Assembly: GCA_947373185.1 (NCBI GenBank)
Contig: CANBWP010000011.1
Location: 1-64,000 of the forward strand
From: Comamonadaceae bacterium
Lineage (GTDB): Bacteria > Pseudomonadota > Gammaproteobacteria > Burkholderiales > Burkholderiaceae_C
DNA: 64,000 nt
Reading direction: 5' to 3'
In this document: positions 1 to 64,000 of the stretch, piece after piece
How positions within the stretch are numbered: position 1 is the stretch's first letter
How the letters are laid out: the number at the start of each line of letters is the position of its first letter
Made by a program: the position numbers and the translations under genes
Notes under the pieces: generated by a model
The model's database searches: none
Told to the model about the DNA's origin: nothing
What the model saw: only the letters and a program-made list of their open reading frames with translations

Positions 1-96
1 GTGTCAGTTTCGCTTCCTTCCAGAGTTTTTTAGGTTTGTTGATGCGTTTTTGGGGCTCCATCGCTTTTGTTTCTGTGTTTAGAGGAGTCCCTTTCA

Positions 97-579
97 ATGG
101 GCAAAAAACTATACGTCGGCAACCTGCCGTACTCGGTTCGTGACGGTGATTTAGAGCAGGCCTTCGGCCAGTTCGGTTCCGTGACCAGCGCTAAAGTCAT
201 GATGGAACGCGACACAGGTCGCTCCAAAGGCTTTGGCTTTGTGGAAATGGGCACTGATGAAGAAGCTCAATCTGCGATCAACGGCATGAACGGCCAGCCT
301 TTGGGCGGCCGTAGCGTTGTTGTGAACGAAGCACGTCCCATGGAAGAGCGTCCTCCCCGTTCCGGTGGCGGTGGCTTTGGTGGCGGCGGTCGTCGTGAAG
401 GCGGCGGCGGTTACGGCGGTGGCGGCGGTGGCGGCTACGGCGGTGGTGGAGGCGGTCGTCGCGAAGGCGGCGGCGAGTCCGGTTTCCGCAGCCCTTACGG
501 CTCTGGCCCACGTGGCGGCGGTAACGGTGGTGGCGGTCGTCGCGAAGGCGGCGGCGGTGGCTACGGCGGCGGTTATTAA
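97..579 (+). CDS. RNA-binding protein, RRM domain with glycine-rich tail
   Basis: A 160-residue single-stranded RNA-binding protein. The N-terminal ~80 residues form one RNA-recognition motif, with RNP2 (LYVGNL) near residue 5 and RNP1 (KGFGFVEM) near residue 44. The remaining ~75 residues are almost only Gly, Arg, Glu and Tyr, with recurring GGGRREGGG units like the RGG tails of cyanobacterial and plant glycine-rich RNA-binding proteins. Bacterial members are often cold- or stress-responsive RNA chaperones; that role is inferred here. I start at the ATG at 97, which has AGAGGAG upstream, rather than the ORF-track start at 67, which adds ten residues that do not belong to the RRM fold. The gene stands alone and is followed by two hairpins, the second a good terminator. 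The long antisense ORFs here are shadows of the GGC/GGT-rich tail. Confidence 0.93.
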   Translation: MGKKLYVGNLPYSVRDGDLEQAFGQFGSVTSAKVMMERDTGRSKGFGFVEMGTDEEAQSAINGMNGQPLGGRSVVVNEARPMEERPPRSGGGGFGGGGRREGGGGYGGGGGGGYGGGGGGRREGGGESGFRSPYGSGPRGGGNGGGGRREGGGGGYGGGY

Positions 580-596
580 TCGCTGGTCCCCACGTG

Positions 597-652
597 ACTG
601 ACACTCTAGGGTGTCAGTCAAAAAAGAAGCCCTGCATTGCAGGGCTTTTTTC
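597..652 (+). terminator. Tandem hairpins ending in a rho-independent terminator
   Basis: Two hairpins follow the RRM gene. The first (597-620) pairs GACTGACAC with GTGTCAGTC around TCTAGG. The second (629-645) pairs GCCCTGC with GCAGGGC around ATT and is followed by six or more T residues, the classic intrinsic terminator layout. The first has no T-run and may protect the 3' end. Confidence 0.85.
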
Positions 653-704
653 ATGGGCGCTTCATTGATGAAAGCCTGTGGATGAGCCATCCAAGCGAGG
701 TCAG

Positions 705-1502
705 TCAGGTCGAAGACCTGTGTTTGCGGGGTTGGTTCCTGAACGCACGATCAAACCAAGCATTTGGCAAGATGCGCAGAATGCGGGCAGCCCAGGCCAT
801 GGGTGTTGGAATGACACGAAAACTTTGACCATTTCTGATGGTTTCAAATGCCGCAGCCGCAAAACGATCCGCAGCCATTAAAAATGGCATGGGAAATTTG
901 TTCTTTTGTGTCAGCGGTGTTCGGATGTAACCCGGTGCCAGCGTGACCACTTGAATACCTTGTGGTTTTAATTCCCCCCGCAAGCTTTCGCAGTAACTGA
1001 TGGCGGCGGCTTTGCTGGCGCAATAAGCGGCATGACCTGGCAAGCCACGAATGCCTGCAACGCTGGCAATGCCGACCAAAGTGCCTGCGTGCCCCTGATG
1101 GGTTGAACTGCTTGCGCGCAACAGCATGGGCTCAATGAATGGGTGAAAGGTGGCAGCCATTCCCAGCACGTTGGTATTCATGACTTGCTGCAGTACCGTC
1201 AAGTCTGCCTCAATGCGGGTGTCCATGCCCACACTGATGCCTGCATTGGCAATCACGACATCGGGCACCCCCATCTCGGTCATGCAAGCCTTGGCTGCGC
1301 TAATGATGCTGTCGGGCTGACTGACATCGGCGCTGTAACAGCGGGCGTCCTGCGCAGAGATGCCTTGCTGCGTCAGCCATGCTTGCATCTCGCTCACTCT
1401 GCGCGCTGCAAGCGCCAAACGCCAACCTGCTTGGTGGTAACGCAGGGCCAGGGCTTGGCCAATGCCACTGGATGCGCCGGTGATGAAAACCAAAGAAGTC
1501 AT
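705..1502 (-). CDS. SDR family NAD(P)-dependent oxidoreductase
   Basis: A 265-residue classical short-chain dehydrogenase/reductase. The cofactor motif TGASSGIG is at residues 8-15, NAG at 86-88, catalytic Ser at about 147, and the Y-x-x-x-K pair at Tyr160/Lys164. The core is therefore intact and should reduce a carbonyl or oxidise an alcohol with NAD(P)H; the substrate cannot be told from sequence. The start is the ATG at 1502. It lies 48 bp upstream of lptC on the same strand, but lptC comes second in neither pathway nor coupling, so co-function is not implied. The C-terminal ~40 residues are hydrophobic and basic, suggesting membrane association. Confidence 0.9.
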   Translation of the reverse strand: MTSLVFITGASSGIGQALALRYHQAGWRLALAARRVSEMQAWLTQQGISAQDARCYSADVSQPDSIISAAKACMTEMGVPDVVIANAGISVGMDTRIEADLTVLQQVMNTNVLGMAATFHPFIEPMLLRASSSTHQGHAGTLVGIASVAGIRGLPGHAAYCASKAAAISYCESLRGELKPQGIQVVTLAPGYIRTPLTQKNKFPMPFLMAADRFAAAAFETIRNGQSFRVIPTPMAWAARILRILPNAWFDRAFRNQPRKHRSST

Positions 1503-1550
1503 GGGTGTTGTCCTTGCGGTGATTCAGCGTGCCATGTAGAGCACCCGTAT

Positions 1551-2156
1551 TTAGCGTTTAGCGGGGTGAATCACGCCACGCACTTTGCCGTTCAACTCGT
1601 ACTCACCGGTCTTGCTGTTCAATTGCATGCTGTTGGCCGAGAACACATCCTGACCACGACGAATTTCAACCGGACCATCACTGCTCAAATGCTCTTCTTT
1701 GAGCATGGACTGGATGTGCTGGCTGCGCAATTCGGTGGGCGCAGTGTCATTGCGACTGTTGCCCAGTTGTGTGAGCTGCACATCACCCAACAAGTTCACT
1801 TGCGTACCGTCACTGGTGGCGATGGCGCGATCGGCGCGAGCGTTCATGCGTTGACCTTCAGCGTTTTGCCCCCGCATGATCACATGGGTCATTTCGAGGG
1901 TGTCTGAATCAGGAAAGTGTTGGGCTCGCTTGCCACTCAACTCGCGTGTGAGGTGGCCCTTGCTGTCAAAGGACTTGACTGAAAATTGTTCAAGATAGTA
2001 ATCAGGTTCATGGCGCACGGCTTTGGTCGGTGCGTCGTTGAACATCGTGGGCAGGCTTCTCACCAACCACCAACTTCCCAGTGCAAACAAAGCCATGAGC
2101 ACGCCTGGCAGGTACAAAGCCAAGCGGTCAAGAGCGCGGCGAATGCGTCCCATCAT
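1551..2156 (-). CDS. lptC: LPS export ABC transporter periplasmic protein LptC
   Basis: A 201-residue bitopic inner-membrane protein. It receives lipopolysaccharide from the LptB2FG transporter and hands it to LptA in the periplasmic bridge. Residues ~10-32 form one transmembrane segment (YLPGVLMALFALGSWWLV). The rest is a periplasmic beta-jellyroll, with the family-typical stretch around DYYLEQFSV and a C-terminal part rich in alternating polar/hydrophobic strands. Its start overlaps the kdsC stop by four bases (ATGA), so it is translationally coupled to the Kdo synthesis genes. In many proteobacteria lptA and lptB come next; here an SDR takes that position, so lptAB must be elsewhere. Confidence 0.92.
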   Translation of the reverse strand: MMGRIRRALDRLALYLPGVLMALFALGSWWLVRSLPTMFNDAPTKAVRHEPDYYLEQFSVKSFDSKGHLTRELSGKRAQHFPDSDTLEMTHVIMRGQNAEGQRMNARADRAIATSDGTQVNLLGDVQLTQLGNSRNDTAPTELRSQHIQSMLKEEHLSSDGPVEIRRGQDVFSANSMQLNSKTGEYELNGKVRGVIHPAKR

Positions 2157-2740
2157 GGGGCCGTGTCGGTGCCAACGCGCGCAAGCAACTGCGCATAGTG
2201 ACCACTGGCCACCACCAGCAAATCGCAGAACTCACGGGCAGCACCTTCACCGCCTTTGCGGGCCGTCACAAACTGTGCAATGGCGAGGGCTTGTGCGTGT
2301 GCATTGACCGGTGCACAAGCAAACGCTGCACGTTGCATGACCGGCAAATCGGGCCAGTCGTCGCCCATGGCGGCCGCTTGATGCCAGTCCAGACCTAAAG
2401 TGTTTAAAAATTCTTGCGCTGCTGGCAATTTGTCTTCGGTGCCAAAGCGAGCATGTTCAATGCCCAAAGCTTTGAGACGAACGCGCAGAGGTACAGAGTC
2501 GCGGCCGGTGATGATCACGGGGGTAATGCCTGCATGTTTGAGCAGCTTCAGGCCGTGGCCATCCAAGGTGTTGAACCGTTTGAGTGTTTCGCCGTGTTCT
2601 GAAAAATACAAACCACCGTCGGTTAACACGCCATCGACATCAAAGAAAGCCACCTTCACGCCTTGTGCTTGCAACAGCAACTCGGGCGGAAAATTCAATG
2701 CAGGTTCAAGCTTTTGCATGGGGTTTTTGTGGCCAATCAC
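2153..2740 (-). CDS. kdsC: 3-deoxy-D-manno-octulosonate 8-phosphate phosphatase KdsC
   Basis: HAD-superfamily phosphatase that removes phosphate from Kdo-8-P, giving the Kdo sugar of the LPS inner core. The nucleophile motif DVDGVLTDG carries Asp34 and Asp36, and the C-terminal acidic motif is GDDWPDLP. At ~190 residues it is the small capless form that acts as a tetramer. The ORF track uses a GTG at 2740 that abuts the kdsD stop; the ATG at 2719 (MQKLEP) is a plausible alternative start, and the first seven residues are not family-conserved. It lies between kdsD and lptC in one operon. Confidence 0.95.
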   Translation of the reverse strand: MIGHKNPMQKLEPALNFPPELLLQAQGVKVAFFDVDGVLTDGGLYFSEHGETLKRFNTLDGHGLKLLKHAGITPVIITGRDSVPLRVRLKALGIEHARFGTEDKLPAAQEFLNTLGLDWHQAAAMGDDWPDLPVMQRAAFACAPVNAHAQALAIAQFVTARKGGEGAAREFCDLLVVASGHYAQLLARVGTDTAP

Positions 2741-3718
2741 TTAGATGACCTTGGCACGCATCAAGTCGTTGCTGTTCAGGGCCCCGCACAAGAGGCCCTC
2801 TTGATTCACAACCAACACGCTGGTGATTTTGAATTGCTCCATCAGCTCGGCCGCCTCGACGGCCAGCGCGTCTTGGCTGACGGTGCGCGGCTTGGCGTGC
2901 ATCACCTCTTGCGCGGTGAGCGCACGCAAATCAACGCCCTTTTCAATCAGGCGCCTTAAGTCGCCATCGGTAAAGATGCCCAAAATGTGTTGCGTGTTGT
3001 CAATCACTGCAGATGCGCCCAGGCCTTTGTGGCTCATCTCACGCATCAGTTCAGAAAAGCTGGCGCTTGGCAAGACACTGGGGACTTGATCGCCTTTGCG
3101 CATGACATCGCTGACATGGGTGAGCAAACGCCGACCCAAAGAGCCACCAGGGTGTGAGCGGGCAAAGTCTTCGGCCTTGAAGCCGCGCGCATCTAACAAG
3201 GCCACAGCCAAAGCATCGCCCAAAGCCAATTGGGCGGTGGTGCTGGCAGTGGGCGCCAAGTTGAGGGGGCAAGCTTCTTTGGCCACGCTGCTGTCCAGCA
3301 CGACATCGGCATGCTGGGCCAGTGCAGAGCCCATGCCGCCGGTCATGGCAATGAGAGGCACACCTTGGCGTTTGAGAACAGGCAAGATGGACACCAGTTC
3401 ATCGCTTTCGCCACTGTTGGAAATGGCCAAGACCACGTCGACGGCTTTGATCATGCCCAAGTCGCCATGACTGGCTTCGCCAGGGTGAACAAACATGGCG
3501 GGAGTGCCCGTTGAGGCCAAGGTGGCGGCAATCTTGGAGCCAATGTGACCGCTTTTGCCCATGCCCGTGACGACCACCCGGCCTTTGACATGGAGCATCA
3601 TTTGGACGGCTTGGGCAAAGCGCGCGTCCAGCCGAGATTTAAGCCCCATCAGGGCGTCGGCCTCAATGTCCAAGGTTTCGCGAGCGAGTTGAAGGGCTTG
3701 TTCTGGATTGAATAACAT
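2741..3718 (-). CDS. kdsD: Arabinose-5-phosphate isomerase KdsD
   Basis: A 325-residue enzyme converting ribulose 5-phosphate to arabinose 5-phosphate, the first committed sugar for Kdo. The N-terminal SIS domain (residues ~40-175) carries VVVTGMGKSGHIG and HPGEASHGDLG. Two CBS domains follow (about 210-325). Length and layout match the KpsF/GutQ family. The ATG at 3718 is the first gene of the kdsD-kdsC-lptC operon, and it runs divergently from apt across a 79-bp gap that must hold both promoters. Confidence 0.95.
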   Translation of the reverse strand: MLFNPEQALQLARETLDIEADALMGLKSRLDARFAQAVQMMLHVKGRVVVTGMGKSGHIGSKIAATLASTGTPAMFVHPGEASHGDLGMIKAVDVVLAISNSGESDELVSILPVLKRQGVPLIAMTGGMGSALAQHADVVLDSSVAKEACPLNLAPTASTTAQLALGDALAVALLDARGFKAEDFARSHPGGSLGRRLLTHVSDVMRKGDQVPSVLPSASFSELMREMSHKGLGASAVIDNTQHILGIFTDGDLRRLIEKGVDLRALTAQEVMHAKPRTVSQDALAVEAAELMEQFKITSVLVVNQEGLLCGALNSNDLMRAKVI

Positions 3719-3797
3719 GCTCGTATTTTAGCGAGGGATCATGCAAAGCGTGACTATGATGGTGGTGCTGGCATGAATGCCAAATGGAAGTCAATAA

Positions 3798-4370
3798 ATG
3801 AGTCAATCTTTGGTCGAAGTGCCTTTGTCAGTCAACGACTACTTGAAGAACAACATACGAACCGTGTCAGATTGGCCTGTGGCGGGGGTGCAGTTTCGTG
3901 ACATCACGCCTTTGTTGCAAAATCCGCGCGTGTTTCGGGTGCTGATCGACGCGTTTGTACACCGTTACATGGCGCCCGACATGCGTCCCGATGTGGTGGC
4001 AGGGCTCGATGCGCGCGGCTTCATTTTGGGCGCCGTGGTGGCTTATGAGTTGAACGTGGGTTTTGTGCCGATTCGGAAAAAAGGCAAATTGCCGTTCACC
4101 ACGGTCGAAGAATCTTACGAGCTGGAATACGGCACCGCGACGGTTGAGTTGCACACGGACGCTGTACAAGCCGGTCAGCGAGTGCTGCTGATTGACGACT
4201 TGATTGCCACGGGCGGCACCATGATGGCGGGCATGAAGCTGCTTGAAAAATTGGGAGCGCAGGTCATTGAGGGCGCTGCCATTGTGGATTTGCCCGAGCT
4301 TGGCGGCTCGGCCAAATTGCGCGAAGCTGGGTTGAAATTATTCACCTTGGTGAATTTTGAAGGGCACTGA
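3798..4370 (+). CDS. apt: Adenine phosphoribosyltransferase
   Basis: A 190-residue purine-salvage enzyme that makes AMP and pyrophosphate from adenine and PRPP. The PRPP-binding motif [13 protein letters not shown] is at residues 129-141. The conserved GLDARGF stretch near 69 and the flexible-loop region [10 protein letters not shown] near 91-100 are typical of bacterial Apt. It is a monocistronic cytosolic enzyme, with a weak terminator-like hairpin just after the stop codon. Confidence 0.95.
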
Positions 4371-4387
4371 TTTCAATGCACCTGAGC

Positions 4388-4417
4388 GGGGCTGGCAACT
4401 GAGTGAGCCCCTTTCTT
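4388..4417 (+). terminator. Weak terminator-like hairpin after apt
   Basis: GGGGCT pairs with AGCCCC across a 12-base loop and is followed by TTTCTT. It lies between the convergent apt and ABC-exporter genes. The loop is long and the T-run interrupted, so it is only a probable terminator. Confidence 0.4.
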
Positions 4418-6204
4418 CATGCGTTGAATTGAAGCGCAGCCAATCCAGCATAAACGCCGCCCAGGGCCACCAACTCAGCGTGTTTGCCTTGCTCAACCAA
4501 GCGACCCTGTTCTAAGACCAAAATTTGGTCGGCTTGCTGTACTGTTGCCAAGCGGTGTGCAATGACCAGGGTGGTTCGGCCGCGCATGGCAGACTCTAAG
4601 GCGGCTTGCACCATTCGTTCGCTGTGAGCATCCAAGGCGCTGGTGGCTTCGTCCAACAGCAAGAGGGGTGGGTTTTTGAGCATGGCCCGAGCAATGGCAA
4701 TGCGCTGGCGTTGGCCACCTGACAAGCGCACACCGCGTTCACCCAAGAAGGTGTTGTAACCTTCTGGCAAGTCCACTATGAATTCATCGGCAAAGGCTGC
4801 CACAGCGGCCGCACGAACTTCTTCGTCAGTCGCATCCGGTTTGCCATAGCGAATGTTTTCAAGGGCGCTGCTGGAGAACAACACGGGCTCTTGTGGCACG
4901 ATGCCAATGCGTTGGCGCAAATCATGCAAGCTCAAGTTCTGAACAGGCACACCGTCCAGCACCACTTGGCCATGTTGCGGGTCGTAATAACGAAGCAGCA
5001 GCGCAAACAAGGTGGTCTTGCCTGCACCGCTTGGGCCGACCAATGCCACAGTTTGACCCGCCTCAATGTTGACTGAAAAATCTTCAAGCGCCAATTGGGA
5101 CGGTCTAGAGGGGTAGTGAAATTCCAAATTTTGGAATTGGAGTGTGCTGCCGCTTGCGGGAGGGGCTGATAAAACAGGATGCTTGGGCGATTGCACTGGC
5201 GAGGTGCTGCCCAGCAACTCCATCAGTCGTTCTGTGGCGCCGGCTGCCCTTAATAAATCGCCATAGGTTTCACCCAAGACGGCGACAGCGCCAGCAAAAA
5301 TAATGACATACAAAACGGCTTGGCCAAGTTGGCCCGCAGAGAGTGTGCCCGCCAGGACTGCTTGCGTGCCTTGGTACAGACCCCAGAGCAAAAATGCTGC
5401 ATTTGCAATGATGATGAAAGCCACCAACACAGAGCGCGCGCGGGTTCTTCGAATGGCCGTGTGAAAGCCTTGCTCGGTGGCCGAGGCAAAACGCTGTGCT
5501 TCGCGCGCTTCAGCGGTGTAACTTTGCACCACAGGCATGGCATTCAAAATTTCAGTGGCAATGCTGCTGGCATCTGCCACGCGGTCTTGGCTGGCGCGTG
5601 ACAAGCGCCGCACACGGCGGCCATAGAGCGTTGCAGGCCAAACCACCAAGACGACGGTGAGGACCAACTGCAGCATGACGGTGGGGTGAGCCCACACCAA
5701 CATGGCCAATGCACCCATGCCCATGACCGCGTTGCGCAGGCCCATCGACAAGGAACTGCCCACCACGGTTTGAACCAAAGTGGTGTCGGCCACCAAGCGG
5801 CTGATGACTTCACCAGTGGGCGTGGTCTCAAAAAAGGCAGGACTTTGTTGAAGCACGTGGCTGTAGACCGCGTTGCGTAAATCAGTGGTGACGCGCTCGC
5901 CCAACCAACTCACCGTGAAAAAACGCGCTGCAGAAAACAAGCCCAATGCAACGGCCACACCAAACAACATGAGAAAGTTGCCGCGCAAGGCCATGGCTTG
6001 TGCGCCGGGGTCTGGGTGCTGCAAACCATTGTCAATCAGTTGCCGCAATGCAATTGGAAATATCAAGGTGGATGCCGCCGCCATCACCAGGAACACAAAA
6101 GCCAAGCCGATCTGCAAGCGATAGGGCTTTAGAAACGGCAAGAGGCCGCTGAGTGATTTGGGGCTTTGTGGTGAAGGGCGATCGATTTTGGGTGTTTTGG
6201 CCAT
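4417..6204 (-). CDS. ABC exporter, fused permease/ATPase (MsbA/multidrug type)
   Basis: A 595-residue half-transporter that works as a homodimer in the inner membrane. Residues ~25-325 form the six-helix ABC transmembrane domain. The C-terminal ATPase has Walker A (GPSGAGKTT, 390-398), the signature LSGGQRQRIAIARA and Walker B LLLLDEATSALD, followed by an H-loop histidine in VIAHRLATV. The cargo could be lipid, peptide or drug; MsbA itself normally sits next to lpxK, which is absent here. It follows mnmE on the same strand with a 4-bp gap, so the two may be cotranscribed. Confidence 0.9.
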   Translation of the reverse strand: MAKTPKIDRPSPQSPKSLSGLLPFLKPYRLQIGLAFVFLVMAAASTLIFPIALRQLIDNGLQHPDPGAQAMALRGNFLMLFGVAVALGLFSAARFFTVSWLGERVTTDLRNAVYSHVLQQSPAFFETTPTGEVISRLVADTTLVQTVVGSSLSMGLRNAVMGMGALAMLVWAHPTVMLQLVLTVVLVVWPATLYGRRVRRLSRASQDRVADASSIATEILNAMPVVQSYTAEAREAQRFASATEQGFHTAIRRTRARSVLVAFIIIANAAFLLWGLYQGTQAVLAGTLSAGQLGQAVLYVIIFAGAVAVLGETYGDLLRAAGATERLMELLGSTSPVQSPKHPVLSAPPASGSTLQFQNLEFHYPSRPSQLALEDFSVNIEAGQTVALVGPSGAGKTTLFALLLRYYDPQHGQVVLDGVPVQNLSLHDLRQRIGIVPQEPVLFSSSALENIRYGKPDATDEEVRAAAVAAFADEFIVDLPEGYNTFLGERGVRLSGGQRQRIAIARAMLKNPPLLLLDEATSALDAHSERMVQAALESAMRGRTTLVIAHRLATVQQADQILVLEQGRLVEQGKHAELVALGGVYAGLAALQFNA

Positions 6205-6208
6205 GCGT

Positions 6209-7642
6209 TTATTTACCGATACAGAAGCTGGAGAAAATAACGCCCAGCAAATCGTCGGCGCTGAATTCGCCAGTGATGTCGTTCAAAGCCGTTTGCGACA
6301 AACGCAACTCTTCGGCCAACAAGTCCAATGACTGCGCTTGCGCACGCAGCAGAGAGTCTGCCATTTCGACATGCGATTGCACCTGTTTGAGGGCTTGCAC
6401 GTGCCGCTCACGGGCCAAATACAAACCTTCGTTGGCGGGCTGCCAGCCGGCAGCGGCCAGCAGTTGGGCACGCAATGTATCAATGCCGTCACCTGTTTTG
6501 GCAGACAGCAAGATGTGGCTGGCTGAGTCCTCGAATGTGGGTGTTGCGCCAGTGTGTGTGGCCAGGTCAGATTTGTTCCATACGTTCAGCAACGTAACCT
6601 GGCTCGGCAGTTGCGCAGACAACATGGCCTGAATGTGTGCGTCTGCTTCGACGTAGTCTGGGAGGCCTTGTCGCGTCAGGTCGTGCAAGAACAAGACTGC
6701 ATCGGCTGCGGCAATTTGGGCCCACGCGCGTTGAATGCCAATCTGCTCTACTTCATCAATGCCTTCGCCTTCGCGCAAACCAGCAGTGTCAATCACATGC
6801 ACAGGCACGCCTTCAATTTGAATGGTCTCTTGCACCACGTCGCGGGTGGTGCCTGCGATGGGCGTCACGATGGCCAATTCGGCTCCGGCCAAGGCATTGA
6901 GCAAAGAGCTTTTGCCCGCATTGGGCTGGCCCGCAATGACCACCTTGATGCCTTCCCGAAGCAAGGCACCTTGTTGCGTGCGAGACAAAACTTGTCCCAG
7001 CTGAACCTGCAGCCGATCCAGTTGGCCTTGGGCATCTGCCTTTTGCAAGAAGTCAATTTCTTCTTCTGGAAAATCCAAAGTGGCTTCAACGAGCATGCGC
7101 AAGTGAATCAGCCCATCACGCAAACTGTGAATTTCTTTGGAGAAATCACCTGCCAGTGATCGACTGGCACTGCGAGCGGCTGCGCCTGTGGCCGCGTCAA
7201 TCAGGTCGGCAATGGCTTCAGCTTGAGCCAGGTCGATTTTGTCGTTGAGGAATGCGCGTTGGGTGAATTCACCGGGCTGCGCCAAACGAAGACCTTGTAG
7301 AAAAGGTGTGCCTGTGTTGGGGTTGATGTCGTTGGCAGCGTCGATGCAACGCGCCAACAGCAATTGCAAAACCACGGGGCCACCGTGCGCTTGCAACTCC
7401 AAGACGTCTTCTCCGGTGTAGGAGTTGGGCCCTGGAAAGAAGATAGCCAAGCCTTGGTCAATGGGCTCGCCTTTGGCGTCGTTGAAGGGCAGGTAGTGCG
7501 CAAGTCGGGGCTGCAGCACTTTGCCGCAGAAAGCTTCTGCCCATGTTTTCAGTTGTGGGCCAGACACGCGAACGATACCAACAGCACCTCTTCCGGGGGC
7601 TGTGGCGATCGCAATGATCGGATCTTGATGGCGTGACAACAT
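6209..7642 (-). CDS. mnmE: tRNA modification GTPase MnmE
   Basis: A 477-residue GTPase that, with MnmG, installs the carboxymethylaminomethyl group on wobble uridine 34 of certain tRNAs. It has the N-terminal tetrahydrofolate-binding domain, a helical domain with an inserted G domain (G1 [10 protein letters not shown]3 DTAGL, G4 NKSD), and the diagnostic C-terminal CIGK with the catalytic cysteine. The ORF track begins at a TTG (7654); I prefer the ATG at 7642 (MLSRHQDP). It belongs to the conserved rpmH-rnpA-yidD-yidC-mnmE block. Confidence 0.96.
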
Positions 7643-7689
7643 GGTGTGAATCAAATCAAAAAATCAAATCTTGAAACCTTCAATGTCAA

Positions 7690-7709
7690 AGGGCCGCAAG
7701 AGCGGCCCT
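7690..7709 (-). terminator. Hairpin between yidC and mnmE
   Basis: AGGGCCGC pairs perfectly with GCGGCCCT around a four-base loop. On the minus strand it is followed only by TTTG, so it is a weak or partial terminator, or an intercistronic hairpin that tunes mnmE expression below that of yidC. Confidence 0.5.
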
Positions 7710-7741
7710 GTTGAAAAAGGTTCAATGAACTTTAGGGGTGC

Positions 7742-9421
7742 TCAATTGAATTTTGGCAGATTGAACTGAGGCGGTACACCCATTCTGGTGTTGATGACCC
7801 ATTGCTGCGCAATCGACAAAATGTTGTTGGTGATCCAGTAGAGCACCAAGCCTGATGGGAAGAAGAAGAACATCACGCTGAAAACCAGCGGCATGATCCA
7901 CATCATCTTGGCTTGCATCGGGTCTGGTGGTGCGGGGTTGAGTGCTGTTTGCAACAGGGTCGACAAAGTCATGACCACGGGCAAGATGAAGAAAGGATCG
8001 GGCGCTGACAAGTCGTGAATCCAACCCACCCAAGGCGCGCCACGCATTTCCACAGATGACAACAAGACCCAGTAAAGCGCAATGAACACGGGGATTTGAA
8101 TCATGATGGGGAAGCAACCACCCATGGGATTGACTTTCTCTTCACGGTAAATGCGCATCATCTCTTGCTGCATTTGTTGGGGGTTGTCTTTCAGACGCTC
8201 GCGCATTTCCATGATGCGAGGGTTGATGGCCTTCATTTTGGCCATGCTGGCGTAGGCTTTGGCATTGAGCCAGTAGAAAGCCAGCTTCAACAAGACGACC
8301 AGCGCCATGATGGACCAGCCCCAGTTGTGCAGGAAACTGAACAAACGATCGAGCAACCAATACAGTGGCTTGGCCAGGACAGTCAGCCAACCATAGTCTT
8401 TGACCAACTCCAAACCAGGGGTCAGCACTTCCAACATTTTTTCTTCTTGAGGACCTACAAACAAGGTGGCTTCCACCGCTTTGCTCTGGCCTGAAGCGAC
8501 TTCGCTGAAAGGTGTGATCATGCCCACAGCGTACAAGTTGGTATCGACTTTGCGTGCAAAATTTTCGCGGCTGGTATTGGCAGGCAAGACCCAAGCGGAG
8601 GCAAAGTAGTGCTGAACCATGGCCACATAGCCTTGGGCCGTGGTTTTCTCAAAATCAGCTTTGCTCTTTTCAATGTCAGCAAATTCAACTTTCTGATACT
8701 TCTTGGCTTCGGTGTACACCGCGGGGCCCGTGAAGGTGGAATAGAAAGAAGATTCGCCATCCGGCTTGTTGCCGTCACGCAGTAACTGAACGTAGAGCTG
8801 GGGCGAGACGGCCGCGGTGCCAGTGTTCACGACTTGATGCGTCACTTTGAGGGCATAGCTGCCGCGCGCCAAGGTGTAGGTTTTGATCAATTTCAATCCA
8901 CCCATGTCAGGCGATTCGAATTTCAGTGTGAGTTCGTTTTGTCCATCTTTGAGTTCACGCTCGCCCGTGAATTTCATCGGTGTTTTGTGGGTGGCAAACG
9001 CGCCGCCAATCAAGCCAGTTTGTGCCACGTAAACGCGCGCTTTGCCCTCGTCCAACAAGACGAAGGGTTTTGTCGGGTCGTGCAAGTCGCTGAACTTTAA
9101 AAACTCAGAGCGAACCAAGGTGCCGCCTTCCGTGTCAAAGCTGAGCTTCAAGACATCGGTGCTGACTTCAATCCGTTCGTGCGGTGTGGCGGCCACTGCA
9201 ACTGCAGTGCCCGGTACTTGGGCTGGACCTGCGACAGCGGCGCTGGCTGCTGCAGGAACGGCTGCAGGCGCAGTGGCAGTGGCGGTGCTTTCAGCACTGG
9301 CCACAACAGGTTTAGGGAAGAAAGTGGCTTTGTGGCCGTTGTAGATTTGCCATTGGTCCCAAAGCAGGACCATGGAAAAGCCAAAAATGACCCACAAAAA
9401 GGTGCGGCGAATATCGTTCAT
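7742..9421 (-). CDS. yidC: Membrane protein insertase YidC
   Basis: A 559-residue inner-membrane insertase that works alone or with SecYEG to insert and fold membrane proteins. It has an N-terminal transmembrane anchor (TFLWVIFGFSMVLLW), a long Ala/Pro/Val-rich linker, a large periplasmic beta-domain (to about residue 340) and the conserved five-helix C-terminal core with NPMGGCFP and LYWITNNILS. The ORF track adds 37 residues; the true ATG is at 9421 (MNDIRRTF), where it overlaps the yidD stop by four bases. Confidence 0.97.
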   Translation of the reverse strand: MNDIRRTFLWVIFGFSMVLLWDQWQIYNGHKATFFPKPVVASAESTATATAPAAVPAAASAAVAGPAQVPGTAVAVAATPHERIEVSTDVLKLSFDTEGGTLVRSEFLKFSDLHDPTKPFVLLDEGKARVYVAQTGLIGGAFATHKTPMKFTGERELKDGQNELTLKFESPDMGGLKLIKTYTLARGSYALKVTHQVVNTGTAAVSPQLYVQLLRDGNKPDGESSFYSTFTGPAVYTEAKKYQKVEFADIEKSKADFEKTTAQGYVAMVQHYFASAWVLPANTSRENFARKVDTNLYAVGMITPFSEVASGQSKAVEATLFVGPQEEKMLEVLTPGLELVKDYGWLTVLAKPLYWLLDRLFSFLHNWGWSIMALVVLLKLAFYWLNAKAYASMAKMKAINPRIMEMRERLKDNPQQMQQEMMRIYREEKVNPMGGCFPIMIQIPVFIALYWVLLSSVEMRGAPWVGWIHDLSAPDPFFILPVVMTLSTLLQTALNPAPPDPMQAKMMWIMPLVFSVMFFFFPSGLVLYWITNNILSIAQQWVINTRMGVPPQFNLPKFN

Positions 9422-9702
9422 GAAGACTTCTTCGAAGAGGGATGATTTAACGGGTGATGCAATAAACGCGATAGCCAACGCGGCGCCTGTTGGGGCACCG
9501 GGTCGTGGCCGCCGCTGCACCAAGGGTGACAACGGCCTAAGCGTTTGAGGGTGAGATAGCTACCGACGCCCGCGCCGTGTTGCTTCAAGGCATCCAAGGC
9601 ATAGACTGAGCAGGTGGGCTCAAACCGACATGCCGATCCTAACCAAGGGCTGAGAAAAAGGCGATACCCTTTTACAAGGCCGATCAATAGTTTTTGGATC
9701 AT
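9418..9702 (-). CDS. yidD: Membrane protein insertion efficiency factor YidD
   Basis: A 94-residue amphipathic, membrane-associated protein that aids YidC-dependent insertion. It has the family core with LSPWLGSACRFEPTCS and the later HPWCSGGHDPVP with conserved cysteines. The C-terminal ~20 residues are a Pro/Ser-rich extension. It overlaps both neighbours by ATGA (rnpA upstream, yidC downstream), so the three genes are translationally coupled. Confidence 0.95.
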   Translation of the reverse strand: MIQKLLIGLVKGYRLFLSPWLGSACRFEPTCSVYALDALKQHGAGVGSYLTLKRLGRCHPWCSGGHDPVPQQAPRWLSRLLHHPLNHPSSKKSS

Positions 9703-10136
9703 GGCTTGTTGGCTGCTCGCTCAAACAATTGCGCCAATTCAAGCCGAACAGCTTGTTTGAGCAGCGTGGAGGTGGCGCTGATAAATTGCTTGCGGTCAAA
9801 TCCGGCGCGCAAACGCACGACATGTGCTGCACAAGGCAGCCGAACTTCATACTGCGCGCTGATGGCGTAGATCTGTCGTTTGATGGTGTTGCGGGTCACG
9901 GCTCGTCGTGCCCAACGCTTTGGCACCATGGCGCCAAGCCAAACATCTGAAGGATGAAAGAGGGGGTGCTGAGGTGGGTTCGCTGTTGCAGTGTTTCCCT
10001 CAGCACTGACTGGGGCGGCAACTGAATGGCTGGTGTCAGGCAGGGCCAAGCGATGCAAAGCGAAATGTGGCGTGCGAGAAACCATGCCGCCGGCAAGGGC
10101 GGCCTGGAATTGTGGACGGGTCTTTAAGCGCTGCAC
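9699..10136 (-). CDS. rnpA: Ribonuclease P protein component
   Basis: The basic protein subunit of RNase P, which removes 5' leaders from pre-tRNAs with the M1 RNA. The RNR motif region KRWARRAVTRNTIKRQ is intact. At 145 residues it is somewhat longer than the usual ~120, owing to a low-complexity insertion (about residues 40-62) between the first strand and the RNR helix. Translation appears to start at a GTG (10136), giving MQRLKTR, which matches family N-termini. It is cotranscribed with rpmH, 53 bp downstream of it. Confidence 0.95.
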   Translation of the reverse strand: MQRLKTRPQFQAALAGGMVSRTPHFALHRLALPDTSHSVAAPVSAEGNTATANPPQHPLFHPSDVWLGAMVPKRWARRAVTRNTIKRQIYAISAQYEVRLPCAAHVVRLRAGFDRKQFISATSTLLKQAVRLELAQLFERAANKP

Positions 10137-10189
10137 ACCACTGCCGAGGCATTGGGTTGCTCAGCAGCCAAGCCAATGAAGGGCTAGGC

Positions 10190-10324
10190 TCAAGCAGCCA
10201 GGCGTTTACGGCCTTTGGCGCGACGTGCATTGATCACAGCACGGCCGCCGCGTGTTTTCATGCGAACCAAAAAGCCGTGTGTACGTGCGCGGCGTGTCTT
10301 AGAGGGTTGGTATGTGCGTTTCAT
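10190..10324 (-). CDS. rpmH: 50S ribosomal protein L34 (too short for the ORF track)
   Basis: I translated this 44-residue ORF by hand from the minus strand: it begins [18 protein letters not shown] and ends with a Lys/Arg-rich tail GRKRLAA followed by TGA. This is the canonical L34, a small basic protein of the large ribosomal subunit near the exit tunnel. It is the first gene of the rpmH-rnpA-yidD-yidC-mnmE block and runs divergently from dnaA, as in most proteobacteria. Confidence 0.98.
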
Positions 10325-10543
10325 TTGAATCAGTTATTTTTGGGGGAAACCGGCGATTATCGCAAACTTTTCAGGGGCAGGCAAACCCTAGGAAGGCTGA
10401 CCCCCGAAAAAAACCTTAGATCCGATCAAAATTTCTGGTTTATGATCCCGCCAAGCCCCTTGTTCTGCATGTGGATAAACTCTTGATAATTTACTTTTTC
10501 GTCCCATGAATCTCCCATCTGTCCACAATCAAGGCGCTTGCCC
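10325..10543. other. rpmH-dnaA intergenic region, candidate oriC
   Basis: A 219-bp divergent gap. It contains one perfect DnaA box in reverse orientation (TGTGGATAA, 10470-10478), a weaker match CTGTCCACA (10519-10527), and an AT-rich patch (GATAATTTACTTTTTC) close to dnaA. Gene orientation flips here and the flanking genes are the usual origin neighbours. I did not see a dense DnaA-box cluster, so the functional origin may extend elsewhere, for example into the dnaA-dnaN gap. Confidence 0.5.
10460..10490 (+). promoter_or_regulatory. Possible dnaA promoter overlapping a DnaA box
   Basis: TTGTTC (10460-10465) and GATAAT (10485-10490) are spaced 19 bp apart, and the perfect DnaA box TGTGGATAA lies between them. 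That layout would allow autorepression by DnaA, known in other bacteria. The spacing is longer than ideal, so this is tentative. Confidence 0.35.
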
Positions 10544-11944
10544 ATGAGCCTCGGTCCGCACCCTACTGATACAGATGATGCGGGTCAAGCGCTGTGGCAA
10601 GTTTGCTTGGACGAGCTGTCCCAGGAGATGCCTGAGCAGCAGTTCAACACATGGATCAAACCCCTGACGGCCCAAGTTGCCGATGACCTGTCCAAGGTCA
10701 CGCTGTTTGTGGCCAACCGTTTCAAGCTCGACTGGATTCGTGCCCAATACAGCGCTAAATTGGCCGATGTACTGTCGCGCTTGCATGGTCAAAAAATTCA
10801 AATTGAGTTAGCGCTTGCTACCCGAGAAGCGCCTCCAAAAACAGCATTTTCCATGGCCAAGTCGGCGCTTGAGGCGCGGCCTGACGTGGCCGATGTGGCG
10901 GAAGATGCGCAAGCCGATGCGCGTCGCCACCGTCTCAATACGGCGCTCACATTTGACACCTTGGTGGAAGGCTCGGCCAACCGAATGGCCAGGGCCGCCG
11001 CCATGCATGTGGCCACCATGCCGGGGCATCTTTACAACCCGCTGTTTATTTACGGCGGCGTTGGTTTGGGTAAAACCCACTTGGTCCACGCAGTGGGCAA
11101 CAAACTGTTGGCTGACAGGCCAGATGCCAAAGTTCTCTACATTCATGCAGAGCAATTTGTATCGGATGTGGTTAAAGCCTACCAACGCAAAACTTTTGAC
11201 GAGTTCAAGAACCGGTACCACTCCTTGGATTTGCTCTTGATTGATGACGTGCAATTCTTTGCCAACAAAGATCGCACCCAGGAAGAATTCTTCAACGCCT
11301 TCGAAGCGTTGTTGGCCAAAAAATCACACATCGTGATGACCAGCGACACCTACCCCAAGGGTTTGGCGGACATCCATGAGCGACTGGTTTCGCGATTTGA
11401 TTCGGGCCTGACAGTGGCCATTGAGCCACCTGAGCTCGAAATGCGGGTGGCCATTTTGATCAACAAAGCCATCAGCGAAGGCAGCGTCATGCCCGAAGAG
11501 GTGGCCTTTTTTGTGGCGAAAAATGTGCGTTCCAATGTGCGTGAATTGGAAGGTGCTTTGCGCAAAATCTTGGCGTATTCACGTTTTAACCAGAAGGACA
11601 TTTCAATCCAACTGGCGCGCGAGGCTCTGCGTGATTTGTTGTCCATTCAAAATCGGCAAATCAGTGTCGAGAACATCCAAAAAACGGTGGCCGATTACTA
11701 CAAGATCAAAGTCGCCGACATGTATTCCAAAAAGCGGCCCGCCAGCATCGCGCGGCCGCGTCAGATTGCGATGTATTTGGCCAAAGAATTGACCCAAAAA
11801 AGCCTGCCCGAAATTGGCGAATTGTTTGGCGGCCGGGATCACACCACCGTTTTGCATGCCGTCCGAAAAATCAGCGCAGAACGTCAGCAATTGACCGAGT
11901 TGAACCAGCAGTTGCACGTTTTGGAGCAGACCCTGAAAGGCTAG
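10544..11944 (+). CDS. dnaA: Chromosomal replication initiator DnaA
   Basis: A 466-residue AAA+ initiator that binds DnaA boxes and opens oriC. Domain I is at residues ~10-90, a variable linker to ~130, the AAA+ domain has Walker A GGVGLGKT (171-178) and Walker [10 protein letters not shown], and the C-terminal domain IV helix-turn-helix carries the signature [11 protein letters not shown]. The ORF track uses a TTG at 10538; the ATG two codons later (MSLGPH) is the likelier start. It is followed by dnaN, the usual partner. Confidence 0.98.
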
Positions 11945-12081
11945 TCCGCAGGGTGTTTGGGCGGGCGATACAAGGGCGGGGGTCCAGACCCCCTAAAGAA
12001 TGGTGAATTAAGGCTGTCAAAAGCCCAATTTGAGGCAAAAAATCAGCGAAAATCGGGGAGCCCCCGAAAACAGAGGAAGAC
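11945..12081 (+). other. dnaA-dnaN intergenic region with two GC-rich hairpins
   Basis: 137 bp without a gene. GGGGGT pairs with ACCCCC around CCAG (11978-11993), and TCGGGG with CCCCGA around AGC (12053-12067), the second just before the dnaN ribosome-binding site (GAGGAAG). Neither has a T-run. They may modulate read-through or dnaN translation. I see no DnaA-box match here. Confidence 0.4.
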
Positions 12082-13191
12082 ATGATCGTACTGAAGGCCA
12101 CCCAAGACAAACTGCTGTCAGTTTTGCAATCCGTTTCTGGCATTGTGGAACGTCGTCACACCTTGCCAGTTTTGGCCAATGTGCTGATTCGCAAAACTGG
12201 CAAAGCATTGCAGTTGACCACCAGCGATCTTGAAATCCAGATTCGCACCACCGCCGAAATGGATGGCGATGCCGGTGACTTCACCACCACCGTGGGTGCG
12301 CGCAAACTGATCGACATTTTGCGCACCATGCCTTCTGATCAAACGGTGAGCTTGGAATCCAGCCAAAGCAAATTGATTTTGAAAGGCGGCAAATCCAAAT
12401 TCACTTTGCAGACCTTGCCTGCAGAAGATTTTCCGCTGGTGCAAGAAGCAGCCAGCTTTGGCCCTGTGTTCAGCATTCCGCAAAAAACCTTGAAGCAGTT
12501 GCTCGGCCAAGTGTCTTTTGCCATGGCCGTGCACGACATTCGCTACTACCTCAATGGCATTTTGTTTGTGGCTGAAGGCAAGCAGTTGTCTTTGGTGTCC
12601 ACCGATGGTCACCGCTTGGCATATGCCTCGGCCACCTTGGACACCGATGTGCCCAACAAGCAAGAAGTCATCTTGCCCCGCAAAACCGTGCTCGAATTGC
12701 AGCGCTTGCTCAGCGATGCTGAAGGCGCCATCGACATGCAGTTTGCCAACAACCAAGCCAAGTTCAGTTTTGGCGGCATGGAGTTTGTGACCAAACTCGT
12801 TGAAGGCAAGTTCCCCGATTACAACCGTGTGATTCCCAAAGGCCATCGCAACAACCTGACGCTGGGTCGTCAAGCCTTGTTGTCGTGCTTGCAGCGCACC
12901 GCCATCCTCACCAGCGACAAATTCAAAGGCGTTCGCCTCAATTTGGACCCTGGTACGTTGCGCGTGGCATCGACCAACGCCGAGCAAGAAGAAGCCGTGG
13001 ACGAACTCGACATTGACTACGGTGGTGACAGCATCGAAATTGGCTTCAACGTGACCTACATCATCGATGTGCTCACCAACATGGGCCAAGACATGGTGCG
13101 CATTGATTTGGCCGACGCCAACAGTTCTGCACTCATCACCATCCCCGACAACGACCAGTTCAAATACGTGGTGATGCCCATGCGCATTTAA
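12082..13191 (+). CDS. dnaN: DNA polymerase III subunit beta (sliding clamp)
   Basis: A 369-residue clamp that encircles DNA as a dimer and gives the replicase its processivity. Three repeated clamp domains are recognisable, and the C-terminus ends YVVMPMRI, matching the family end. The start MIVLKATQDKL follows a good GAGGAAG ribosome-binding site. It lies between dnaA and gyrB on the same strand. The long antisense ORF over it (399 residues) is a codon-bias shadow. Confidence 0.98.
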   Translation: MIVLKATQDKLLSVLQSVSGIVERRHTLPVLANVLIRKTGKALQLTTSDLEIQIRTTAEMDGDAGDFTTTVGARKLIDILRTMPSDQTVSLESSQSKLILKGGKSKFTLQTLPAEDFPLVQEAASFGPVFSIPQKTLKQLLGQVSFAMAVHDIRYYLNGILFVAEGKQLSLVSTDGHRLAYASATLDTDVPNKQEVILPRKTVLELQRLLSDAEGAIDMQFANNQAKFSFGGMEFVTKLVEGKFPDYNRVIPKGHRNNLTLGRQALLSCLQRTAILTSDKFKGVRLNLDPGTLRVASTNAEQEEAVDELDIDYGGDSIEIGFNVTYIIDVLTNMGQDMVRIDLADANSSALITIPDNDQFKYVVMPMRI

Positions 13192-13217
13192 GGCCTGAGT
13201 TGCTGAAGGTAAGTTAA

Positions 13218-15899
<2,682 letters not shown>

Positions 15900-15983
15900 T
15901 GTCCATGCCCAGCTAGGCTTGCACTGCGCCATGTTCAGCTAAATTAACGGCTTGCTCGTCCCATCAGGACCCAGGCTAGAGCC

Positions 15984-16859
15984 TTATGCTTGAGTCGGCA
16001 TGCGCCGACCTGCCGTCATGGCGCTGCCCATGGAGGCGATCATGATCAGGCCAATGGCGCTGATTTGTTGGGTGCTCAGTTGCTCTGACAACACCCACCA
16101 GCCAGCCAGGGCACCTACGGCGGGCTCCAGACTCAGCAAGATGCTGAAGCTTTGTTTGGGCAAATGCTTGAGCGAATACATTTCCAAACTGTAGGGGATG
16201 GCGCTAGACAGCAAGGCAATGCCCAACCCAGCCAGCATCCAAGTTACGTTCAACAAAGAAGCGCCTGCTACGCTGATGCCGAACGGCAAGACCAACAAAG
16301 CGGCAACCATCATGCCCATGGGTGTGGCCAAAGCACCAAATCGATCGGCCACTCGTTGACCCAGCACGATGTAGCCGGCCCAGCACATCCCTGCACCCAA
16401 AGCGAAAGCCATGCCCACTGGGTCAATGGCGCGGTTGTCACCACCCAAATTGAATGAATCGCCCAATGGCAAGATCAAGCCTAAACCTGCCACTGCCAGT
16501 GTCACCCACAGGTAATCGATGGGTTTTTTGGATGACCACAAAGCCACAGCCAACGGGCCTGAGAACTCAATGGCGATGGCCAAGCCAAAAGGCAAGGTGG
16601 CGATGGCGCCGTAAAAGAGCAAGTTCATGGCGCCCAAGGTGGCGCCAAACAACATCAGGGGTGGTGCTTCGGCCCAAGTCCACTTGCGGCGCCAGGGTCG
16701 CCAAAAGGCCATGAGCAATAGGGTGGAAAACAGCAGGCGATAAGTGGTCGTTCCCTCGGCGCCCACATGGGGGAACAAGCCTTTGGCCAGCGAGGTGCCC
16801 GCGCACAATGTGATCAAACTGCCCAAAAGGGCGGCAACCGGTAAAAAAGGAAATCGCAA
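15984..16859 (-). CDS. EamA/RhtA-family inner-membrane exporter
   Basis: A 291-residue DMT-superfamily protein with about ten hydrophobic segments in two EamA repeats, resembling RhtA threonine/homoserine exporters. The substrate is inferred only as an amino acid or small metabolite. The frame begins at a TTG (16859), with GGGAA a few bases upstream and no early in-frame ATG, so a TTG start is likely. It sits alone, convergent with gyrB. Confidence 0.85.
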   Translation of the reverse strand: MRFPFLPVAALLGSLITLCAGTSLAKGLFPHVGAEGTTTYRLLFSTLLLMAFWRPWRRKWTWAEAPPLMLFGATLGAMNLLFYGAIATLPFGLAIAIEFSGPLAVALWSSKKPIDYLWVTLAVAGLGLILPLGDSFNLGGDNRAIDPVGMAFALGAGMCWAGYIVLGQRVADRFGALATPMGMMVAALLVLPFGISVAGASLLNVTWMLAGLGIALLSSAIPYSLEMYSLKHLPKQSFSILLSLEPAVGALAGWWVLSEQLSTQQISAIGLIMIASMGSAMTAGRRMPTQA

Positions 16860-16922
16860 GTTTTATTTCCCAAGAGATGGGCGCATCATAGCGGGGTGTT
16901 TCATCATTGAGAGTTCAAAGCC

Positions 16923-17333
16923 ATGTCGCAAAACAATGCCTATGCCAATTTCGCCAAAAAAGTGGCGCACGTGTGTGGCCGGCCTCGCACGTTCACCTTG
17001 GCGTTTGCGATCATTGTGGTTTGGATTTTGACGGGTCCGTTGTTTGCTTTCAGCGACACTTGGCAACTGGTCATCAATACTGGCACCACCATCATCACCT
17101 TTTTGATGGTGTTCCTGATTCAAAACACGCAAAACCGTGACACCGAAGCCATTCAATTGAAGCTGGACGAACTCATTCGTGCGACGCAGGGGGCACATAA
17201 CGCCCTTTTGGATTTGGAAGAATTAGAAGAAGAAAATTTGGACGCCTTCAAACAAAAGTACCAGGCACTGGCCCAATTGGCGAGACAACAGCTGGTTTTG
17301 GGACAGGGCGACACGGACACGCCTGAGCCTTGA
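16923..17333 (+). CDS. Low-affinity iron permease family protein
   Basis: A 136-residue membrane protein. Two hydrophobic segments (about residues 25-45 and 50-66) are followed by FLIQNTQNRDTEAIQLKLDEL, the conserved core of the low-affinity iron permease/DUF family also found in fungi. The C-terminal ~45 residues are a charged, probably coiled-coil tail rich in Glu, Leu and Gln. Iron transport in bacteria by this family is not well established, so the name is a family label. Confidence 0.8.
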   Translation: MSQNNAYANFAKKVAHVCGRPRTFTLAFAIIVVWILTGPLFAFSDTWQLVINTGTTIITFLMVFLIQNTQNRDTEAIQLKLDELIRATQGAHNALLDLEELEEENLDAFKQKYQALAQLARQQLVLGQGDTDTPEP

Positions 17334-17474
17334 ACGGACCATTTTCAAGAAATCAGCCCCCGCGGCAAGGGCTTTCGATCGTGCAGGAGCCCCGCATACA
17401 ATCGGAGGTTGCCCTAGAAGGCTGACGCAAAGTCGACTTTCTGGGAATTTCTGTTTAATTATTCGTGGAGTCCG

Positions 17475-17813
17475 ATGATGTTCATTTCATCCGCATTTGC
17501 CCAAACCGCCCCAGCCGCTGCCGCCGCTGGTGGAGACATGCAATCTTCTTTGATGAGCATGTTGCCCCTGCTTTTGATGTTCGTGGTGTTGTACTTCGTC
17601 ATGATTCGCCCCCAAATGAAAAAGCAAAAAGAACACAAAGCCATGATTGATGCTTTGGCCAAAGGTGACGAAATCATCACTGCAGGTGGTTTCTTGGGCA
17701 AAGTCAGCAAATTGGGCGATGGCTATTTGAGCGTTGAAATTGCCAATGGCGTTGAAGTTCAAATGCAACGCTCTGCCGTGGTGCAAGTTTTGCCCAAGGG
17801 CTCGATCAAGTAA
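17475..17813 (+). CDS. yajC: Sec translocase accessory subunit YajC
   Basis: A 112-residue single-span inner-membrane protein of the SecDF-YajC complex. The N-terminus is Ala-rich, the transmembrane helix is MLPLLLMFVVLYFVMIRPQ, and the conserved cytosolic part contains GDEIITAGGFLGKV. Two adjacent ATGs (17475, 17478) are possible after GTGGAG. It heads the yajC-secD-secF operon. Confidence 0.95.
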   Translation: MMFISSAFAQTAPAAAAAGGDMQSSLMSMLPLLLMFVVLYFVMIRPQMKKQKEHKAMIDALAKGDEIITAGGFLGKVSKLGDGYLSVEIANGVEVQMQRSAVVQVLPKGSIK

Positions 17814-17826
17814 TTGCAATGCGTCT

Positions 17827-17846
17827 TCAGGCGCTTGAGCGCCTGA
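17827..17846 (+). other. Hairpin between yajC and secD
   Basis: TCAGGCGC pairs perfectly with GCGCCTGA around TTGA. There is no T-run, so it probably affects mRNA processing or stability rather than ending transcription. Confidence 0.5.
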
Positions 17847-17888
17847 GCGTGCTTGTTGCTCTATCTCTTATTTGAAGCGGCTGCCATC

Positions 17889-19781
17889 ATGAACCGTTAT
17901 CCGGTGTGGAAATTTGCGATCATCGTGATCGCGTTGTTGTTGGGCGTGGTCTATACATTGCCCAACTTTTTTGGTGAAGCACCGGCGGTGCAAGTGTCCT
18001 CCTCCAAGATGAGTGCCAAGGTGGATGAAGCCACTTTGATGCGTGTGGCGGATGCTGTCAAAGATGCCAATGTGCCTGGCGCGATCCTGACCCTGGAGGG
18101 CAACTCCATCAAGGCGCGCTTTGACAGCACGGAGCAACAACTCAAAGCCAAAGACGCGATTCAAAAGGCTTTGATTCCTGAAGGCACTGAAAATGGTTAT
18201 GTGGTGGCATTGAACCTGCTGTCACGTTCCCCAGCTTGGTTGACGGCACTGCATGCTGCGCCCATGTACTTGGGTTTGGACTTGCGTGGTGGCGTGCATT
18301 TCATGTTGCAAGTCGACATGAAAGCTGCATTGACGCAAAAGACAGACTCATTGGCGGGTGACATTCGCACCACCCTGCGCGAAAAAGACGTGCGCCATGG
18401 CGGCATTGTTCGCAATGGCCAAAGCATTGAAATTCGTGTCCGTGATCAAGCACAATTGGATGCCGCACGTCGCGTTTTGCTGGAGCAGTTTGCAGACTTG
18501 CAAACGGTCGATACCGCTGAGGGCGGTGAGTTCAAGCTGTCGGCCAGCATCAAGCCCGAAGCGGCACGTCGCGTGCAAGAGCAAGCCTTGAAACAAAACA
18601 TCACCACCTTGCACAATCGAATCAACGAATTGGGCGTGGCCGAACCTGTGATTCAGCAGCAAGGCTTGGACCGCATTGTGGTGCAATTACCAGGCGTGCA
18701 AGACACCGCCAAGGCCAAAGACATTCTGGGTCGCACGGCCACCTTGGAAGTGCGCTTGGTGGACGAGAGCAGCGAAGCCCGTTCAGCCGAGCAAACCAAT
18801 GGCTTGGTACCGTTTGGTGCTGAGCGTTATTTAGAGCGCAATGGCCAGCCCGTGATCGTTAAAAAGCAAGTGATTTTGACGGGCGACAACTTGACAGATG
18901 CTCAGCCTGGCTTTGACAGTCAAACACAAGAGCCTGTCGTGAACTTGTCTTTGGATGGCAAAGGGGCGCGCATTTTCAAAGATGTGACGCGAGAAAACGT
19001 GGGCAAACGCATGGCCATTTTGCTGTTTGAAAAAGGCAAAGGCGAAGTGGTGACAGCCCCCGTCATCCGCACTGAAATTGGTGGCGGCCGTGTGCAAATC
19101 TCGGGCCGCATGACCACCAGCGAAGCCAACGACACCGCCTTGCTGTTGCGTGCGGGCTCATTGGCGGCGCCCATGGAAATCATTGAAGAGCGCACCATTG
19201 GCCCCAGTCTGGGCGCTGAAAACATTGCCAAAGGTTTTCACAGCGTGACCTGGGGCTTCTTGGTGATTGCTGTTTTCATGTGTCTTTACTACATGATGTT
19301 TGGCCTGTTCTCAAGCATCTCTTTGGCGGTCAACTTGTTGTTGCTGGTGGCCGTGCTATCGATGTTGCAAGCTACCTTGACACTGCCTGGCATGGCCGCC
19401 ATGGCCTTGGCGCTTGGCATGGCCATTGACTCCAACGTGCTGATCAATGAGCGCGTGCGTGAAGAGTTGCGCTTGGGTGCCTCTCCTCAAGCGGCGATTC
19501 ACACCGGCTATGACCGTGCATGGGCCACCATCTTTGACTCCAACATCACCACCTTGATTGCGGGTGTGGCGTTGTTGGCTTTTGGCTCTGGTCCTGTGCG
19601 CGGCTTCGCGGTGGTGCACTGCCTGGGCATTTTGACCAGCATGTTCTCGGCCGTGTTCTTCTCGCGGGGCTTGGTCAATCTTTGGTATGGCCGCCAGAAG
19701 AAACTCAAGTCAGTGTCGATTGGCACGGTGTGGCGTCCTGAGGGTGCCGCAGCACCAACGAGCCCTGAAGACAAAGCATAA
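17889..19781 (+). CDS. secD: Protein translocase subunit SecD
   Basis: A 630-residue RND-type subunit that uses the proton gradient to pull exported proteins through SecYEG. It has an N-terminal transmembrane helix, a large periplasmic domain with the LGLDLRGGVHF motif, then five helices with LALGMAIDSNVLINER. The start is the ATG at 17889 (MNRYPVWK); the ORF track begins 12 codons too early. secF follows after 14 bp. Confidence 0.96.
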   Translation: MNRYPVWKFAIIVIALLLGVVYTLPNFFGEAPAVQVSSSKMSAKVDEATLMRVADAVKDANVPGAILTLEGNSIKARFDSTEQQLKAKDAIQKALIPEGTENGYVVALNLLSRSPAWLTALHAAPMYLGLDLRGGVHFMLQVDMKAALTQKTDSLAGDIRTTLREKDVRHGGIVRNGQSIEIRVRDQAQLDAARRVLLEQFADLQTVDTAEGGEFKLSASIKPEAARRVQEQALKQNITTLHNRINELGVAEPVIQQQGLDRIVVQLPGVQDTAKAKDILGRTATLEVRLVDESSEARSAEQTNGLVPFGAERYLERNGQPVIVKKQVILTGDNLTDAQPGFDSQTQEPVVNLSLDGKGARIFKDVTRENVGKRMAILLFEKGKGEVVTAPVIRTEIGGGRVQISGRMTTSEANDTALLLRAGSLAAPMEIIEERTIGPSLGAENIAKGFHSVTWGFLVIAVFMCLYYMMFGLFSSISLAVNLLLLVAVLSMLQATLTLPGMAAMALALGMAIDSNVLINERVREELRLGASPQAAIHTGYDRAWATIFDSNITTLIAGVALLAFGSGPVRGFAVVHCLGILTSMFSAVFFSRGLVNLWYGRQKKLKSVSIGTVWRPEGAAAPTSPEDKA

Positions 19782-19795
19782 AGCGGAGCAGCATC

Positions 19796-20749
19796 ATGGA
19801 ATTTTTCAAAATCCGCAAAGACATTCCCTTCATGAAACACGCGTTGATCTTCAACGTGATTTCGTTCGTGACGTTCCTGTTGGCAGTGTTTTTCTTGTTC
19901 AGCCGCGGTTTGCATTTGTCGGTCGAGTTCACCGGCGGCACCGTGATGGAGGTGAGTTACAGCCAACCTGCAGACTTGTCGCAAGTGCGCGGCGTGGTCT
20001 CCGGCTTGGGGTACAACGACGTGCAAGTGCAAAACTTCGGCACGGCTCGCGATGTGATGATTCGATTGCCAGCACAAAAGGGCGTGAGCTCTGCGCAGCA
20101 AAGTGATAAATTGATGTTGGCTTTGAAAGCTGACAACGCAGAAGCCACCCTGCGCCGCACAGAGTTTGTTGGCCCCCAAGTGGGTGAAGAGCTGGCGGCC
20201 GATGGCCTGAAAGCTTTGGCTTTTGTGGTGGCTGGCATCATGCTGTATTTGGCGGTGCGCTTCGAGTGGAAATTCTCGGTGGCGGCCATCATTGCCAACT
20301 TGCATGACGTCATCATTATTTTGGGCTTTTTTGCCTTTTTCCAATGGGAATTTTCATTGGCAGTGTTGGCCGCGGTGTTGGCGGTGTTGGGTTACTCGGT
20401 CAATGAGTCCGTGGTGATTTTTGACCGAATTCGCGAGAACTTCCGTCGCTATCGCAAGATGAACACGGTGCAAATCATTGACAACGCCATCACATCCACC
20501 ATCAGCCGAACCATCATCACACACGGTTCAACGCAGATCATGGTGCTCTCGATGCTGTTGTTTGGCGGTGAGACCTTGCATTACTTTGCCATGGCGCTGA
20601 CCATTGGCATTTTGTTTGGCATCTACTCGTCAGTGTTTGTGGCAGCGGCCATTGCCATGTGGTTGGGTATTCAGCGCGAAGACCTGATCAAAGCCGCACC
20701 CAAAAAAGACGAAGACCCAGACGATCCCAATTCAGGCGCTGTGGTTTAA
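19796..20749 (+). CDS. secF: Protein translocase subunit SecF
   Basis: A 317-residue partner of SecD. It has an N-terminal helix, a short periplasmic domain with SVEFTGGTVMEV, and the conserved LGYSVNESVVIFDRIREN segment in the fourth helix. The tail is Asp/Lys-rich. Its TAA stop shares bases with the stop of the convergent dprA gene, and no terminator is visible between them. Confidence 0.96.
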   Translation: MEFFKIRKDIPFMKHALIFNVISFVTFLLAVFFLFSRGLHLSVEFTGGTVMEVSYSQPADLSQVRGVVSGLGYNDVQVQNFGTARDVMIRLPAQKGVSSAQQSDKLMLALKADNAEATLRRTEFVGPQVGEELAADGLKALAFVVAGIMLYLAVRFEWKFSVAAIIANLHDVIIILGFFAFFQWEFSLAVLAAVLAVLGYSVNESVVIFDRIRENFRRYRKMNTVQIIDNAITSTISRTIITHGSTQIMVLSMLLFGGETLHYFAMALTIGILFGIYSSVFVAAAIAMWLGIQREDLIKAAPKKDEDPDDPNSGAVV

Positions 20750-21942
20750 GAGCGACGTTTGAGTTGTTGGTAAAGGCCGCCCGGCAAGCGGCCCAACGAA
20801 CCCTTCAATTCCAATTGAAACAATTCGGCCTGCAACTGCGCGGTGGGCAAACCGCTTCGCAGTTGCAACTCATCGAGGCCCACCGGGTCTTGGCCCAAAT
20901 GGTCAAGGACATTCAAGCTTTGCGGGCCATCTTGCGCTTTGCGGGACTGACTTTCCAAAGACGCCTCAAGTGAGGGCGTGCTTGACGCCCCATTCCATGG
21001 CGCGTCTGGCAAATCTTTCAGCTCTTCCAAAATGTCTTGTGCGCAATCGACCAGCTTGGCACCTTGCTTGATGAGGTCGTGACAGCCCTTGGCCACTGTG
21101 GTGTGAATCGAGCCCGGAATGGCGAAGACCTCTTTGCCCATGTCCAGCGTTTGGCGCGCAGTGATCAGGGATCCGGACCGTGTGGCCGCTTCCACCACCA
21201 AGCAGCCTTGGGACAAGCCTGCAATGAGGCGATTGCGCTGCGGGAAGTTGGACGAATGAGGTGGCGTGTTCAGGGGGTATTCGCTGATGAGCAAACCTTT
21301 GGCTGCAATGCGCATGGCCAGCGTGTGATTTTGTTGCGGATAGACACGGTCGAGGCCCGTGCCAACCACCGCCACGGTGTGCAATGGGTTGGCAGCGCTG
21401 CCACCGTCTAAAGCGCCTTGGTGTGCAGCAGCGTCCACGCCCAGCGCCAAGCCTGAGACCACGGTCAGCCCTGCTTGGGCCAGGGTGTGCGCAAAGTCTT
21501 TGGCATTGATGCGGCCTTGTGGCGTGGGGTTGCGACTGCCCACCACCGCCACGGCCTGCGGTGCCTTAAAGGGCGCTGGACTGAGCCAGCTCAGATGCTG
21601 TGTTTGACCCAATACATAGAGCAAACAGGGTGGATCGGGCGTGAGCATCAGGCTGCTGGGATAGTCCGCATCGGCCAAGGTGAGCAGACGCTTGCCAAAG
21701 CTGTCTTGGGCTTGAAGCCAAGCCCAAGTGGTTTCCAATGCGTCTTCGAGCGCTTGAGGCACGGCACACAGTTGTTGACTGACGGCCACGCTCACAAGGG
21801 CTTGCAAATCGGTGGCGCTGCGCTCAAAAATGGCCTCGGGCAAGCCAAAGCTTTGAAGCAAGGTCCGCGCCGTGACATTGCCGACACCTGGCGTCAGGCT
21901 CAAACGCAGCCAAGCCCGCAGACTTTCACGACTTGAGACCAT
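20746..21942 (-). CDS. dprA: DNA processing protein DprA
   Basis: A 398-residue protein that protects incoming single-stranded DNA during transformation and loads RecA. It has an N-terminal SAM-like helical region, a central Rossmann-like domain with VVGSRNPTPQG and VVSGLALGVDAAAHQGAL, and a C-terminal winged-helix domain. I start at the ATG at 21942 (MVSSRES); the extra N-terminal residues in the ORF track do not fit the family. The presence of DprA suggests the lineage has, or had, natural competence. Confidence 0.93.
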   Translation of the reverse strand: MVSSRESLRAWLRLSLTPGVGNVTARTLLQSFGLPEAIFERSATDLQALVSVAVSQQLCAVPQALEDALETTWAWLQAQDSFGKRLLTLADADYPSSLMLTPDPPCLLYVLGQTQHLSWLSPAPFKAPQAVAVVGSRNPTPQGRINAKDFAHTLAQAGLTVVSGLALGVDAAAHQGALDGGSAANPLHTVAVVGTGLDRVYPQQNHTLAMRIAAKGLLISEYPLNTPPHSSNFPQRNRLIAGLSQGCLVVEAATRSGSLITARQTLDMGKEVFAIPGSIHTTVAKGCHDLIKQGAKLVDCAQDILEELKDLPDAPWNGASSTPSLEASLESQSRKAQDGPQSLNVLDHLGQDPVGLDELQLRSGLPTAQLQAELFQLELKGSLGRLPGGLYQQLKRRS

Positions 21943-22057
21943 GGATTTTCCTTCACGTTTGAGCCAAGATGGGGGGCCGATTCTGGGGGCCAGCCGTGTC
22001 TTGGGCAAGGCTTCTTTAAATTAGAGAAAATAGAGGTATTGCTGAATACACATCACC

Positions 22058-22564
22058 ATGGCCCTTTTAAACATACTTTGCTATCCCGATCCCCGACTTC
22101 ACACGGTGGCCAAACCCGTCACGGTGTTTGATGACAAGCTGCGCGCGTTGGTGGCCGACATGATTGAAACCATGTACGAGGCCCAAGGCGTGGGCTTGGC
22201 CGCCACGCAAATCAATGTGCACCAGCGCTTGGTGGTGATGGACACCTCGGAAGAGCGTGACCAACCCATCGTGCTGATCAATCCAGAAATCACATGGGCC
22301 AGTGAAGCGCGCGTGAAGGGCGAAGAAGGTTGCCTGTCCGTGCCAGGAATTTACGACGGTGTCGAGCGTGCAGTGGCTGTGAAAGTGAAAGCGGCAGATG
22401 AGCACGGGCAGGTTCGGGAGATCGAAGGCGAAGGTTTGTTGGCGGTTTGCATCCAACACGAACTGGACCATCTGATGGGCAAGGTGTTTGTGGAGTATTT
22501 GTCGCCTTTGAAGCGCAATCGCATCAAGACCAAATTGCTCAAAGCGCAAAGAGAAGACGCTTGA
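22058..22564 (+). CDS. def: Peptide deformylase
   Basis: A 168-residue metalloenzyme that removes the formyl group from nascent protein N-termini. Three signature motifs are intact: GVGLAATQ (44-51), EGCLS with metal-ligand Cys92, and HELDH (134-138). It is the first gene of def-fmt, the conserved pair for adding and removing formyl. Confidence 0.97.
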
Positions 22565-22583
22565 TGCTTGCGAAAGAAACCCC

Positions 22584-23543
22584 ATGCGCGTGATCTTTGC
22601 GGGTACTCCAGAATTTGCCCGCAGCGCATTGGCGGCGCTGCATGCGGCAGGCCATGACATCGTGGGTGTTTTGACGCAACCCGATCGACCTGCAGGTCGC
22701 GGTATGAAATTGCAAGCGTCTGCCGTGAAGCAATTTGCGCAAAGCCAAGACTTGCCTGTCGTGCAAGTTCACAGTTTGAAACTGGATGGCAAGTACCCTG
22801 ATGAAGCTGCGGCGGCGCAAGCCTTCATCGCGCAAGCGAACGCTGATGTGATGGTGGTGGCGGCTTATGGTTTGATCTTGCCGCAATGGGTATTGGATGC
22901 CCCGCGCTTTGGTTGTCTGAACATCCACGCTTCTTTGTTGCCACGCTGGCGCGGCGCCGCGCCGATACACCGCGCCATTGAAGCCGGGGATGCTCAGACC
23001 GGTGTCACCATCATGCAAATGGACGCAGGCCTTGACACCGGCGACATGCTGCTTGAAGAGGCCATGCCCATTGAGGCACAAGACACCACAGCCAGCTTGC
23101 ATGACAAACTGGCTGACATGGGGGCGCGCCTGATTGTTCAGGCTTTGACGCAAGTCGGCCAATTCAAACCGGTGAAGCAGCCCGAAGCGGGTGTGACTTA
23201 CGCGCACAAAATTGAAAAAACGGAAGCGGCCATTGATTGGACGCAATCAGCGCACGTGTTGGCGCAACGCATTCGTGCTTTTGACCCCTTCCCTGGCATG
23301 ACTTCGCAGATGGCCGGCGAAGTGGTCAAGGTCTGGCAAGCGCATGAGGTCAACGCACTTTCTGGGCCTCGCCGGGTTCAAGCGGGCACTTTGATGTCGG
23401 TGTCAGACTTGGGGCTGGAAGTGGCGTGTGGTGAGGGCGTGTTGTGCCTCACGCAATTGCAAAAACCGGGCGGCAAGCGACAAGCTGCGGCAGATTTTGT
23501 GCGCAGTTTCAAAGGCGCAGTTGGCGATGTTTTTCAAAGCTGA
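22584..23543 (+). CDS. fmt: Methionyl-tRNA formyltransferase
   Basis: A 319-residue enzyme that formylates initiator Met-tRNA using 10-formyl-tetrahydrofolate. The catalytic-domain motif [16 protein letters not shown] is intact, as is the downstream [10 protein letters not shown] loop. The C-terminal OB-like tRNA-binding domain is present. It lies 19 bp after def, and its last 17 bases overlap azlC in another frame. Confidence 0.97.
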
Positions 23544-24261
23544 AAACTACAGACACCCTGGCTACTTGGCGGGTTTGCGCAATGCGGCACCGCAAGCGCC
23601 GGGTGTGGCGGCTTGGGGTTTGATGACGGGCGTGGCCATGATGAACTCGGGCATGAGTGTGATGGAAGCCATCGCCATGACCCTCTTTGTGTATGCGGGC
23701 AGCTCGCAATTGGCCGCCATTCCCTTGATTGCGGCAGGTGCACCCGCTTGGGTGATTTTGGCCACCGGCTTTTGCGTCAACTTGCGCTTCATGGTGTTCA
23801 GTTTGCATTTGCGGCCCTACCTGATGCATTTGCCGCGGCTCGAGCGAATGATGCACGGCTACCTGACCGCGGACATCAGTTATGTGATGTTCACCACCCG
23901 TTTTCTCAAGCCTGGCCAAGATGCCGCTGAACAAAGCGCACAAACGGCATTTCTGGCGGGCCACACCCTCACGGTGTGGGTGAGTTGGATGGTGGCCAGT
24001 TTCTTGGGCATTTTCTTGGCCAACATGATTCCCACGACTTGGGGTTTGGGTTTTGCGGGCACCTTGTGTTTGGTGGGCATTTTGTGTTCTTTGGCCAGCA
24101 CGCGCATGCGCATTGTGGCGGCCAGTGTGGCGGCCATCACGGCCATTGCGGCTTACCAATTGCCCATGAAGCTGAACATTGTGATGGCCATTGGTGCGGC
24201 GGTGATCTTGAGCATGAGTTTGGAGCGCTTTCCAAAATGGACCCAAGGGCAAAGCGCATGA
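23527..24261 (+). CDS. azlC: AzlC family branched-chain amino acid exporter, large subunit
   Basis: A 244-residue polytopic membrane protein. With AzlD it exports branched-chain amino acids and their analogues (as BrnFE does). It has the family-typical [13 protein letters not shown] and [14 protein letters not shown] segments. I start at the ATG at 23527 (MFFKAENY), inside the end of fmt; the ORF-track start is 33 codons too early. The stop overlaps the azlD start by ATGA. Confidence 0.9.
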
Positions 24262-24605
24262 ACTTCTTTGCGGGGACGGATCTTTGGACAGTGGCCGTGA
24301 TTGTGGGATTGACTTTGGTGACGATCGTGACCCGCAGTTTCTTTTTCATCTCAAGTGAGGAGTGGACTTTGCCGGCGTGGGCACAACGCGGTTTGCAATA
24401 TGCGCCCATTGCGGCCTTGGCGGCCGTGGTCTTGCCAGAAATTTTGATGCAGCAGGGCCAGTTCTTGCACACTTGGATGGATGCCCGCTGGGTGGGTGCT
24501 GTGGTGGGAGGCGCCGTGTATTTTTGGCGCCGCAATGTGCTGCTCACCATTGTGGCGGGCATGCTGGCCTATTTGCCCTTGCATTTGTGGCTGGCTTGGT
24601 CGTGA
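24258..24605 (+). CDS. azlD: AzlD family branched-chain amino acid exporter, small subunit
   Basis: A 115-residue membrane protein with about four helices, the small partner of AzlC. It begins [12 protein letters not shown] and contains TRSFFFISSEEW and ALAAVVLPEIL, typical of AzlD. The ORF track buries it in a 209-residue frame that starts inside azlC; the real start is the ATG at 24258, coupled to azlC. Confidence 0.9.
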   Translation: MNFFAGTDLWTVAVIVGLTLVTIVTRSFFFISSEEWTLPAWAQRGLQYAPIAALAAVVLPEILMQQGQFLHTWMDARWVGAVVGGAVYFWRRNVLLTIVAGMLAYLPLHLWLAWS

Positions 24606-24762
24606 AGTTCGAATCGGGACCAACACGGTTCCTGTTCCTGCGGGGTCAGTTTTTGCAAGTTGGCGCGACTAAAATCTTGTCCGTACAGCGCGACGACCTT
24701 GAGTCGGACATCGTCATCAAGAGGGTGCGCTCTTTCCTCTTCCTTCCTTCAAGAGAGATTTC

Positions 24763-25953
24763 ATGAACGTCATTCGTTTTTCAGATTTGTGTGCTCAGGG
24801 CAAAGTCAAAGGCCAACGTGTTTTCATTCGCGCTGACTTGAACGTGCCGCAAAACGATGCAGGTGAGATCACAGAAGACACGCGCATTCGTGCTTCGGTG
24901 CCCTGCATTCAAATGGCATTGGACGCTGGCGCGGCTGTCATGGTGACCAGCCATTTGGGCCGCCCCACAGAAGGCGAATTCAAGGCCGAAGATTCATTGG
25001 CACCCGTGGCCAAACGTTTGGCCGAATTGCTTGGCCGCGAAGTGGCACTCAAAGCCAATTGGGTCGATGGTGTGCAAGTGGCCGAAGGCCAAGTGGTTTT
25101 GCTTGAAAACTGCCGCGTCAACAAAGGCGAGAAAAAGAACAACCCTGAGTTGGCGCAAAAAATGGCGGCCTTGTGCGACATCTTTGTGAACGATGCATTT
25201 GGCACCGCACACCGTGCAGAAGGCACCACCTACGGCATTGCTGAATACGCCAAGGTGGCGTGTGCAGGTCCGTTGCTGGCCGCAGAAATAGATGCCATCA
25301 CCAAAGCACTGGCGCATCCTGCACGCCCACTGGCCGCCATTGTGGCGGGCAGCAAGGTCTCTACCAAGCTCACCATTTTGAAAAGCTTGGCCGACAAAGT
25401 GGACCAACTCATTGTGGGTGGCGGCATTGCCAACACCTTCATGTTGGCCGCAGGTTTGAAGATTGGCAAAAGCTTGGCCGAGCCCGATTTGCTGGCAGAA
25501 GCCAAAGCAGTGATCGAGATCATGAAAGCGCGTGGCGCCGAAGTGCCTATTCCGACAGACGTGGTGACCGCCAAATCTTTCTCAGCCGATGCAGTGGCCA
25601 CTGTGAAGCAAGCCACAGACGTGGCCGACGACGATTTGATTTTGGACATTGGCCCTCAGACCGCGGCCAAATTGGCAACGCAGCTCAAGGCGGCCGGCAC
25701 CATCGTGTGGAACGGCCCTGTGGGCGTGTTTGAATTTGCCGCCTTTGAAAACGGCACGCGCGTGATTGCACAAGCCATCGCAGAATCCAAGGCTTTCAGC
25801 ATCGCGGGTGGTGGCGATACCTTGGCTGCCATTGCCAAGTACGGCATTGAAAAACAAGTGGGCTACATCTCTACCGGCGGTGGTGCGTTCTTGGAAATGC
25901 TAGAAGGCAAGACTTTGCCAGCCATTGAAATTTTGACCCAGCGCGCACAATGA
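24763..25953 (+). CDS. pgk: Phosphoglycerate kinase
   Basis: A 396-residue glycolytic enzyme transferring phosphate between 1,3-bisphosphoglycerate and ADP. The N-terminal domain has RADLNVP and the SHLGRP motif, and the C-terminal nucleotide domain has [10 protein letters not shown] and [10 protein letters not shown], with the closing GGGDTLAA loop. It is monocistronic, with a 157-bp upstream gap and a strong terminator downstream. Confidence 0.97.
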
Positions 25954-25961
25954 TCTTGCAC

Positions 25962-25992
25962 AAAAAAGGCCGCTGATTCAGCGGCCTTTTTT
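25962..25992. terminator. Strong bidirectional terminator after pgk
   Basis: A-run, then GGCCGCT/AGCGGCC hairpin around GATTC, then T-run. The flanking A and T runs allow termination from both sides: pgk on the plus strand and the desaturase on the minus strand. Confidence 0.92.
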
Positions 25993-26029
25993 CTTGCCTT
26001 GGCCGACTTGAAAGTTGGCCCGTGTGTGT

Positions 26030-27139
26030 TTAAGACTTGGCCGGCAGGTTGCCGCGCACCGGGCTGGTCATGTGACCTTGGAAGTCGGTCCAGCATTCAC
26101 GCGAGAAGTCGTACAGCTTGCAGGCCTTGGCCGTTTTGAAATACCAGCCCCAAGAGAAGGGCTGGACAATGATTCGGCCTGGCAGCATTTCTTCCAACTT
26201 GGCCTGGGCTTGCTTCAAACGGTACAGCGGAATGCTCATGTCCACATGGTGGGCGGTGTGCTCCATGATGTGGTGCACCATGTTGCCAATTTTCATGGGG
26301 AACGTCAGGTGCACCGTGGTGGAGACAAAGGGTTGCGCTTTGGTCCAAGCCGATTTCTCGTTGTGCCAAGACACACGCACATGGGTGTGGTGCACATACA
26401 CCACGAAGCCAATCATGGTGTTCCAAAATAAGAAAGGCACGAAGACGCCCATGAGCAGTGTGAGTCCAACCGATTGACCGGTGGCCCCAGCGGCATAAGC
26501 CATCACGCCAAGCCAAATGGCACCAAACACGGTGACGAGCAAACTGTCTTTGAAAAAGATGGGGCGGCGGGTCGGCATGTGGGTTTTGTTCGGGAAGAAT
26601 TCGCGTTTCCACCAAATTTCAATGAGGTAGTAAAGGCCAGGTGCCCAACCACTGCGATACAGGTATTGCAACAAGCGATCCACAGGGCCCAAAGCCGCAA
26701 ACTCTTCGGCCGTCAAAGGGGTCCACACAAAGTCGACACCTTTCAAATTGGTGTAGCCGTGGTGCACCACGTTGTGGCCGGTGTCCCACAGGCTATAGGG
26801 TGTGAGTGAATACAAGAAGGCGTAGCGTCCTATCCATTTGTTCAGCTCGCGGTGTGGCGTGAGGCTTTGATGGCAGGCATCGTGGCCAATGATGAAGAGG
26901 CGGCCAATCACAAAGCCTGCAGACAAGCCGCACAGCAATTTGAGCCACACAGACTCGACCATCACAGTGCCTGCGATCAGGCCGATGAACAAAGCCGTGT
27001 CAACCAGCAGCAGGACAAAGGCGCGCAAGGTGGAGCGTTCGGACAAAGGCAAAAGCCATTGGCGAATGATTTTGCGATGCGGCATGTCCTGATCCAGGGG
27101 GATCGGTTGCGAATTTTCGGGTGAAGCGTTTGTAGTCAT
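26030..27139 (-). CDS. Membrane fatty acid desaturase
   Basis: A 369-residue di-iron membrane enzyme that introduces double bonds into acyl chains. The three histidine boxes are present: HDACH (about residues 86-90), HNVVHH (122-127) and HTAHH (near 301), with hydrophobic spans between them. The pattern fits the DesA/omega-6-like family. I start at the ATG at 27139 (MTTNASPE). It is monocistronic and shares the bidirectional terminator with pgk; the position of the double bond is not readable from sequence. Confidence 0.88.
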   Translation of the reverse strand: MTTNASPENSQPIPLDQDMPHRKIIRQWLLPLSERSTLRAFVLLLVDTALFIGLIAGTVMVESVWLKLLCGLSAGFVIGRLFIIGHDACHQSLTPHRELNKWIGRYAFLYSLTPYSLWDTGHNVVHHGYTNLKGVDFVWTPLTAEEFAALGPVDRLLQYLYRSGWAPGLYYLIEIWWKREFFPNKTHMPTRRPIFFKDSLLVTVFGAIWLGVMAYAAGATGQSVGLTLLMGVFVPFLFWNTMIGFVVYVHHTHVRVSWHNEKSAWTKAQPFVSTTVHLTFPMKIGNMVHHIMEHTAHHVDMSIPLYRLKQAQAKLEEMLPGRIIVQPFSWGWYFKTAKACKLYDFSRECWTDFQGHMTSPVRGNLPAKS

Positions 27140-27426
27140 AAAAGGGGGCAAAAGCAAAGCTTGGGTGCTGTCAGGCGCAATCCCCCGAGTCTAAACCGAG
27201 AGGCTTTTCCCGTGACTGACATGGGTCAATCCGGCAAGATTTTGAGGACATCGGAAGGTCCCAGGCGCTGACGGTGTGTAAATGTGAGGAAAACTCAAGC
27301 AGCTTCGTAGCGTTTGGGTTGTTTTCAACCCTACGGCCTGTGAGCTCTCGTGCGAGAAAAGTACGATTCCCCTATGATCGGCGCTTCTTTTGACTTAATT
27401 CAATCGGCTTTGAAGCCTTAATTTTT
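27140..27426. other. 287-bp gap between desaturase and the catabolic island
   Basis: No gene is seen. A hairpin GGGTTG-TTTT-CAACCC lies at 27316-27331, flanked by CGTAG and CTACG. A TATGAT hexamer (27373-27378) could be a -10 box for the MmgE/PrpD gene, but there is no convincing -35. A very degenerate echo of the island operator lies at 27366-27384 and is not called. Confidence 0.4.
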
Positions 27427-28803
27427 ATGACTGCACGCAATACCACCGTCGTTGCCGACGCCAATGCCCCCGCCATTACCCAATTGTTGGCCGAATTTGT
27501 GGCCAACCACCCTTCCAAAGGCTGGTCAGATGCCGTGGAAGCGCAAGCGCACCGCACCTTTGCCAATTGGGCGGGCTGTGCTGTGGGACCAAGCACCCAT
27601 GAAACCATCGAAGCCGCTTTGGGCGCCGTGAAAGAGTTGGCCCCTTCTGCGCAAGCCTCCGTCTTGGGCCGCAGCGATCGCGTTGACATGGCCAATGCCG
27701 CTTTGCTCAATGGCATCAGTTCGCACACGTTTGACTTCGACGACACGCACCTGAAAACCATCATTCACCCCGCTGGCCCTGTGGCTTCTGCCATCTTGGC
27801 TTTGGGTGAGCACCTGGGCTCGACCGGTCGTCAATTGATCGACGCTTTGGTGATTGGCGTGGAGGTGTCATGCCGCGTGGGCAATGCGGTGTACCCCAAC
27901 CACTACGACCGCGGTTGGCACATCACGGGTTCGACCGGCATGTTGGGCAGTGCGGCTGCCTGCTCTCGTTTGCTCGGCCTGAATGCCAAACAAACGCAAA
28001 TGGCCTTGGGCATTGCCGCATCGCAGCCAGTGGGCTTGCGCGAACAGTTCGGCACCATGACCAAACCCTTCCACCCCGGTGGCGCAGCCAAAGTGGGCTT
28101 GATGTCTGCTTTGATGGCCAAACACGGTTACACCGCATCCCCCCGCGCATTGGAAGCACCGCGCGGTTTGATGCAAGTGTTCTCCGACAAAACCGATTGG
28201 AAAGAAATCACCGAGAACCTGGGCACTTCTTGGGAAATTGAACTCAACACCTACAAGCCATTTGCTTGCGGCATTGTGATTCACCCCGCCATCGATGCGT
28301 GCGTGCAATTGCGTGAGAAGCACAACATCAAGCCCGAACAAGTGGCCAAAGTGACTTTGAAGGCGCATCCCTTGGTGCAAGAATTGACAGGCAAGAAAAC
28401 ACCGACCGACGGCTTGTTGGCCAAGTTCAGCGTGTTCCATTCATGTGCCGTGGCATTGATCTACGGCCGCGCCGGCGAACATGAGTACGCCGACGACGTG
28501 GTGCGTTCACCTCTGGTGATTGGCGTGCGCGACAAAGTGGAATTGATTGTGGACCGCAGCATTCACGAGGCGTCTGTGGACGTGACCTTGGAAACCACCG
28601 ACGGCCAGAAACACCACATCTACATTGAGCGCGCCATTGGCAGTTTGGAAAAGCCCATGAGCAACGAGCAACTGAAAGCCAAGTTTGTCGATCAAAGCAC
28701 GCCTATTTTGGGTGCTGCCAAAACAGAAGAAGCTTGGAACTTGTGCATGAGCTTGGCTGCCCAAAAAGACTTGTCAGCCCTGCTCAAAAGCTTGACGCAA
28801 TAA
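27427..28803 (+). CDS. MmgE/PrpD family protein (first copy)
   Basis: A 458-residue protein of the superfamily of 2-methylcitrate dehydratase, aconitate decarboxylase and iminodisuccinate epimerase. Recognisable features are the FDFDDTH motif near residue 99, the conserved HITGSTGMLGSAAA stretch and the lid domain after about 270. The family acts on di- and tricarboxylates, but the reaction cannot be assigned. It lies just upstream of a tripartite tricarboxylate transporter and is separated from it by a terminator-like hairpin. A second, distinct MmgE/PrpD gene lies at the other end of the transporter. Confidence 0.85.
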   Translation: MTARNTTVVADANAPAITQLLAEFVANHPSKGWSDAVEAQAHRTFANWAGCAVGPSTHETIEAALGAVKELAPSAQASVLGRSDRVDMANAALLNGISSHTFDFDDTHLKTIIHPAGPVASAILALGEHLGSTGRQLIDALVIGVEVSCRVGNAVYPNHYDRGWHITGSTGMLGSAAACSRLLGLNAKQTQMALGIAASQPVGLREQFGTMTKPFHPGGAAKVGLMSALMAKHGYTASPRALEAPRGLMQVFSDKTDWKEITENLGTSWEIELNTYKPFACGIVIHPAIDACVQLREKHNIKPEQVAKVTLKAHPLVQELTGKKTPTDGLLAKFSVFHSCAVALIYGRAGEHEYADDVVRSPLVIGVRDKVELIVDRSIHEASVDVTLETTDGQKHHIYIERAIGSLEKPMSNEQLKAKFVDQSTPILGAAKTEEAWNLCMSLAAQKDLSALLKSLTQ

Positions 28804-28817
28804 GCAGACAGAACCCC

Positions 28818-28850
28818 AGTCCCGACGGTGCAAACCTCGGGACTTTTTTT
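28818..28850 (+). terminator. Terminator between MmgE/PrpD and tctC
   Basis: AGTCCCGA pairs with TCGGGACT across an 11-base loop and is followed by seven T residues. It is probably partial, since the genes after it have the same orientation and the tctC start is only 18 bp away. Confidence 0.75.
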
Positions 28851-28868
28851 CGAACAACGGAGACACCC

Positions 28869-29858
28869 ATGAAAAGCATTGTTGGTTTGAAGGTTGCCTT
28901 GGCATTGTCCTTGGCCTGTTTGAGCCTGTCCCAAGCGATGGCGCAGCCGGCCTCATCGGGTGCTGCGCCTGCACCCTATCCCGTAAGCCGCGTGACCTTG
29001 GTCACGCATTCAAGTCCTGGCGGTGGTACAGATGTGTTTTTGCGTGACTTGGGTAAGTACTTGCCAACGGTCATGAAGGCGGGCTTTGCAGTCGAAAACA
29101 TTCGCGGTGGCAGCGGTGCAAAGGCCATTGCCAATGTGGCCAAAGCAGCGCCCGATGGCAGCATGTTTTATGGCACCACGCCCACTTACATTCAAACCAC
29201 ACTGCTTTCAAAACCCACAGTGGGATATGACGGTTTGGATCCGATGTTGATTGTTTTCATTGATCCAGAAGTTATTTTCACTCGCGCTGAATCGTCTTTC
29301 AAAAGTCTTCAAGATGTGATGACGCATGCCAAGAACAATCCTGGTAAATCGCGTTGGGGCTCGTCCAACCCCGCATCACTCGAACGCATTGGCATGGAAA
29401 AGTTGGCCCGCGCCGGCGGCGTGAAAGTACCCATCGTCAGCCATGAGGGCGGTGCAGATCAGATGATTGGTGTGTTGAATGGTACGTACGACATTGGCAT
29501 TGGTGAAATTCAAGAGTTGCAAGGTCAACTTGAAGCTGGAAAGATTCGTTTGCTGGCCACCTTGTCGGAGAAAAGACTCTCAGGCATCCCCCAGTTGCAG
29601 ACTGCCAAAGAGCAAGGCTTTGACGTGGTGATCCGCAAATTCCGTGGCATTGCTGCGCCCAAAGGATTGCCCGATTCAGTGGCCAAGACTTGGGAAGATG
29701 CTGTGCGCAAAGTGTTGGAAATTCCGGCCTACAAAGCGGAGTACACCAAAGACAGCTTAACGCCCATGTTGTTGGGTCGTGAGGCCGCCAGAAAGTTCAC
29801 GGCTGAAGTGGCGGCTGAAACTGCAGCCTCATTCAAAGAAATGGGCTTGACCAAATGA
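28869..29858 (+). CDS. tctC: Tripartite tricarboxylate transporter, substrate-binding protein
   Basis: A 329-residue periplasmic receptor of the Bug/TctC family. The Sec signal peptide is MKSIVGLKVALALSLACLSLSQAMA. The mature protein has SSPGGGTDVFLR, which forms the carboxylate-binding loop. I start at the ATG at 28869; the longer ORF-track start begins inside the previous gene. It delivers a carboxylate to TctAB, whose genes follow directly (ATGA overlap with tctB). Confidence 0.88.
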   Translation: MKSIVGLKVALALSLACLSLSQAMAQPASSGAAPAPYPVSRVTLVTHSSPGGGTDVFLRDLGKYLPTVMKAGFAVENIRGGSGAKAIANVAKAAPDGSMFYGTTPTYIQTTLLSKPTVGYDGLDPMLIVFIDPEVIFTRAESSFKSLQDVMTHAKNNPGKSRWGSSNPASLERIGMEKLARAGGVKVPIVSHEGGADQMIGVLNGTYDIGIGEIQELQGQLEAGKIRLLATLSEKRLSGIPQLQTAKEQGFDVVIRKFRGIAAPKGLPDSVAKTWEDAVRKVLEIPAYKAEYTKDSLTPMLLGREAARKFTAEVAAETAASFKEMGLTK

Positions 29859-30349
29859 ACGCACAACAAACAGATCGTTTGACGGGCGCTTTGGGCTTTT
29901 TGGTTGCCTCGGTATACGTCTATCAAGCAGGGTTGATCGAAGACAGCTTGTTGGCAGATGCTGTCGGCGTTGCAGGCGTCCCAACCGCCATTGCTTACTT
30001 GATGGCCGCAGCGTCCGCAGGTTTATTTTTCAAGTCGTTCTTCAAAAATGCGCCCACTGAAAAATCTGAACCTGAAGAAATTGAACCAGGCGGCAGCGAG
30101 CATCCTCATTGGAAAGCGTTTGGCTTGCTTGCATTGTTGGCCATTTTTGTGGCGATGGTGCCAGTGTTAGGTTTTGTGATCGCCATTGGCTTGACGGTAG
30201 CTGCTGTCGCTTATTTTGGCGGTGCGCGTGGCATCAAGACATTGCTGTGGTGTGCTGTGCTGACGGGGCCTGCGTTGTGGCTGTCGTTTGACTATGCCTT
30301 GGAAATTCATTTGCCAACCGGCATGTGGGCGCATTGGATGGGAAAGTAA
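29855..30349 (+). CDS. tctB: Tripartite tricarboxylate transporter, small membrane subunit
   Basis: A 164-residue membrane protein with four hydrophobic spans, the size and topology of TctB. It has a charged cytoplasmic linker around residues 65-85 (EPEEIEPGG). Sequence conservation in this family is low, so the call rests on position between tctC and tctA and on topology. Confidence 0.85.
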   Translation: MNAQQTDRLTGALGFLVASVYVYQAGLIEDSLLADAVGVAGVPTAIAYLMAAASAGLFFKSFFKNAPTEKSEPEEIEPGGSEHPHWKAFGLLALLAIFVAMVPVLGFVIAIGLTVAAVAYFGGARGIKTLLWCAVLTGPALWLSFDYALEIHLPTGMWAHWMGK

Positions 30350-30352
30350 ATC

Positions 30353-31837
30353 ATGGACAGTTTCTTGTTAGCACTTTCCAACCTGACATCAGGCTGGGTC
30401 ATCTTGTCGGCTTTTGCCGGCGTTTTGTGGGGTATCTTTGGCGGCGCATTGCCAGGCATTTCACCTTCCATTGCCATGGCTTTGTTGTTGCCATTTACCG
30501 TGGGCATGGAAGCCACCAATGCTTTGGTATTGCTGGCCAGTGTGTATGTAGGCGCTGAATATGGCGGCTCGATTCCTGCCATTTTGATTCGCACGCCTGG
30601 CACCAACTCAGCGTCTGCCACCGTGATCGATGGCAACGAAATGGCCAAACGCGGCAAGGCCGGTGAGGCTTTGGGCATCTCCTTGATGTCAGGCCTCTAT
30701 GGCGGTTTGTTTGGCTTGGTCATTTTGGTTTTGTGCACCGAGAGTTTGGCCAAAGTGGCTTTGGCATTTACGCCCGCCGCGTATTTCTCATTGGGTATCT
30801 TGGGCTTGTCGGTGATCGCAGGCTTGTCGGGCGGATCATTGTTGCGCGGCTTGATCGCCGCCTGCATGGGCTTGATGATTGCGTTCATTGGCAGCGACCC
30901 CGTGTCTGGTGTGCAGCGCTTCACATTGGGTTCAGAAGATTTGCTGGATGGTGTGAAACCCATTTTGGTCATGGTCGGCTTGTTCGCTGTCACAGAAATG
31001 TTGGTGCAAATCGGCGAGCCACCTTGGGCCCGCGGCAGTGGGGGTTCAACCCGCTTGAAACTGCCGGACTGGGCCATGAGCAAACGCTTGTTTAAACCGC
31101 AGGCTATTGGCGCTGTGATTGGTTCAATTGAAGGCGTCACCCCTGGCGCCGGCGGGACTGTGGCTGCGTTCATGGCCTATACCGAAGCCAAACGTTGGTC
31201 TCAACATCCAGAAGAATTTGGCAAAGGATCACCCGAAGGTGTGGCCGCACCAGAGTCTGCAAACAACGTGGTAACAGCCACGGCACTGGTGCCGCTGTTG
31301 AGTTTGGGCATTCCGGGCTCCAACTCGGCAGCCATTTTGTTAGGTGGATTTTTGATTCATGGCTTGCAGCCTGGACCCATGCTGTTTCAAAAAGCACCTG
31401 AAGTGGTGTACGGTTTGTATGGCGGTTTGTTCATTGCCAACATTGCAATGCTCTTGATTGGCCTGGTCATTCTCACGCCCTGCATGTGGTTGGTGAACCG
31501 CCCCAAGCCCTATTTGATTGCATTCATTTTGGCCCTGGTTATGGCGGGTGTGTTTGCCATTCATCAGAGTTTGTTTGACTGTGGGTTGGTCTTGGTGATC
31601 GGCCTGTTGGGCTATGTGATGAGACTCTTGAACTTGCCAGTCCTGCCAATGGTCCTGGGCATGGTGCTGGGTTACATGGTGGAATCCAATTACCGCCGCA
31701 GCCTGTTAATTTCTGGCGGCGACCACAGCATTTTTGTCACTGATACGGTTTCTTCTATCTTGTTAGGAATCGCTGTGGTGTTGTCCTCCTACACCCTCTG
31801 GAAAGAGATCTCTGATCGCCGAAAGTCTGTCGCATGA
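30353..31837 (+). CDS. tctA: Tripartite tricarboxylate transporter, large membrane subunit
   Basis: A 494-residue permease with about eleven helices. The TctA motif GALPGISPSIAMALLLPFT lies near residue 31, and PAILIRTPGTNSASAT and GVAAPESANNV match the family. It uses an ion gradient to bring in the acid presented by TctC. Its stop overlaps the next gene by ATGA. Confidence 0.93.
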   Translation: MDSFLLALSNLTSGWVILSAFAGVLWGIFGGALPGISPSIAMALLLPFTVGMEATNALVLLASVYVGAEYGGSIPAILIRTPGTNSASATVIDGNEMAKRGKAGEALGISLMSGLYGGLFGLVILVLCTESLAKVALAFTPAAYFSLGILGLSVIAGLSGGSLLRGLIAACMGLMIAFIGSDPVSGVQRFTLGSEDLLDGVKPILVMVGLFAVTEMLVQIGEPPWARGSGGSTRLKLPDWAMSKRLFKPQAIGAVIGSIEGVTPGAGGTVAAFMAYTEAKRWSQHPEEFGKGSPEGVAAPESANNVVTATALVPLLSLGIPGSNSAAILLGGFLIHGLQPGPMLFQKAPEVVYGLYGGLFIANIAMLLIGLVILTPCMWLVNRPKPYLIAFILALVMAGVFAIHQSLFDCGLVLVIGLLGYVMRLLNLPVLPMVLGMVLGYMVESNYRRSLLISGGDHSIFVTDTVSSILLGIAVVLSSYTLWKEISDRRKSVA

Positions 31838-33231
31838 ATTCAACGTCTCCATCAATTTCAAAAGCCACCATTGCCCAACAACTTGCGCAAGGTATTCTGA
31901 AATCGCACCCCGAAAACGACACACTCGGTCAACACGTCGGCCAACGCTTGATCATGGATGTGGCGGGCATTTGCATCGCTGCGCGCCATGAGTCCTATGT
32001 CAAAGCAGCCCTCAGTTCGTTTGAACAAGATGGCAACTGCACGGTGTTTGGCTTTGCGCAAAAATGCGGCGTTGAAGGCGCCGCATTTGTCAACGGCATT
32101 GCTGCACACGGTGAAGACTTTGACGACACCTACGAAGGCGGCCCAGTGCACGCTGGCGTGGTCATCGTGCCCGCTTTGTTGGCCGCGGCTGAGCGTCATG
32201 CTTTGTCGGGCGAAGCTTTGTTGCGCGGCGTCGCCATTGGCGTGGAAGTGATGTGCCGTTTGTGCGCTGTGGCACCCACACGCGTGCACAAAGCAGGCTT
32301 TCACCCGACCGCTATTTTTGGTGTGATGGGCGGCGTGGCCGGTTTGGGCGCCGCACTCAACTTGACCGAAGAACAGTTGGTGAATGCCTTTGGCATTGCC
32401 GGCAGCATGGCGGGCGGCATCATTGAGTATTTGGCCGATGGTTCTTGGACCAAGCGCATGCACCCTGGATGGGCTGCGCAATCGGCATACCGCGCGGTGC
32501 GCATGGCTCAAGCCGGCTTCAAAGGCCCGGCCACTGTGTTCGAAGGCCACCATGGCTTGTTCCATGGTTTTGCCAACACCACCGATGGCAATTTTGACGC
32601 CATGATGAAAGACTTTGGCCAGTCTTGGATTTGGACCACCATTGCTTTCAAGCCCTACGCTTGCGGCACCATGGCACATCCCTTCATTGATTGCGCGCGT
32701 TTGATTCGCCAAGATTTGGCAACACAAAATGTGGCACTCACGGACATCGATCGCATTGAATGCGACACCGCTGAAGGCATCGTGCATCGCTTGTGGGAGC
32801 CCTTGTCGCTCAAGCATTCACCGCCCAACGCGTATGCTGCCAAGTTCAGCATTCCCTACGCCATTGCTGCCGGCTTGATGTTGGACGATGCAGGCCTCGA
32901 GGCTTATACAGAAGAAGTGGTGCAAGGCGCCGAGATTCGTGCACTGGCGGCCAAGGTGAGTTACATCGTCGACCCCCACAACCCCTACCCCCAACAATTC
33001 ACGGGCCATGTGCGCGTGCATTTGAAGAATGGCCAAGTGTTGGAACAGCGCCAGGGCTTTTTCAAAGGCGGCGTGGACCATCCGATGACCGATGCGGACC
33101 TGTTGCAAAAGTTCAAAGCCAATTGCAAATTTGGTGGTTTGGACGCATCGCAAACAGATGCCATCCTGTCGCAAGTCAATGGCCTGTTCAAAGCTGGCGC
33201 TGTGTCACTCACCAGCTTGGCGGTGAAGTAA
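31834..33231 (+). CDS. MmgE/PrpD family protein (second copy)
   Basis: A 465-residue relative of the gene at 27427, from the same superfamily but clearly divergent. It has the FDDTYEGGPVHAG motif near residue 92, GFHPTAIFGVMGG, and the KPYACGTMAHPFIDC segment. Its start overlaps tctA, so it is in the transporter operon and probably acts on the imported acid. The exact reaction (dehydration, decarboxylation or isomerisation) is unknown. Confidence 0.85.
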   Translation: MNSTSPSISKATIAQQLAQGILKSHPENDTLGQHVGQRLIMDVAGICIAARHESYVKAALSSFEQDGNCTVFGFAQKCGVEGAAFVNGIAAHGEDFDDTYEGGPVHAGVVIVPALLAAAERHALSGEALLRGVAIGVEVMCRLCAVAPTRVHKAGFHPTAIFGVMGGVAGLGAALNLTEEQLVNAFGIAGSMAGGIIEYLADGSWTKRMHPGWAAQSAYRAVRMAQAGFKGPATVFEGHHGLFHGFANTTDGNFDAMMKDFGQSWIWTTIAFKPYACGTMAHPFIDCARLIRQDLATQNVALTDIDRIECDTAEGIVHRLWEPLSLKHSPPNAYAAKFSIPYAIAAGLMLDDAGLEAYTEEVVQGAEIRALAAKVSYIVDPHNPYPQQFTGHVRVHLKNGQVLEQRQGFFKGGVDHPMTDADLLQKFKANCKFGGLDASQTDAILSQVNGLFKAGAVSLTSLAVK

Positions 33232-33274
33232 GCCAAGCGTTTTGAATTCAATCTAGCAGTACCGGAATATCATC

Positions 33275-34033
33275 ATGACAACTCTCAAGCCTGATCAAAA
33301 AGTGGCCCTGGTCACCGGCGCAGGTCGCAACATTGGCCGCGCCATTGCCCATGCCTTGGCCCAACAGGGCTTTGCCTTGGCCATCAATGTGCGGGCATCG
33401 GTCAGCGAAGGGCAAGCCGTTGTGGATGAACTGCGCGCACTGGGCACACCTGCTTTGTTGTGCGTGGCCGATGTGACCGATCGTCAGAGCGTGCAAGGCA
33501 TGATGGACTTGGTGCAATCCACGTGGGGTCGTTTGGATGTGTTGGTGAACAACGCCGCCATTCGACGCGAAGCGCCCATTGAGCAAGTCTCGGTCGAAGA
33601 TTGGCGCAACACCTTGGCGGTCGTGTTGGATGGCGCTTTTTATTGCAGCCAAGCGGCATTGCCCATGATGCGTCAGTCGACCATGGGCGCTGTCATCAAC
33701 ATCGGTGGTTTAACCGCTCACACCGGCGCCATGAATCGCCCGCACGTCGTCACTGCCAAATCAGGCTTGGTGGGTTTGACGCGCGCCTTGGCGCATGACT
33801 TGGCACCCAGCATCACCGTCAATTGCGTGTCGCCTGGCATGATCTCAACCCAGCGCAACAGTGGCTCTGCGTCTGCGCAGCCCAACCACCATGCCAAGCA
33901 CCATCCTTTGGTCGACCGTCGCGGCACGGCCGAAGAAGTTGCCGCCATGGTGACATTTTTAGCAAGTGATCAAGCGCGGTTTGTCACAGGACAAGTCATG
34001 CATGTGAACGGCGGCACTTATTTAGGTTCTTGA
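33275..34033 (+). CDS. SDR-fold protein lacking the catalytic Ser and Tyr
   Basis: A 252-residue protein with an intact Rossmann cofactor motif TGAGRNIG (14-21) and NNAA (92-95). However, the Y-x-x-x-K position reads V-x-x-x-K (Val158, Lys162), and the expected serine 13 residues earlier is Gly145. So the cofactor may bind, but normal SDR catalysis should fail. It could act on a substrate with a different proton donor, or be a regulator or pseudoenzyme. It lies 43 bp after MmgE/PrpD and is coupled to the next gene through TGATG. Confidence 0.82.
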   Translation: MTTLKPDQKVALVTGAGRNIGRAIAHALAQQGFALAINVRASVSEGQAVVDELRALGTPALLCVADVTDRQSVQGMMDLVQSTWGRLDVLVNNAAIRREAPIEQVSVEDWRNTLAVVLDGAFYCSQAALPMMRQSTMGAVINIGGLTAHTGAMNRPHVVTAKSGLVGLTRALAHDLAPSITVNCVSPGMISTQRNSGSASAQPNHHAKHHPLVDRRGTAEEVAAMVTFLASDQARFVTGQVMHVNGGTYLGS

Positions 34034-35079
34034 TGACTTTGGATTTAGAACGCTGGGCGCGCCTGGCATTGACGGTGGGCGCGGCCACTTTGGGTGGTTG
34101 GTGCGCTTTTCATTGGCATGTGCCATTGCCTTGGGTTCTTGGGCCCATGGCGGCCGTGGCTTGCGTCAGCATGGCCAATCGTGTTCACAAACAGCCGGTG
34201 TTAGCGCGCAAGTCTGCGCAAATTTACATTGGCGCATCCATTGGTTTGTATTTCACACCCGCTGTATTGGCCTTGATTGGTGGATTGGCGCCTTGGATGA
34301 TCTTCGGCGCATTCGTTGGCATCTTCATGTCCATCCTCTCAGCGCGTGCGCTGCAGAAATTGGCGAATGTCGATGGACCTACCGCCATCTATTCTGTCGC
34401 TTTGGGTGCTTCAGCAGAGATGTCTGTGCAAGCCCAGCGCGCTGGCGCAGACGGTGCGGTGGTGGCGTCTGCCCATGCTGTGCGCATCATGATGGTCACA
34501 TCAACGGCGTCTTACATTGCGTGGGCCAGTGGCGCGACGCCCATCATGCCGACGCCTGGCATCGGTGTTTTGAGTTGGCCCATTTCTATCGGCCTGTTGG
34601 TCGTTGCGACTTTCACCGGTTGGTGTTTCCAAAAAGTGAAAACACCCAACCCGTGGGTCTTGGGCGCTTTGTTGATTGCGGCCATTTGTGCCAATCACGA
34701 CATCGTTGGGCGTTTGCCTGATCTGGGTTTGATTGCCGCTCAAGTGGTGATTGGTTGGGGCCTCGGCCAGCACATCAACCGTGCCTTCTTCACCCGTGCC
34801 CCTCGCACACTGGCCTCTGTCGCGGTGGTCACCTTGGGCATTTTGGCAGTGTGCATGGCGGCGGCTTGGCTCATCTCCAGGGGCTCTGAAGTGGCTGTGA
34901 TGACGGCCTTTTTGTCGATGGCGCCAGGCGGCATGACCGAGATGGGCATCTTGTCCAAAGCTTTTGGCTTGGGCGCCCCCATCGTGACGGCATTTCACTT
35001 GACCCGAATTCTGACCACCATCTTTTTGACCAAACCGGTGTCTGAAAAAATGATGGCCACGGGTTGGGTCAAACCTTGA
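34033..35079 (+). CDS. AbrB family membrane protein
   Basis: A 348-residue polytopic protein of the AbrB/ammonia-monooxygenase-related membrane family, with two repeated halves of about five helices each and the repeated GA-rich, PGGMTEM-type loop. Function is not established: some members are called transcriptional regulators and others transporters. I use the ATG at 34033, which overlaps the stop of the SDR gene by one base; the ORF-track start is the preceding TTG. It ends this co-oriented gene run. Confidence 0.75.
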   Translation: MTLDLERWARLALTVGAATLGGWCAFHWHVPLPWVLGPMAAVACVSMANRVHKQPVLARKSAQIYIGASIGLYFTPAVLALIGGLAPWMIFGAFVGIFMSILSARALQKLANVDGPTAIYSVALGASAEMSVQAQRAGADGAVVASAHAVRIMMVTSTASYIAWASGATPIMPTPGIGVLSWPISIGLLVVATFTGWCFQKVKTPNPWVLGALLIAAICANHDIVGRLPDLGLIAAQVVIGWGLGQHINRAFFTRAPRTLASVAVVTLGILAVCMAAAWLISRGSEVAVMTAFLSMAPGGMTEMGILSKAFGLGAPIVTAFHLTRILTTIFLTKPVSEKMMATGWVKP

Positions 35080-35190
35080 GAGGAATTCTCTAGGGGTGGT
35101 TTCTATCGGGTCACAGCGGACCCGGCTTTGCCGCCATTTGCTGATTTAGATCAAGGCGCGCGCCAGCACGCGGTTTTACGATTGTTTCTC

Positions 35191-35227
35191 ATGAGGGAAC
35201 GTTGTTCCTTCATATTGAACAATCATT
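35191..35227 (+). promoter_or_regulatory. Island operator, site A (before Rieske oxygenase 1)
   Basis: TGTTCC-N7-TGAACA (35203-35221), preceded by GGAAC-GTT-GTTCC, so three half-sites occur in the order GAAC-N3-GTTC-N9-GAAC. It lies 25-55 bp before the oxygenase start. The same layout occurs at sites C and D. Confidence 0.7.
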
Positions 35228-35245
35228 CCACATCGGAGACCGTAC

Positions 35246-36529
35246 ATGTTGAAAAAAGAGCAAAACGACCTGGTCACACAAACAGGACCTGGCACCCCTA
35301 TGGGCAATGTCTTCCGGCGCTATTGGATGCCGGCCTTGCTGTCACAGCAGTTGCCTGGCCCAGATTGCGATCCTGTTCGCCTCGAATTGTTTTCAGAAAA
35401 AATGGTGGCCTTTCGCGACACCCAAGGCCGCTTGGGCTTGATCGATGAATTCTGCGCCCACCGTGGTGTGTCTTTGTGGTTTGGTCGGAATGAAGAAAAT
35501 GGTTTGCGTTGCCCCTACCACGGCTGGAAATTTGACATCAAGGGCCAATGCACCGAAGTGCCCTCCGAGCCCACCTCCGGCTACTGTGACCGCATCAAGC
35601 TGAAGTCTTATCCCATGATTGAACGCGGTGGTGTGATCTGGGTCTACATGGGCCCTGCCGACAAGCAACCGCCCTTGCCTGAATATGAATTTGCCACAGT
35701 GCCGGCCGAGCAGTCGTACATGTCCAAGCGCTACCAAGAGTGCAATTGGCTTCAAGCCTTGGAAGGCGGCATTGACTCCAGCCACGTGTCGTTCTTGCAC
35801 AGCGGCAGTTTGAACACCGACCCTTTGTTCAAAGGTGCCAAAGGCAACCAATACAACCTCAGCGACTTGAGCCCTGTCTTTGAAGTGGCCGAGTCCACAG
35901 GCGGCTTGTTCATTGGCGCAAGGCGCAATGCAGAAGACGATCAGTACTACTGGCGCATCACGCCTTGGCTCATGCCCAACTTCACGGTGGTCCCCCCGCG
36001 TGGCGATCACCCTGTGCACGGCCACTTCTGGGTGCCTGTCAATGACCATGCTTGCTGGGCTTGGAGCTTTGACTACCACCCCACGCGCGCGTTGACGCAT
36101 GCGGAGCGCTCCGCGATGGAGGGCGGTGCCAGTGTTCACGTGAAGGTCGATGCCGACTACAAACCTTTGCAGCGCAAAGAGAACAATTACGGCATGGACC
36201 GTGATGCGCAACGCCAGCGTATTTTCTACAGCGGCATTGAAGGCATTGGCATTCAGGATGCGTCCTTGCAGGAAAGCATGGGCACCATCCAAGATCGGAC
36301 CAAAGAGAATTTGGTGTCCACGGACAACGGCATCATCATGACGCGTCAACGTTTGATGAAAGCGGCCAAAGCCTTGGCAGAAGATCCGAACACCCAGTTG
36401 CCAGGCATTGACCCCGAAGCGCAGAAAGTTCGATCGGCCGCTGTGTTGTTAAAGCGTGATTTGGTTTTCAAAGATGCGGCCAAGGAGGCTTTGCGGGCAT
36501 CACCAGGGAAGCCGCACAGCTCCGTCTGA
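35246..36529 (+). CDS. Rieske aromatic ring-hydroxylating oxygenase, alpha subunit (copy 1)
   Basis: A 427-residue oxygenase subunit of the LigXa/phthalate-4,5-dioxygenase type. The Rieske cluster ligands are Cys70, His72, Cys89 and His92 (CAHRG...CPYH), and the mononuclear iron site has the D-x2-H-x4-H pattern at Asp177, His180 and His185. The C-terminal region with STDNGIIMTRQRL resembles the LigXa C-terminal domain. It would insert oxygen into, or demethylate, an aromatic or similar substrate; the substrate is unknown. Electrons probably come from the reductase at 45013 and perhaps the ferredoxin at 37764. A close duplicate lies at 38242. Operator A is directly upstream. Confidence 0.9.
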   Translation: MLKKEQNDLVTQTGPGTPMGNVFRRYWMPALLSQQLPGPDCDPVRLELFSEKMVAFRDTQGRLGLIDEFCAHRGVSLWFGRNEENGLRCPYHGWKFDIKGQCTEVPSEPTSGYCDRIKLKSYPMIERGGVIWVYMGPADKQPPLPEYEFATVPAEQSYMSKRYQECNWLQALEGGIDSSHVSFLHSGSLNTDPLFKGAKGNQYNLSDLSPVFEVAESTGGLFIGARRNAEDDQYYWRITPWLMPNFTVVPPRGDHPVHGHFWVPVNDHACWAWSFDYHPTRALTHAERSAMEGGASVHVKVDADYKPLQRKENNYGMDRDAQRQRIFYSGIEGIGIQDASLQESMGTIQDRTKENLVSTDNGIIMTRQRLMKAAKALAEDPNTQLPGIDPEAQKVRSAAVLLKRDLVFKDAAKEALRASPGKPHSSV

Positions 36530-36553
36530 ACTTGAAATGCTGTGAGAATTGCT

Positions 36554-36592
36554 CGTTCCCATATAAGGAACGTCGGTTCTCTATGCTTGACA
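36554..36592 (+). promoter_or_regulatory. Island operator, site B (before orphan TctC gene)
   Basis: CGTTCC-N7-GGAACG (36554-36572) is a perfect inverted repeat. It is followed by a degenerate second pair, GTTC-N9-GACA (36576-36592). It is the most symmetric of the five copies and lies about 85 bp before the TctC start. Confidence 0.65.
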
Positions 36593-36656
36593 GAGAGGCA
36601 CGTTTCACGGACAGTTCAGGGCTTACCCCTACACGGTTTGCTTGAAGGATTTGAAC

Positions 36657-37664
36657 TTGAAACGCTTTTCTCTGATTCTAGGAATCATTCGTCATCAGGC
36701 CTTGGCCTACGGCTTGGGCATGGGCATTTGTGTTGCTGGCAGCATGGCTGCGGGCCTCGCCCAAGCGCAAGACGCTGCCTGGCCACAACGTGCCGTCAAA
36801 ATTATTGTTCCTTATGCTGCAGGCGGAAGTTCTGACAGCTTGGGACGGCTGATCTCTGTCGGCCTGACAGATGCTTTGAAACAACCCTTTGTGATCGAAA
36901 ACAAGGGTGGGGCAGGCGGCATGATTGGTTCACAACAAGTTTCCAAGTCAGCCCCCGATGGTTACAACTTGGTCATTTCGGGTGTGGCATCACACGTGAT
37001 TGGCCCTTCAGAAAATCCGAAAACTTACGATCCGGTCAAAGACTTCACACACATTGCGATGTTGGGTGGGCCCCCTATCGTGTTGGCGGTGAATGCACAA
37101 TTGCCCGTCACCGATTTGAAAAGCTTCATTGCTTATGCCAAAGCAAATCCTGTCAGCTGGGGCTCCCCTGGCAAAGGCACACATGGTTATTTGATTGGCG
37201 AAGCGTTTGAAGTGATGGCCAAAACCGACATGCAACATGTGGCTTACAAGGGCGGAAGTCCCGCAGTGGCAGATACCATTGCCGGCCACATCCCGGCATT
37301 GTTCACCACACTGTCGACAGCCAGTGCGCAGATTCAGGCAGGCAAACTGCGGGCTTTGGCGATCACATCATCCAAACGCATGCCCGAGTTTCCCAACGTG
37401 CCGACATTTGCGGAACAGGGATTTCCAAAGCTGGTGGCGCTCACATGGTTCTCATTGTCAGGTCCCCCAGGGATGCCGCCTGCGGTGGTCGACAAATTGA
37501 ACAAGGAAGTGCGCAAGATCATGCAAAGCCATACAGCGAAGGACTTGTTGGCCAAAAGTTCAATGGAAACCTTCGATTGGGACTCCGTCAGGTTTACCCA
37601 ATATGTGGGTGAAGAACTGAAGCAATGGGCACCCATGATCAAAACGGTGAAGCCTGAAAACTGA
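36657..37664 (+). CDS. TctC/Bug-family substrate-binding protein (orphan)
   Basis: A periplasmic receptor of the Bug family with signal peptide ending AGLAQA. The ORF track begins at TTG 36642. A TTG at 36657 (MKRFSLILG) is better placed, seven bases after AAGGA, and gives 335 residues. The mature part has VPYAAGGSSDSLGR and NKGGAGGMIG, the Bug carboxylate-binding loops. No tctAB lies next to it; it could share the transporter at 28869-31837 or serve as a sensor, a role known for some Bug proteins. It sits between the two Rieske oxygenase genes and ends in a strong terminator. Confidence 0.85.
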   Translation: MKRFSLILGIIRHQALAYGLGMGICVAGSMAAGLAQAQDAAWPQRAVKIIVPYAAGGSSDSLGRLISVGLTDALKQPFVIENKGGAGGMIGSQQVSKSAPDGYNLVISGVASHVIGPSENPKTYDPVKDFTHIAMLGGPPIVLAVNAQLPVTDLKSFIAYAKANPVSWGSPGKGTHGYLIGEAFEVMAKTDMQHVAYKGGSPAVADTIAGHIPALFTTLSTASAQIQAGKLRALAITSSKRMPEFPNVPTFAEQGFPKLVALTWFSLSGPPGMPPAVVDKLNKEVRKIMQSHTAKDLLAKSSMETFDWDSVRFTQYVGEELKQWAPMIKTVKPEN

Positions 37665-37691
37665 TCTCAGGCGGTGTCGTGAAACCCCCAC

Positions 37692-37722
37692 AAAAAAAGG
37701 CCCTGAAAAGGGCCTTTTTTTT
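37692..37722. terminator. Strong bidirectional terminator
   Basis: A-run, GGCCCT/AGGGCC hairpin around GAAA, then eight T residues. It separates the convergent orphan tctC and ferredoxin genes. Confidence 0.9.
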
Positions 37723-37763
37723 CACGCTGATGTGAGAAAAAGGATTGCGCCTTTGTCTCAAAT

Positions 37764-38081
37764 TCAGGCTTCGATTTCGATCTCATCGCCCTGCACACGG
37801 GCTTTGTAGGTTTTCAGGGGGATCATGCAAGGCGCAGCGACCACGGCCCCAGTTTTGATGTTGAAGGAGCCGTTGTGAAAGTCACATTCGACCACATCAC
37901 CCTCGATAGGACCTTCTGACAAAGAGCCTGGGCCGTGTGTGCAGGTATCGTCTGTGACGTAGTATTCACCGTCGATATTGAACACAGCCAAGGTCAGTCC
38001 ATCTTTTTCGACCTTGATGGCTTTACCTTCTGCAACTTCTGCAGCTTTGCACAAAGAGAGAAAACGGCACGCACCCGACAT
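37764..38081 (-). CDS. Rieske-type [2Fe-2S] ferredoxin of an oxygenase system
   Basis: A 105-residue soluble Rieske ferredoxin. The cluster ligands are C-T-H and C-D-F-H, the C-x-H...C-x2-H pattern. Sequence and length match the ferredoxin components of three-part dioxygenases (BphF/NdoA type). It would carry electrons from a flavin reductase to a Rieske oxygenase. It runs divergently from oxygenase copy 2, with operator C in the 160-bp gap, so both may share control. LigXa/phthalate-type oxygenases usually need only a reductase, so a separate ferredoxin is slightly unexpected. Confidence 0.9.
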   Translation of the reverse strand: MSGACRFLSLCKAAEVAEGKAIKVEKDGLTLAVFNIDGEYYVTDDTCTHGPGSLSEGPIEGDVVECDFHNGSFNIKTGAVVAAPCMIPLKTYKARVQGDEIEIEA

Positions 38082-38094
38082 AAAGAATCTCCAG

Positions 38095-38122
38095 TTGACA
38101 ATGACAAGTCGCTGATGATAAC
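38095..38122 (+). promoter_or_regulatory. Probable promoter of Rieske oxygenase 2
   Basis: TTGACA (38095-38100) and GATAAC (38117-38122) with a 16-bp spacer. Operator C begins about nine bases downstream, where a bound repressor would block transcription. Confidence 0.45.
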
Positions 38123-38130
38123 CTCGTTTC

Positions 38131-38166
38131 TAATGAAAGAACATTGTTCCTTTATGAGGAACGGTT
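38131..38166 (+). promoter_or_regulatory. Island operator, site C (ferredoxin / oxygenase 2 gap)
   Basis: TGTTCC-N7-GGAACG (38145-38163), preceded by GAAC-ATT-GTTC, so GAAC-N3-GTTC-N9-GAAC as at site A. It sits in the divergent gap between the ferredoxin and oxygenase 2 genes. Confidence 0.7.
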
Positions 38167-38241
38167 AATTCAGCGAAAATTTCACACCGAAATACCCACC
38201 ATTTTATGACCCCGTGCAGATGCACTTGAGGAGAAACTTGC

Positions 38242-39525
38242 ATGTTGAAAAAAGAACTCAATGACTTGGTAACCCAAACCGGCCCCGGTACGGCCATGGG
38301 CAATGTGTTCCGTCGTTACTGGCTGCCCGCTTTGTTGTCAGAACAACTGCCCGGCCCAGATTGCGAGCCTGTGCGTTTGGAGTTGTTGTCAGAAAAAATG
38401 CTGGCCTTCCGTGACACCGAAGGCAAGCTGGGTTTGATCGATGAGTTTTGCGCCCACCGTGGCGTGTCTTTGTGGTTTGGCCGCAATGAAGAGAACGGCA
38501 TTCGCTGCCCTTATCACGGCTGGAAATACGATGTGAATGGCAATTGCACAGACGTGCCTTCCGAGCCTACATCAGGTTACTGCGAGCGCATCAAGCTCAA
38601 GTCTTACCCCATGGTGGAGCGCGGTGGCGTGATCTGGGTTTACATGGGCCCTGCAGACAAGCAGCCGCCTTTGCCTGAGTGGGAATTTGCCACCTTGCCA
38701 CGCGAACACACATACATGTCTAAGCGTTTGCAAGCCAGCAACTGGTTGCAAGCCTTGGAAGGTGGTATTGACTCGAGCCATGTCTCCTTCTTGCACAGTG
38801 CATCTTTGAGCCGTGATCCCTTGTTCAAAGGCGCCAAGGGTAACCAGTACAACTTGAACGACTTGAGCCCCGTGTTTGAAGTGGTCGAAGCCGATGGTGG
38901 TTTGTTGGTGGGCGCACGACGCAATGCGGAAGACGACCAGTATTACTGGCGCATCACGCCTTGGATCATGCCTTGCTTCACCATGGTGCCCCCACGCGGT
39001 GACCACCCCGTGCACGGTCACTTCTGGGTTCCCATCAATGATCACACCTGCTGGACATGGAGTTTTGACTACCATCCCACACGTGCACTGACCACCGAAG
39101 AAGTAGATGCCATGAAAGGCGGCGCCAGCATTCACGTGAAAGTCGACAAAGACTACGTGCCGTTGCAGCGCATGGACAACGACTACCTGATGGACCGCAA
39201 GGCTCAAAAGGAAGGCATTTTGTACAGCGGCATCGAAGGCATCGGCATGCAAGATGCGTCCTTGCAAGAAAGCATGGGCAGCATTCAAGACCGCACCAAA
39301 GAAAACTTGGTCTCAACCGACAACGGCATCATCATGGCGCGTCAGCGTTTGATCAAAGCCGCGCGTGCTTTGGCTGAGAACCCAGACTTTGAATTGCCTG
39401 GCTTGAACCCCGAGCATCAAAAAGTTCGCTCTGTGGCCATGTTGATCAAGCGCGATGTGCATTACAAAGAAGGCGCCAAAGAGCACTTCAAGTCTGCACC
39501 TGGCAAGCCACACTCCAGCGTTTAA
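38242..39525 (+). CDS. Rieske aromatic ring-hydroxylating oxygenase, alpha subunit (copy 2)
   Basis: A 427-residue paralogue of the protein at 35246, identical in length and by eye about four in five residues the same, including the C-terminal GKPHSSV. The Rieske ligands (CAHRG...CPYH) and the D-x2-H-x4-H iron site in GGIDSSHVSFLH are conserved. Differences cluster around residues 152-190 and 213-220, part of the likely substrate pocket, so the two may prefer different substrates or form mixed oligomers. A zinc alcohol dehydrogenase gene follows 23 bp later and is probably cotranscribed. Confidence 0.9.
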   Translation: MLKKELNDLVTQTGPGTAMGNVFRRYWLPALLSEQLPGPDCEPVRLELLSEKMLAFRDTEGKLGLIDEFCAHRGVSLWFGRNEENGIRCPYHGWKYDVNGNCTDVPSEPTSGYCERIKLKSYPMVERGGVIWVYMGPADKQPPLPEWEFATLPREHTYMSKRLQASNWLQALEGGIDSSHVSFLHSASLSRDPLFKGAKGNQYNLNDLSPVFEVVEADGGLLVGARRNAEDDQYYWRITPWIMPCFTMVPPRGDHPVHGHFWVPINDHTCWTWSFDYHPTRALTTEEVDAMKGGASIHVKVDKDYVPLQRMDNDYLMDRKAQKEGILYSGIEGIGMQDASLQESMGSIQDRTKENLVSTDNGIIMARQRLIKAARALAENPDFELPGLNPEHQKVRSVAMLIKRDVHYKEGAKEHFKSAPGKPHSSV

Positions 39526-39548
39526 TCGATCGATTCAAAGGACCACTC

Positions 39549-40658
39549 ATGGGACAAACATTCAAAGCCGCCGTGGCCATGCCCAACGGCACCATCGAGA
39601 TTCAAAACTTTCAAACGCCCGATCCCAAGCCGGATGCAGGCTTGTTGAAGGTGGCGGTCACCGGTGTCTGCGGTAGCGATTGGATGTTTTTCCAAGACTT
39701 CCCCAAGATCCAAGGCCCGGCCATTTTGGGTCATGAGACCGTGGGATACGTTCAGGAAGTGGGCGCCATTGCGGGCCCTAAATGGGGGGTCAAAGAAGGC
39801 GACTTGGTGGCCTTGGAAGAGTACCTGCCCTGTGGCCATTGTGACTTTTGCCGAAGCGGCGATTTCCGCTTGTGCAACGCCACCGATTGGCGCTTGGGCG
39901 GCCCACGTTATGGCGCCACTGGCTTGAGCCGTGGCTCTGGTTTGTGGGGCGGTTTTGCCCAGTACCAAGAACTGCACATGAACACCGTGTTTCACAAAGT
40001 ACCCGCAGGACTTGACCCCAAATATGCGGCTTTGGCCTTGCCGATGTCGAACGGCATTGAGTGGACGTACCTGCATGGTGGCGCCGGCCCTGGCCAAACG
40101 GTGTTGATTCAAGGACCAGGCCAACAAGGTTTGTCTTGTGTGGTGGCAGCGCGCGAAGCGGGTGTCGACAAAATCATTGTGACCGGCTTGAACACGCCGT
40201 CCGACAAAAAACGTTTGGCCATGGCCAAGCATCTGGGTGCCAGCCACACGGTGGCCATTGGCGATGACGATTTGCTCGAATCAGTGGCCGAAATCACGGG
40301 CGGCCAAATGGCCGACTTGGTGATCGACTGCGCATCCGGTGGCCCTGGCTCCGTGATCAGCGCCATTCAATTGGCACGCAAAAAAGGCCGCGTGATTTTG
40401 GGTGGCATCAAGCGCCAAAAAGTGCCGCAGTTTGACAGCGACATGATCATCGCCAAATTCCTGACGGTGAAGGGCATGCGCGGCCACAGCTATGAGTCGG
40501 TGGAATTGGCGCTGCAATTGATTGCCGGCAACCGCCACAACGTGAAAGACATGAGCACACACATGTTTGGTTTGGATCAAACCGAATATGCCATTCGCTC
40601 TTTGGTGGGTGAAGGCGCGGAAGACGCCATTCACATGACCATCAACCCTTGGCAATAA
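39549..40658 (+). CDS. Zinc-dependent alcohol dehydrogenase (MDR family)
   Basis: A 369-residue medium-chain dehydrogenase. The catalytic-zinc region is VCGSDW with GHETVG, and the structural zinc site CGHCDFCRSGDFRLC is intact. The Rossmann glycine motif is GPGQQGLS. It would oxidise an alcohol to an aldehyde or ketone with NAD(P)+, possibly a product of the preceding oxygenase. It is in the same operon as oxygenase 2 and convergent with cobW. Confidence 0.88.
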   Translation: MGQTFKAAVAMPNGTIEIQNFQTPDPKPDAGLLKVAVTGVCGSDWMFFQDFPKIQGPAILGHETVGYVQEVGAIAGPKWGVKEGDLVALEEYLPCGHCDFCRSGDFRLCNATDWRLGGPRYGATGLSRGSGLWGGFAQYQELHMNTVFHKVPAGLDPKYAALALPMSNGIEWTYLHGGAGPGQTVLIQGPGQQGLSCVVAAREAGVDKIIVTGLNTPSDKKRLAMAKHLGASHTVAIGDDDLLESVAEITGGQMADLVIDCASGGPGSVISAIQLARKKGRVILGGIKRQKVPQFDSDMIIAKFLTVKGMRGHSYESVELALQLIAGNRHNVKDMSTHMFGLDQTEYAIRSLVGEGAEDAIHMTINPWQ

Positions 40659-40684
40659 AGCCCAATCCGTTTCAAATCTTGGCT

Positions 40685-41791
40685 TTATGTGCCAAGGTTT
40701 GAAATGCCTTGTTGCGCAAGCCACAGCGCCGAAGCCTCTGGCAGTGGGCTGCTCACAATGACGGTCAAGCCACTGCGGGTGCTGTCAGCCCAACGCAACT
40801 CATCTGCGCACACTTCAGCCTGTGTTTCAAACGGCGCCAACTGAATCACATGGCGGCCTTGTGCCGTTTCAACACGGCCTTTCAAGCGCAGCAACCCTGC
40901 CCCCAAGGTCTGTTGCAATGCATGCACCTGTTGCGTGAGTGCGTCGATGGACGGGTTGTCAGCAATTGGCCACCAAAGTGCTTGCGCGGCATGAACGTGT
41001 GCGTGTTCATCTGCATGTTCGCATACGCTGCAGTGCTCGCCAGGCTTGTGCAGGTGCAAGGCGTGTTGCTGATGCACCTCAACAGGTTTCATGGCGTTGA
41101 ACGTCAAAGGCGTATCAATGACTGCTTGACTTGCGGTCGACGGATGCGCCAAAGTGTCCAGCAACGTTTGGGCAGACAAGCTGGCGTGTGACGAGGACAA
41201 CAAACTCGGTGACGTCGCAAGTTCTAAATGCGCCAGTTGGTGACGAACTCGCAAGATCAATTCACCTAAGTTTGCAGCGCTGACCAAATCTGTTTTGGTG
41301 ATGACCAAGACATCTGCACCAGCCAATTGCGCGCGTGCTTCTGCGTGTTGTTTCAAAACGGCATCGGCCGTGCTGGCACTGAGGCAGGTGATGACGCCTG
41401 CCAAGCGGTAACGCTCGTTCAGTAAATCGCTGCTTCGCAAGGCCTGGGCGACCGGCCCAGGTTCAGCCAGACCTGTGGTCTCAATGACCAAGTTGGGAAA
41501 GCGGTGCATGCGCCGCTCTAGGCGCGCCCAAAACAAATCTTCAAGGGCTTCGGCCAGGCCAGGCAGACCGGTGCAACACACGCAGGCATTGGCCACCAGC
41601 GCGCTGCTTTCGGTGGCGCCACTCAGCAGTTGATTGTCCAGCCCGACCTCGCCCAGTTCATTGATCACCAGTGCGGCATCTTTGAAAGCGTCTTGCCCCA
41701 GCCAGGCTTTCAGGAGGCTGGTTTTGCCACTGCCCAAAAAGCCTGTGAGCAAATAGACAGGGATGCGTTTGTCGGGTGTGGGGGTGTTCAT
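40685..41791 (-). CDS. CobW/COG0523 family metal chaperone GTPase
   Basis: A 368-residue G3E-family GTPase. Walker A is GFLGSGKTS (about 17-25), the metal-binding CxCC motif is in CVCCTG, and the guanine-specificity motif is TKTD. The C-terminal CobW domain is preceded by a short His-rich loop (HEHAHVHA), a metal-binding trait. The family delivers cobalt, zinc or nickel to target enzymes. Its position next to nikR points to nickel or cobalt. Confidence 0.88.
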   Translation of the reverse strand: MNTPTPDKRIPVYLLTGFLGSGKTSLLKAWLGQDAFKDAALVINELGEVGLDNQLLSGATESSALVANACVCCTGLPGLAEALEDLFWARLERRMHRFPNLVIETTGLAEPGPVAQALRSSDLLNERYRLAGVITCLSASTADAVLKQHAEARAQLAGADVLVITKTDLVSAANLGELILRVRHQLAHLELATSPSLLSSSHASLSAQTLLDTLAHPSTASQAVIDTPLTFNAMKPVEVHQQHALHLHKPGEHCSVCEHADEHAHVHAAQALWWPIADNPSIDALTQQVHALQQTLGAGLLRLKGRVETAQGRHVIQLAPFETQAEVCADELRWADSTRSGLTVIVSSPLPEASALWLAQQGISNLGT

Positions 41792-41856
41792 GGGATGAGG
41801 GTGTTTCTTCTGCGTATCATGCAGCCATTCGCTGACTATTTCTGCAAGGCATTTTC

Positions 41857-42327
41857 ATGGAACGCATCACGATCTCAATTGAAACGGAACTGGCTGGTAT
41901 TTTGGACCAGTTGACCGAGAAAAATGGCTATGCCTCACGCTCGGAAGCCATTCGAGATTTGATTCGTGGCTGGCATTCGCAAGAAACCCTGCGCCAAAAC
42001 GAAAGCGAACATTGCATCGCCCATTTGGGCTATGTGTACAACCACCACGATCGAACCATGGCGGAGCGCATTGCCAATTTGCAGCATGACCATCATGACC
42101 TGACGGTGTCCAGCATGCATTTGCACTTAGACCATGACAATTGTTTGGAAGTGGCATTTTTGCGGGGCAAAACCAAAGAGGTGAGGCAGTTTGCGCATCG
42201 CATCGTGGCTCAAACAGGTGTGCGCCACGGATCGGTTCAAATTGTGCCGGTTACTTTGGAAAAAGCAGCGAAGGGGCACGACCATGGGGATGGTGTCCAC
42301 CATGTGCACTTACAACCTGCCAGTTAG
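41857..42327 (+). CDS. nikR: Nickel-responsive regulator NikR
   Basis: A 156-residue ribbon-helix-helix repressor. The DNA-binding domain is residues 1-50 (ITISIETELAGILDQL), and the C-terminal ACT-like nickel domain has the histidines and a cysteine (MHLHLDHDNCLEVAFL) that match the square-planar Ni site of E. coli NikR. The C-terminal tail is His-rich (HDHGDGVHHVH) and longer than usual. It runs divergently from cobW and convergently with the nickel permease, whose 3' end it overlaps by 77 bp. Confidence 0.93.
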   Translation: MERITISIETELAGILDQLTEKNGYASRSEAIRDLIRGWHSQETLRQNESEHCIAHLGYVYNHHDRTMAERIANLQHDHHDLTVSSMHLHLDHDNCLEVAFLRGKTKEVRQFAHRIVAQTGVRHGSVQIVPVTLEKAAKGHDHGDGVHHVHLQPAS

Positions 42328-43117
42328 CATTTTTTCGGCGGTACAAGCGGGCACTGACCCAGTAGACCAACACGGCAATGCCCGTCACGCCCAGGCCAAT
42401 GTAGGCGCCCCAAGCGTCCCAAATGACCTCTAAGTTTTCAAAATGCTGACTGGTGTGACCCACCGCCACCACCATCAGCGACAGCGCGGCAATGACGCCG
42501 CTCATGATGCGGCCAGCGTTGTGCGCCAGGTCATGGCTTCGGTTGACCAGCCAGTGCATGAGCAAGCCATTGCTGGTGTCGGCCAGTGTCATGCCCAGAC
42601 CAAAACTCAGCGCCATGGAAACGATGGCAAAGAAGCCGCCCAATTCGTGGCCTTTGGTCGCCATGAGTCCGGCTTGTGCCAAAGAGTCAAAGGAAATGGC
42701 AAACCCAAAACCCACGCCCATGGGATGAGCCAATGGGCCCATGGCTTGCAATATTTTTCGTTGAAAGGGACTGCCAGCGTGGTCATGGTCGTCGGTGCCT
42801 GAAAAGCAAAACTTCAAATTGCGGTAGGCCAGCCAGACCAAGAAAAAAGTAGAAATCCAAAGACCGACCGCATCCAGCCACTCCGGCAATTGAATGCCAT
42901 ACAGGTAGAAGGCAAAGGTCGCCAACAAAATGGTGAGGCTGTGGCCGCATGCAAATTGGAAACCCGTTAGGCGCGCTTTCCAGTAAGCGCTGCCGTTGTG
43001 GCGCAAGCGCGTCATGCCATCGACCACGGCAATGTGGTCGGGGTCAAGGCCATGCCTGAAGCCCAATGCGAGCAACAAACCAGACGTGGCGAGCAGTGAC
43101 GTGGTGTTCAAATCCAT
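42251..43117 (-). CDS. NiCoT-family nickel/cobalt permease
   Basis: A 288-residue membrane protein with about eight hydrophobic spans. The signature for metal uptake is HGLDPDHI (the H-x4-D-H motif of HoxN/NicO-type NiCoT transporters) in the second helix, with further conserved FDSLAQAG and HPMGVGFGFA. The C-terminal tail is His-rich (HGGHHPHGR). It imports Ni2+ or Co2+. It is encoded antisense to the nikR 3' end, and NikR probably represses it through the site at 43119. Confidence 0.9.
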   Translation of the reverse strand: MDLNTTSLLATSGLLLALGFRHGLDPDHIAVVDGMTRLRHNGSAYWKARLTGFQFACGHSLTILLATFAFYLYGIQLPEWLDAVGLWISTFFLVWLAYRNLKFCFSGTDDHDHAGSPFQRKILQAMGPLAHPMGVGFGFAISFDSLAQAGLMATKGHELGGFFAIVSMALSFGLGMTLADTSNGLLMHWLVNRSHDLAHNAGRIMSGVIAALSLMVVAVGHTSQHFENLEVIWDAWGAYIGLGVTGIAVLVYWVSARLYRRKNANWQVVSAHGGHHPHGRAPSLLFPK

Positions 43118-43118
43118 G

Positions 43119-43145
43119 GTGTGATTTTCTTCTGAATCGTCATAC
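43119..43145 (-). promoter_or_regulatory. Possible NikR operator at the NiCoT gene start
   Basis: GTGTGA (43119-43124) and TCATAC (43140-43145) are 15 bp apart. The E. coli NikR site is GTATGA-N16-TCATAC, so one half-site is perfect and the other has one mismatch; the spacer is one base short. It lies just before the permease start codon, a plausible repression site. Confidence 0.4.
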
Positions 43146-43197
43146 TTGTGCGCGAAAAAAAAGCACAGGGGCTGCGCTTTTTAGTGGCGGACACCGC

Positions 43198-45003
43198 TCA
43201 TGGTTTGGCCTTGTGGGCCAAATTCAGAGCGTGCGGTGTGTCGTGTGAGTGGTCATGAGGATGGTCGTGGCCATGTGAGTGTCCATGGTCATGCGAGTGC
43301 CCATGCTGATGTGAATGGCCATCGCCATGCGAATGCGCCTTCTTGTGATCGTGACGGTGCATCTTGCCGTCTTCATGGGCATGCCACTCGCCGGGATCGG
43401 ACTTGCCATGGGCACGTGGGTCTTCATTGAAGACCAAAGACTTGACGGTGACCGGCACCGTCCAAGATGGCATGCGAATGCGGCCCAAGTCGACGAAGTC
43501 AAAGCCCCACAAAGTGACACCATCAATCACCAAGACTTCGCACTTCACGCGCTCGTCTTCTTTAAACAGGTGGCCAAGGTTGTGGGCAATGTCGCCATCG
43601 GTCACGATGTACAAATGGCGTTGCTGCTTCAGTGTTTCGGGCAAACCATTCAGGATGCCTTGTGACAATGCATGCAAGCGGCTGAAAGACGGCGCGCCAA
43701 GCCAGCGCAGCGAAATGGCCACATCTTGCGCGCCTTCTACCAAGTCGTGCCGGCGGAAGGACTTGCCCAGCGCCTCTGCAATTTCAACGGGGTCGATGGC
43801 TTCTGTGAGCGTCAGATTCAAGGGAATCACTTGCAGGTTTTTGCGCGGGAGCAGGGCGGCAGGTTCAGAAATGAAGGTGGTGTTGCCACTCAGTTGAACA
43901 CTGTATTCAGAGGCGCCCAGCACGGTCGCTCGGATGCACTCACCGGCAGGCAACAAAGGAACGGGCACAGCGTTCTGGTCCAGACGTTGGCGCACGGCTT
44001 CACCGAACAATTTGCCCAAGTCGCCAAAGTCACGCATTTCACGGCGATACACGTATTCGCCCACACCGCCAGAGAACATGATGCCATCGAGTTGGCCCCA
44101 GTCATCGACGGGGTCTGTCAAATACAGTTGTGCCAAATCTTCGCGTGAGAATTTTTGTGTGAGCACGCGCACCAAGGCGTCGGCCATCCACTGTGCCACT
44201 TTGGCCAAGTCTTGACGCGAGACTTGATCGCCCAGTTTCCAATCGAAGCCGGCTTGGCTGGCCAGGTAGGCGCCTGCAGGGTCGAGCCGTGTGAGCACAT
44301 TTTTTTCATTCACCACCATGAGACGGCCACCCAAATGAACGGCCGCGGTCGCAATCAGTTCACCGTTTTGAACCAAGCCCAGCTTGGTGGTGCCACCGCC
44401 AATGTCGATGTTCAAGATGCGGTGTTTTTCGTCGTACGAGCGCTTGGCAGCACCCGAGCCATAGACCGCCAACATGGCTTCCATGTGGTGACCGGCTGTG
44501 GCACATACAAACTCGCCCCCTTGCTCTGCCAATACAGCGGCAATGGATTCGCTGTTTTCGCGGCGCAGGGCTTCGCCTGTCAAGATGACGGCACCTGCAT
44601 CAATTTCATCGGGATGCAAACCAGACTCTTGGTACGCTTTGTCAATGATGGTGCCAAGGGCTTTGGCATCCATCAAGCTGTCGTTCAGGTAAGGCGTGAG
44701 GGAGATGGGCGATTGATACAGCGCAGTGCGTTCCACCACGGTGTAACGGCTCGACAAATCTTCGGCAATGCGGCGCAAATGGATGCGTGAAAACACCACC
44801 TGTGTGCCAGAGGAGCCCACATCGATGCCGACGCTGTGCAAAATCACATTGTCTTGACGCCACAGTGATTCTTGCGATGGATCGTCCCCCGCAAAGTCAT
44901 GGTCATGGTCATGGTCTGCTTCACCATCGTGCGTGTGATACGTGTCCGCGCCGTATTGGTGGTCCTGGACGCTGTGTTTGTTTTGAATGTCTTCGCTGCT
45001 CAT
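43198..45003 (-). CDS. EutA-like reactivating ATPase with histidine-rich ends
   Basis: A 601-residue actin/Hsp70-fold protein homologous to EutA, the factor that releases damaged cobalamin from ethanolamine ammonia-lyase. The ATPase motifs are VGIDVGSSGTQVVFSR (phosphate 1), NIDIGGGTTKLGL (phosphate 2) and MFSGGVGEY (adenosine), and the C-terminal core ends with VPVTVKSLVFN as in EutA. Added to this are a His/Asp-rich N-terminal ~50 residues (DHDHDHD) and a C-terminal ~60 residues with about twenty histidines, probably metal-binding. No eutBC or other cobalamin enzyme is in the window. It sits between a nickel/cobalt permease and an oxygenase reductase (9-bp gap), in the iclR operon. The target is unknown. 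Confidence 0.85.
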   Translation of the reverse strand: MSSEDIQNKHSVQDHQYGADTYHTHDGEADHDHDHDFAGDDPSQESLWRQDNVILHSVGIDVGSSGTQVVFSRIHLRRIAEDLSSRYTVVERTALYQSPISLTPYLNDSLMDAKALGTIIDKAYQESGLHPDEIDAGAVILTGEALRRENSESIAAVLAEQGGEFVCATAGHHMEAMLAVYGSGAAKRSYDEKHRILNIDIGGGTTKLGLVQNGELIATAAVHLGGRLMVVNEKNVLTRLDPAGAYLASQAGFDWKLGDQVSRQDLAKVAQWMADALVRVLTQKFSREDLAQLYLTDPVDDWGQLDGIMFSGGVGEYVYRREMRDFGDLGKLFGEAVRQRLDQNAVPVPLLPAGECIRATVLGASEYSVQLSGNTTFISEPAALLPRKNLQVIPLNLTLTEAIDPVEIAEALGKSFRRHDLVEGAQDVAISLRWLGAPSFSRLHALSQGILNGLPETLKQQRHLYIVTDGDIAHNLGHLFKEDERVKCEVLVIDGVTLWGFDFVDLGRIRMPSWTVPVTVKSLVFNEDPRAHGKSDPGEWHAHEDGKMHRHDHKKAHSHGDGHSHQHGHSHDHGHSHGHDHPHDHSHDTPHALNLAHKAKP

Positions 45004-45012
45004 GGGGGCCGT

Positions 45013-46056
45013 TCAATAAAACTGATCAAAGTGCACTTGGTCCATGGGCACTTTCAGATCAATCAATGTTTTCAAGAGTGACTGGCCCATGAGTGCAGGG
45101 CCAGCAAAGTAAATTTCCATCTGTTGCAATCGCTCACCAAAGGTTTGAGCCACCGCGTCGTGTGCAAAGCCGCGCATGAAGTCGCTTGGCAAGTTGTCGG
45201 TTTCGCTTGCGCCAGAGACCACGGCTTGGTAGGTGCCGCGCTCAGACCAATGAGGCAGTGTTTCTAGCATTGCCAAACCGCACACATCTTGCAGCGCCCG
45301 CGCGCCGTAGAAAAAGTGAAGTTTTCTTTGGGTCATTTGCGGGCTGAGGAAGGCGCCGCGTGCAATCGACACCATGGGCGCCAAGCCTGAGCCACCGGCA
45401 ATGCACAACACATCACGTTCAATGTTTTCACGCAAGTAAGCCATGCCATACGGGCCGTCAATTTCAACGTGATCGCCTGGTTTCAGGTGGTCAAACAAAT
45501 GAGCACTGCCTTTGCCGTCAGGAACGCGCCGAACTTGAAATTCGATCAAGTTGCCCGCTTGTGTTTCGCCATTGAACATGCCAACGTTGCTCATGGAATA
45601 GGCGCGTGGCCCTTCGATGCCAGCCATTTGAATGAGTGCATATTGACCGCACAAAAATGGCAAAGGCAACTCAGTTTGAAAGCTGAACTCAGACAGGTCG
45701 TGCGTGATCACGCGCGATGAGATGAACTTGGCGGCTGTGCGCACAGGCGGGAACTGTGGTGCATATTTGTCGCTGGTTCTGAGTTTGATTTGAAGCGGGC
45801 CTGTGGGCCTGCTTTGGCAACCCAGACCTCTGTTTCTGGCACGGTCTTTGTCGGACAGGCCGGGTGCCTCGGGCCAGCAAGACGCCATGACGCCTTCCAG
45901 CAATTCGAATTTGCAATTGCCACAAGAGCCGACATTGCATTCATAGGGAAAAGCAATGCCGCTGCGCAATGCGGCGCGCAGCAGGGTGTCGTTTTCTGCG
46001 CAGGAGAAAGACTGATCTGTGCCAGCCAATTGAATGGTGTGAATTGCTTGAGACAT
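45013..46056 (-). CDS. Oxygenase reductase with [2Fe-2S] ferredoxin, FAD and NAD domains
   Basis: A 347-residue electron-transfer protein. The N-terminal plant-type ferredoxin has Cys40, Cys45, Cys48 and Cys80. The FAD domain has the R-x-Y-S motif (RAYSMSN), and the NAD domain has CIAGGSGLAPM. It matches the reductases of class IB dioxygenases (BenC type). It would pass electrons from NADH to the Rieske oxygenases. It lies 5 bp after iclR and 9 bp before the EutA-like gene, so these three are one operon. Confidence 0.92.
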   Translation of the reverse strand: MSQAIHTIQLAGTDQSFSCAENDTLLRAALRSGIAFPYECNVGSCGNCKFELLEGVMASCWPEAPGLSDKDRARNRGLGCQSRPTGPLQIKLRTSDKYAPQFPPVRTAAKFISSRVITHDLSEFSFQTELPLPFLCGQYALIQMAGIEGPRAYSMSNVGMFNGETQAGNLIEFQVRRVPDGKGSAHLFDHLKPGDHVEIDGPYGMAYLRENIERDVLCIAGGSGLAPMVSIARGAFLSPQMTQRKLHFFYGARALQDVCGLAMLETLPHWSERGTYQAVVSGASETDNLPSDFMRGFAHDAVAQTFGERLQQMEIYFAGPALMGQSLLKTLIDLKVPMDQVHFDQFY

Positions 46057-46061
46057 GAGGA

Positions 46062-46844
46062 TTAAGCGCGATAGCCGAGTTGGGTGGAAATGGCTTCGGC
46101 CGTGCTTAACAACACTGGGGCCAAGCCGCGTAATTTTTTCAGGGTGAGGCGCTGGCTGGGGCCGCCAATGCCAATGGCGGCAACCACTTGACCGGTGATG
46201 TCGCGCAGTGGCGCGCCAATGCCGCGCATGCCTTGTTCGGATTCCTCGTCGTCAATGGCGTAGCCATGCGCGCGAATCTCGGCAAACATTTTCATCAGTT
46301 TGGTGGGGTCGGTTTGGGTTTCTGGGGTGCGCGCTGCCAACGGGCTGTTGAGCACTTTGTTCATCAGCTCATTGCCACCAAAGGCCACGATGGCGCGGCC
46401 CTCGCAAGTGCAAAAGGCAGGTTTGATGGTGCCGATGTAACTCTTCATCCGGATCGCCTGACGGCTTTCCAAGTTGTAGAGGTACAAGATGTTGGTTTCG
46501 TTCATGACGGCCAAGTGAATGGTCTCGCCCGTTCTTTCGCGCAAGACATTCAGGAAGGGTTGCGCCATGTTGGAGACATCCAAACGGCGACGCACCAAGG
46601 CGCCCATCACGAACAAATTGATGCCCAAGCGGTAACGACCCGTTTCGGGGCTCTGCTCCAAAAGGCCTTCGCTGGTGAGTGTGACGGCCAAACGGTGGAC
46701 AGTGCTTTTGGCCAGAGACAAACGCTTGGCCAAACTGCTGATGCCAATTTCAGGCTCAACTTCTGAGAAACATTTCAGCACACGAACAGCCGCTGCCACT
46801 GAAGACAGTCGTGAGCTTTTGGATGAGGTGTTGTCAGTGGTCAT
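46062..46844 (-). CDS. IclR family transcriptional regulator
   Basis: A 260-residue regulator. The N-terminal winged helix-turn-helix is at about residues 12-70 (AKRLSLAKSTVHRLAVTL), and the C-terminal effector domain contains the ICLR-typical GYAIDDEESEQGMRGIGAPL. I use the ATG at 46844; the ORF track uses a TTG upstream. It heads the reductase/EutA operon, divergent from the ABC/cupin operon, and is the obvious candidate to bind the five island operators; that binding is inferred. Confidence 0.92.
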   Translation of the reverse strand: MTTDNTSSKSSRLSSVAAAVRVLKCFSEVEPEIGISSLAKRLSLAKSTVHRLAVTLTSEGLLEQSPETGRYRLGINLFVMGALVRRRLDVSNMAQPFLNVLRERTGETIHLAVMNETNILYLYNLESRQAIRMKSYIGTIKPAFCTCEGRAIVAFGGNELMNKVLNSPLAARTPETQTDPTKLMKMFAEIRAHGYAIDDEESEQGMRGIGAPLRDITGQVVAAIGIGGPSQRLTLKKLRGLAPVLLSTAEAISTQLGYRA

Positions 46845-46990
46845 GGGTCTGTGACTTTGCAATCAATGCCTGTTCAAATGGGAGTCAATGGTTGGCCAAA
46901 TTGCAGGGGACAACCTGCAAAGTCTGGGTAAAGCCCTTGATTTCTTGGTCGTTCTGGTCAATTTGTGACATCATATCTATTTCCCGCTCA

Positions 46991-47020
46991 AAAGAACATC
47001 GTTCCTTATAAAAGAATGAT
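46991..47020 (-). promoter_or_regulatory. Island operator, site D (iclR side)
   Basis: CGTTCC-N7-AGAATG (47000-47018), preceded by GAAC-ATC-GTTC: GAAC-N3-GTTC-N9-GAAT. One half-site has a single mismatch. It is about 155 bp before the iclR start and probably mediates autoregulation. Confidence 0.6.
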
Positions 47021-47117
47021 GAGCTAAATCAAAGCTTGTGAAAAGAGGTCGGTGAGAGTCCCTTTCCCAATTTGCGAGAGGAAAACTCTCGATAGGGTAA
47101 ACCCGTTGGGCATCTGC

Positions 47118-47147
47118 TTGACACGTGCAGCCGATTCCCGCTTAATA
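47118..47147 (+). promoter_or_regulatory. Probable promoter of the ABC/cupin operon
   Basis: TTGACA (47118-47123) and TTAATA (47142-47147) with an 18-bp spacer. Operator E begins about 14 bp downstream, the same promoter-then-operator order as at Rieske oxygenase 2. Confidence 0.5.
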
Positions 47148-47160
47148 TCGCTTGTGCCTT

Positions 47161-47193
47161 TATATGGACTGCGGTTCCGTATAAAAGAACGAT
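47161..47193 (+). promoter_or_regulatory. Island operator, site E (ABC operon side)
   Basis: GGTTCC-N7-AGAACG (47173-47191). The upstream third half-site seen at A, C and D is degenerate here (GGACT). It ends about 48 bp before the permease start. Confidence 0.65.
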
Positions 47194-47238
47194 TAAAAAG
47201 AGCCTGTTTCAAGCGGGCTATTTCTGGAGAACTCATTC

Positions 47239-48972
47239 GTGCAAAGTTCAGTTGCGGTCGCTGCCAAACCCAAATTCGGGTCGGGATTTGACGCCAAGTG
47301 GTTGGTGATTGGTATTTGTTTGGCCATCGTCGCCGTGTTGGCCTTGGTCCCCTTCTGTTTCATGATTTGGCAGAGTTTCAACACGGCTGAAACAGCCGAT
47401 GCGCCTGCGGTCCTCACCTTGGGCAATTACGTCACGGCTTACACCAACCCCGAAACGGTGGTGACCTTCTGGAATTCAGTTCAGTTTGCCTTGGGGGGGT
47501 CCATGGTGGCCTTCGTGATTGGCACGGCCTTGGCTTGGATGAATGAAAGAACCAACACGCCCATGCGGCGTTTGTTTTTTGCCTTGTCCATCGTGCCCTT
47601 GATCATTCCCAGCATCTTGTTCACCATTGCTTGGATCATGTTGGCCAGTCCCAAAATTGGCTTGCTCAATACCGTGGCCATGTCTTGGTTTGGCTTAGAA
47701 ACACCGCCTTTCAATATTTACTCAATGTGGGGCATGATTTGGGTCGATGGTTTGCATTACTCGCCCATGGCGTTTTTGCTCATGTCATCTGCCTTCAAGG
47801 CCATGGACCCTTCCTTGGAAGAATCGGCGGTCATGAGTGGCTCGAGTGTTTTCAACACGCTCTACCGCATTACCTTGAAACTGGTGTTTCCGGCCATTGT
47901 GGCCACCGTGCTGACCTTGTTTGTGCGTGCCATCGAGTCCTTTGAGGTGCCGGCTTTGTTGGGCTTGCCAGGCGGCATTCAGGTGTTCACGTCGGCCATT
48001 TATCAGGCCATTCACCAGTACCCAAGCCAAATTGGTTTGGCGGCCGCCTACTCTGTCATTTTGTTGTTGCTCACAACGGGCGGCATCTATGTGCAAGCCA
48101 GAATTTCTGCATCTGGCAGCAAATACGCCACCGTGACAGGCAAGGGATTCCGCCCGCGCACCATCGATTTAGGGGCTTGGCGCTATTTCACATTGGCCAT
48201 CTTTGTGGTCTATTTCTTATTGATTGTGGTGATGCCATTTTTGGTCTTGCTGTGGTCCTCCTTGCAAAAGTTTTATGCGCCCCCTTCCATGGAGGCCTTG
48301 TCCAGAATCACCTTGGATGGCTATCGCTACATTTTGGGTTCCGACAACATTCGCACCGCTGCATTGAACAGCCTTTGGATGTCCATTACCACTGCGACCG
48401 TGGTGATGTTGTTGGCGTCAGTGGTGTGTTGGATTGTGGTGAAAACCAAAATTCCAGGTCGTTGGATGTTGGACAACTTGGCTTCTTTGCCGATGGTCTT
48501 CCCTGGCCTGGTGCTCGGCGTGTCGATCATGATTTTCTATCTCACGTTTGACATCGGCATTTACGGCACCTTCTGGATCATCTTGTTGGCCTACATCACG
48601 CGCTTTTTGCCCTACGGTTTGCGTTACAGCACCACCTCCATGTTGCAGATCCACAAGGACTTAGAAGAGTCTGGTGGCATGAGTGGCGCCAGCTGGTTGA
48701 CAGTGTTCACACGCATTGTGTTGCCCTTGCTGAAACCTGGTTTGGTGGCTGGTTGGATCTACGTGATGATCGTGTCGATCCGTGAATTGTCGACGTCCAT
48801 TTTGCTTTACAGCCCCGGCAACGAGGTGATCTCGATTGTGATTTGGGAGCTGTGGGAGAACGGCCAGTATGTGGAGTTGTCAGCACTGAGCGTGATCTTC
48901 ATCTTCATGTTGCTGGTATTGGTGGGCTTGGCCCAAATGGCCGGTAAACGATTTGGCGTCAAAGAGAGTTGA
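47239..48972 (+). CDS. ABC transporter permease with two fused permease domains
   Basis: A 577-residue membrane protein with two BPD-type permease domains in tandem, as in FbpB/AfuB iron and ThiP-like uptake systems. Each half has an EAA loop: one near EESAVMSGSSVFNT and one near EESGGMSGASWLTV. It works with the ATPase at 49034 and the binding proteins at 52509 and 53628. The start is a GTG (47239) after CTGGAGAA. The substrate could be Fe3+ or an organic compound; its place in a catabolic regulon favours an organic one. Confidence 0.88.
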   Translation: MQSSVAVAAKPKFGSGFDAKWLVIGICLAIVAVLALVPFCFMIWQSFNTAETADAPAVLTLGNYVTAYTNPETVVTFWNSVQFALGGSMVAFVIGTALAWMNERTNTPMRRLFFALSIVPLIIPSILFTIAWIMLASPKIGLLNTVAMSWFGLETPPFNIYSMWGMIWVDGLHYSPMAFLLMSSAFKAMDPSLEESAVMSGSSVFNTLYRITLKLVFPAIVATVLTLFVRAIESFEVPALLGLPGGIQVFTSAIYQAIHQYPSQIGLAAAYSVILLLLTTGGIYVQARISASGSKYATVTGKGFRPRTIDLGAWRYFTLAIFVVYFLLIVVMPFLVLLWSSLQKFYAPPSMEALSRITLDGYRYILGSDNIRTAALNSLWMSITTATVVMLLASVVCWIVVKTKIPGRWMLDNLASLPMVFPGLVLGVSIMIFYLTFDIGIYGTFWIILLAYITRFLPYGLRYSTTSMLQIHKDLEESGGMSGASWLTVFTRIVLPLLKPGLVAGWIYVMIVSIRELSTSILLYSPGNEVISIVIWELWENGQYVELSALSVIFIFMLLVLVGLAQMAGKRFGVKES

Positions 48973-49033
48973 GAGAGACAAGTCAAGCGTCACCAGACAA
49001 CGGACAGCTCTTAAGTTTTAACAAGGAATCAAC

Positions 49034-50140
49034 GTGTTAACTGTAAGTGGATTGCACACTGAATATGTCAGCGACAAAGGCGTGGTGGTGAAAGCTGCGC
49101 AGGATGTCAGCTTTGAAGTGCCCGAGGGCCAACTCTTTACTTTGCTGGGTCCCAGCGGTTGTGGCAAGACCACCACGCTGCGCTCTATTGCTGGCTTGGA
49201 AAAACCGACCCAGGGAACGATTGCGGTCAGTGGCACAACGGTTTACAGCTCAGCTCAAAACGTCTTTGTGCCGCCCAACAAACGCGGCTTCGGCATGGTG
49301 TTTCAGTCCTACGCCATTTGGCCGCACATGACCGTGTTTCAAAATGCCAGCTTCCCCTTGGAAGTGGGCCAAAAGAAATTCAGCCGCAAAGAAATTGAAA
49401 CCAAAGTCATGCGAGTGCTGGAGTCTGTGGAATTGGCGCAATACCATGACCGCGATGCCACACGCCTGTCGGGTGGTCAGCAGCAGCGCTTGGCCTTGGC
49501 ACGTGCATTGGTCATGGAGCCTAAGTTGTTGCTCTTGGACGAGCCTTTGTCTAACTTGGATGCCAAGTTGCGCGAGAAGATGCGTTTTGAGTTGAAGAAA
49601 ATTCAGCGCGAATTGGGCATCACCACCATCTATGTGACGCATGATCAATCAGAAGCTTTGGCCCTGTCGCATGAAATTGCGGTGATGCGAAATGGCCGGG
49701 TTGTTCAGTTAGGCAATCCGCGTCAAATTTACGAAACACCCAACAGCGAATTCGTGGCCGACTTTGTGGGCACCATCAACTTTGTCAAAGCCACCGTGCG
49801 ATCCATGGATGCGTCGACCAACAAAATGGTGGTGGACGCTGAAATTGGCGTCATTGAAGTGCCCATGATCAATGATTTCCATGTGGGGGAAGAGGTGCAA
49901 GTGTGCGTGCGTCCTGAAGACATTCACTTGAGTGACTCAACGCCGCCTGTTGACCATTCCAACCATTACTTGGGCACCGTTTTTGCCAAGATCTTCTTGG
50001 GCGAAGTGCTCGACTTCCAAGTTCAAGTCAACGACAAAGTCATGTTGGCACGTGTTCACCCCAGCCAGAAAACGCCAGTTGGCGCGCCCATCCACATTGT
50101 GGTGGACCCCTCCGACTTCATCGTTTTGAAAAACAAATAA
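49034..50140 (+). CDS. ABC transporter ATP-binding protein
   Basis: A 368-residue importer ATPase of the PotA/FbpC/MalK type. Walker A is GPSGCGKTT (39-47), the signature is LSGGQQQRLALARAL, Walker B is LLLLDEPLSNLD, and a TOBE-like regulatory domain follows residue ~240. The start is a GTG (49034) with AAGGAA upstream. It pairs with the permease 61 bp before it. Confidence 0.93.
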   Translation: MLTVSGLHTEYVSDKGVVVKAAQDVSFEVPEGQLFTLLGPSGCGKTTTLRSIAGLEKPTQGTIAVSGTTVYSSAQNVFVPPNKRGFGMVFQSYAIWPHMTVFQNASFPLEVGQKKFSRKEIETKVMRVLESVELAQYHDRDATRLSGGQQQRLALARALVMEPKLLLLDEPLSNLDAKLREKMRFELKKIQRELGITTIYVTHDQSEALALSHEIAVMRNGRVVQLGNPRQIYETPNSEFVADFVGTINFVKATVRSMDASTNKMVVDAEIGVIEVPMINDFHVGEEVQVCVRPEDIHLSDSTPPVDHSNHYLGTVFAKIFLGEVLDFQVQVNDKVMLARVHPSQKTPVGAPIHIVVDPSDFIVLKNK

Positions 50141-50166
50141 TCCAATCAATTACTTAAAGGAAAACC

Positions 50167-50769
50167 ATGAGTGCTGATGACAACAAAGCGCCCTCTGCGG
50201 AATTCGTTCCCAATGAGTCGCACTACCACAGCAAAAAAGACCGCACGTTTGTGCGTGCGATTGCTGGCCCTTACAACTTGGGCGATGAGCTCAAGCGCTT
50301 GCGCGCCATGCCCCGCGTGCGCAAAGGCAAGGACATCAAATTCAACGATGGCCCTCAAGCCTTCAGCCGTCACTACGTGGAGCCTAAAGATGGCATCACG
50401 CAAACGTTCCACATGCACTTGGAAGAGTACGGCCCAGGTGGCAACTCGCAAAAGCACGGTCACGTGAACGAAGCGGCTTTCTACATCTTGGACGGCACGG
50501 GCTACGAGATTCACGACGGCATTCGTTATGACTGGAAAGCCGGCGACATCGCCGTGGTCCACAACAACTGTGTGCACCAGCACTTTAACGCCAGCAACGA
50601 GCGCCCAGCGCGCGCGTTGGTGATCAAAACCAAACCCATGTACATGTTCATGAACATGTTGTTCCAACACCAAGTGGAACCCCGTCCAAGCGAACCCGCA
50701 CCAGGCGGCGAAGGCTTTGTGGCGCGCAACGACGAAGAAGACTTTAATCATCCAAAGGGAGGCTACTGA
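50167..50769 (+). CDS. Single-domain cupin protein (first of three)
   Basis: A 200-residue cupin. Motif 1 has KHGHVNEAAFYILDG (H-x-H plus Glu) and motif 2 has VVHNNCVHQHFN, so a metal site of three His and one Glu is likely. The protein begins with a charged N-terminal region of about 60 residues. Cupins with such sites include dioxygenases, isomerases and binding proteins; no activity can be assigned. It is the first gene after the ATPase (26-bp gap) and belongs to the same operon. Confidence 0.85.
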   Translation: MSADDNKAPSAEFVPNESHYHSKKDRTFVRAIAGPYNLGDELKRLRAMPRVRKGKDIKFNDGPQAFSRHYVEPKDGITQTFHMHLEEYGPGGNSQKHGHVNEAAFYILDGTGYEIHDGIRYDWKAGDIAVVHNNCVHQHFNASNERPARALVIKTKPMYMFMNMLFQHQVEPRPSEPAPGGEGFVARNDEEDFNHPKGGY

Positions 50770-50770
50770 G

Positions 50771-51367
50771 ATGGCTTGGGACGAATCAAAATCATGGTTG
50801 CAAGGCAACCAACAAGGTCAGTATTACCAAGGCTTGTTGGACGACGCAGAGCAAATGCCTGCTCGCAATTCCAAGCGTCACAAAGTGGTGCGCCCTGAAG
50901 ACATGCCATGGGAAATGGCGCGTCAAGGTTTGCTCAAGCACTTGATGAATGAGTCCATGAACACACGCATCGAAACGGTCGATGCCTACATGCAGATCAT
51001 TCCACCAGGCAGCAAGTCGGGCAAGCACCGCCACTTGGCAGAAGAGTGTGTCTATGTGCTGGAAGGTCGTGGCTACGATTTGCACCAAGACTGCGACGTG
51101 GAAATCACCGACACCTACCACTGGAAACCACAAGACGAAATCAAGCGTTATGAGTGGGAAGCCGGTGACGTGATCTACATTCCACCAAACACCATTCACC
51201 AACACTTCAACGCCGATCCAGATCGCCCAGTGCGTTTGATCTCCTCCATCAACCGCATTTTCAAATACTGCGGCTTGAACGATTTGGAGCAAATCGAGAA
51301 CGCCCCGGAGTTTGATCCTTCGGTCAAATTGGATGGCGAAGCCATCATGAAGTACTTACGCAAATAA
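50771..51367 (+). CDS. Single-domain cupin protein (second of three)
   Basis: A 198-residue cupin, distinct from its neighbour. Motif 1 is GKHRHLAEECVYVLEG and motif 2 is IPPNTIHQHFN. The N-terminal ~55 residues and the tail (NAPEFDPSVKLDGEAIM) are extensions. I start at the ATG at 50771, two bases after the preceding stop; the ORF-track start lies inside the previous gene. Function is not assignable, but the shared HQHFN in all copies suggests a common role. Confidence 0.85.
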   Translation: MAWDESKSWLQGNQQGQYYQGLLDDAEQMPARNSKRHKVVRPEDMPWEMARQGLLKHLMNESMNTRIETVDAYMQIIPPGSKSGKHRHLAEECVYVLEGRGYDLHQDCDVEITDTYHWKPQDEIKRYEWEAGDVIYIPPNTIHQHFNADPDRPVRLISSINRIFKYCGLNDLEQIENAPEFDPSVKLDGEAIMKYLRK

Positions 51368-51379
51368 TCAGAGCAGAAC

Positions 51380-52495
51380 ATGGCAAAAGACGCACTCGTA
51401 TCGGAAGACCTCGCTTCCAAATTCGCAACTGAGAAAGAAACGCCTTACACCCGCTGGGTGAAAAATGAAGGCTTGGACATCATCAGTGCCCATTACATTC
51501 GCAGCTTGAACACTGTCGATTTGAAGCCTTGGGCTCGTCGCGGCGGCAAAGGTGTTTACATCAACCACGAAGCATCCCGCACGTCCAACGACTGCTACGT
51601 GTGCGAAATTGCGCCAGGCAAACAGCTCGAGCCACAGCGTCAAATCTTTGAAGAAATGATTTATGTGTTGTCTGGCCGTGGCTCCACCACGGTTTGGAAC
51701 GACCAAGGTCATCGCATCACATTTGAATGGCAAGCCGGCGCCTTGTTTGCGATTCCTTTGAACTGCATGCACCAGCACTTCAACGGCTCTGGCAAAGATG
51801 CCGCCCGTTTTGTGGCCGTGACCAATGGCCCACCCGTGATCAACTTGTATGAAGATTTGAACTTCGTGTTCAACACCCAGCACGACTTTGCCAATCGCTT
51901 CAACGGCGAGCCTGATTACTTCAGCGGCAAAGGTGAGCAAAAAGGTTTGCTGCTCGAAACCAATTTCGTGGCCGACGCCGTGAACTTGCCTTTGATCAGT
52001 GCCAAAGAACGCGGCGCCGGTGGTGGTCACATTCGTTTCAACATGGCGCGTGGCTCCATGAACAGCCACATTTCTCAGTTCCCCGTGGGCACCTACAAAA
52101 AGGCGCACTGCCATGGACCAGGCGCGCACGTGATCATTTTGAGCGGTGAAGGTTACAGCTTGATGTGGCCCGAAGGTGAAGAGCCCCGTCAATACGATTG
52201 GGAAGTGGGCGCCATGGTGGTGCCACCCAACATGTGGTTCCACCAGCACTTCAACACAGGCAACACGCCTGCACGATATCTCGCTTTCAAACACGAGGTG
52301 GTGTCGGTTCGAAATGCCCAGGGTGTGCCTAAGGCTTGGATCAGCCGCCGTGTGGGCGGTGACCAAATTGATTATGCTGACGAAAGCCAAGCAGTTCGCA
52401 CGCGCTTCTCAGACTCTCTGGCCAAGCATGGCATGGCGCCTCGCATGGAAGAGGCTTACGAAGCAGAACTGCCTACTTTGCCACCCAAGTCCTGA
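51380..52495 (+). CDS. Bicupin protein (third cupin gene)
   Basis: A 371-residue protein with two cupin domains. In the first, motif 1 reads PQRQIFEEMIYVL, with Gln instead of the usual two histidines, while motif 2 keeps MHQHFN; its metal site is probably lost or altered. In the second, HCHGPGAHVIILSG and WFHQHFN give a full metal site. The two-domain layout resembles gentisate-dioxygenase-like bicupins, but the activity is unknown. It lies 12 bp after the second cupin. Confidence 0.85.
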   Translation: MAKDALVSEDLASKFATEKETPYTRWVKNEGLDIISAHYIRSLNTVDLKPWARRGGKGVYINHEASRTSNDCYVCEIAPGKQLEPQRQIFEEMIYVLSGRGSTTVWNDQGHRITFEWQAGALFAIPLNCMHQHFNGSGKDAARFVAVTNGPPVINLYEDLNFVFNTQHDFANRFNGEPDYFSGKGEQKGLLLETNFVADAVNLPLISAKERGAGGGHIRFNMARGSMNSHISQFPVGTYKKAHCHGPGAHVIILSGEGYSLMWPEGEEPRQYDWEVGAMVVPPNMWFHQHFNTGNTPARYLAFKHEVVSVRNAQGVPKAWISRRVGGDQIDYADESQAVRTRFSDSLAKHGMAPRMEEAYEAELPTLPPKS

Positions 52496-52508
52496 TTGGA
52501 GATCACCC

Positions 52509-53576
52509 ATGAGCGTTTCTCGTTTTTCTCGTCGACAAATGATTCAAGCCGGCGCAGCATCTTTGGGTGCTGCCGCCTTGGGTCCTTTGATGGCGCAACC
52601 TTCAGCGGCCACCACAGCAGCCTTGGCTGCTTTGACGGGCGCAGAGCGCCTGAAGCGCTTGTCTGAAGGGGCCAAAAAAGAGGGCGTGGTGAGTGTTTAC
52701 ACCTCCATGCCACAAGACGACATGGGTGCCTTGGCGACCGCCTTTGAAGCCAAATACGGCGTCAAGGTCAAAGTCTGGCGCAGTGGTTCTGAAAAAATCT
52801 TGCAACGTGGTTTGTTGGAAGCCAAGGCCAACCGCTTTGAAGTGGATGTCTTTGAAACCAACAGTCCCGAGATGGAAGTGCTGTCTCGCGAGAAAGTTTT
52901 GATTGCGGCCAATTCACCGTTCCTCAGCGATCTGATTCCGCAGGCCATTCCTTCCCACAAAGAATGGATTGCCACGCGTTTGAACATTTTCACATGCGCC
53001 TACAACACGAAGTTGGTTCGCAAAGAAGATTTGCCCAAAACCTACCAAGATTTGCTGGACCCGAAGTGGAAAGGCAAGTTGTCGGTGGAAGCCGATGACA
53101 GCGATTGGTTGGCTGAAACCGTCATGAAAATGGGCGAAGAAAAAGGCATCGCCTTGTTCAAAGAAATTGCACGCAAGAATGCTGTTTCTGTTCGCAAAGG
53201 CCACACCTTGCTCGCCAACATGGTGGCTTCAGGTGAAGTGCCCGTTGCTTTGACTTTGTACAACTACAAAATTGAACAAATGAAAAATTCGGGCGCCAAT
53301 GTCGATTGGTTCTCTCTGGACCCTACCATTGCACGTCCCAACGCGAACGGTGTTGCCAAAAATGCGCCGCATCCTCACGCCGCCTTGTTGTTCCAAGACT
53401 TCGAGTTGTCAGAAGGACAGCAGATTTTAGGCAAGCGGGACTTCATTCCTACCAGCACCAAAGTGCCTTCTACTTTGAACAAAATGCCACTGACGTTTGC
53501 CAACCCCAAAACAACTTTGGACGATGGCCACAAGTGGAACAAAATTTACGACGAAGTCTTTAACCGCAAAGGTTAA
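52509..53576 (+). CDS. ABC substrate-binding protein with Tat signal
   Basis: A 355-residue periplasmic binding protein of the iron/organic-substrate (AfuA/FbpA/PotD-like) group. The N-terminus carries the twin-arginine pattern SRRQMIQAG, a hydrophobic core and an Ala-rich cleavage region, so it is exported folded. The mature part begins with VYTSMPQDD. I start at the ATG at 52509; the ORF track adds over 100 unrelated residues. A Sec-exported paralogue follows, and the two share LPKTYQDLLDPKWKG exactly. Confidence 0.87.
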   Translation: MSVSRFSRRQMIQAGAASLGAAALGPLMAQPSAATTAALAALTGAERLKRLSEGAKKEGVVSVYTSMPQDDMGALATAFEAKYGVKVKVWRSGSEKILQRGLLEAKANRFEVDVFETNSPEMEVLSREKVLIAANSPFLSDLIPQAIPSHKEWIATRLNIFTCAYNTKLVRKEDLPKTYQDLLDPKWKGKLSVEADDSDWLAETVMKMGEEKGIALFKEIARKNAVSVRKGHTLLANMVASGEVPVALTLYNYKIEQMKNSGANVDWFSLDPTIARPNANGVAKNAPHPHAALLFQDFELSEGQQILGKRDFIPTSTKVPSTLNKMPLTFANPKTTLDDGHKWNKIYDEVFNRKG

Positions 53577-53627
53577 GCGCGTTGAGTGGCAGTGTTCACA
53601 AGGGTGTGAACCACACAGGAGATCCCC

Positions 53628-54668
53628 ATGATTCGCAAAGCATTTGTTTTGTTGGCGTGTGTGAGTGTTTGGGGGCTCAGTGCGCCTGCCTATGCTCAAA
53701 CCGATGTCAGTTTGTTGCGCAGTACCGCGCCAGATCGCGGTGCCAAATTGGCAGCCGCCGCCAAGGTAGAGGGCACCCTGACCCTCTACACCTCCATTGC
53801 AGAAAAAGACCTGAAGCCGCTGATCGAGCCGTTTGAGAAAAAATACGGCGTCAAAGTCAACACCTGGCGCGCCAGTGGCGACAGCGTCATGAACCGCACC
53901 CTGAATGAAACCAAGGCGAAGCGCTACAACGTGGACCTGGTGCATGCGGGTGCTGTGGAGCTGGAAGTGCTGCACCGTGAAAAAATGTTGCAAGCCGTGG
54001 CTTCCCCCCACTTTGTCGATTTGATGGCAGGCAGCGTGCCATCGCACAAAGAATATGCCACCACCATTTATTCCATGTGGGTGCAGGCATACAACACCGG
54101 TTCGGTTAAAAAATCGGAGTTGCCGAAAACCTACCAAGACCTGCTCGACCCCAAGTGGAAAGGTCGCCTGGGCTATGAGATTGAAAACATCGATTGGTTT
54201 GTGACCGTTGTGCAGTCCATGGGCGAAGCCAAAGGCTTGCAGTACTTCCGTGATTTGGCCACCACCAACGGCATCTCAGTCCGCAAAGGCCACACCAACC
54301 TCACCAACATGGTGGCGGCCGGTGAAGTGCCTGTGGCCCTGACGGTTTACAACTACATGCCCGAGCAGCTCAAGAAAAAAGGCGCGCCGATCGATTGGAC
54401 CGTGCTCCAACCTGCGGTGGTGCGTGGCAACGCGGTGGGCGTGATGAAGAACGCCAAGAACCCAGCGGCTGCCGCATTGTTCATGGATTACTTGTTGGGC
54501 GAAGGTCAGCAGGCGTATGCAGACCTCGAGTACCTGCCCGCCAACACCAAAATTGCCAGCAGTTTGCGCAACTACAAAATGTTGGTGGTGGACCCTGAAG
54601 AAAGCTTAGACCGCCGCGACAAATGGCGAAAGTTATACGACGAAATCATCATGCGTGGGAGCAAATAA
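53628..54668 (+). CDS. ABC substrate-binding protein with Sec signal (paralogue)
   Basis: A 346-residue paralogue of the preceding protein; by eye a little under half the residues match. It has a normal Sec signal peptide (ending PAYAQ). The mature part begins with LTLYTSIAEKD. It probably serves the same ABC permease with a different ligand, or replaces the Tat form under other conditions. Confidence 0.87.
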   Translation: MIRKAFVLLACVSVWGLSAPAYAQTDVSLLRSTAPDRGAKLAAAAKVEGTLTLYTSIAEKDLKPLIEPFEKKYGVKVNTWRASGDSVMNRTLNETKAKRYNVDLVHAGAVELEVLHREKMLQAVASPHFVDLMAGSVPSHKEYATTIYSMWVQAYNTGSVKKSELPKTYQDLLDPKWKGRLGYEIENIDWFVTVVQSMGEAKGLQYFRDLATTNGISVRKGHTNLTNMVAAGEVPVALTVYNYMPEQLKKKGAPIDWTVLQPAVVRGNAVGVMKNAKNPAAAALFMDYLLGEGQQAYADLEYLPANTKIASSLRNYKMLVVDPEESLDRRDKWRKLYDEIIMRGSK

Positions 54669-55940
54669 ATGAGTACATCACAAGCTGCAGTGGCAGAGCC
54701 CACAACGTTGTCCAAATTGGACATTCGCAACATGGGCCTGATTACCTTGGGCCACTCGTTGACACACTGGTACCCTGCCACCTTTTTCATGCTCTTGCCG
54801 CTGATTGGCAATGAGATGGGCCTGACCTACAGCCAAATTGGCTTCATCATGACTTGCCAATACGCAGCAGGTGCCATTTCCAACGTGCCTGGCGGCATGT
54901 TGGTGGACATGTGGGGCAAGAAGGGTCAGTTGATGGCCCTTTCGCTTTTTTGGGTGGGCTTTCCCTACCTCATGATGGGTTTCAGTTCGCAGTATTGGAT
55001 GCTGCTGATATGCGTGATGCTGGTGGGCATTGGCAACAACCTGTGGCACCCCACCGCCATTCCCTTGCTGGGCAGCATGTTCCCCAAGCGCAAAGGCCTT
55101 GCCTTGTCTTTGCATGGCATGGGCGGCAATGTGGGTGATGCACTCGCCCCCTTGGCCGTGGGCGCGCTCTTGACCACCTTGTCATGGCGCGAAATTGTGG
55201 TGCTCAATGTGGTGCCCGGTGCCGCCATGTCCATGATGATTTTGTTTTTCTTGGGCACCATGACTTTTGCGCCTAAAAAGAGATCGGCCCCCATCGCAGA
55301 TTCGGCAGTGGCTGCCGCAGACGCTCAAGGTCAAAGCATGCGCAGTTATTTGCAAGGCGTGAAAGATTTGATGCGCACCCCGGGCCTGTTCTTGCTCACG
55401 CTGAGCTCTGGCTTTCGCTCGATGACACAAGGTACCTTGCTGACTTTCTTGCCCTTGTACTTGGCCAAAGAAATGCACTACGACGTCTTTTGGGTCGGTG
55501 CCGGTATGGCTTTGTTGCAACTGGCGGGTTTCATTGCGGCGCCGATTGCAGGCCACTTGTCCGACACCATGGGCCGCAAAACCATTTTGATGTCATCGTT
55601 TGGCATGAGCGGTGTGGTTTTGTTGATGATGACCTTTGTGGGTGGCTCGCCCTGGTTCGTGTTCTTGATTGCCGTGTTGGGATTCTTCCTGTATGCAGCA
55701 CGTCCCATCATGCAGGCGTGGATGTTGGAAGCCACGCCTAAAAACATGGGCGGTACCGCCATTGGTTTGATGTTTGGCATGCAGTCGGGCGCGCAAGCCG
55801 TGGCGCCAATCTTGGGCGGCATCGTGGCCGACCATTACGGCCTGTTGGCGGCCTTCTATTTGTTGGCGGCCACCATCATCATTGCCAACATCATGGTGGT
55901 TTGGATTCCTGCTCACTCAAAGGATGCTTCTCATGCCTGA
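54669..55940 (+). CDS. MFS transporter
   Basis: A 423-residue major-facilitator protein with twelve hydrophobic spans in two six-helix halves and the motif A-like stretch GMLVDMWGKKGQL between helices 2 and 3; a related one (GHLSDTMGRKTI) lies in the second half. The substrate is unknown, possibly a related compound taken up or a metabolite exported. It starts immediately after the previous stop and overlaps the next gene by eight bases. Confidence 0.88.
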   Translation: MSTSQAAVAEPTTLSKLDIRNMGLITLGHSLTHWYPATFFMLLPLIGNEMGLTYSQIGFIMTCQYAAGAISNVPGGMLVDMWGKKGQLMALSLFWVGFPYLMMGFSSQYWMLLICVMLVGIGNNLWHPTAIPLLGSMFPKRKGLALSLHGMGGNVGDALAPLAVGALLTTLSWREIVVLNVVPGAAMSMMILFFLGTMTFAPKKRSAPIADSAVAAADAQGQSMRSYLQGVKDLMRTPGLFLLTLSSGFRSMTQGTLLTFLPLYLAKEMHYDVFWVGAGMALLQLAGFIAAPIAGHLSDTMGRKTILMSSFGMSGVVLLMMTFVGGSPWFVFLIAVLGFFLYAARPIMQAWMLEATPKNMGGTAIGLMFGMQSGAQAVAPILGGIVADHYGLLAAFYLLAATIIIANIMVVWIPAHSKDASHA

Positions 55941-57876
55941 TCCAGAAAATCAAACGCCATCCAAAGAACACCTGGAAAAACAAGTTGTCACGTCAGGGCG
56001 TAGAGATTTTCTGAAAGGCGTGGCCACTGCCTCGGCAGCAGGCGTGGCCATGGTGCAGCAAGCGCAAGCTGCCGCACCCGCCGCCCCAGCAGCGGCAAGC
56101 ACGCTGAGCCCTGCCGATGCCAAAGCCGTCGAGAGTGGCCGCTTGATTCCACGGCCCGGCTCAGACTTCATGGTCGATGTGATCAAAACATTGAACGTGG
56201 AATATGTCGCGGCCAATCCAGGGTCGAGTTTCAGGAGTTTGCACGAGTCGGTGGTCAACTACGGCGGCAACAAAAGCCCAGAGCTGATCACGTGCTTGCA
56301 TGAAGAGTCGGCCGTGGCCATTGCGCATGGCTATGCCAAAGCAGCTGGCAAACCGATGGCCGTCATGGCGCATGGCAGCGTGGGCTTTCAGCATGCGGCC
56401 ATGGGTGTGTACAACGCATGGTGCGATCGGGTGCCGGTCATCATGATTGGTGGCAATGGCATTGATGCCGACAAGCGGCGTCCGGGCACGGAGTGGTCGC
56501 ACTCGGTGCAAGACCCTGCGTTGTTGCTGCGCGATTACATCAAGTGGGATGACGCCCCAGGCTCTTTGCAACACTTTGCCGAATCAACTGTGCGCGCCTA
56601 TCGCGTGGCCACCACAGGCCAGATGGGCCCGGTGGTCATCATGGCCGACATTGATTTGCAAGAAGACGCCATTCACGGCAAGCCGCCCACCATTCCCAAG
56701 TTGCAACCGGCTTTGCCGATTCAAGGCGACACGGGCTCTTTGCAAGAGGCCGCCAAGCTGCTGCTCAATGCCAAGAACCCCGTCATCATTGCTGATCGCG
56801 CGGCGCGAAATCAGGATGGCGTGAAAGCCTTGGTGAGCTTGGCAGAAAGCTTGCAGGCCCCCGTGATTGATTTGGGTGGCCGCATGAACTTCCCCAACAC
56901 GCACCACCTGTGCCTCAGTGATTTGAAGCGTCCTTTGGTGCGCGATGCCGATGTCATTTTGATGTTGGAAGTGGCCGATCCTTGGGGCCAAGTGAATGCA
57001 CTCAGCGATCCCTTCAAGACCGTTCGTTCTGAGTCCAAGCCCGATGTCAAAGTCATCACCATTGGCATGAACGATGTGTCCATCCGCTCCAACTACCAAG
57101 ACTTCCAAAGATTCTTGTCGGTCGAGATGGCCATCCCGGGTGAGGCGCAAGCCTCGATGCCAGTCATCACTGAGTACATTCAAAAGAACGCCACAGCCGC
57201 CCAAAAGGCCGTGTTTGAAGCCCGTCGTGAGCCCATGAAGAAGCGCTGGGCCAAACAGTTGCAGGACGCCAAAGAAGGCGCTGCTTTGGGCTGGGACGCG
57301 TCACCCATCAGCACGGCCCGATTGGCCATGGAAACCTTTGAAGTGATCAAAAATGAGCCTTGGTGTTTGGCCGTGAGTGACCGCATTGCGTGGGCACGCA
57401 AGTTGTGGCCCACCACAGAGTTTCATCAAATGCTGGGTGGCTCGGGTGGACAAGGTGTGGGTTACGGCTTGCCAGCTTCTGTGGGCGCTGCCTTGGCCAA
57501 TAAATCCTTGGGCCGCATGACGGTGACGTTTCAGCCCGATGGTGATTTGCTCTACGCGCCTGGCGCATTGTGGACTGCAGCGCATCACAAAATTCCCTTG
57601 CTCATGGTGATGCACAACAATGGCGGCTACTACCAAGAAGTGATGCACTTGCAGCGCATGGCTTCGATGCACAACCGCCGCACCGATCAAGCGTGGATTG
57701 GCAACAGTTTGCGAAACCCCGACATTGACTTTGCAAAAATTGCGCAGGGCATGGGTGTTTGGGCAGAGGGTCCCATCAAGGACCCCTCTCAGCTCAAGGG
57801 CGCATTGCAGCGGGCATTGGCAGAAGTCAAACAAGGACGTCCTGCACTCTTGGATGTGGTGTGTCAGGCGCGTTGA
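55933..57876 (+). CDS. Thiamine-diphosphate-dependent enzyme with Tat-like leader
   Basis: A 647-residue relative of acetolactate synthase and benzoylformate decarboxylase. It has the three-domain ThDP layout, with the activating Glu in CLHEESAVAIAHGYA (about residue 124) and a variant cofactor motif PDGD followed ~25 residues later by NN in MHNNGGYY; PDG replaces the usual GDG. The N-terminal 55 residues carry SGRRDFLKG, a hydrophobic Ala/Val stretch and an Ala/Pro-rich linker, which looks like a Tat signal. A ThDP lyase outside the cytoplasm would be unusual. It ends the operon; the reaction is probably C-C bond cleavage or formation on a 2-oxo acid. Confidence 0.87.
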   Translation: MPDPENQTPSKEHLEKQVVTSGRRDFLKGVATASAAGVAMVQQAQAAAPAAPAAASTLSPADAKAVESGRLIPRPGSDFMVDVIKTLNVEYVAANPGSSFRSLHESVVNYGGNKSPELITCLHEESAVAIAHGYAKAAGKPMAVMAHGSVGFQHAAMGVYNAWCDRVPVIMIGGNGIDADKRRPGTEWSHSVQDPALLLRDYIKWDDAPGSLQHFAESTVRAYRVATTGQMGPVVIMADIDLQEDAIHGKPPTIPKLQPALPIQGDTGSLQEAAKLLLNAKNPVIIADRAARNQDGVKALVSLAESLQAPVIDLGGRMNFPNTHHLCLSDLKRPLVRDADVILMLEVADPWGQVNALSDPFKTVRSESKPDVKVITIGMNDVSIRSNYQDFQRFLSVEMAIPGEAQASMPVITEYIQKNATAAQKAVFEARREPMKKRWAKQLQDAKEGAALGWDASPISTARLAMETFEVIKNEPWCLAVSDRIAWARKLWPTTEFHQMLGGSGGQGVGYGLPASVGAALANKSLGRMTVTFQPDGDLLYAPGALWTAAHHKIPLLMVMHNNGGYYQEVMHLQRMASMHNRRTDQAWIGNSLRNPDIDFAKIAQGMGVWAEGPIKDPSQLKGALQRALAEVKQGRPALLDVVCQAR

Positions 57877-58002
57877 CCTGCTGGCTGCTGCGCTGAGTTC
57901 TTCGCAGTAGATGTAAAGTCTTTGCAAATTTACGTTGGCGTGACAAGGCCCCGTCTTGCCGCGCTAAGATGGGCCTTGCTCAAACATCGAGGTCTTGACA
58001 CC

Positions 58003-58563
58003 ATGGACGCTTTCCTTTGGATGAAACAGAACAAGTTGCTGCTTGTGATCATGCTCAGTTTGAGCGGGGTCAATGCCTTTGCCCAATTTGGGGGTGGCAT
58101 GGGAGGGATGGGCGGTATGGGTGGCAAAAGATCAGGGGGGTACGAGCGATCAGGCCGAGGTGAAAACCCAAGAAGCCAGAATTCGGAAACCCCCATGCTC
58201 ACGCTGAACAATTCTGATCAACTTTTGACGCGGTTGGGTACCTTGCAGTTTGATTTGAAAATGACGGAAGCGCAATTGCAACCGTGGTTGTTGTTCGAAG
58301 GCAAGGTGAGAACTTACATTGAAGACTTGGAACGCGAAAAAATCAAATCCATTCCTGTTCCAGCCGGCGAGGTGCAAGCAGCAGGCTTTCTGACAGGCAT
58401 GGCCTACCTCAGCAAGATGGTGGATTCTGTGCGCAATCGCTACGCAGATTTAGAAGACATAGAAGCAGCGGCCAAAGGTTTGCACCTCATCTTGACGCCT
58501 GCTCAAAAGATTATTTTTGATGCACGCATTCCGTCTATCTTGGTCAAAGACATTGGCCGCTGA
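58003..58563 (+). CDS. Spy/CpxP-like small periplasmic protein with Gly-Met repeats
   Basis: A 186-residue secreted protein, using the ATG at 58003. The signal peptide ends GVNAFA. A GGGMGGMGGMGG repeat is followed by an Arg/Ser-rich linker and a helical domain. Two LTxxQ-like positions, MTEAQLQPW and LTPAQKI, resemble the Spy/CpxP periplasmic chaperone family. The methionine-glycine repeat may bind metal. It converges with the sensor kinase gene and overlaps its last 61 bp, suggesting a link to that two-component system. Confidence in the family is moderate. Confidence 0.65.
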   Translation: MDAFLWMKQNKLLLVIMLSLSGVNAFAQFGGGMGGMGGMGGKRSGGYERSGRGENPRSQNSETPMLTLNNSDQLLTRLGTLQFDLKMTEAQLQPWLLFEGKVRTYIEDLEREKIKSIPVPAGEVQAAGFLTGMAYLSKMVDSVRNRYADLEDIEAAAKGLHLILTPAQKIIFDARIPSILVKDIGR

Positions 58564-59942
58564 TGGAAGACAATGCGAACGGAAAAACCTTGCGGCATTC
58601 TGCTTTGAAATTCAACTTCGGCGTTGTGCACGGATGCAATTTGTTTGACGATGGACAGTCCCAATCCACAACCACTGCCGTCGATGCCTGCGATGTGATG
58701 GAAACGATCAAAAATAGTGGGCAGCTCAGTGGCTGGAATGCCCATGCCGCTGTCTTCAACTTCTAGGAAAGCGGCGCCATTCAGGATGCCACATTTCACA
58801 GTGACAACGCTGCCCTCTGGCGTGTAACGCAGCGCATTGTCAATTAAGTTGCCAATGGCCTCTTGAAGCATCCAAGACAAACCTGAAACATGGACTTCTG
58901 AGATTTCAAACCCCAAATCAATTTGTTTAGCCAACGCACGGTCGATGAACATAGAGGCCGAGCGTTCAATCACATCGGCAAGTCGAACTTGCTCGAAGCT
59001 GTCAGTCAGTGACATGGCGCTTTCAGTGCGCGCATAGCTGAGCAATTGACTGAGCAGATGTTCAATCCGTGTGGTGGCTTCTTCAATGTTCTCTTTTCGC
59101 GCTGGGTGCTGGCCAAAAATACCTTCAGCCACAGCAAGATCAATTTGAGTTTGCAAGCCTGCAAGGGGTGTGCGAAGCTGATGCGCAGCATCGGCAATGA
59201 AGCGTTGTTGAATGGCATTTGACTCGCGAAGCAGGTGAAACAATTCGTTCAATCGCTTGAGCAGGGGCCTTAGCTCGAAAGGGTTTTGCGCCAGTTCAAG
59301 TTCGCGCAAATCATTGACGGACCTGCTGGCTATTTCTTTTTCCAGTGTGTGAAGTGGCTCGAGGCCCTTGCGAACACCCCAAAGCACAGCCAGAAGAACG
59401 GTGAGCATGACCAGCAAATTGGGAACGACCATGGCCGTCAAAAATTTGTGGCTGGATTGCTCGCGTTTTTGGATGGTCTCAACAACTTGAATCAGCAAAT
59501 CCGAGTCATGAAGTTGGATTTGATGGTGGGCAATTCTGACGGGTTGTTGGCGATAGCTGCCATCGAGGAACGTCACGATGCGATGATCGACTTGCGATTG
59601 GACGGGCAATGCCGCGTCACCGAGCAAAGTCGTGCCGTCCGTATTGCGCACAGAGAAATAAAGTTTGTCAGGCGCATTGCTCAAAATCATCGCTTCAGAT
59701 TCGGCGGCCAAATTGAGATTAGACAGGGAAGGCTGCTTGCGTATGAGTTCTTCTAAGTCGTAAACAACGTCTGCCAATGCCACATCGTGCGCTGAATTGG
59801 CAGTTTGTTTGGCCACCACATAGTCCCAAATGCAGCTGATGCAAAAAATCACCATGAGTGGAATGCTCAGTGAAACGATCAGCCTTTGGTTCAAGCCCCA
59901 AGGTTGGATGTGGGACAACAGCTTCGAAAATTTAAGGCGCAT
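58503..59942 (-). CDS. Sensor histidine kinase, TctE-like
   Basis: A 479-residue membrane sensor. It has a first transmembrane helix (residues ~20-40), a periplasmic region, a second helix near 170-190 (VVPNLLVMLTVLLAVLW), then the kinase core with H-box AAHQLRTPLAGL, an N-box and a glycine-rich ATP-binding G-box near DGSGCGLGLSIV. The N-terminal half resembles TctE-type tricarboxylate sensors. I use the ATG at 59942; the ORF track begins at a TTG upstream. It overlaps the response-regulator gene by 11 bp, so they are coupled. Confidence 0.9.
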   Translation of the reverse strand: MRLKFSKLLSHIQPWGLNQRLIVSLSIPLMVIFCISCIWDYVVAKQTANSAHDVALADVVYDLEELIRKQPSLSNLNLAAESEAMILSNAPDKLYFSVRNTDGTTLLGDAALPVQSQVDHRIVTFLDGSYRQQPVRIAHHQIQLHDSDLLIQVVETIQKREQSSHKFLTAMVVPNLLVMLTVLLAVLWGVRKGLEPLHTLEKEIASRSVNDLRELELAQNPFELRPLLKRLNELFHLLRESNAIQQRFIADAAHQLRTPLAGLQTQIDLAVAEGIFGQHPARKENIEEATTRIEHLLSQLLSYARTESAMSLTDSFEQVRLADVIERSASMFIDRALAKQIDLGFEISEVHVSGLSWMLQEAIGNLIDNALRYTPEGSVVTVKCGILNGAAFLEVEDSGMGIPATELPTIFDRFHHIAGIDGSGCGLGLSIVKQIASVHNAEVEFQSRMPQGFSVRIVFHQRPMSLTKIDGMRASKIIF

Positions 59943-60600
59943 CGACTCTGTATCCAATCCCGCGAATGGTTCGGATGCTCACAGCGGCGTGCGCCAGTTT
60001 GCTGCGCAGCCTCGAAATATGAACTTCAATGGCATTGGGGGTGATGTCCTTGTCCCACCCCGCAACGCTTTGCAGCAAGCGGTCTTTGCTGACCACAGAT
60101 GGCGATGCCATGAGCAATATTTCCAAAAGGCCCCACTCACGTTTTGTCAGGTCCAGTTGGATGTTTTCTTTGTAGGTGGCGGTGCGAGTGAGGGTGTCAA
60201 GTTTGAGCTCTCCGTGGCGAATGCAGGCATCCGCCTTGTCGTGCGAGCGCCTGAGCAAAGCCCGAATTCGTGCGCCCAATTCAGGCAAGCGAAATGGTTT
60301 TGTCATGTAGTCATCTGCGCCAGCATCTAAGCCAAGCACGGTGTCTTCCATGGTGCCCCGAGCCGTCAGCATGAGCACTGGAAGGGTGTTGCCCATCGCT
60401 CGGAGTTGGGCAACAAATGAAAGGCCGCTTGCTTTTGGCAAGCCAATGTCGACAACCGCAATGTCAAACATTTCAGAGTTCATGATGATGCTGGCCTCTT
60501 CCGCTGACCTGGCCAGATCGACGGTGTACTGCAATTGCTGCAGTCCCTGTTTCAGGCCTTTGGCAACGAGGTCATCGTCTTCCACAATGAGTACGCGCAT
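59932..60600 (-). CDS. OmpR-family response regulator
   Basis: A 222-residue regulator with an N-terminal receiver (phosphoacceptor Asp51 in VVDIGLP, Lys in MTKPF) and a C-terminal OmpR-type winged helix. It resembles TctD/QseB-type regulators. It lies 12 bp after the tetrahaem cytochrome gene, so cytochrome, regulator and kinase form one operon; the system may sense the redox or carboxylate state that this respiratory cluster serves. Confidence 0.93.
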   Translation of the reverse strand: MRVLIVEDDDLVAKGLKQGLQQLQYTVDLARSAEEASIIMNSEMFDIAVVDIGLPKASGLSFVAQLRAMGNTLPVLMLTARGTMEDTVLGLDAGADDYMTKPFRLPELGARIRALLRRSHDKADACIRHGELKLDTLTRTATYKENIQLDLTKREWGLLEILLMASPSVVSKDRLLQSVAGWDKDITPNAIEVHISRLRSKLAHAAVSIRTIRGIGYRVDAP

Positions 60601-60612
60601 GGTGTCCTTGGG

Positions 60613-61194
60613 TCAAAGTTGTCTATGTGAGTCGACGCGGAGTTCATCTGGCGAATGCCCGCCCGCAGGCTCTTTGTGTGCGATGCCATAGTGACAATCG
60701 ATGCACGTTTTTTCGCCTGAGCGTAATTTTTGATGCTGTTTCTGTGCGGTCTTGCCCTGTTGTTCGGGATCCATCGTCGCGACGTCGTGACAATTTCTGC
60801 ACTCTTGCGAGTCTGTCGCTTTCATGTGTTGCCAAACACGTTGCGCCAATTCAAGCCGATGGGCTTCAAACTTGGCGGGTGTATCAATGGCACCTGTGAA
60901 GTGTTTGTAGAGGTCGTTGGACGCTTCAATTTTGCGAATGAGGGTGCCAACAAAATCATGGGGGACGTGGCAATCAGAACAAATGGCCTTGACGCCCGTC
61001 CTGTTTTTGGCATGAATGGTGTCTTTGTACTCCTTGTAATTGTTGTCCTTCATCTCATGACAGGAAATGCAGAAGCTCAAGGTGTTGGTGCGATCAAGCA
61101 CATTTTTTCCTGCCAGCAGGAGCGCTGCCCCCAATGCAATGAAGCACATTGCAAAGTAGAAAATTCTTTTCGCGGTACTGGCGTTTCGGCGCAT
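60613..61194 (-). CDS. NapC/NirT-type tetrahaem cytochrome c
   Basis: A 193-residue membrane-anchored cytochrome. An N-terminal transmembrane helix (about residues 11-30) is followed by four haem-binding CxxCH motifs (CISCH, CSDCH, CRNCH, CIDCH). This is the quinol-dehydrogenase NapC/NirT/CymA layout: it takes electrons from the quinol pool to periplasmic acceptors, or works in reverse. No nap, nir or other reductase gene lies next to it. It is divergent from the cytochrome-porin gene, with a 16-bp inverted repeat between them. Confidence 0.92.
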   Translation of the reverse strand: MRRNASTAKRIFYFAMCFIALGAALLLAGKNVLDRTNTLSFCISCHEMKDNNYKEYKDTIHAKNRTGVKAICSDCHVPHDFVGTLIRKIEASNDLYKHFTGAIDTPAKFEAHRLELAQRVWQHMKATDSQECRNCHDVATMDPEQQGKTAQKQHQKLRSGEKTCIDCHYGIAHKEPAGGHSPDELRVDSHRQL

Positions 61195-61239
61195 TCAATG
61201 ACTTTCAGTGATCAGATCGAAGATCTTTGAACACAGAGG

Positions 61240-61286
61240 CTTGCGAACACCTGACTAAAAACAAAGTTTCGTCAGGTGTTCGCAAG
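61240..61286. repeat. Perfect 16-bp inverted repeat between divergent cytochrome genes
   Basis: CTTGCGAACACCTGAC and its exact reverse complement flank a 15-base AT-rich centre that includes AAAC-AAA-GTTT, so the hairpin can extend further. There is no adjacent T-run. It lies in the 142-bp gap between the napC-like and porin-cytochrome genes, about 50 bp from each start. Confidence 0.75.
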
Positions 61287-61336
61287 TTAGTTCAATTGAG
61301 AATCACGGCACATTCACTCTTACCGTCTCTCTACGT

Positions 61337-62716
61337 ATGTTGCCCATTCTTTCACTCAGAGTCGCTGCGCGCCTCGTCCATGCCCATCGTGCGATGTGCA
61401 AGTCTTTTGCAGCAGGGATCATCTTGTTTTTCATGGCCACAATGGCCCATGCTGTGCCCAGCTACGCGCGTCAAACAGGCGCTGAATGCGCTGCGTGTCA
61501 TGTGGGCAGCTACGGGCCTCAGCTCACCCCATTTGGTGTGCGTTTCAAAATTGGTGGCTATGTGGACAGCGACGGTCAATCCGGCAAAACACCTTTGTCA
61601 GGCATGTTGGTGGTCAACACCACGCGCACAGCCAAGGATGCAAGTGAAGGCGATACGCTGGAAAATTTCAAACCCAACAACAATACAGCCGCGCAAGAAG
61701 GCTCTGTCTTTCTGGCAGGTCGATTGATGGACAACGTGGGCTCATTTGTCCAGGCGACTTACTCTGGCATTGAGCGCAAGTGGGGCCTTGACCAACTGGA
61801 CGTTCGGTATGCACGCAACTTCAGCTTGGCCGGTAAAGATACAACGGCGGGCATTTCTCTGAACAACAACCCAACCTTGACAGATCCATTTCACACCATT
61901 GGACAGTGGCGGTTCCCATACACGGCCTCAGATTTCAATGCGGGCTTTGGTCCTGCACCGCTCATGGAAAGTTTAGGGGGGGCGGTTTGGGGAACCAATG
62001 CCTACGCTTTGTTGGACGATCATTTTTATGGTGAATTTGGCTTGTACAGCAACCAGTCCGCCAAAGCCCTGAAAACATTCAATGGCAGTGACATGGGCGT
62101 TTTCAAAGGCCTTGGCAACTATGGCCGTCTGGCGTACTTTCAAGACAACAAGCGTGACAATTATTCTGTCGGTGTATTTGGCTTTGGTGCCAGTGTGCAA
62201 CCTGATCGTACGCAGCTGGGTGCTTCGGACAAGTACCGCGATTACGGCATCGATGCGGCCTATCAATTTCTTGGCAATCGCAAGCACATTGTGGCAGTCA
62301 ACGCCAGCTACACCTTGGAAAAGCAGCAGTTGAATTTCACGCATGGCGTGATCGACGAGGCGGATCAACTGAAAAATTCGTTGAAGCAATTCAAGCTCTC
62401 CACATCCTACAACTACAACAACACATGGGGTGCCACAGTGGGGCTGTTTGATACCCGTGGCTCAAGTGACGCGACCAAATACGCATCGGCTTTGAATGGC
62501 AGCCCCACCACACAAGGCTATGTGTTGCAGGCCGACTGGACGCCCTGGGGCAAAGACGGCTCTTGGGCCGCACCTCTTGCCAACATTCGCTTAGGTTTCC
62601 AATACACGGGCTATCGCAAATTCATGGGCGGCACAGCTTACTTGGATGGCAGCGGCAATACCCGACAAGCCAAAGACAACAACACCAGCATGCTGTTCTT
62701 GTGGACCGCCATCTAA
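61337..62716 (+). CDS. Cyc2-like fused monohaem cytochrome / outer-membrane barrel
   Basis: A 459-residue outer-membrane protein. The signal peptide (ending MAHA) is followed by PSYARQTGAECAACH and LTPFGVRFKIGGY, the arrangement of Cyc2-type fused cytochrome-porins: one haem CxxCH at the mature N-terminus and a C-terminal barrel of alternating strands. Cyc2 moves electrons across the outer membrane in iron-oxidising bacteria; related proteins occur in others, so the electron donor here is open. Two starts are possible: ATG 61337 (long leader) and ATG 61394 (MCKSFAAG, a normal-length leader). Neither has a clear ribosome-binding site. Confidence 0.8.
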   Translation: MLPILSLRVAARLVHAHRAMCKSFAAGIILFFMATMAHAVPSYARQTGAECAACHVGSYGPQLTPFGVRFKIGGYVDSDGQSGKTPLSGMLVVNTTRTAKDASEGDTLENFKPNNNTAAQEGSVFLAGRLMDNVGSFVQATYSGIERKWGLDQLDVRYARNFSLAGKDTTAGISLNNNPTLTDPFHTIGQWRFPYTASDFNAGFGPAPLMESLGGAVWGTNAYALLDDHFYGEFGLYSNQSAKALKTFNGSDMGVFKGLGNYGRLAYFQDNKRDNYSVGVFGFGASVQPDRTQLGASDKYRDYGIDAAYQFLGNRKHIVAVNASYTLEKQQLNFTHGVIDEADQLKNSLKQFKLSTSYNYNNTWGATVGLFDTRGSSDATKYASALNGSPTTQGYVLQADWTPWGKDGSWAAPLANIRLGFQYTGYRKFMGGTAYLDGSGNTRQAKDNNTSMLFLWTAI

Positions 62717-62730
62717 ACGGAATTTGAAAA

Positions 62731-63105
62731 ATGAAATCAAAGAAATATGCAGGCGCATTGATGCTCGCAATGTTGTGCGTCCCCCTGGCATGGGCTCAAG
62801 GCAGCGCCAAAAAGGGGGCGGACACCTTTGCCGAAGAATGTGGCGACTGCCACAGCGCGCAGGGCAAAAATAAAAAAGGCCCCAGCCTGATTGGGGTGCT
62901 TGGCCGCAAAGCTGGAACGGTGGCTGACTATGCGGCTTACTCAGATGCCATGAAGGACAGCGGCATTGTGTGGTCATCTGAGAAACTCGATGCCTACATC
63001 ACACAACCCAAAAAGCTGGTCAGTGGTGGCAAGATGAAGTACGACGGTTTGCCAGAGGCAAAGGCGCGCGCAGATGTCATCGCCTTTGTCTTGTCGATGA
63101 AGTGA
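62731..63105 (+). CDS. Class I cytochrome c (c2-like), periplasmic
   Basis: A 124-residue soluble cytochrome with signal peptide ending AWAQ. The haem motif is CGDCH, with the fold-typical GPSLIGVLGRKAGT and the axial methionine in GGKMKY, as in mitochondrial-like c and c2 cytochromes. It starts 14 bp after the porin-cytochrome stop, so it is probably its periplasmic electron partner, linking it to the inner-membrane chain or the tetrahaem cytochrome. Confidence 0.92.
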   Translation: MKSKKYAGALMLAMLCVPLAWAQGSAKKGADTFAEECGDCHSAQGKNKKGPSLIGVLGRKAGTVADYAAYSDAMKDSGIVWSSEKLDAYITQPKKLVSGGKMKYDGLPEAKARADVIAFVLSMK

Positions 63106-63116
63106 GTGCTGCGCCT

Positions 63117-63479
63117 TCAGCGCATGGCATTTTTCAACAGTGAAATTTGAGAGGCTGCAGGACTCTGCGGCATGCTCTCCACAAACGCGTACAAGTCTTT
63201 CAATTGCGCATCGCTGATCACCTGAACCGGATAGCGCGGCATCAGGCTGCGCGGTGTGCGCAGTTGCAACTCAAACGCGACAAACGGCGTTGGGTTGGGG
63301 AAAATCTTCGGTCCTGCACTCCGCTCGCCACCTTGGCCGTTGGTGCCATGGCAGCTGTCGCATTGGTTTTGCATAAAAAGTGCCTCGCCGCGTTGGGCGG
63401 CTTCAAGGTCGGCCGCTTGCACAGCCGGACTGATGGCAACACTGCTCAAAATGAAGAAGTTTGTAATCAGATGTTTCAT
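63117..63479 (-). CDS. Monohaem c-type cytochrome
   Basis: A 120-residue periplasmic cytochrome with signal peptide ending VQAA and haem motif CDSCHG; the tail segment with MPRYP may supply the methionine ligand. I use the ATG at 63479 (MKHLIT); the ORF track begins seven codons earlier. It is convergent with the preceding cytochrome, 11 bp apart, and downstream of the porin terminator. Confidence 0.88.
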   Translation of the reverse strand: MKHLITNFFILSSVAISPAVQAADLEAAQRGEALFMQNQCDSCHGTNGQGGERSAGPKIFPNPTPFVAFELQLRTPRSLMPRYPVQVISDAQLKDLYAFVESMPQSPAASQISLLKNAMR

Positions 63480-63501
63480 GTCAGTTGTCCGATGAAGCAT
63501 G

Positions 63502-63533
63502 AAAAAAGCAGGTGCTCCGTGAGGAACACCTGC
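63502..63533 (-). terminator. Terminator of the porin gene
   Basis: On the minus strand, GCAGGTG-TTCC and GGAG-CACCTGC pair around TCAC, followed by six T residues. It lies 27 bp after the porin stop codon. Confidence 0.85.
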
Positions 63534-63559
63534 TCAATCAATGCACCGAGGTGCTTCAA

Positions 63560-64000
63560 TTAGAACTTGATCAACACACCCAGACCCAAGTTGGTGGTTT
63601 TGCCACCCACTGCGCTGGAAGCAAATGTTGCGCTGTCGTTGGAATGGTTCAAACCATACATGGCAAACAAACCAATGTTCTTGTCATAGTTGTACTTGGC
63701 GCCCAAGCTGGTCAACGTACCGCCTTGACCTGTTGTTGAGCAAGCTGCACCACCTAACAAAGCACATGTACCGGCTGCACCACTGGCGTAGTTGGCGGCC
63801 ACATTCCATTGTGAACCAATGGCGTAGTCAGCACTGACTTGCCATGTGTTGGTTTTGTAGCTTTGGAATTTGCCTGTTGTCACAGCGGATTCTGTGTAAT
63901 TCAGGGTTGCAAAGTCTGCTGCCAATTGCAAAGGACCGCTCTTATAGCCAAAGCTCATGCGAGTGGCTGTGTCTTTGGAGTGGGGGTTTCTGTTAAGGAT
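63560..64000 (-). CDS. Gram-negative general porin, 3' part (runs off the window)
   Basis: The frame is open to the window edge: upstream of the ORF-track ATG it reads RNPHSKDTATR, so that ATG is internal and the gene is partial. The visible ~146 residues are porin beta-strands (MSFGYKSGPLQLA, WQVSADYAIG, LGVLIKF) and end in phenylalanine, the signal for outer-membrane assembly by the BAM complex. It matches Burkholderiales OmpC-like porins of ~330-380 residues, so more than half lies outside the window. Confidence 0.9.
   Translation of the reverse strand: MLNRNPHSKDTATRMSFGYKSGPLQLAADFATLNYTESAVTTGKFQSYKTNTWQVSADYAIGSQWNVAANYASGAAGTCALLGGAACSTTGQGGTLTSLGAKYNYDKNIGLFAMYGLNHSNDSATFASSAVGGKTTNLGLGVLIKF

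What the first reader, a model, noticed from the sequence alone, without database searches (positions are those of the whole stretch)
60613..63105. Cyc2-like fused cytochrome-porin beside a NapC/CymA-type cytochrome
One inner-membrane tetrahaem quinol dehydrogenase, one periplasmic cytochrome c and one outer-membrane cytochrome-barrel form a full chain across the envelope. PSYARQTG-x4-CH-(then)-LTPFG is the pattern I associate with Cyc2 of iron oxidisers. With no nap, nir or other reductase next to it, extracellular electron uptake (Fe(II), Mn(II) or a cathode) or release is plausible.
Basis: partly seen in the sequence, partly recalled or inferred. Interest (0 to 1): 0.75.

Follow-up and report, generated by a model that had tools for sequence, protein, structure and literature searches.

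The report
Cyc2-type outer-membrane cytochrome with tetrahaem partner
A bacterium that lacks the main carbon-fixing enzyme carries an outer-membrane cytochrome-barrel of the iron-oxidase family Cyc2 next to a small cytochrome and a membrane tetrahaem cytochrome, which together look like a wire between the cell's quinones and the outside world; the parts are of known kinds, but this pairing, and its swapping with another membrane cytochrome in relatives, has not been described in the papers I could search.

Summary
Window 61394-62716 (+) encodes a 440-aa fused cytochrome-porin. It has one CXXCH inside the Cyc2 motif (AVPSYARQT-CAACH-PQL) and a confident AlphaFold model of a 16-strand barrel with an N-terminal haem domain (pLDDT 87). 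It lies in a branch of the Cyc2 superfamily separate from the Gallionellaceae (Cluster 1) Cyc2. Published links suggest Cluster 2, which I could not test. The neighbours are a class I cytochrome c (62731-63105, +), a divergent NapC/NirT tetrahaem (60613-61194, -) and a two-component system. In its 13-member subclade the cytochrome c is kept in 12. A quinol module lies beside it in 8 of 13, either NapC (3) or cytochrome b561 (5), never both, against 3 of 41 in the rest of the group. One relative from another family has all five genes colinear. Elsewhere the same genome carries an Mto/Mtr cluster (decahaem, MtrB/PioB, NapC) and no RuBisCO. Only 1 of 90 genomes of the genus has the gene. Best reading: an electron conduit linking the quinol pool to the surface, more likely oxidising Fe(II). 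Direction is open: the c cytochrome looks high-potential, so electrons into NapC would run uphill. New variant of a known kind.

The parts
58503..59957 (-). sensor histidine kinase, QseC-like (2CSK_N, HisKA, HATPase); start uncertain
   Evidence: PF08521 1.7e-25, PF02518 1.2e-20; QseC NCBIfam E 2e-54, below cut-off; homologue beside Cyc2-like gene in L031, L032, L034, L129, L138
59932..60600 (-). OmpR-type response regulator, overlaps the kinase gene
   Evidence: PF00072 1.6e-26, PF00486 5.8e-20
60613..61194 (-). NapC/NirT-type membrane-anchored tetrahaem cytochrome c; haem I motif CISCHEM
   Evidence: PF03264 2.7e-66; CXXCH at residues 42, 72, 132, 164; 64-66% identical to NapC of L033 and L138, 52% to the genome's Mto-cluster NapC
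61240..61286 (.). inverted repeat, 20-nt arms, 7-nt loop, in the 142-nt divergent intergenic region; possible operator or hairpin
   Evidence: no other close copy in the window
61394..62716 (+). Cyc2-family fused monohaem cytochrome / 16-strand porin (alternative start 61337)
62731..63105 (+). periplasmic class I cytochrome c (c550/c2 type), probable His-Met haem (GGKMKYDG)
   Evidence: PF00034 1.2e-6; NF043008 c550 CycA 1.4e-20, below cut-off; PDB matches to cytochrome cy, c2 and mitochondrial c at 1e-24 to 1e-18; kept beside the Cyc2-like gene in 12 of 13 clade members
63117..63500 (-). second class I cytochrome c, opposite strand; membership of the system uncertain
   Evidence: PF13442 4.6e-9; no homologue seen beside relatives except a weak one in L129

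Best explanation
A two-component-regulated extracellular electron conduit. Shown: a Cyc2-family cytochrome-porin, a small class I cytochrome c and a NapC-type tetrahaem are neighbours here, and are kept together or swapped like for like in relatives. Inferred: the Cyc2-like haem sits at the periplasmic mouth of the barrel; it exchanges electrons with an outside substrate (most likely dissolved Fe(II), as in the three Cyc2 proteins tested) and with the periplasmic cytochrome c. That cytochrome passes electrons downhill to a haem-copper oxidase, while NapC (cytochrome b561 in sister lineages) connects the same cytochrome pool to ubiquinol. In this genome, which has no RuBisCO, it would support lithoheterotrophic rather than autotrophic growth.
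For: Cyc2 motif and spacing; profile match to Gallionellaceae Cyc2, 99.7% over 284 columns, running into the barrel; 16 strands in both models; porin folds by Foldseek. Module conservation in the 13-member clade: cytochrome c 12/13, quinol module 8/13 against 3/41 in the other members of the group (Fisher p 1.5e-4), NapC and b561 mutually exclusive. L138, from another family, has RR-HK-NapC-cytochrome c-Cyc2-like on one strand with overlapping ends. The genome has two COX1-family genes and no RuBisCO. It also carries an MtoA/DmsE decahaem-MtrB/PioB-NapC cluster; Sideroxydans ES-1 likewise has both Cyc2 and Mto. All three biochemically tested Cyc2 oxidise Fe(II) (PMC8406198).
Against: Not in the Cluster 1 group where iron oxidation is best supported; Keffer et al. 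warn that function is uncertain far from tested members (PMC8406198). A high-potential c550-like carrier cannot easily reduce a NapC-type protein (PMC13390432: MtoD at +155 mV does not interact with ImoA). NapC and b561 normally oxidise quinol, which would send electrons outward. NapC is divergently transcribed here. The gene is in only 1 of 90 genomes of the genus and no phenotype is known.
Confidence: 0.5

Rival explanations
1. The same conduit runs outward: ubiquinol to NapC (or b561) to cytochrome c to the Cyc2-like protein to a high-potential outside acceptor such as Fe(III) chelates or Mn(IV), as an electron outlet in low oxygen.
For: NapC/NirT and b561 proteins are typically quinol oxidisers, and both occur in this slot; the step from NapC to a c550-type cytochrome is downhill (for the c type; PMC13390432 for potentials).
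Against: Every tested Cyc2 is an Fe(II) oxidase and no Cyc2 is known to export electrons; a single haem near +200 mV (PV-1 value, PMC8406198) is a poor donor to most minerals.
Confidence: 0.27
2. The Cyc2-like protein with its cytochrome c is an iron (or other metal) oxidase feeding an oxidase only; NapC and the two-component genes are a separate unit that happens to be adjacent.
For: NapC is divergent from the other genes here; 5 of 13 clade members have no quinol module within 4 kb; L129, L285, L286 and L288 keep only the cytochrome c.
Against: NapC or b561 is enriched in the clade (p 1.5e-4) and is colinear with the rest in L138 and L033.
Confidence: 0.15
3. Not an energy pathway: the protein senses or detoxifies an extracellular metal or oxidant and, with the QseBC/PmrAB-like two-component system, works in envelope stress.
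For: A kinase-regulator pair of a metal/envelope-stress type beside 6 of 13; a Cyc2 role as Fe(II) sensor has been suggested (PMC12442390).
Against: The cytochrome c and quinol modules are kept more often than the two-component pair, which fits electron transfer.
Confidence: 0.08

Closest known systems
Cyc2 fused cytochrome-porin (Mariprofundus PV-1, Acidithiobacillus ferrooxidans, Gallionellaceae; PMC8406198, PMC7029218)
   Same: Single haem, AXPXFAR[QK][TY]...CXXCH...PXL motif, more than 365 aa, 16-strand porin
   Different: F to Y in the motif, one extra residue before PXL, 'LTPFG' for 'LNxFG'; separate branch from Cluster 1; paired with class I cytochrome c and NapC
Cyc2-Cyc1 (dihaem c4) gene pair of Acidithiobacillus and many proteobacteria (PMC10654088)
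   Same: The wider group around this protein pairs with a dihaem class I cytochrome in 28 of 41 sampled members
   Different: This clade has a monohaem c550-like cytochrome instead (12/13) and never the dihaem (0/13)
Mto pathway of Sideroxydans lithotrophicus ES-1: MtoAB, monohaem MtoD/PmcA, NapC-type ImoA (PMC13390432)
   Same: Architecture: outer-membrane conduit, small monohaem, NapC/NirT tetrahaem. A full Mto-like cluster is present elsewhere in this genome
   Different: The conduit here is a one-haem Cyc2-type barrel, not MtoAB; the NapC is only 52% identical to the genome's Mto-cluster NapC
ircABCD cluster (b-type cytochrome, mono- and dihaem c) of iron oxidisers (PMC12442390)
   Same: A membrane b-type cytochrome plus small c cytochromes tied to iron oxidation, like the b561-cytochrome c neighbours of the sister genes
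   Different: No fused porin in irc; not compared by sequence here

Membership tests
Cyc2 superfamily (Keffer et al. 2021 criteria) | AXPXFAR[Q/K][T/Y] shortly before CXXCH, PXL shortly after | tested here: met
   AVPSYARQTGAECAACHVGSYGPQL: Y for F, spacing to CXXCH identical to Gallionellaceae Cyc2, PXL one residue further
Cyc2 superfamily (Keffer et al. 2021 criteria) | one haem, at least 365 aa | tested here: met
   440 aa, one CXXCH
Cyc2 superfamily (Keffer et al. 2021 criteria) | 16-strand porin fused to N-terminal cytochrome | tested here: met
   16 strands, pLDDT 86.9; same strand count in a Gallionella Cyc2 model, pLDDT 72; Foldseek porins including OprP
Cyc2 superfamily (Keffer et al. 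2021 criteria) | sequence homology to accepted Cyc2 | tested here: met
   hhalign 99.7%, E 2.4e-25 to an alignment whose members match named Gallionella and Sideroxydans genomes
Cyc2 Cluster 1 (neutrophilic iron oxidisers) | falls with Gallionellaceae/Zetaproteobacteria sequences | tested here: not met
   separated by a branch with SH-aLRT 100, length 1.08; forced grouping AU p 0.042
Cyc2 Cluster 2 or 3 | falls with A. ferrooxidans Cyc2 or Leptospirillum Cyt572; FeGenie HMM | not testable with these tools
   no reference sequence or HMM at hand; literature links Burkholderiales/Sphaerotilaceae homologues to Cluster 2 (PMC10654088, PMC13386937)
Cyc2 superfamily (function) | Fe(II) oxidation, haem potential near +200 mV | not testable with these tools
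   needs protein
NapC/NirT quinol dehydrogenase family | N-terminal membrane anchor, four CXXCH, PF03264 | tested here: met
   E 2.7e-66, four CXXCH; the anchor is read from the N-terminal hydrophobic stretch, no membrane predictor was run
NapC equivalog / TorC | NCBIfam curated cut-offs | tested here: not met
   205.9 bits against 349; 209.5 against 478
Mto/Mtr pathway | MtoA decahaem and MtrB/PioB barrel in the same locus | tested here: not met
   absent from the contig neighbourhood; present on contig C1

The most novel reading that the evidence does not exclude
A distinct Cyc2 lineage wired to the quinol pool through an exchangeable inner-membrane module (NapC or b561), able to pass electrons both ways across the envelope, including outward, in heterotrophs outside the known iron oxidisers.
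Probability: 0.3. Interest if true: 0.75.

Novelty: new variant of a known kind. Interest (0 to 1): 0.52.

Why it matters
How Cyc2 hands electrons on inside the cell is unresolved in neutrophiles, and Cyc2 function outside Cluster 1 is uncertain. Here candidate periplasmic and inner-membrane partners are encoded beside the gene, with a natural swap (NapC or b561) and a regulator, so partner, direction and substrate can be tested. It also flags a Burkholderiales genome without RuBisCO that holds two unrelated outer-membrane conduits.

Tried and rejected
(1) Chance CXXCH plus unrelated porin: rejected by full-length homologues, tree and model. (2) Canonical Cluster 1 Cyc2: rejected by tree and AU test. 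(3) Solved structure of a Cyc2 or close relative: none by sequence. (4) NapC as part of a nap/nir/tor operon: no such genes nearby; below NapC/TorC cut-offs. (5) Placing A. ferrooxidans Cyc2 by its rus operon in a class-wide sample: none found. (6) Co-occurrence with Mto: MtrB/PioB in 3 of 13 genomes of the clade and 4 of 22 comparison genomes, no association. (7) Recent transfer by base composition: the gene is 52.9% G+C, window 54.3% (sd 2.0% over 1.5-kb windows), no signal. (8) AU test of a single origin of NapC in the clade did not finish. (9) Paper search for a Cyc2-NapC pairing as a gene cluster: none found, open-licence papers only.

Full report
1. What is there. The window's right end holds, from left to right, a sensor kinase (58503-59957, -), a response regulator (59932-60600, -), a NapC/NirT-type tetrahaem cytochrome (60613-61194, -), a 142-nt divergent intergenic region with a 20-nt inverted repeat (61240-61286), the Cyc2-like gene (61394-62716, +; longer start at 61337) and a class I cytochrome c (62731-63105, +). 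A second class I cytochrome c lies opposite (63117-63500, -). The gene call at 61394 gives a clean signal peptide ending MAHA|VP (read from the sequence; no signal-peptide tool was run).

2. The Cyc2-like protein. Pfam and NCBIfam have no family for it, nor has Pfam one for authentic Gallionellaceae Cyc2. The published definition of Cyc2 is AXPXFAR[Q/K][T/Y] before a single CXXCH, PXL after it, more than 365 aa and a 16-strand porin (PMC8406198). The window protein reads AVPSYARQT-GAE-CAACH-VGSYG-PQL. Gallionellaceae sequences read e.g. ALPAFARQT-GMA-CTACH-AQHF-PVL. AlphaFold2 on 36 homologues gave pLDDT 86.9 and pTM 0.86, with 16 long strands after a short helical haem domain. Foldseek's best hits are outer-membrane porins, OprP among them. 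A Gallionella Cyc2 model made the same way also has 16 strands with the same long gap between strands 5 and 6, at lower confidence (pLDDT 72). Profile-profile comparison of the two groups gives 99.7% probability over 284 columns, including a shared barrel motif (S[VL]F..GR..[DE]NIG). The Gallionellaceae identity was checked: the query protein is 100% identical to Gallionella sp. C10_concoct.bin.22, and other loci correspond to Sideroxydans lithotrophicus FI88_60_347.

3. Where it falls. A tree of 94 Cyc2-type proteins (quick IQ-TREE) puts the window protein in a 13-row clade (SH-aLRT 98) inside a 64-row group. A well-supported long branch (100; 1.08) separates that group from the Gallionellaceae/Deltaproteobacteria/Nitrospirae group. 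Forcing the clade into that group is marginally rejected (AU p 0.042). The larger group is widely spread in Burkholderiales and includes named Caballeronia, Paraburkholderia, Ideonella, Methylocystis, Acidiphilium and Polymorphobacter plasmid genes. Most sampled members (28 of 41 outside this clade and its sisters) have a dihaem class I cytochrome next door, which resembles the cyc2-cyc1 (c4) order of Acidithiobacillus described in PMC10654088. That paper links A. ferrooxidans Cyc2 to Burkholderiales homologues, and PMC13386937 assigns Sphaerotilaceae homologues to Cluster 2. Cluster 2 is therefore my inference, not a test.

4. The module. In the 13-row clade the small cytochrome c is beside the gene in 12, the dihaem in none. 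An inner-membrane quinol module is beside it in 8: NapC in 3 (window, L033, L138) and cytochrome b561 (PF01292) in 5 (L031, L032, L034, L122, L281), never both. In the other 41 rows of the larger group, leaving out 10 near sisters, it is 3 of 41 (Fisher p 1.5e-4). Related rows are not independent, so the p value is a guide only. Kinase and regulator are present in 6 of 13 against 3 of 41. On the tree the NapC/b561 states need at least 2 changes, so one replaced the other more than once. In L138, a genome of another family, RR, HK, NapC, cytochrome c and Cyc2-like gene lie in one direction, RR/HK and cytochrome/Cyc2-like ends overlapping. This is the strongest evidence that the window's genes, though divergent, belong together.

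5. Direction. The small cytochrome resembles c550/c2/mitochondrial cytochrome c and has a GGKMKYDG segment where Met is the usual sixth ligand, so it is probably high-potential (inference). In Sideroxydans ES-1 the high-potential MtoD (+155 mV) does not interact with the NapC-type ImoA (0 to -400 mV), while PmcA (-143 mV) does (PMC13390432). By analogy, Fe(II) to Cyc2-like to cytochrome c to oxidase is downhill, NapC to cytochrome c is downhill, and cytochrome c to NapC is uphill. Family precedent (three Fe(II) oxidases) favours uptake; the quinol modules fit release as well.

6. The organism. The genome (2.8 Mb, 99.9% complete) has no RuBisCO, two COX1-family genes, one further NapC and one MtrB/PioB. 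The second NapC lies in a cluster with a class I cytochrome c, a decahaem (TIGR03508, 5e-87) and an MtrB/PioB barrel (TIGR03509, 2e-123), next to ccmE and a CcmF/NrfE-type haem lyase gene: an Mto/Mtr-type conduit. The Cyc2-like gene is in 1 of 90 genomes of the genus, so it is accessory. The genus was not named by any tool; homology to Comamonadaceae-like genes is an impression, not a result.

7. Limits.

Noticed in passing
G000 contig C1, about 185758-190181 (L309:3759-8182): A complete Mto/Mtr-type cluster in the same genome: class I cytochrome c, DmsE/MtoA decahaem, MtrB/PioB barrel and NapC, followed by cytochrome c maturation genes.
   Followed up: yes
L138:5502-10042 (genome G294): All five genes (regulator, kinase, NapC, cytochrome c, Cyc2-like) colinear with overlapping ends in a genome of another family.
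   Followed up: yes
L040:7471-9938 (genome G200): A more distant Cyc2-like gene follows a cytochrome c and a NapC that resemble those of the window genome's Mto cluster (57% and 62%), as if an Mto periplasmic module had been joined to a Cyc2-type barrel.
   Followed up: partly
61240-61286: 20-nt inverted repeat (95% complementary, 7-nt loop) between the divergent genes; no other close copy in the window.
   Followed up: partly
L112:5322-6986 (genome G266): Distant Cyc2-like protein (SYSRRYGVDCHTCH) with a dihaem cytochrome and a NapC next door, on a long branch; an independent NapC pairing.
   Followed up: no
57922-58563: Small secreted-looking protein with a Gly/Met-rich N-terminus and a weak LTXXQ (Spy/CpxP-type) match (E 0.036), convergent with the kinase gene.
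   Followed up: no
43198-45003 and contig position 66502-68040 (L051:8503-10041): The second ORF is an EutA-type protein (PF06277, E 6e-119); the first looks EutA-like by eye, with His-rich ends, and lies beside what look by eye like a CobW GTPase, a NikR regulator and a nickel permease; the first was not tested.
   Followed up: no
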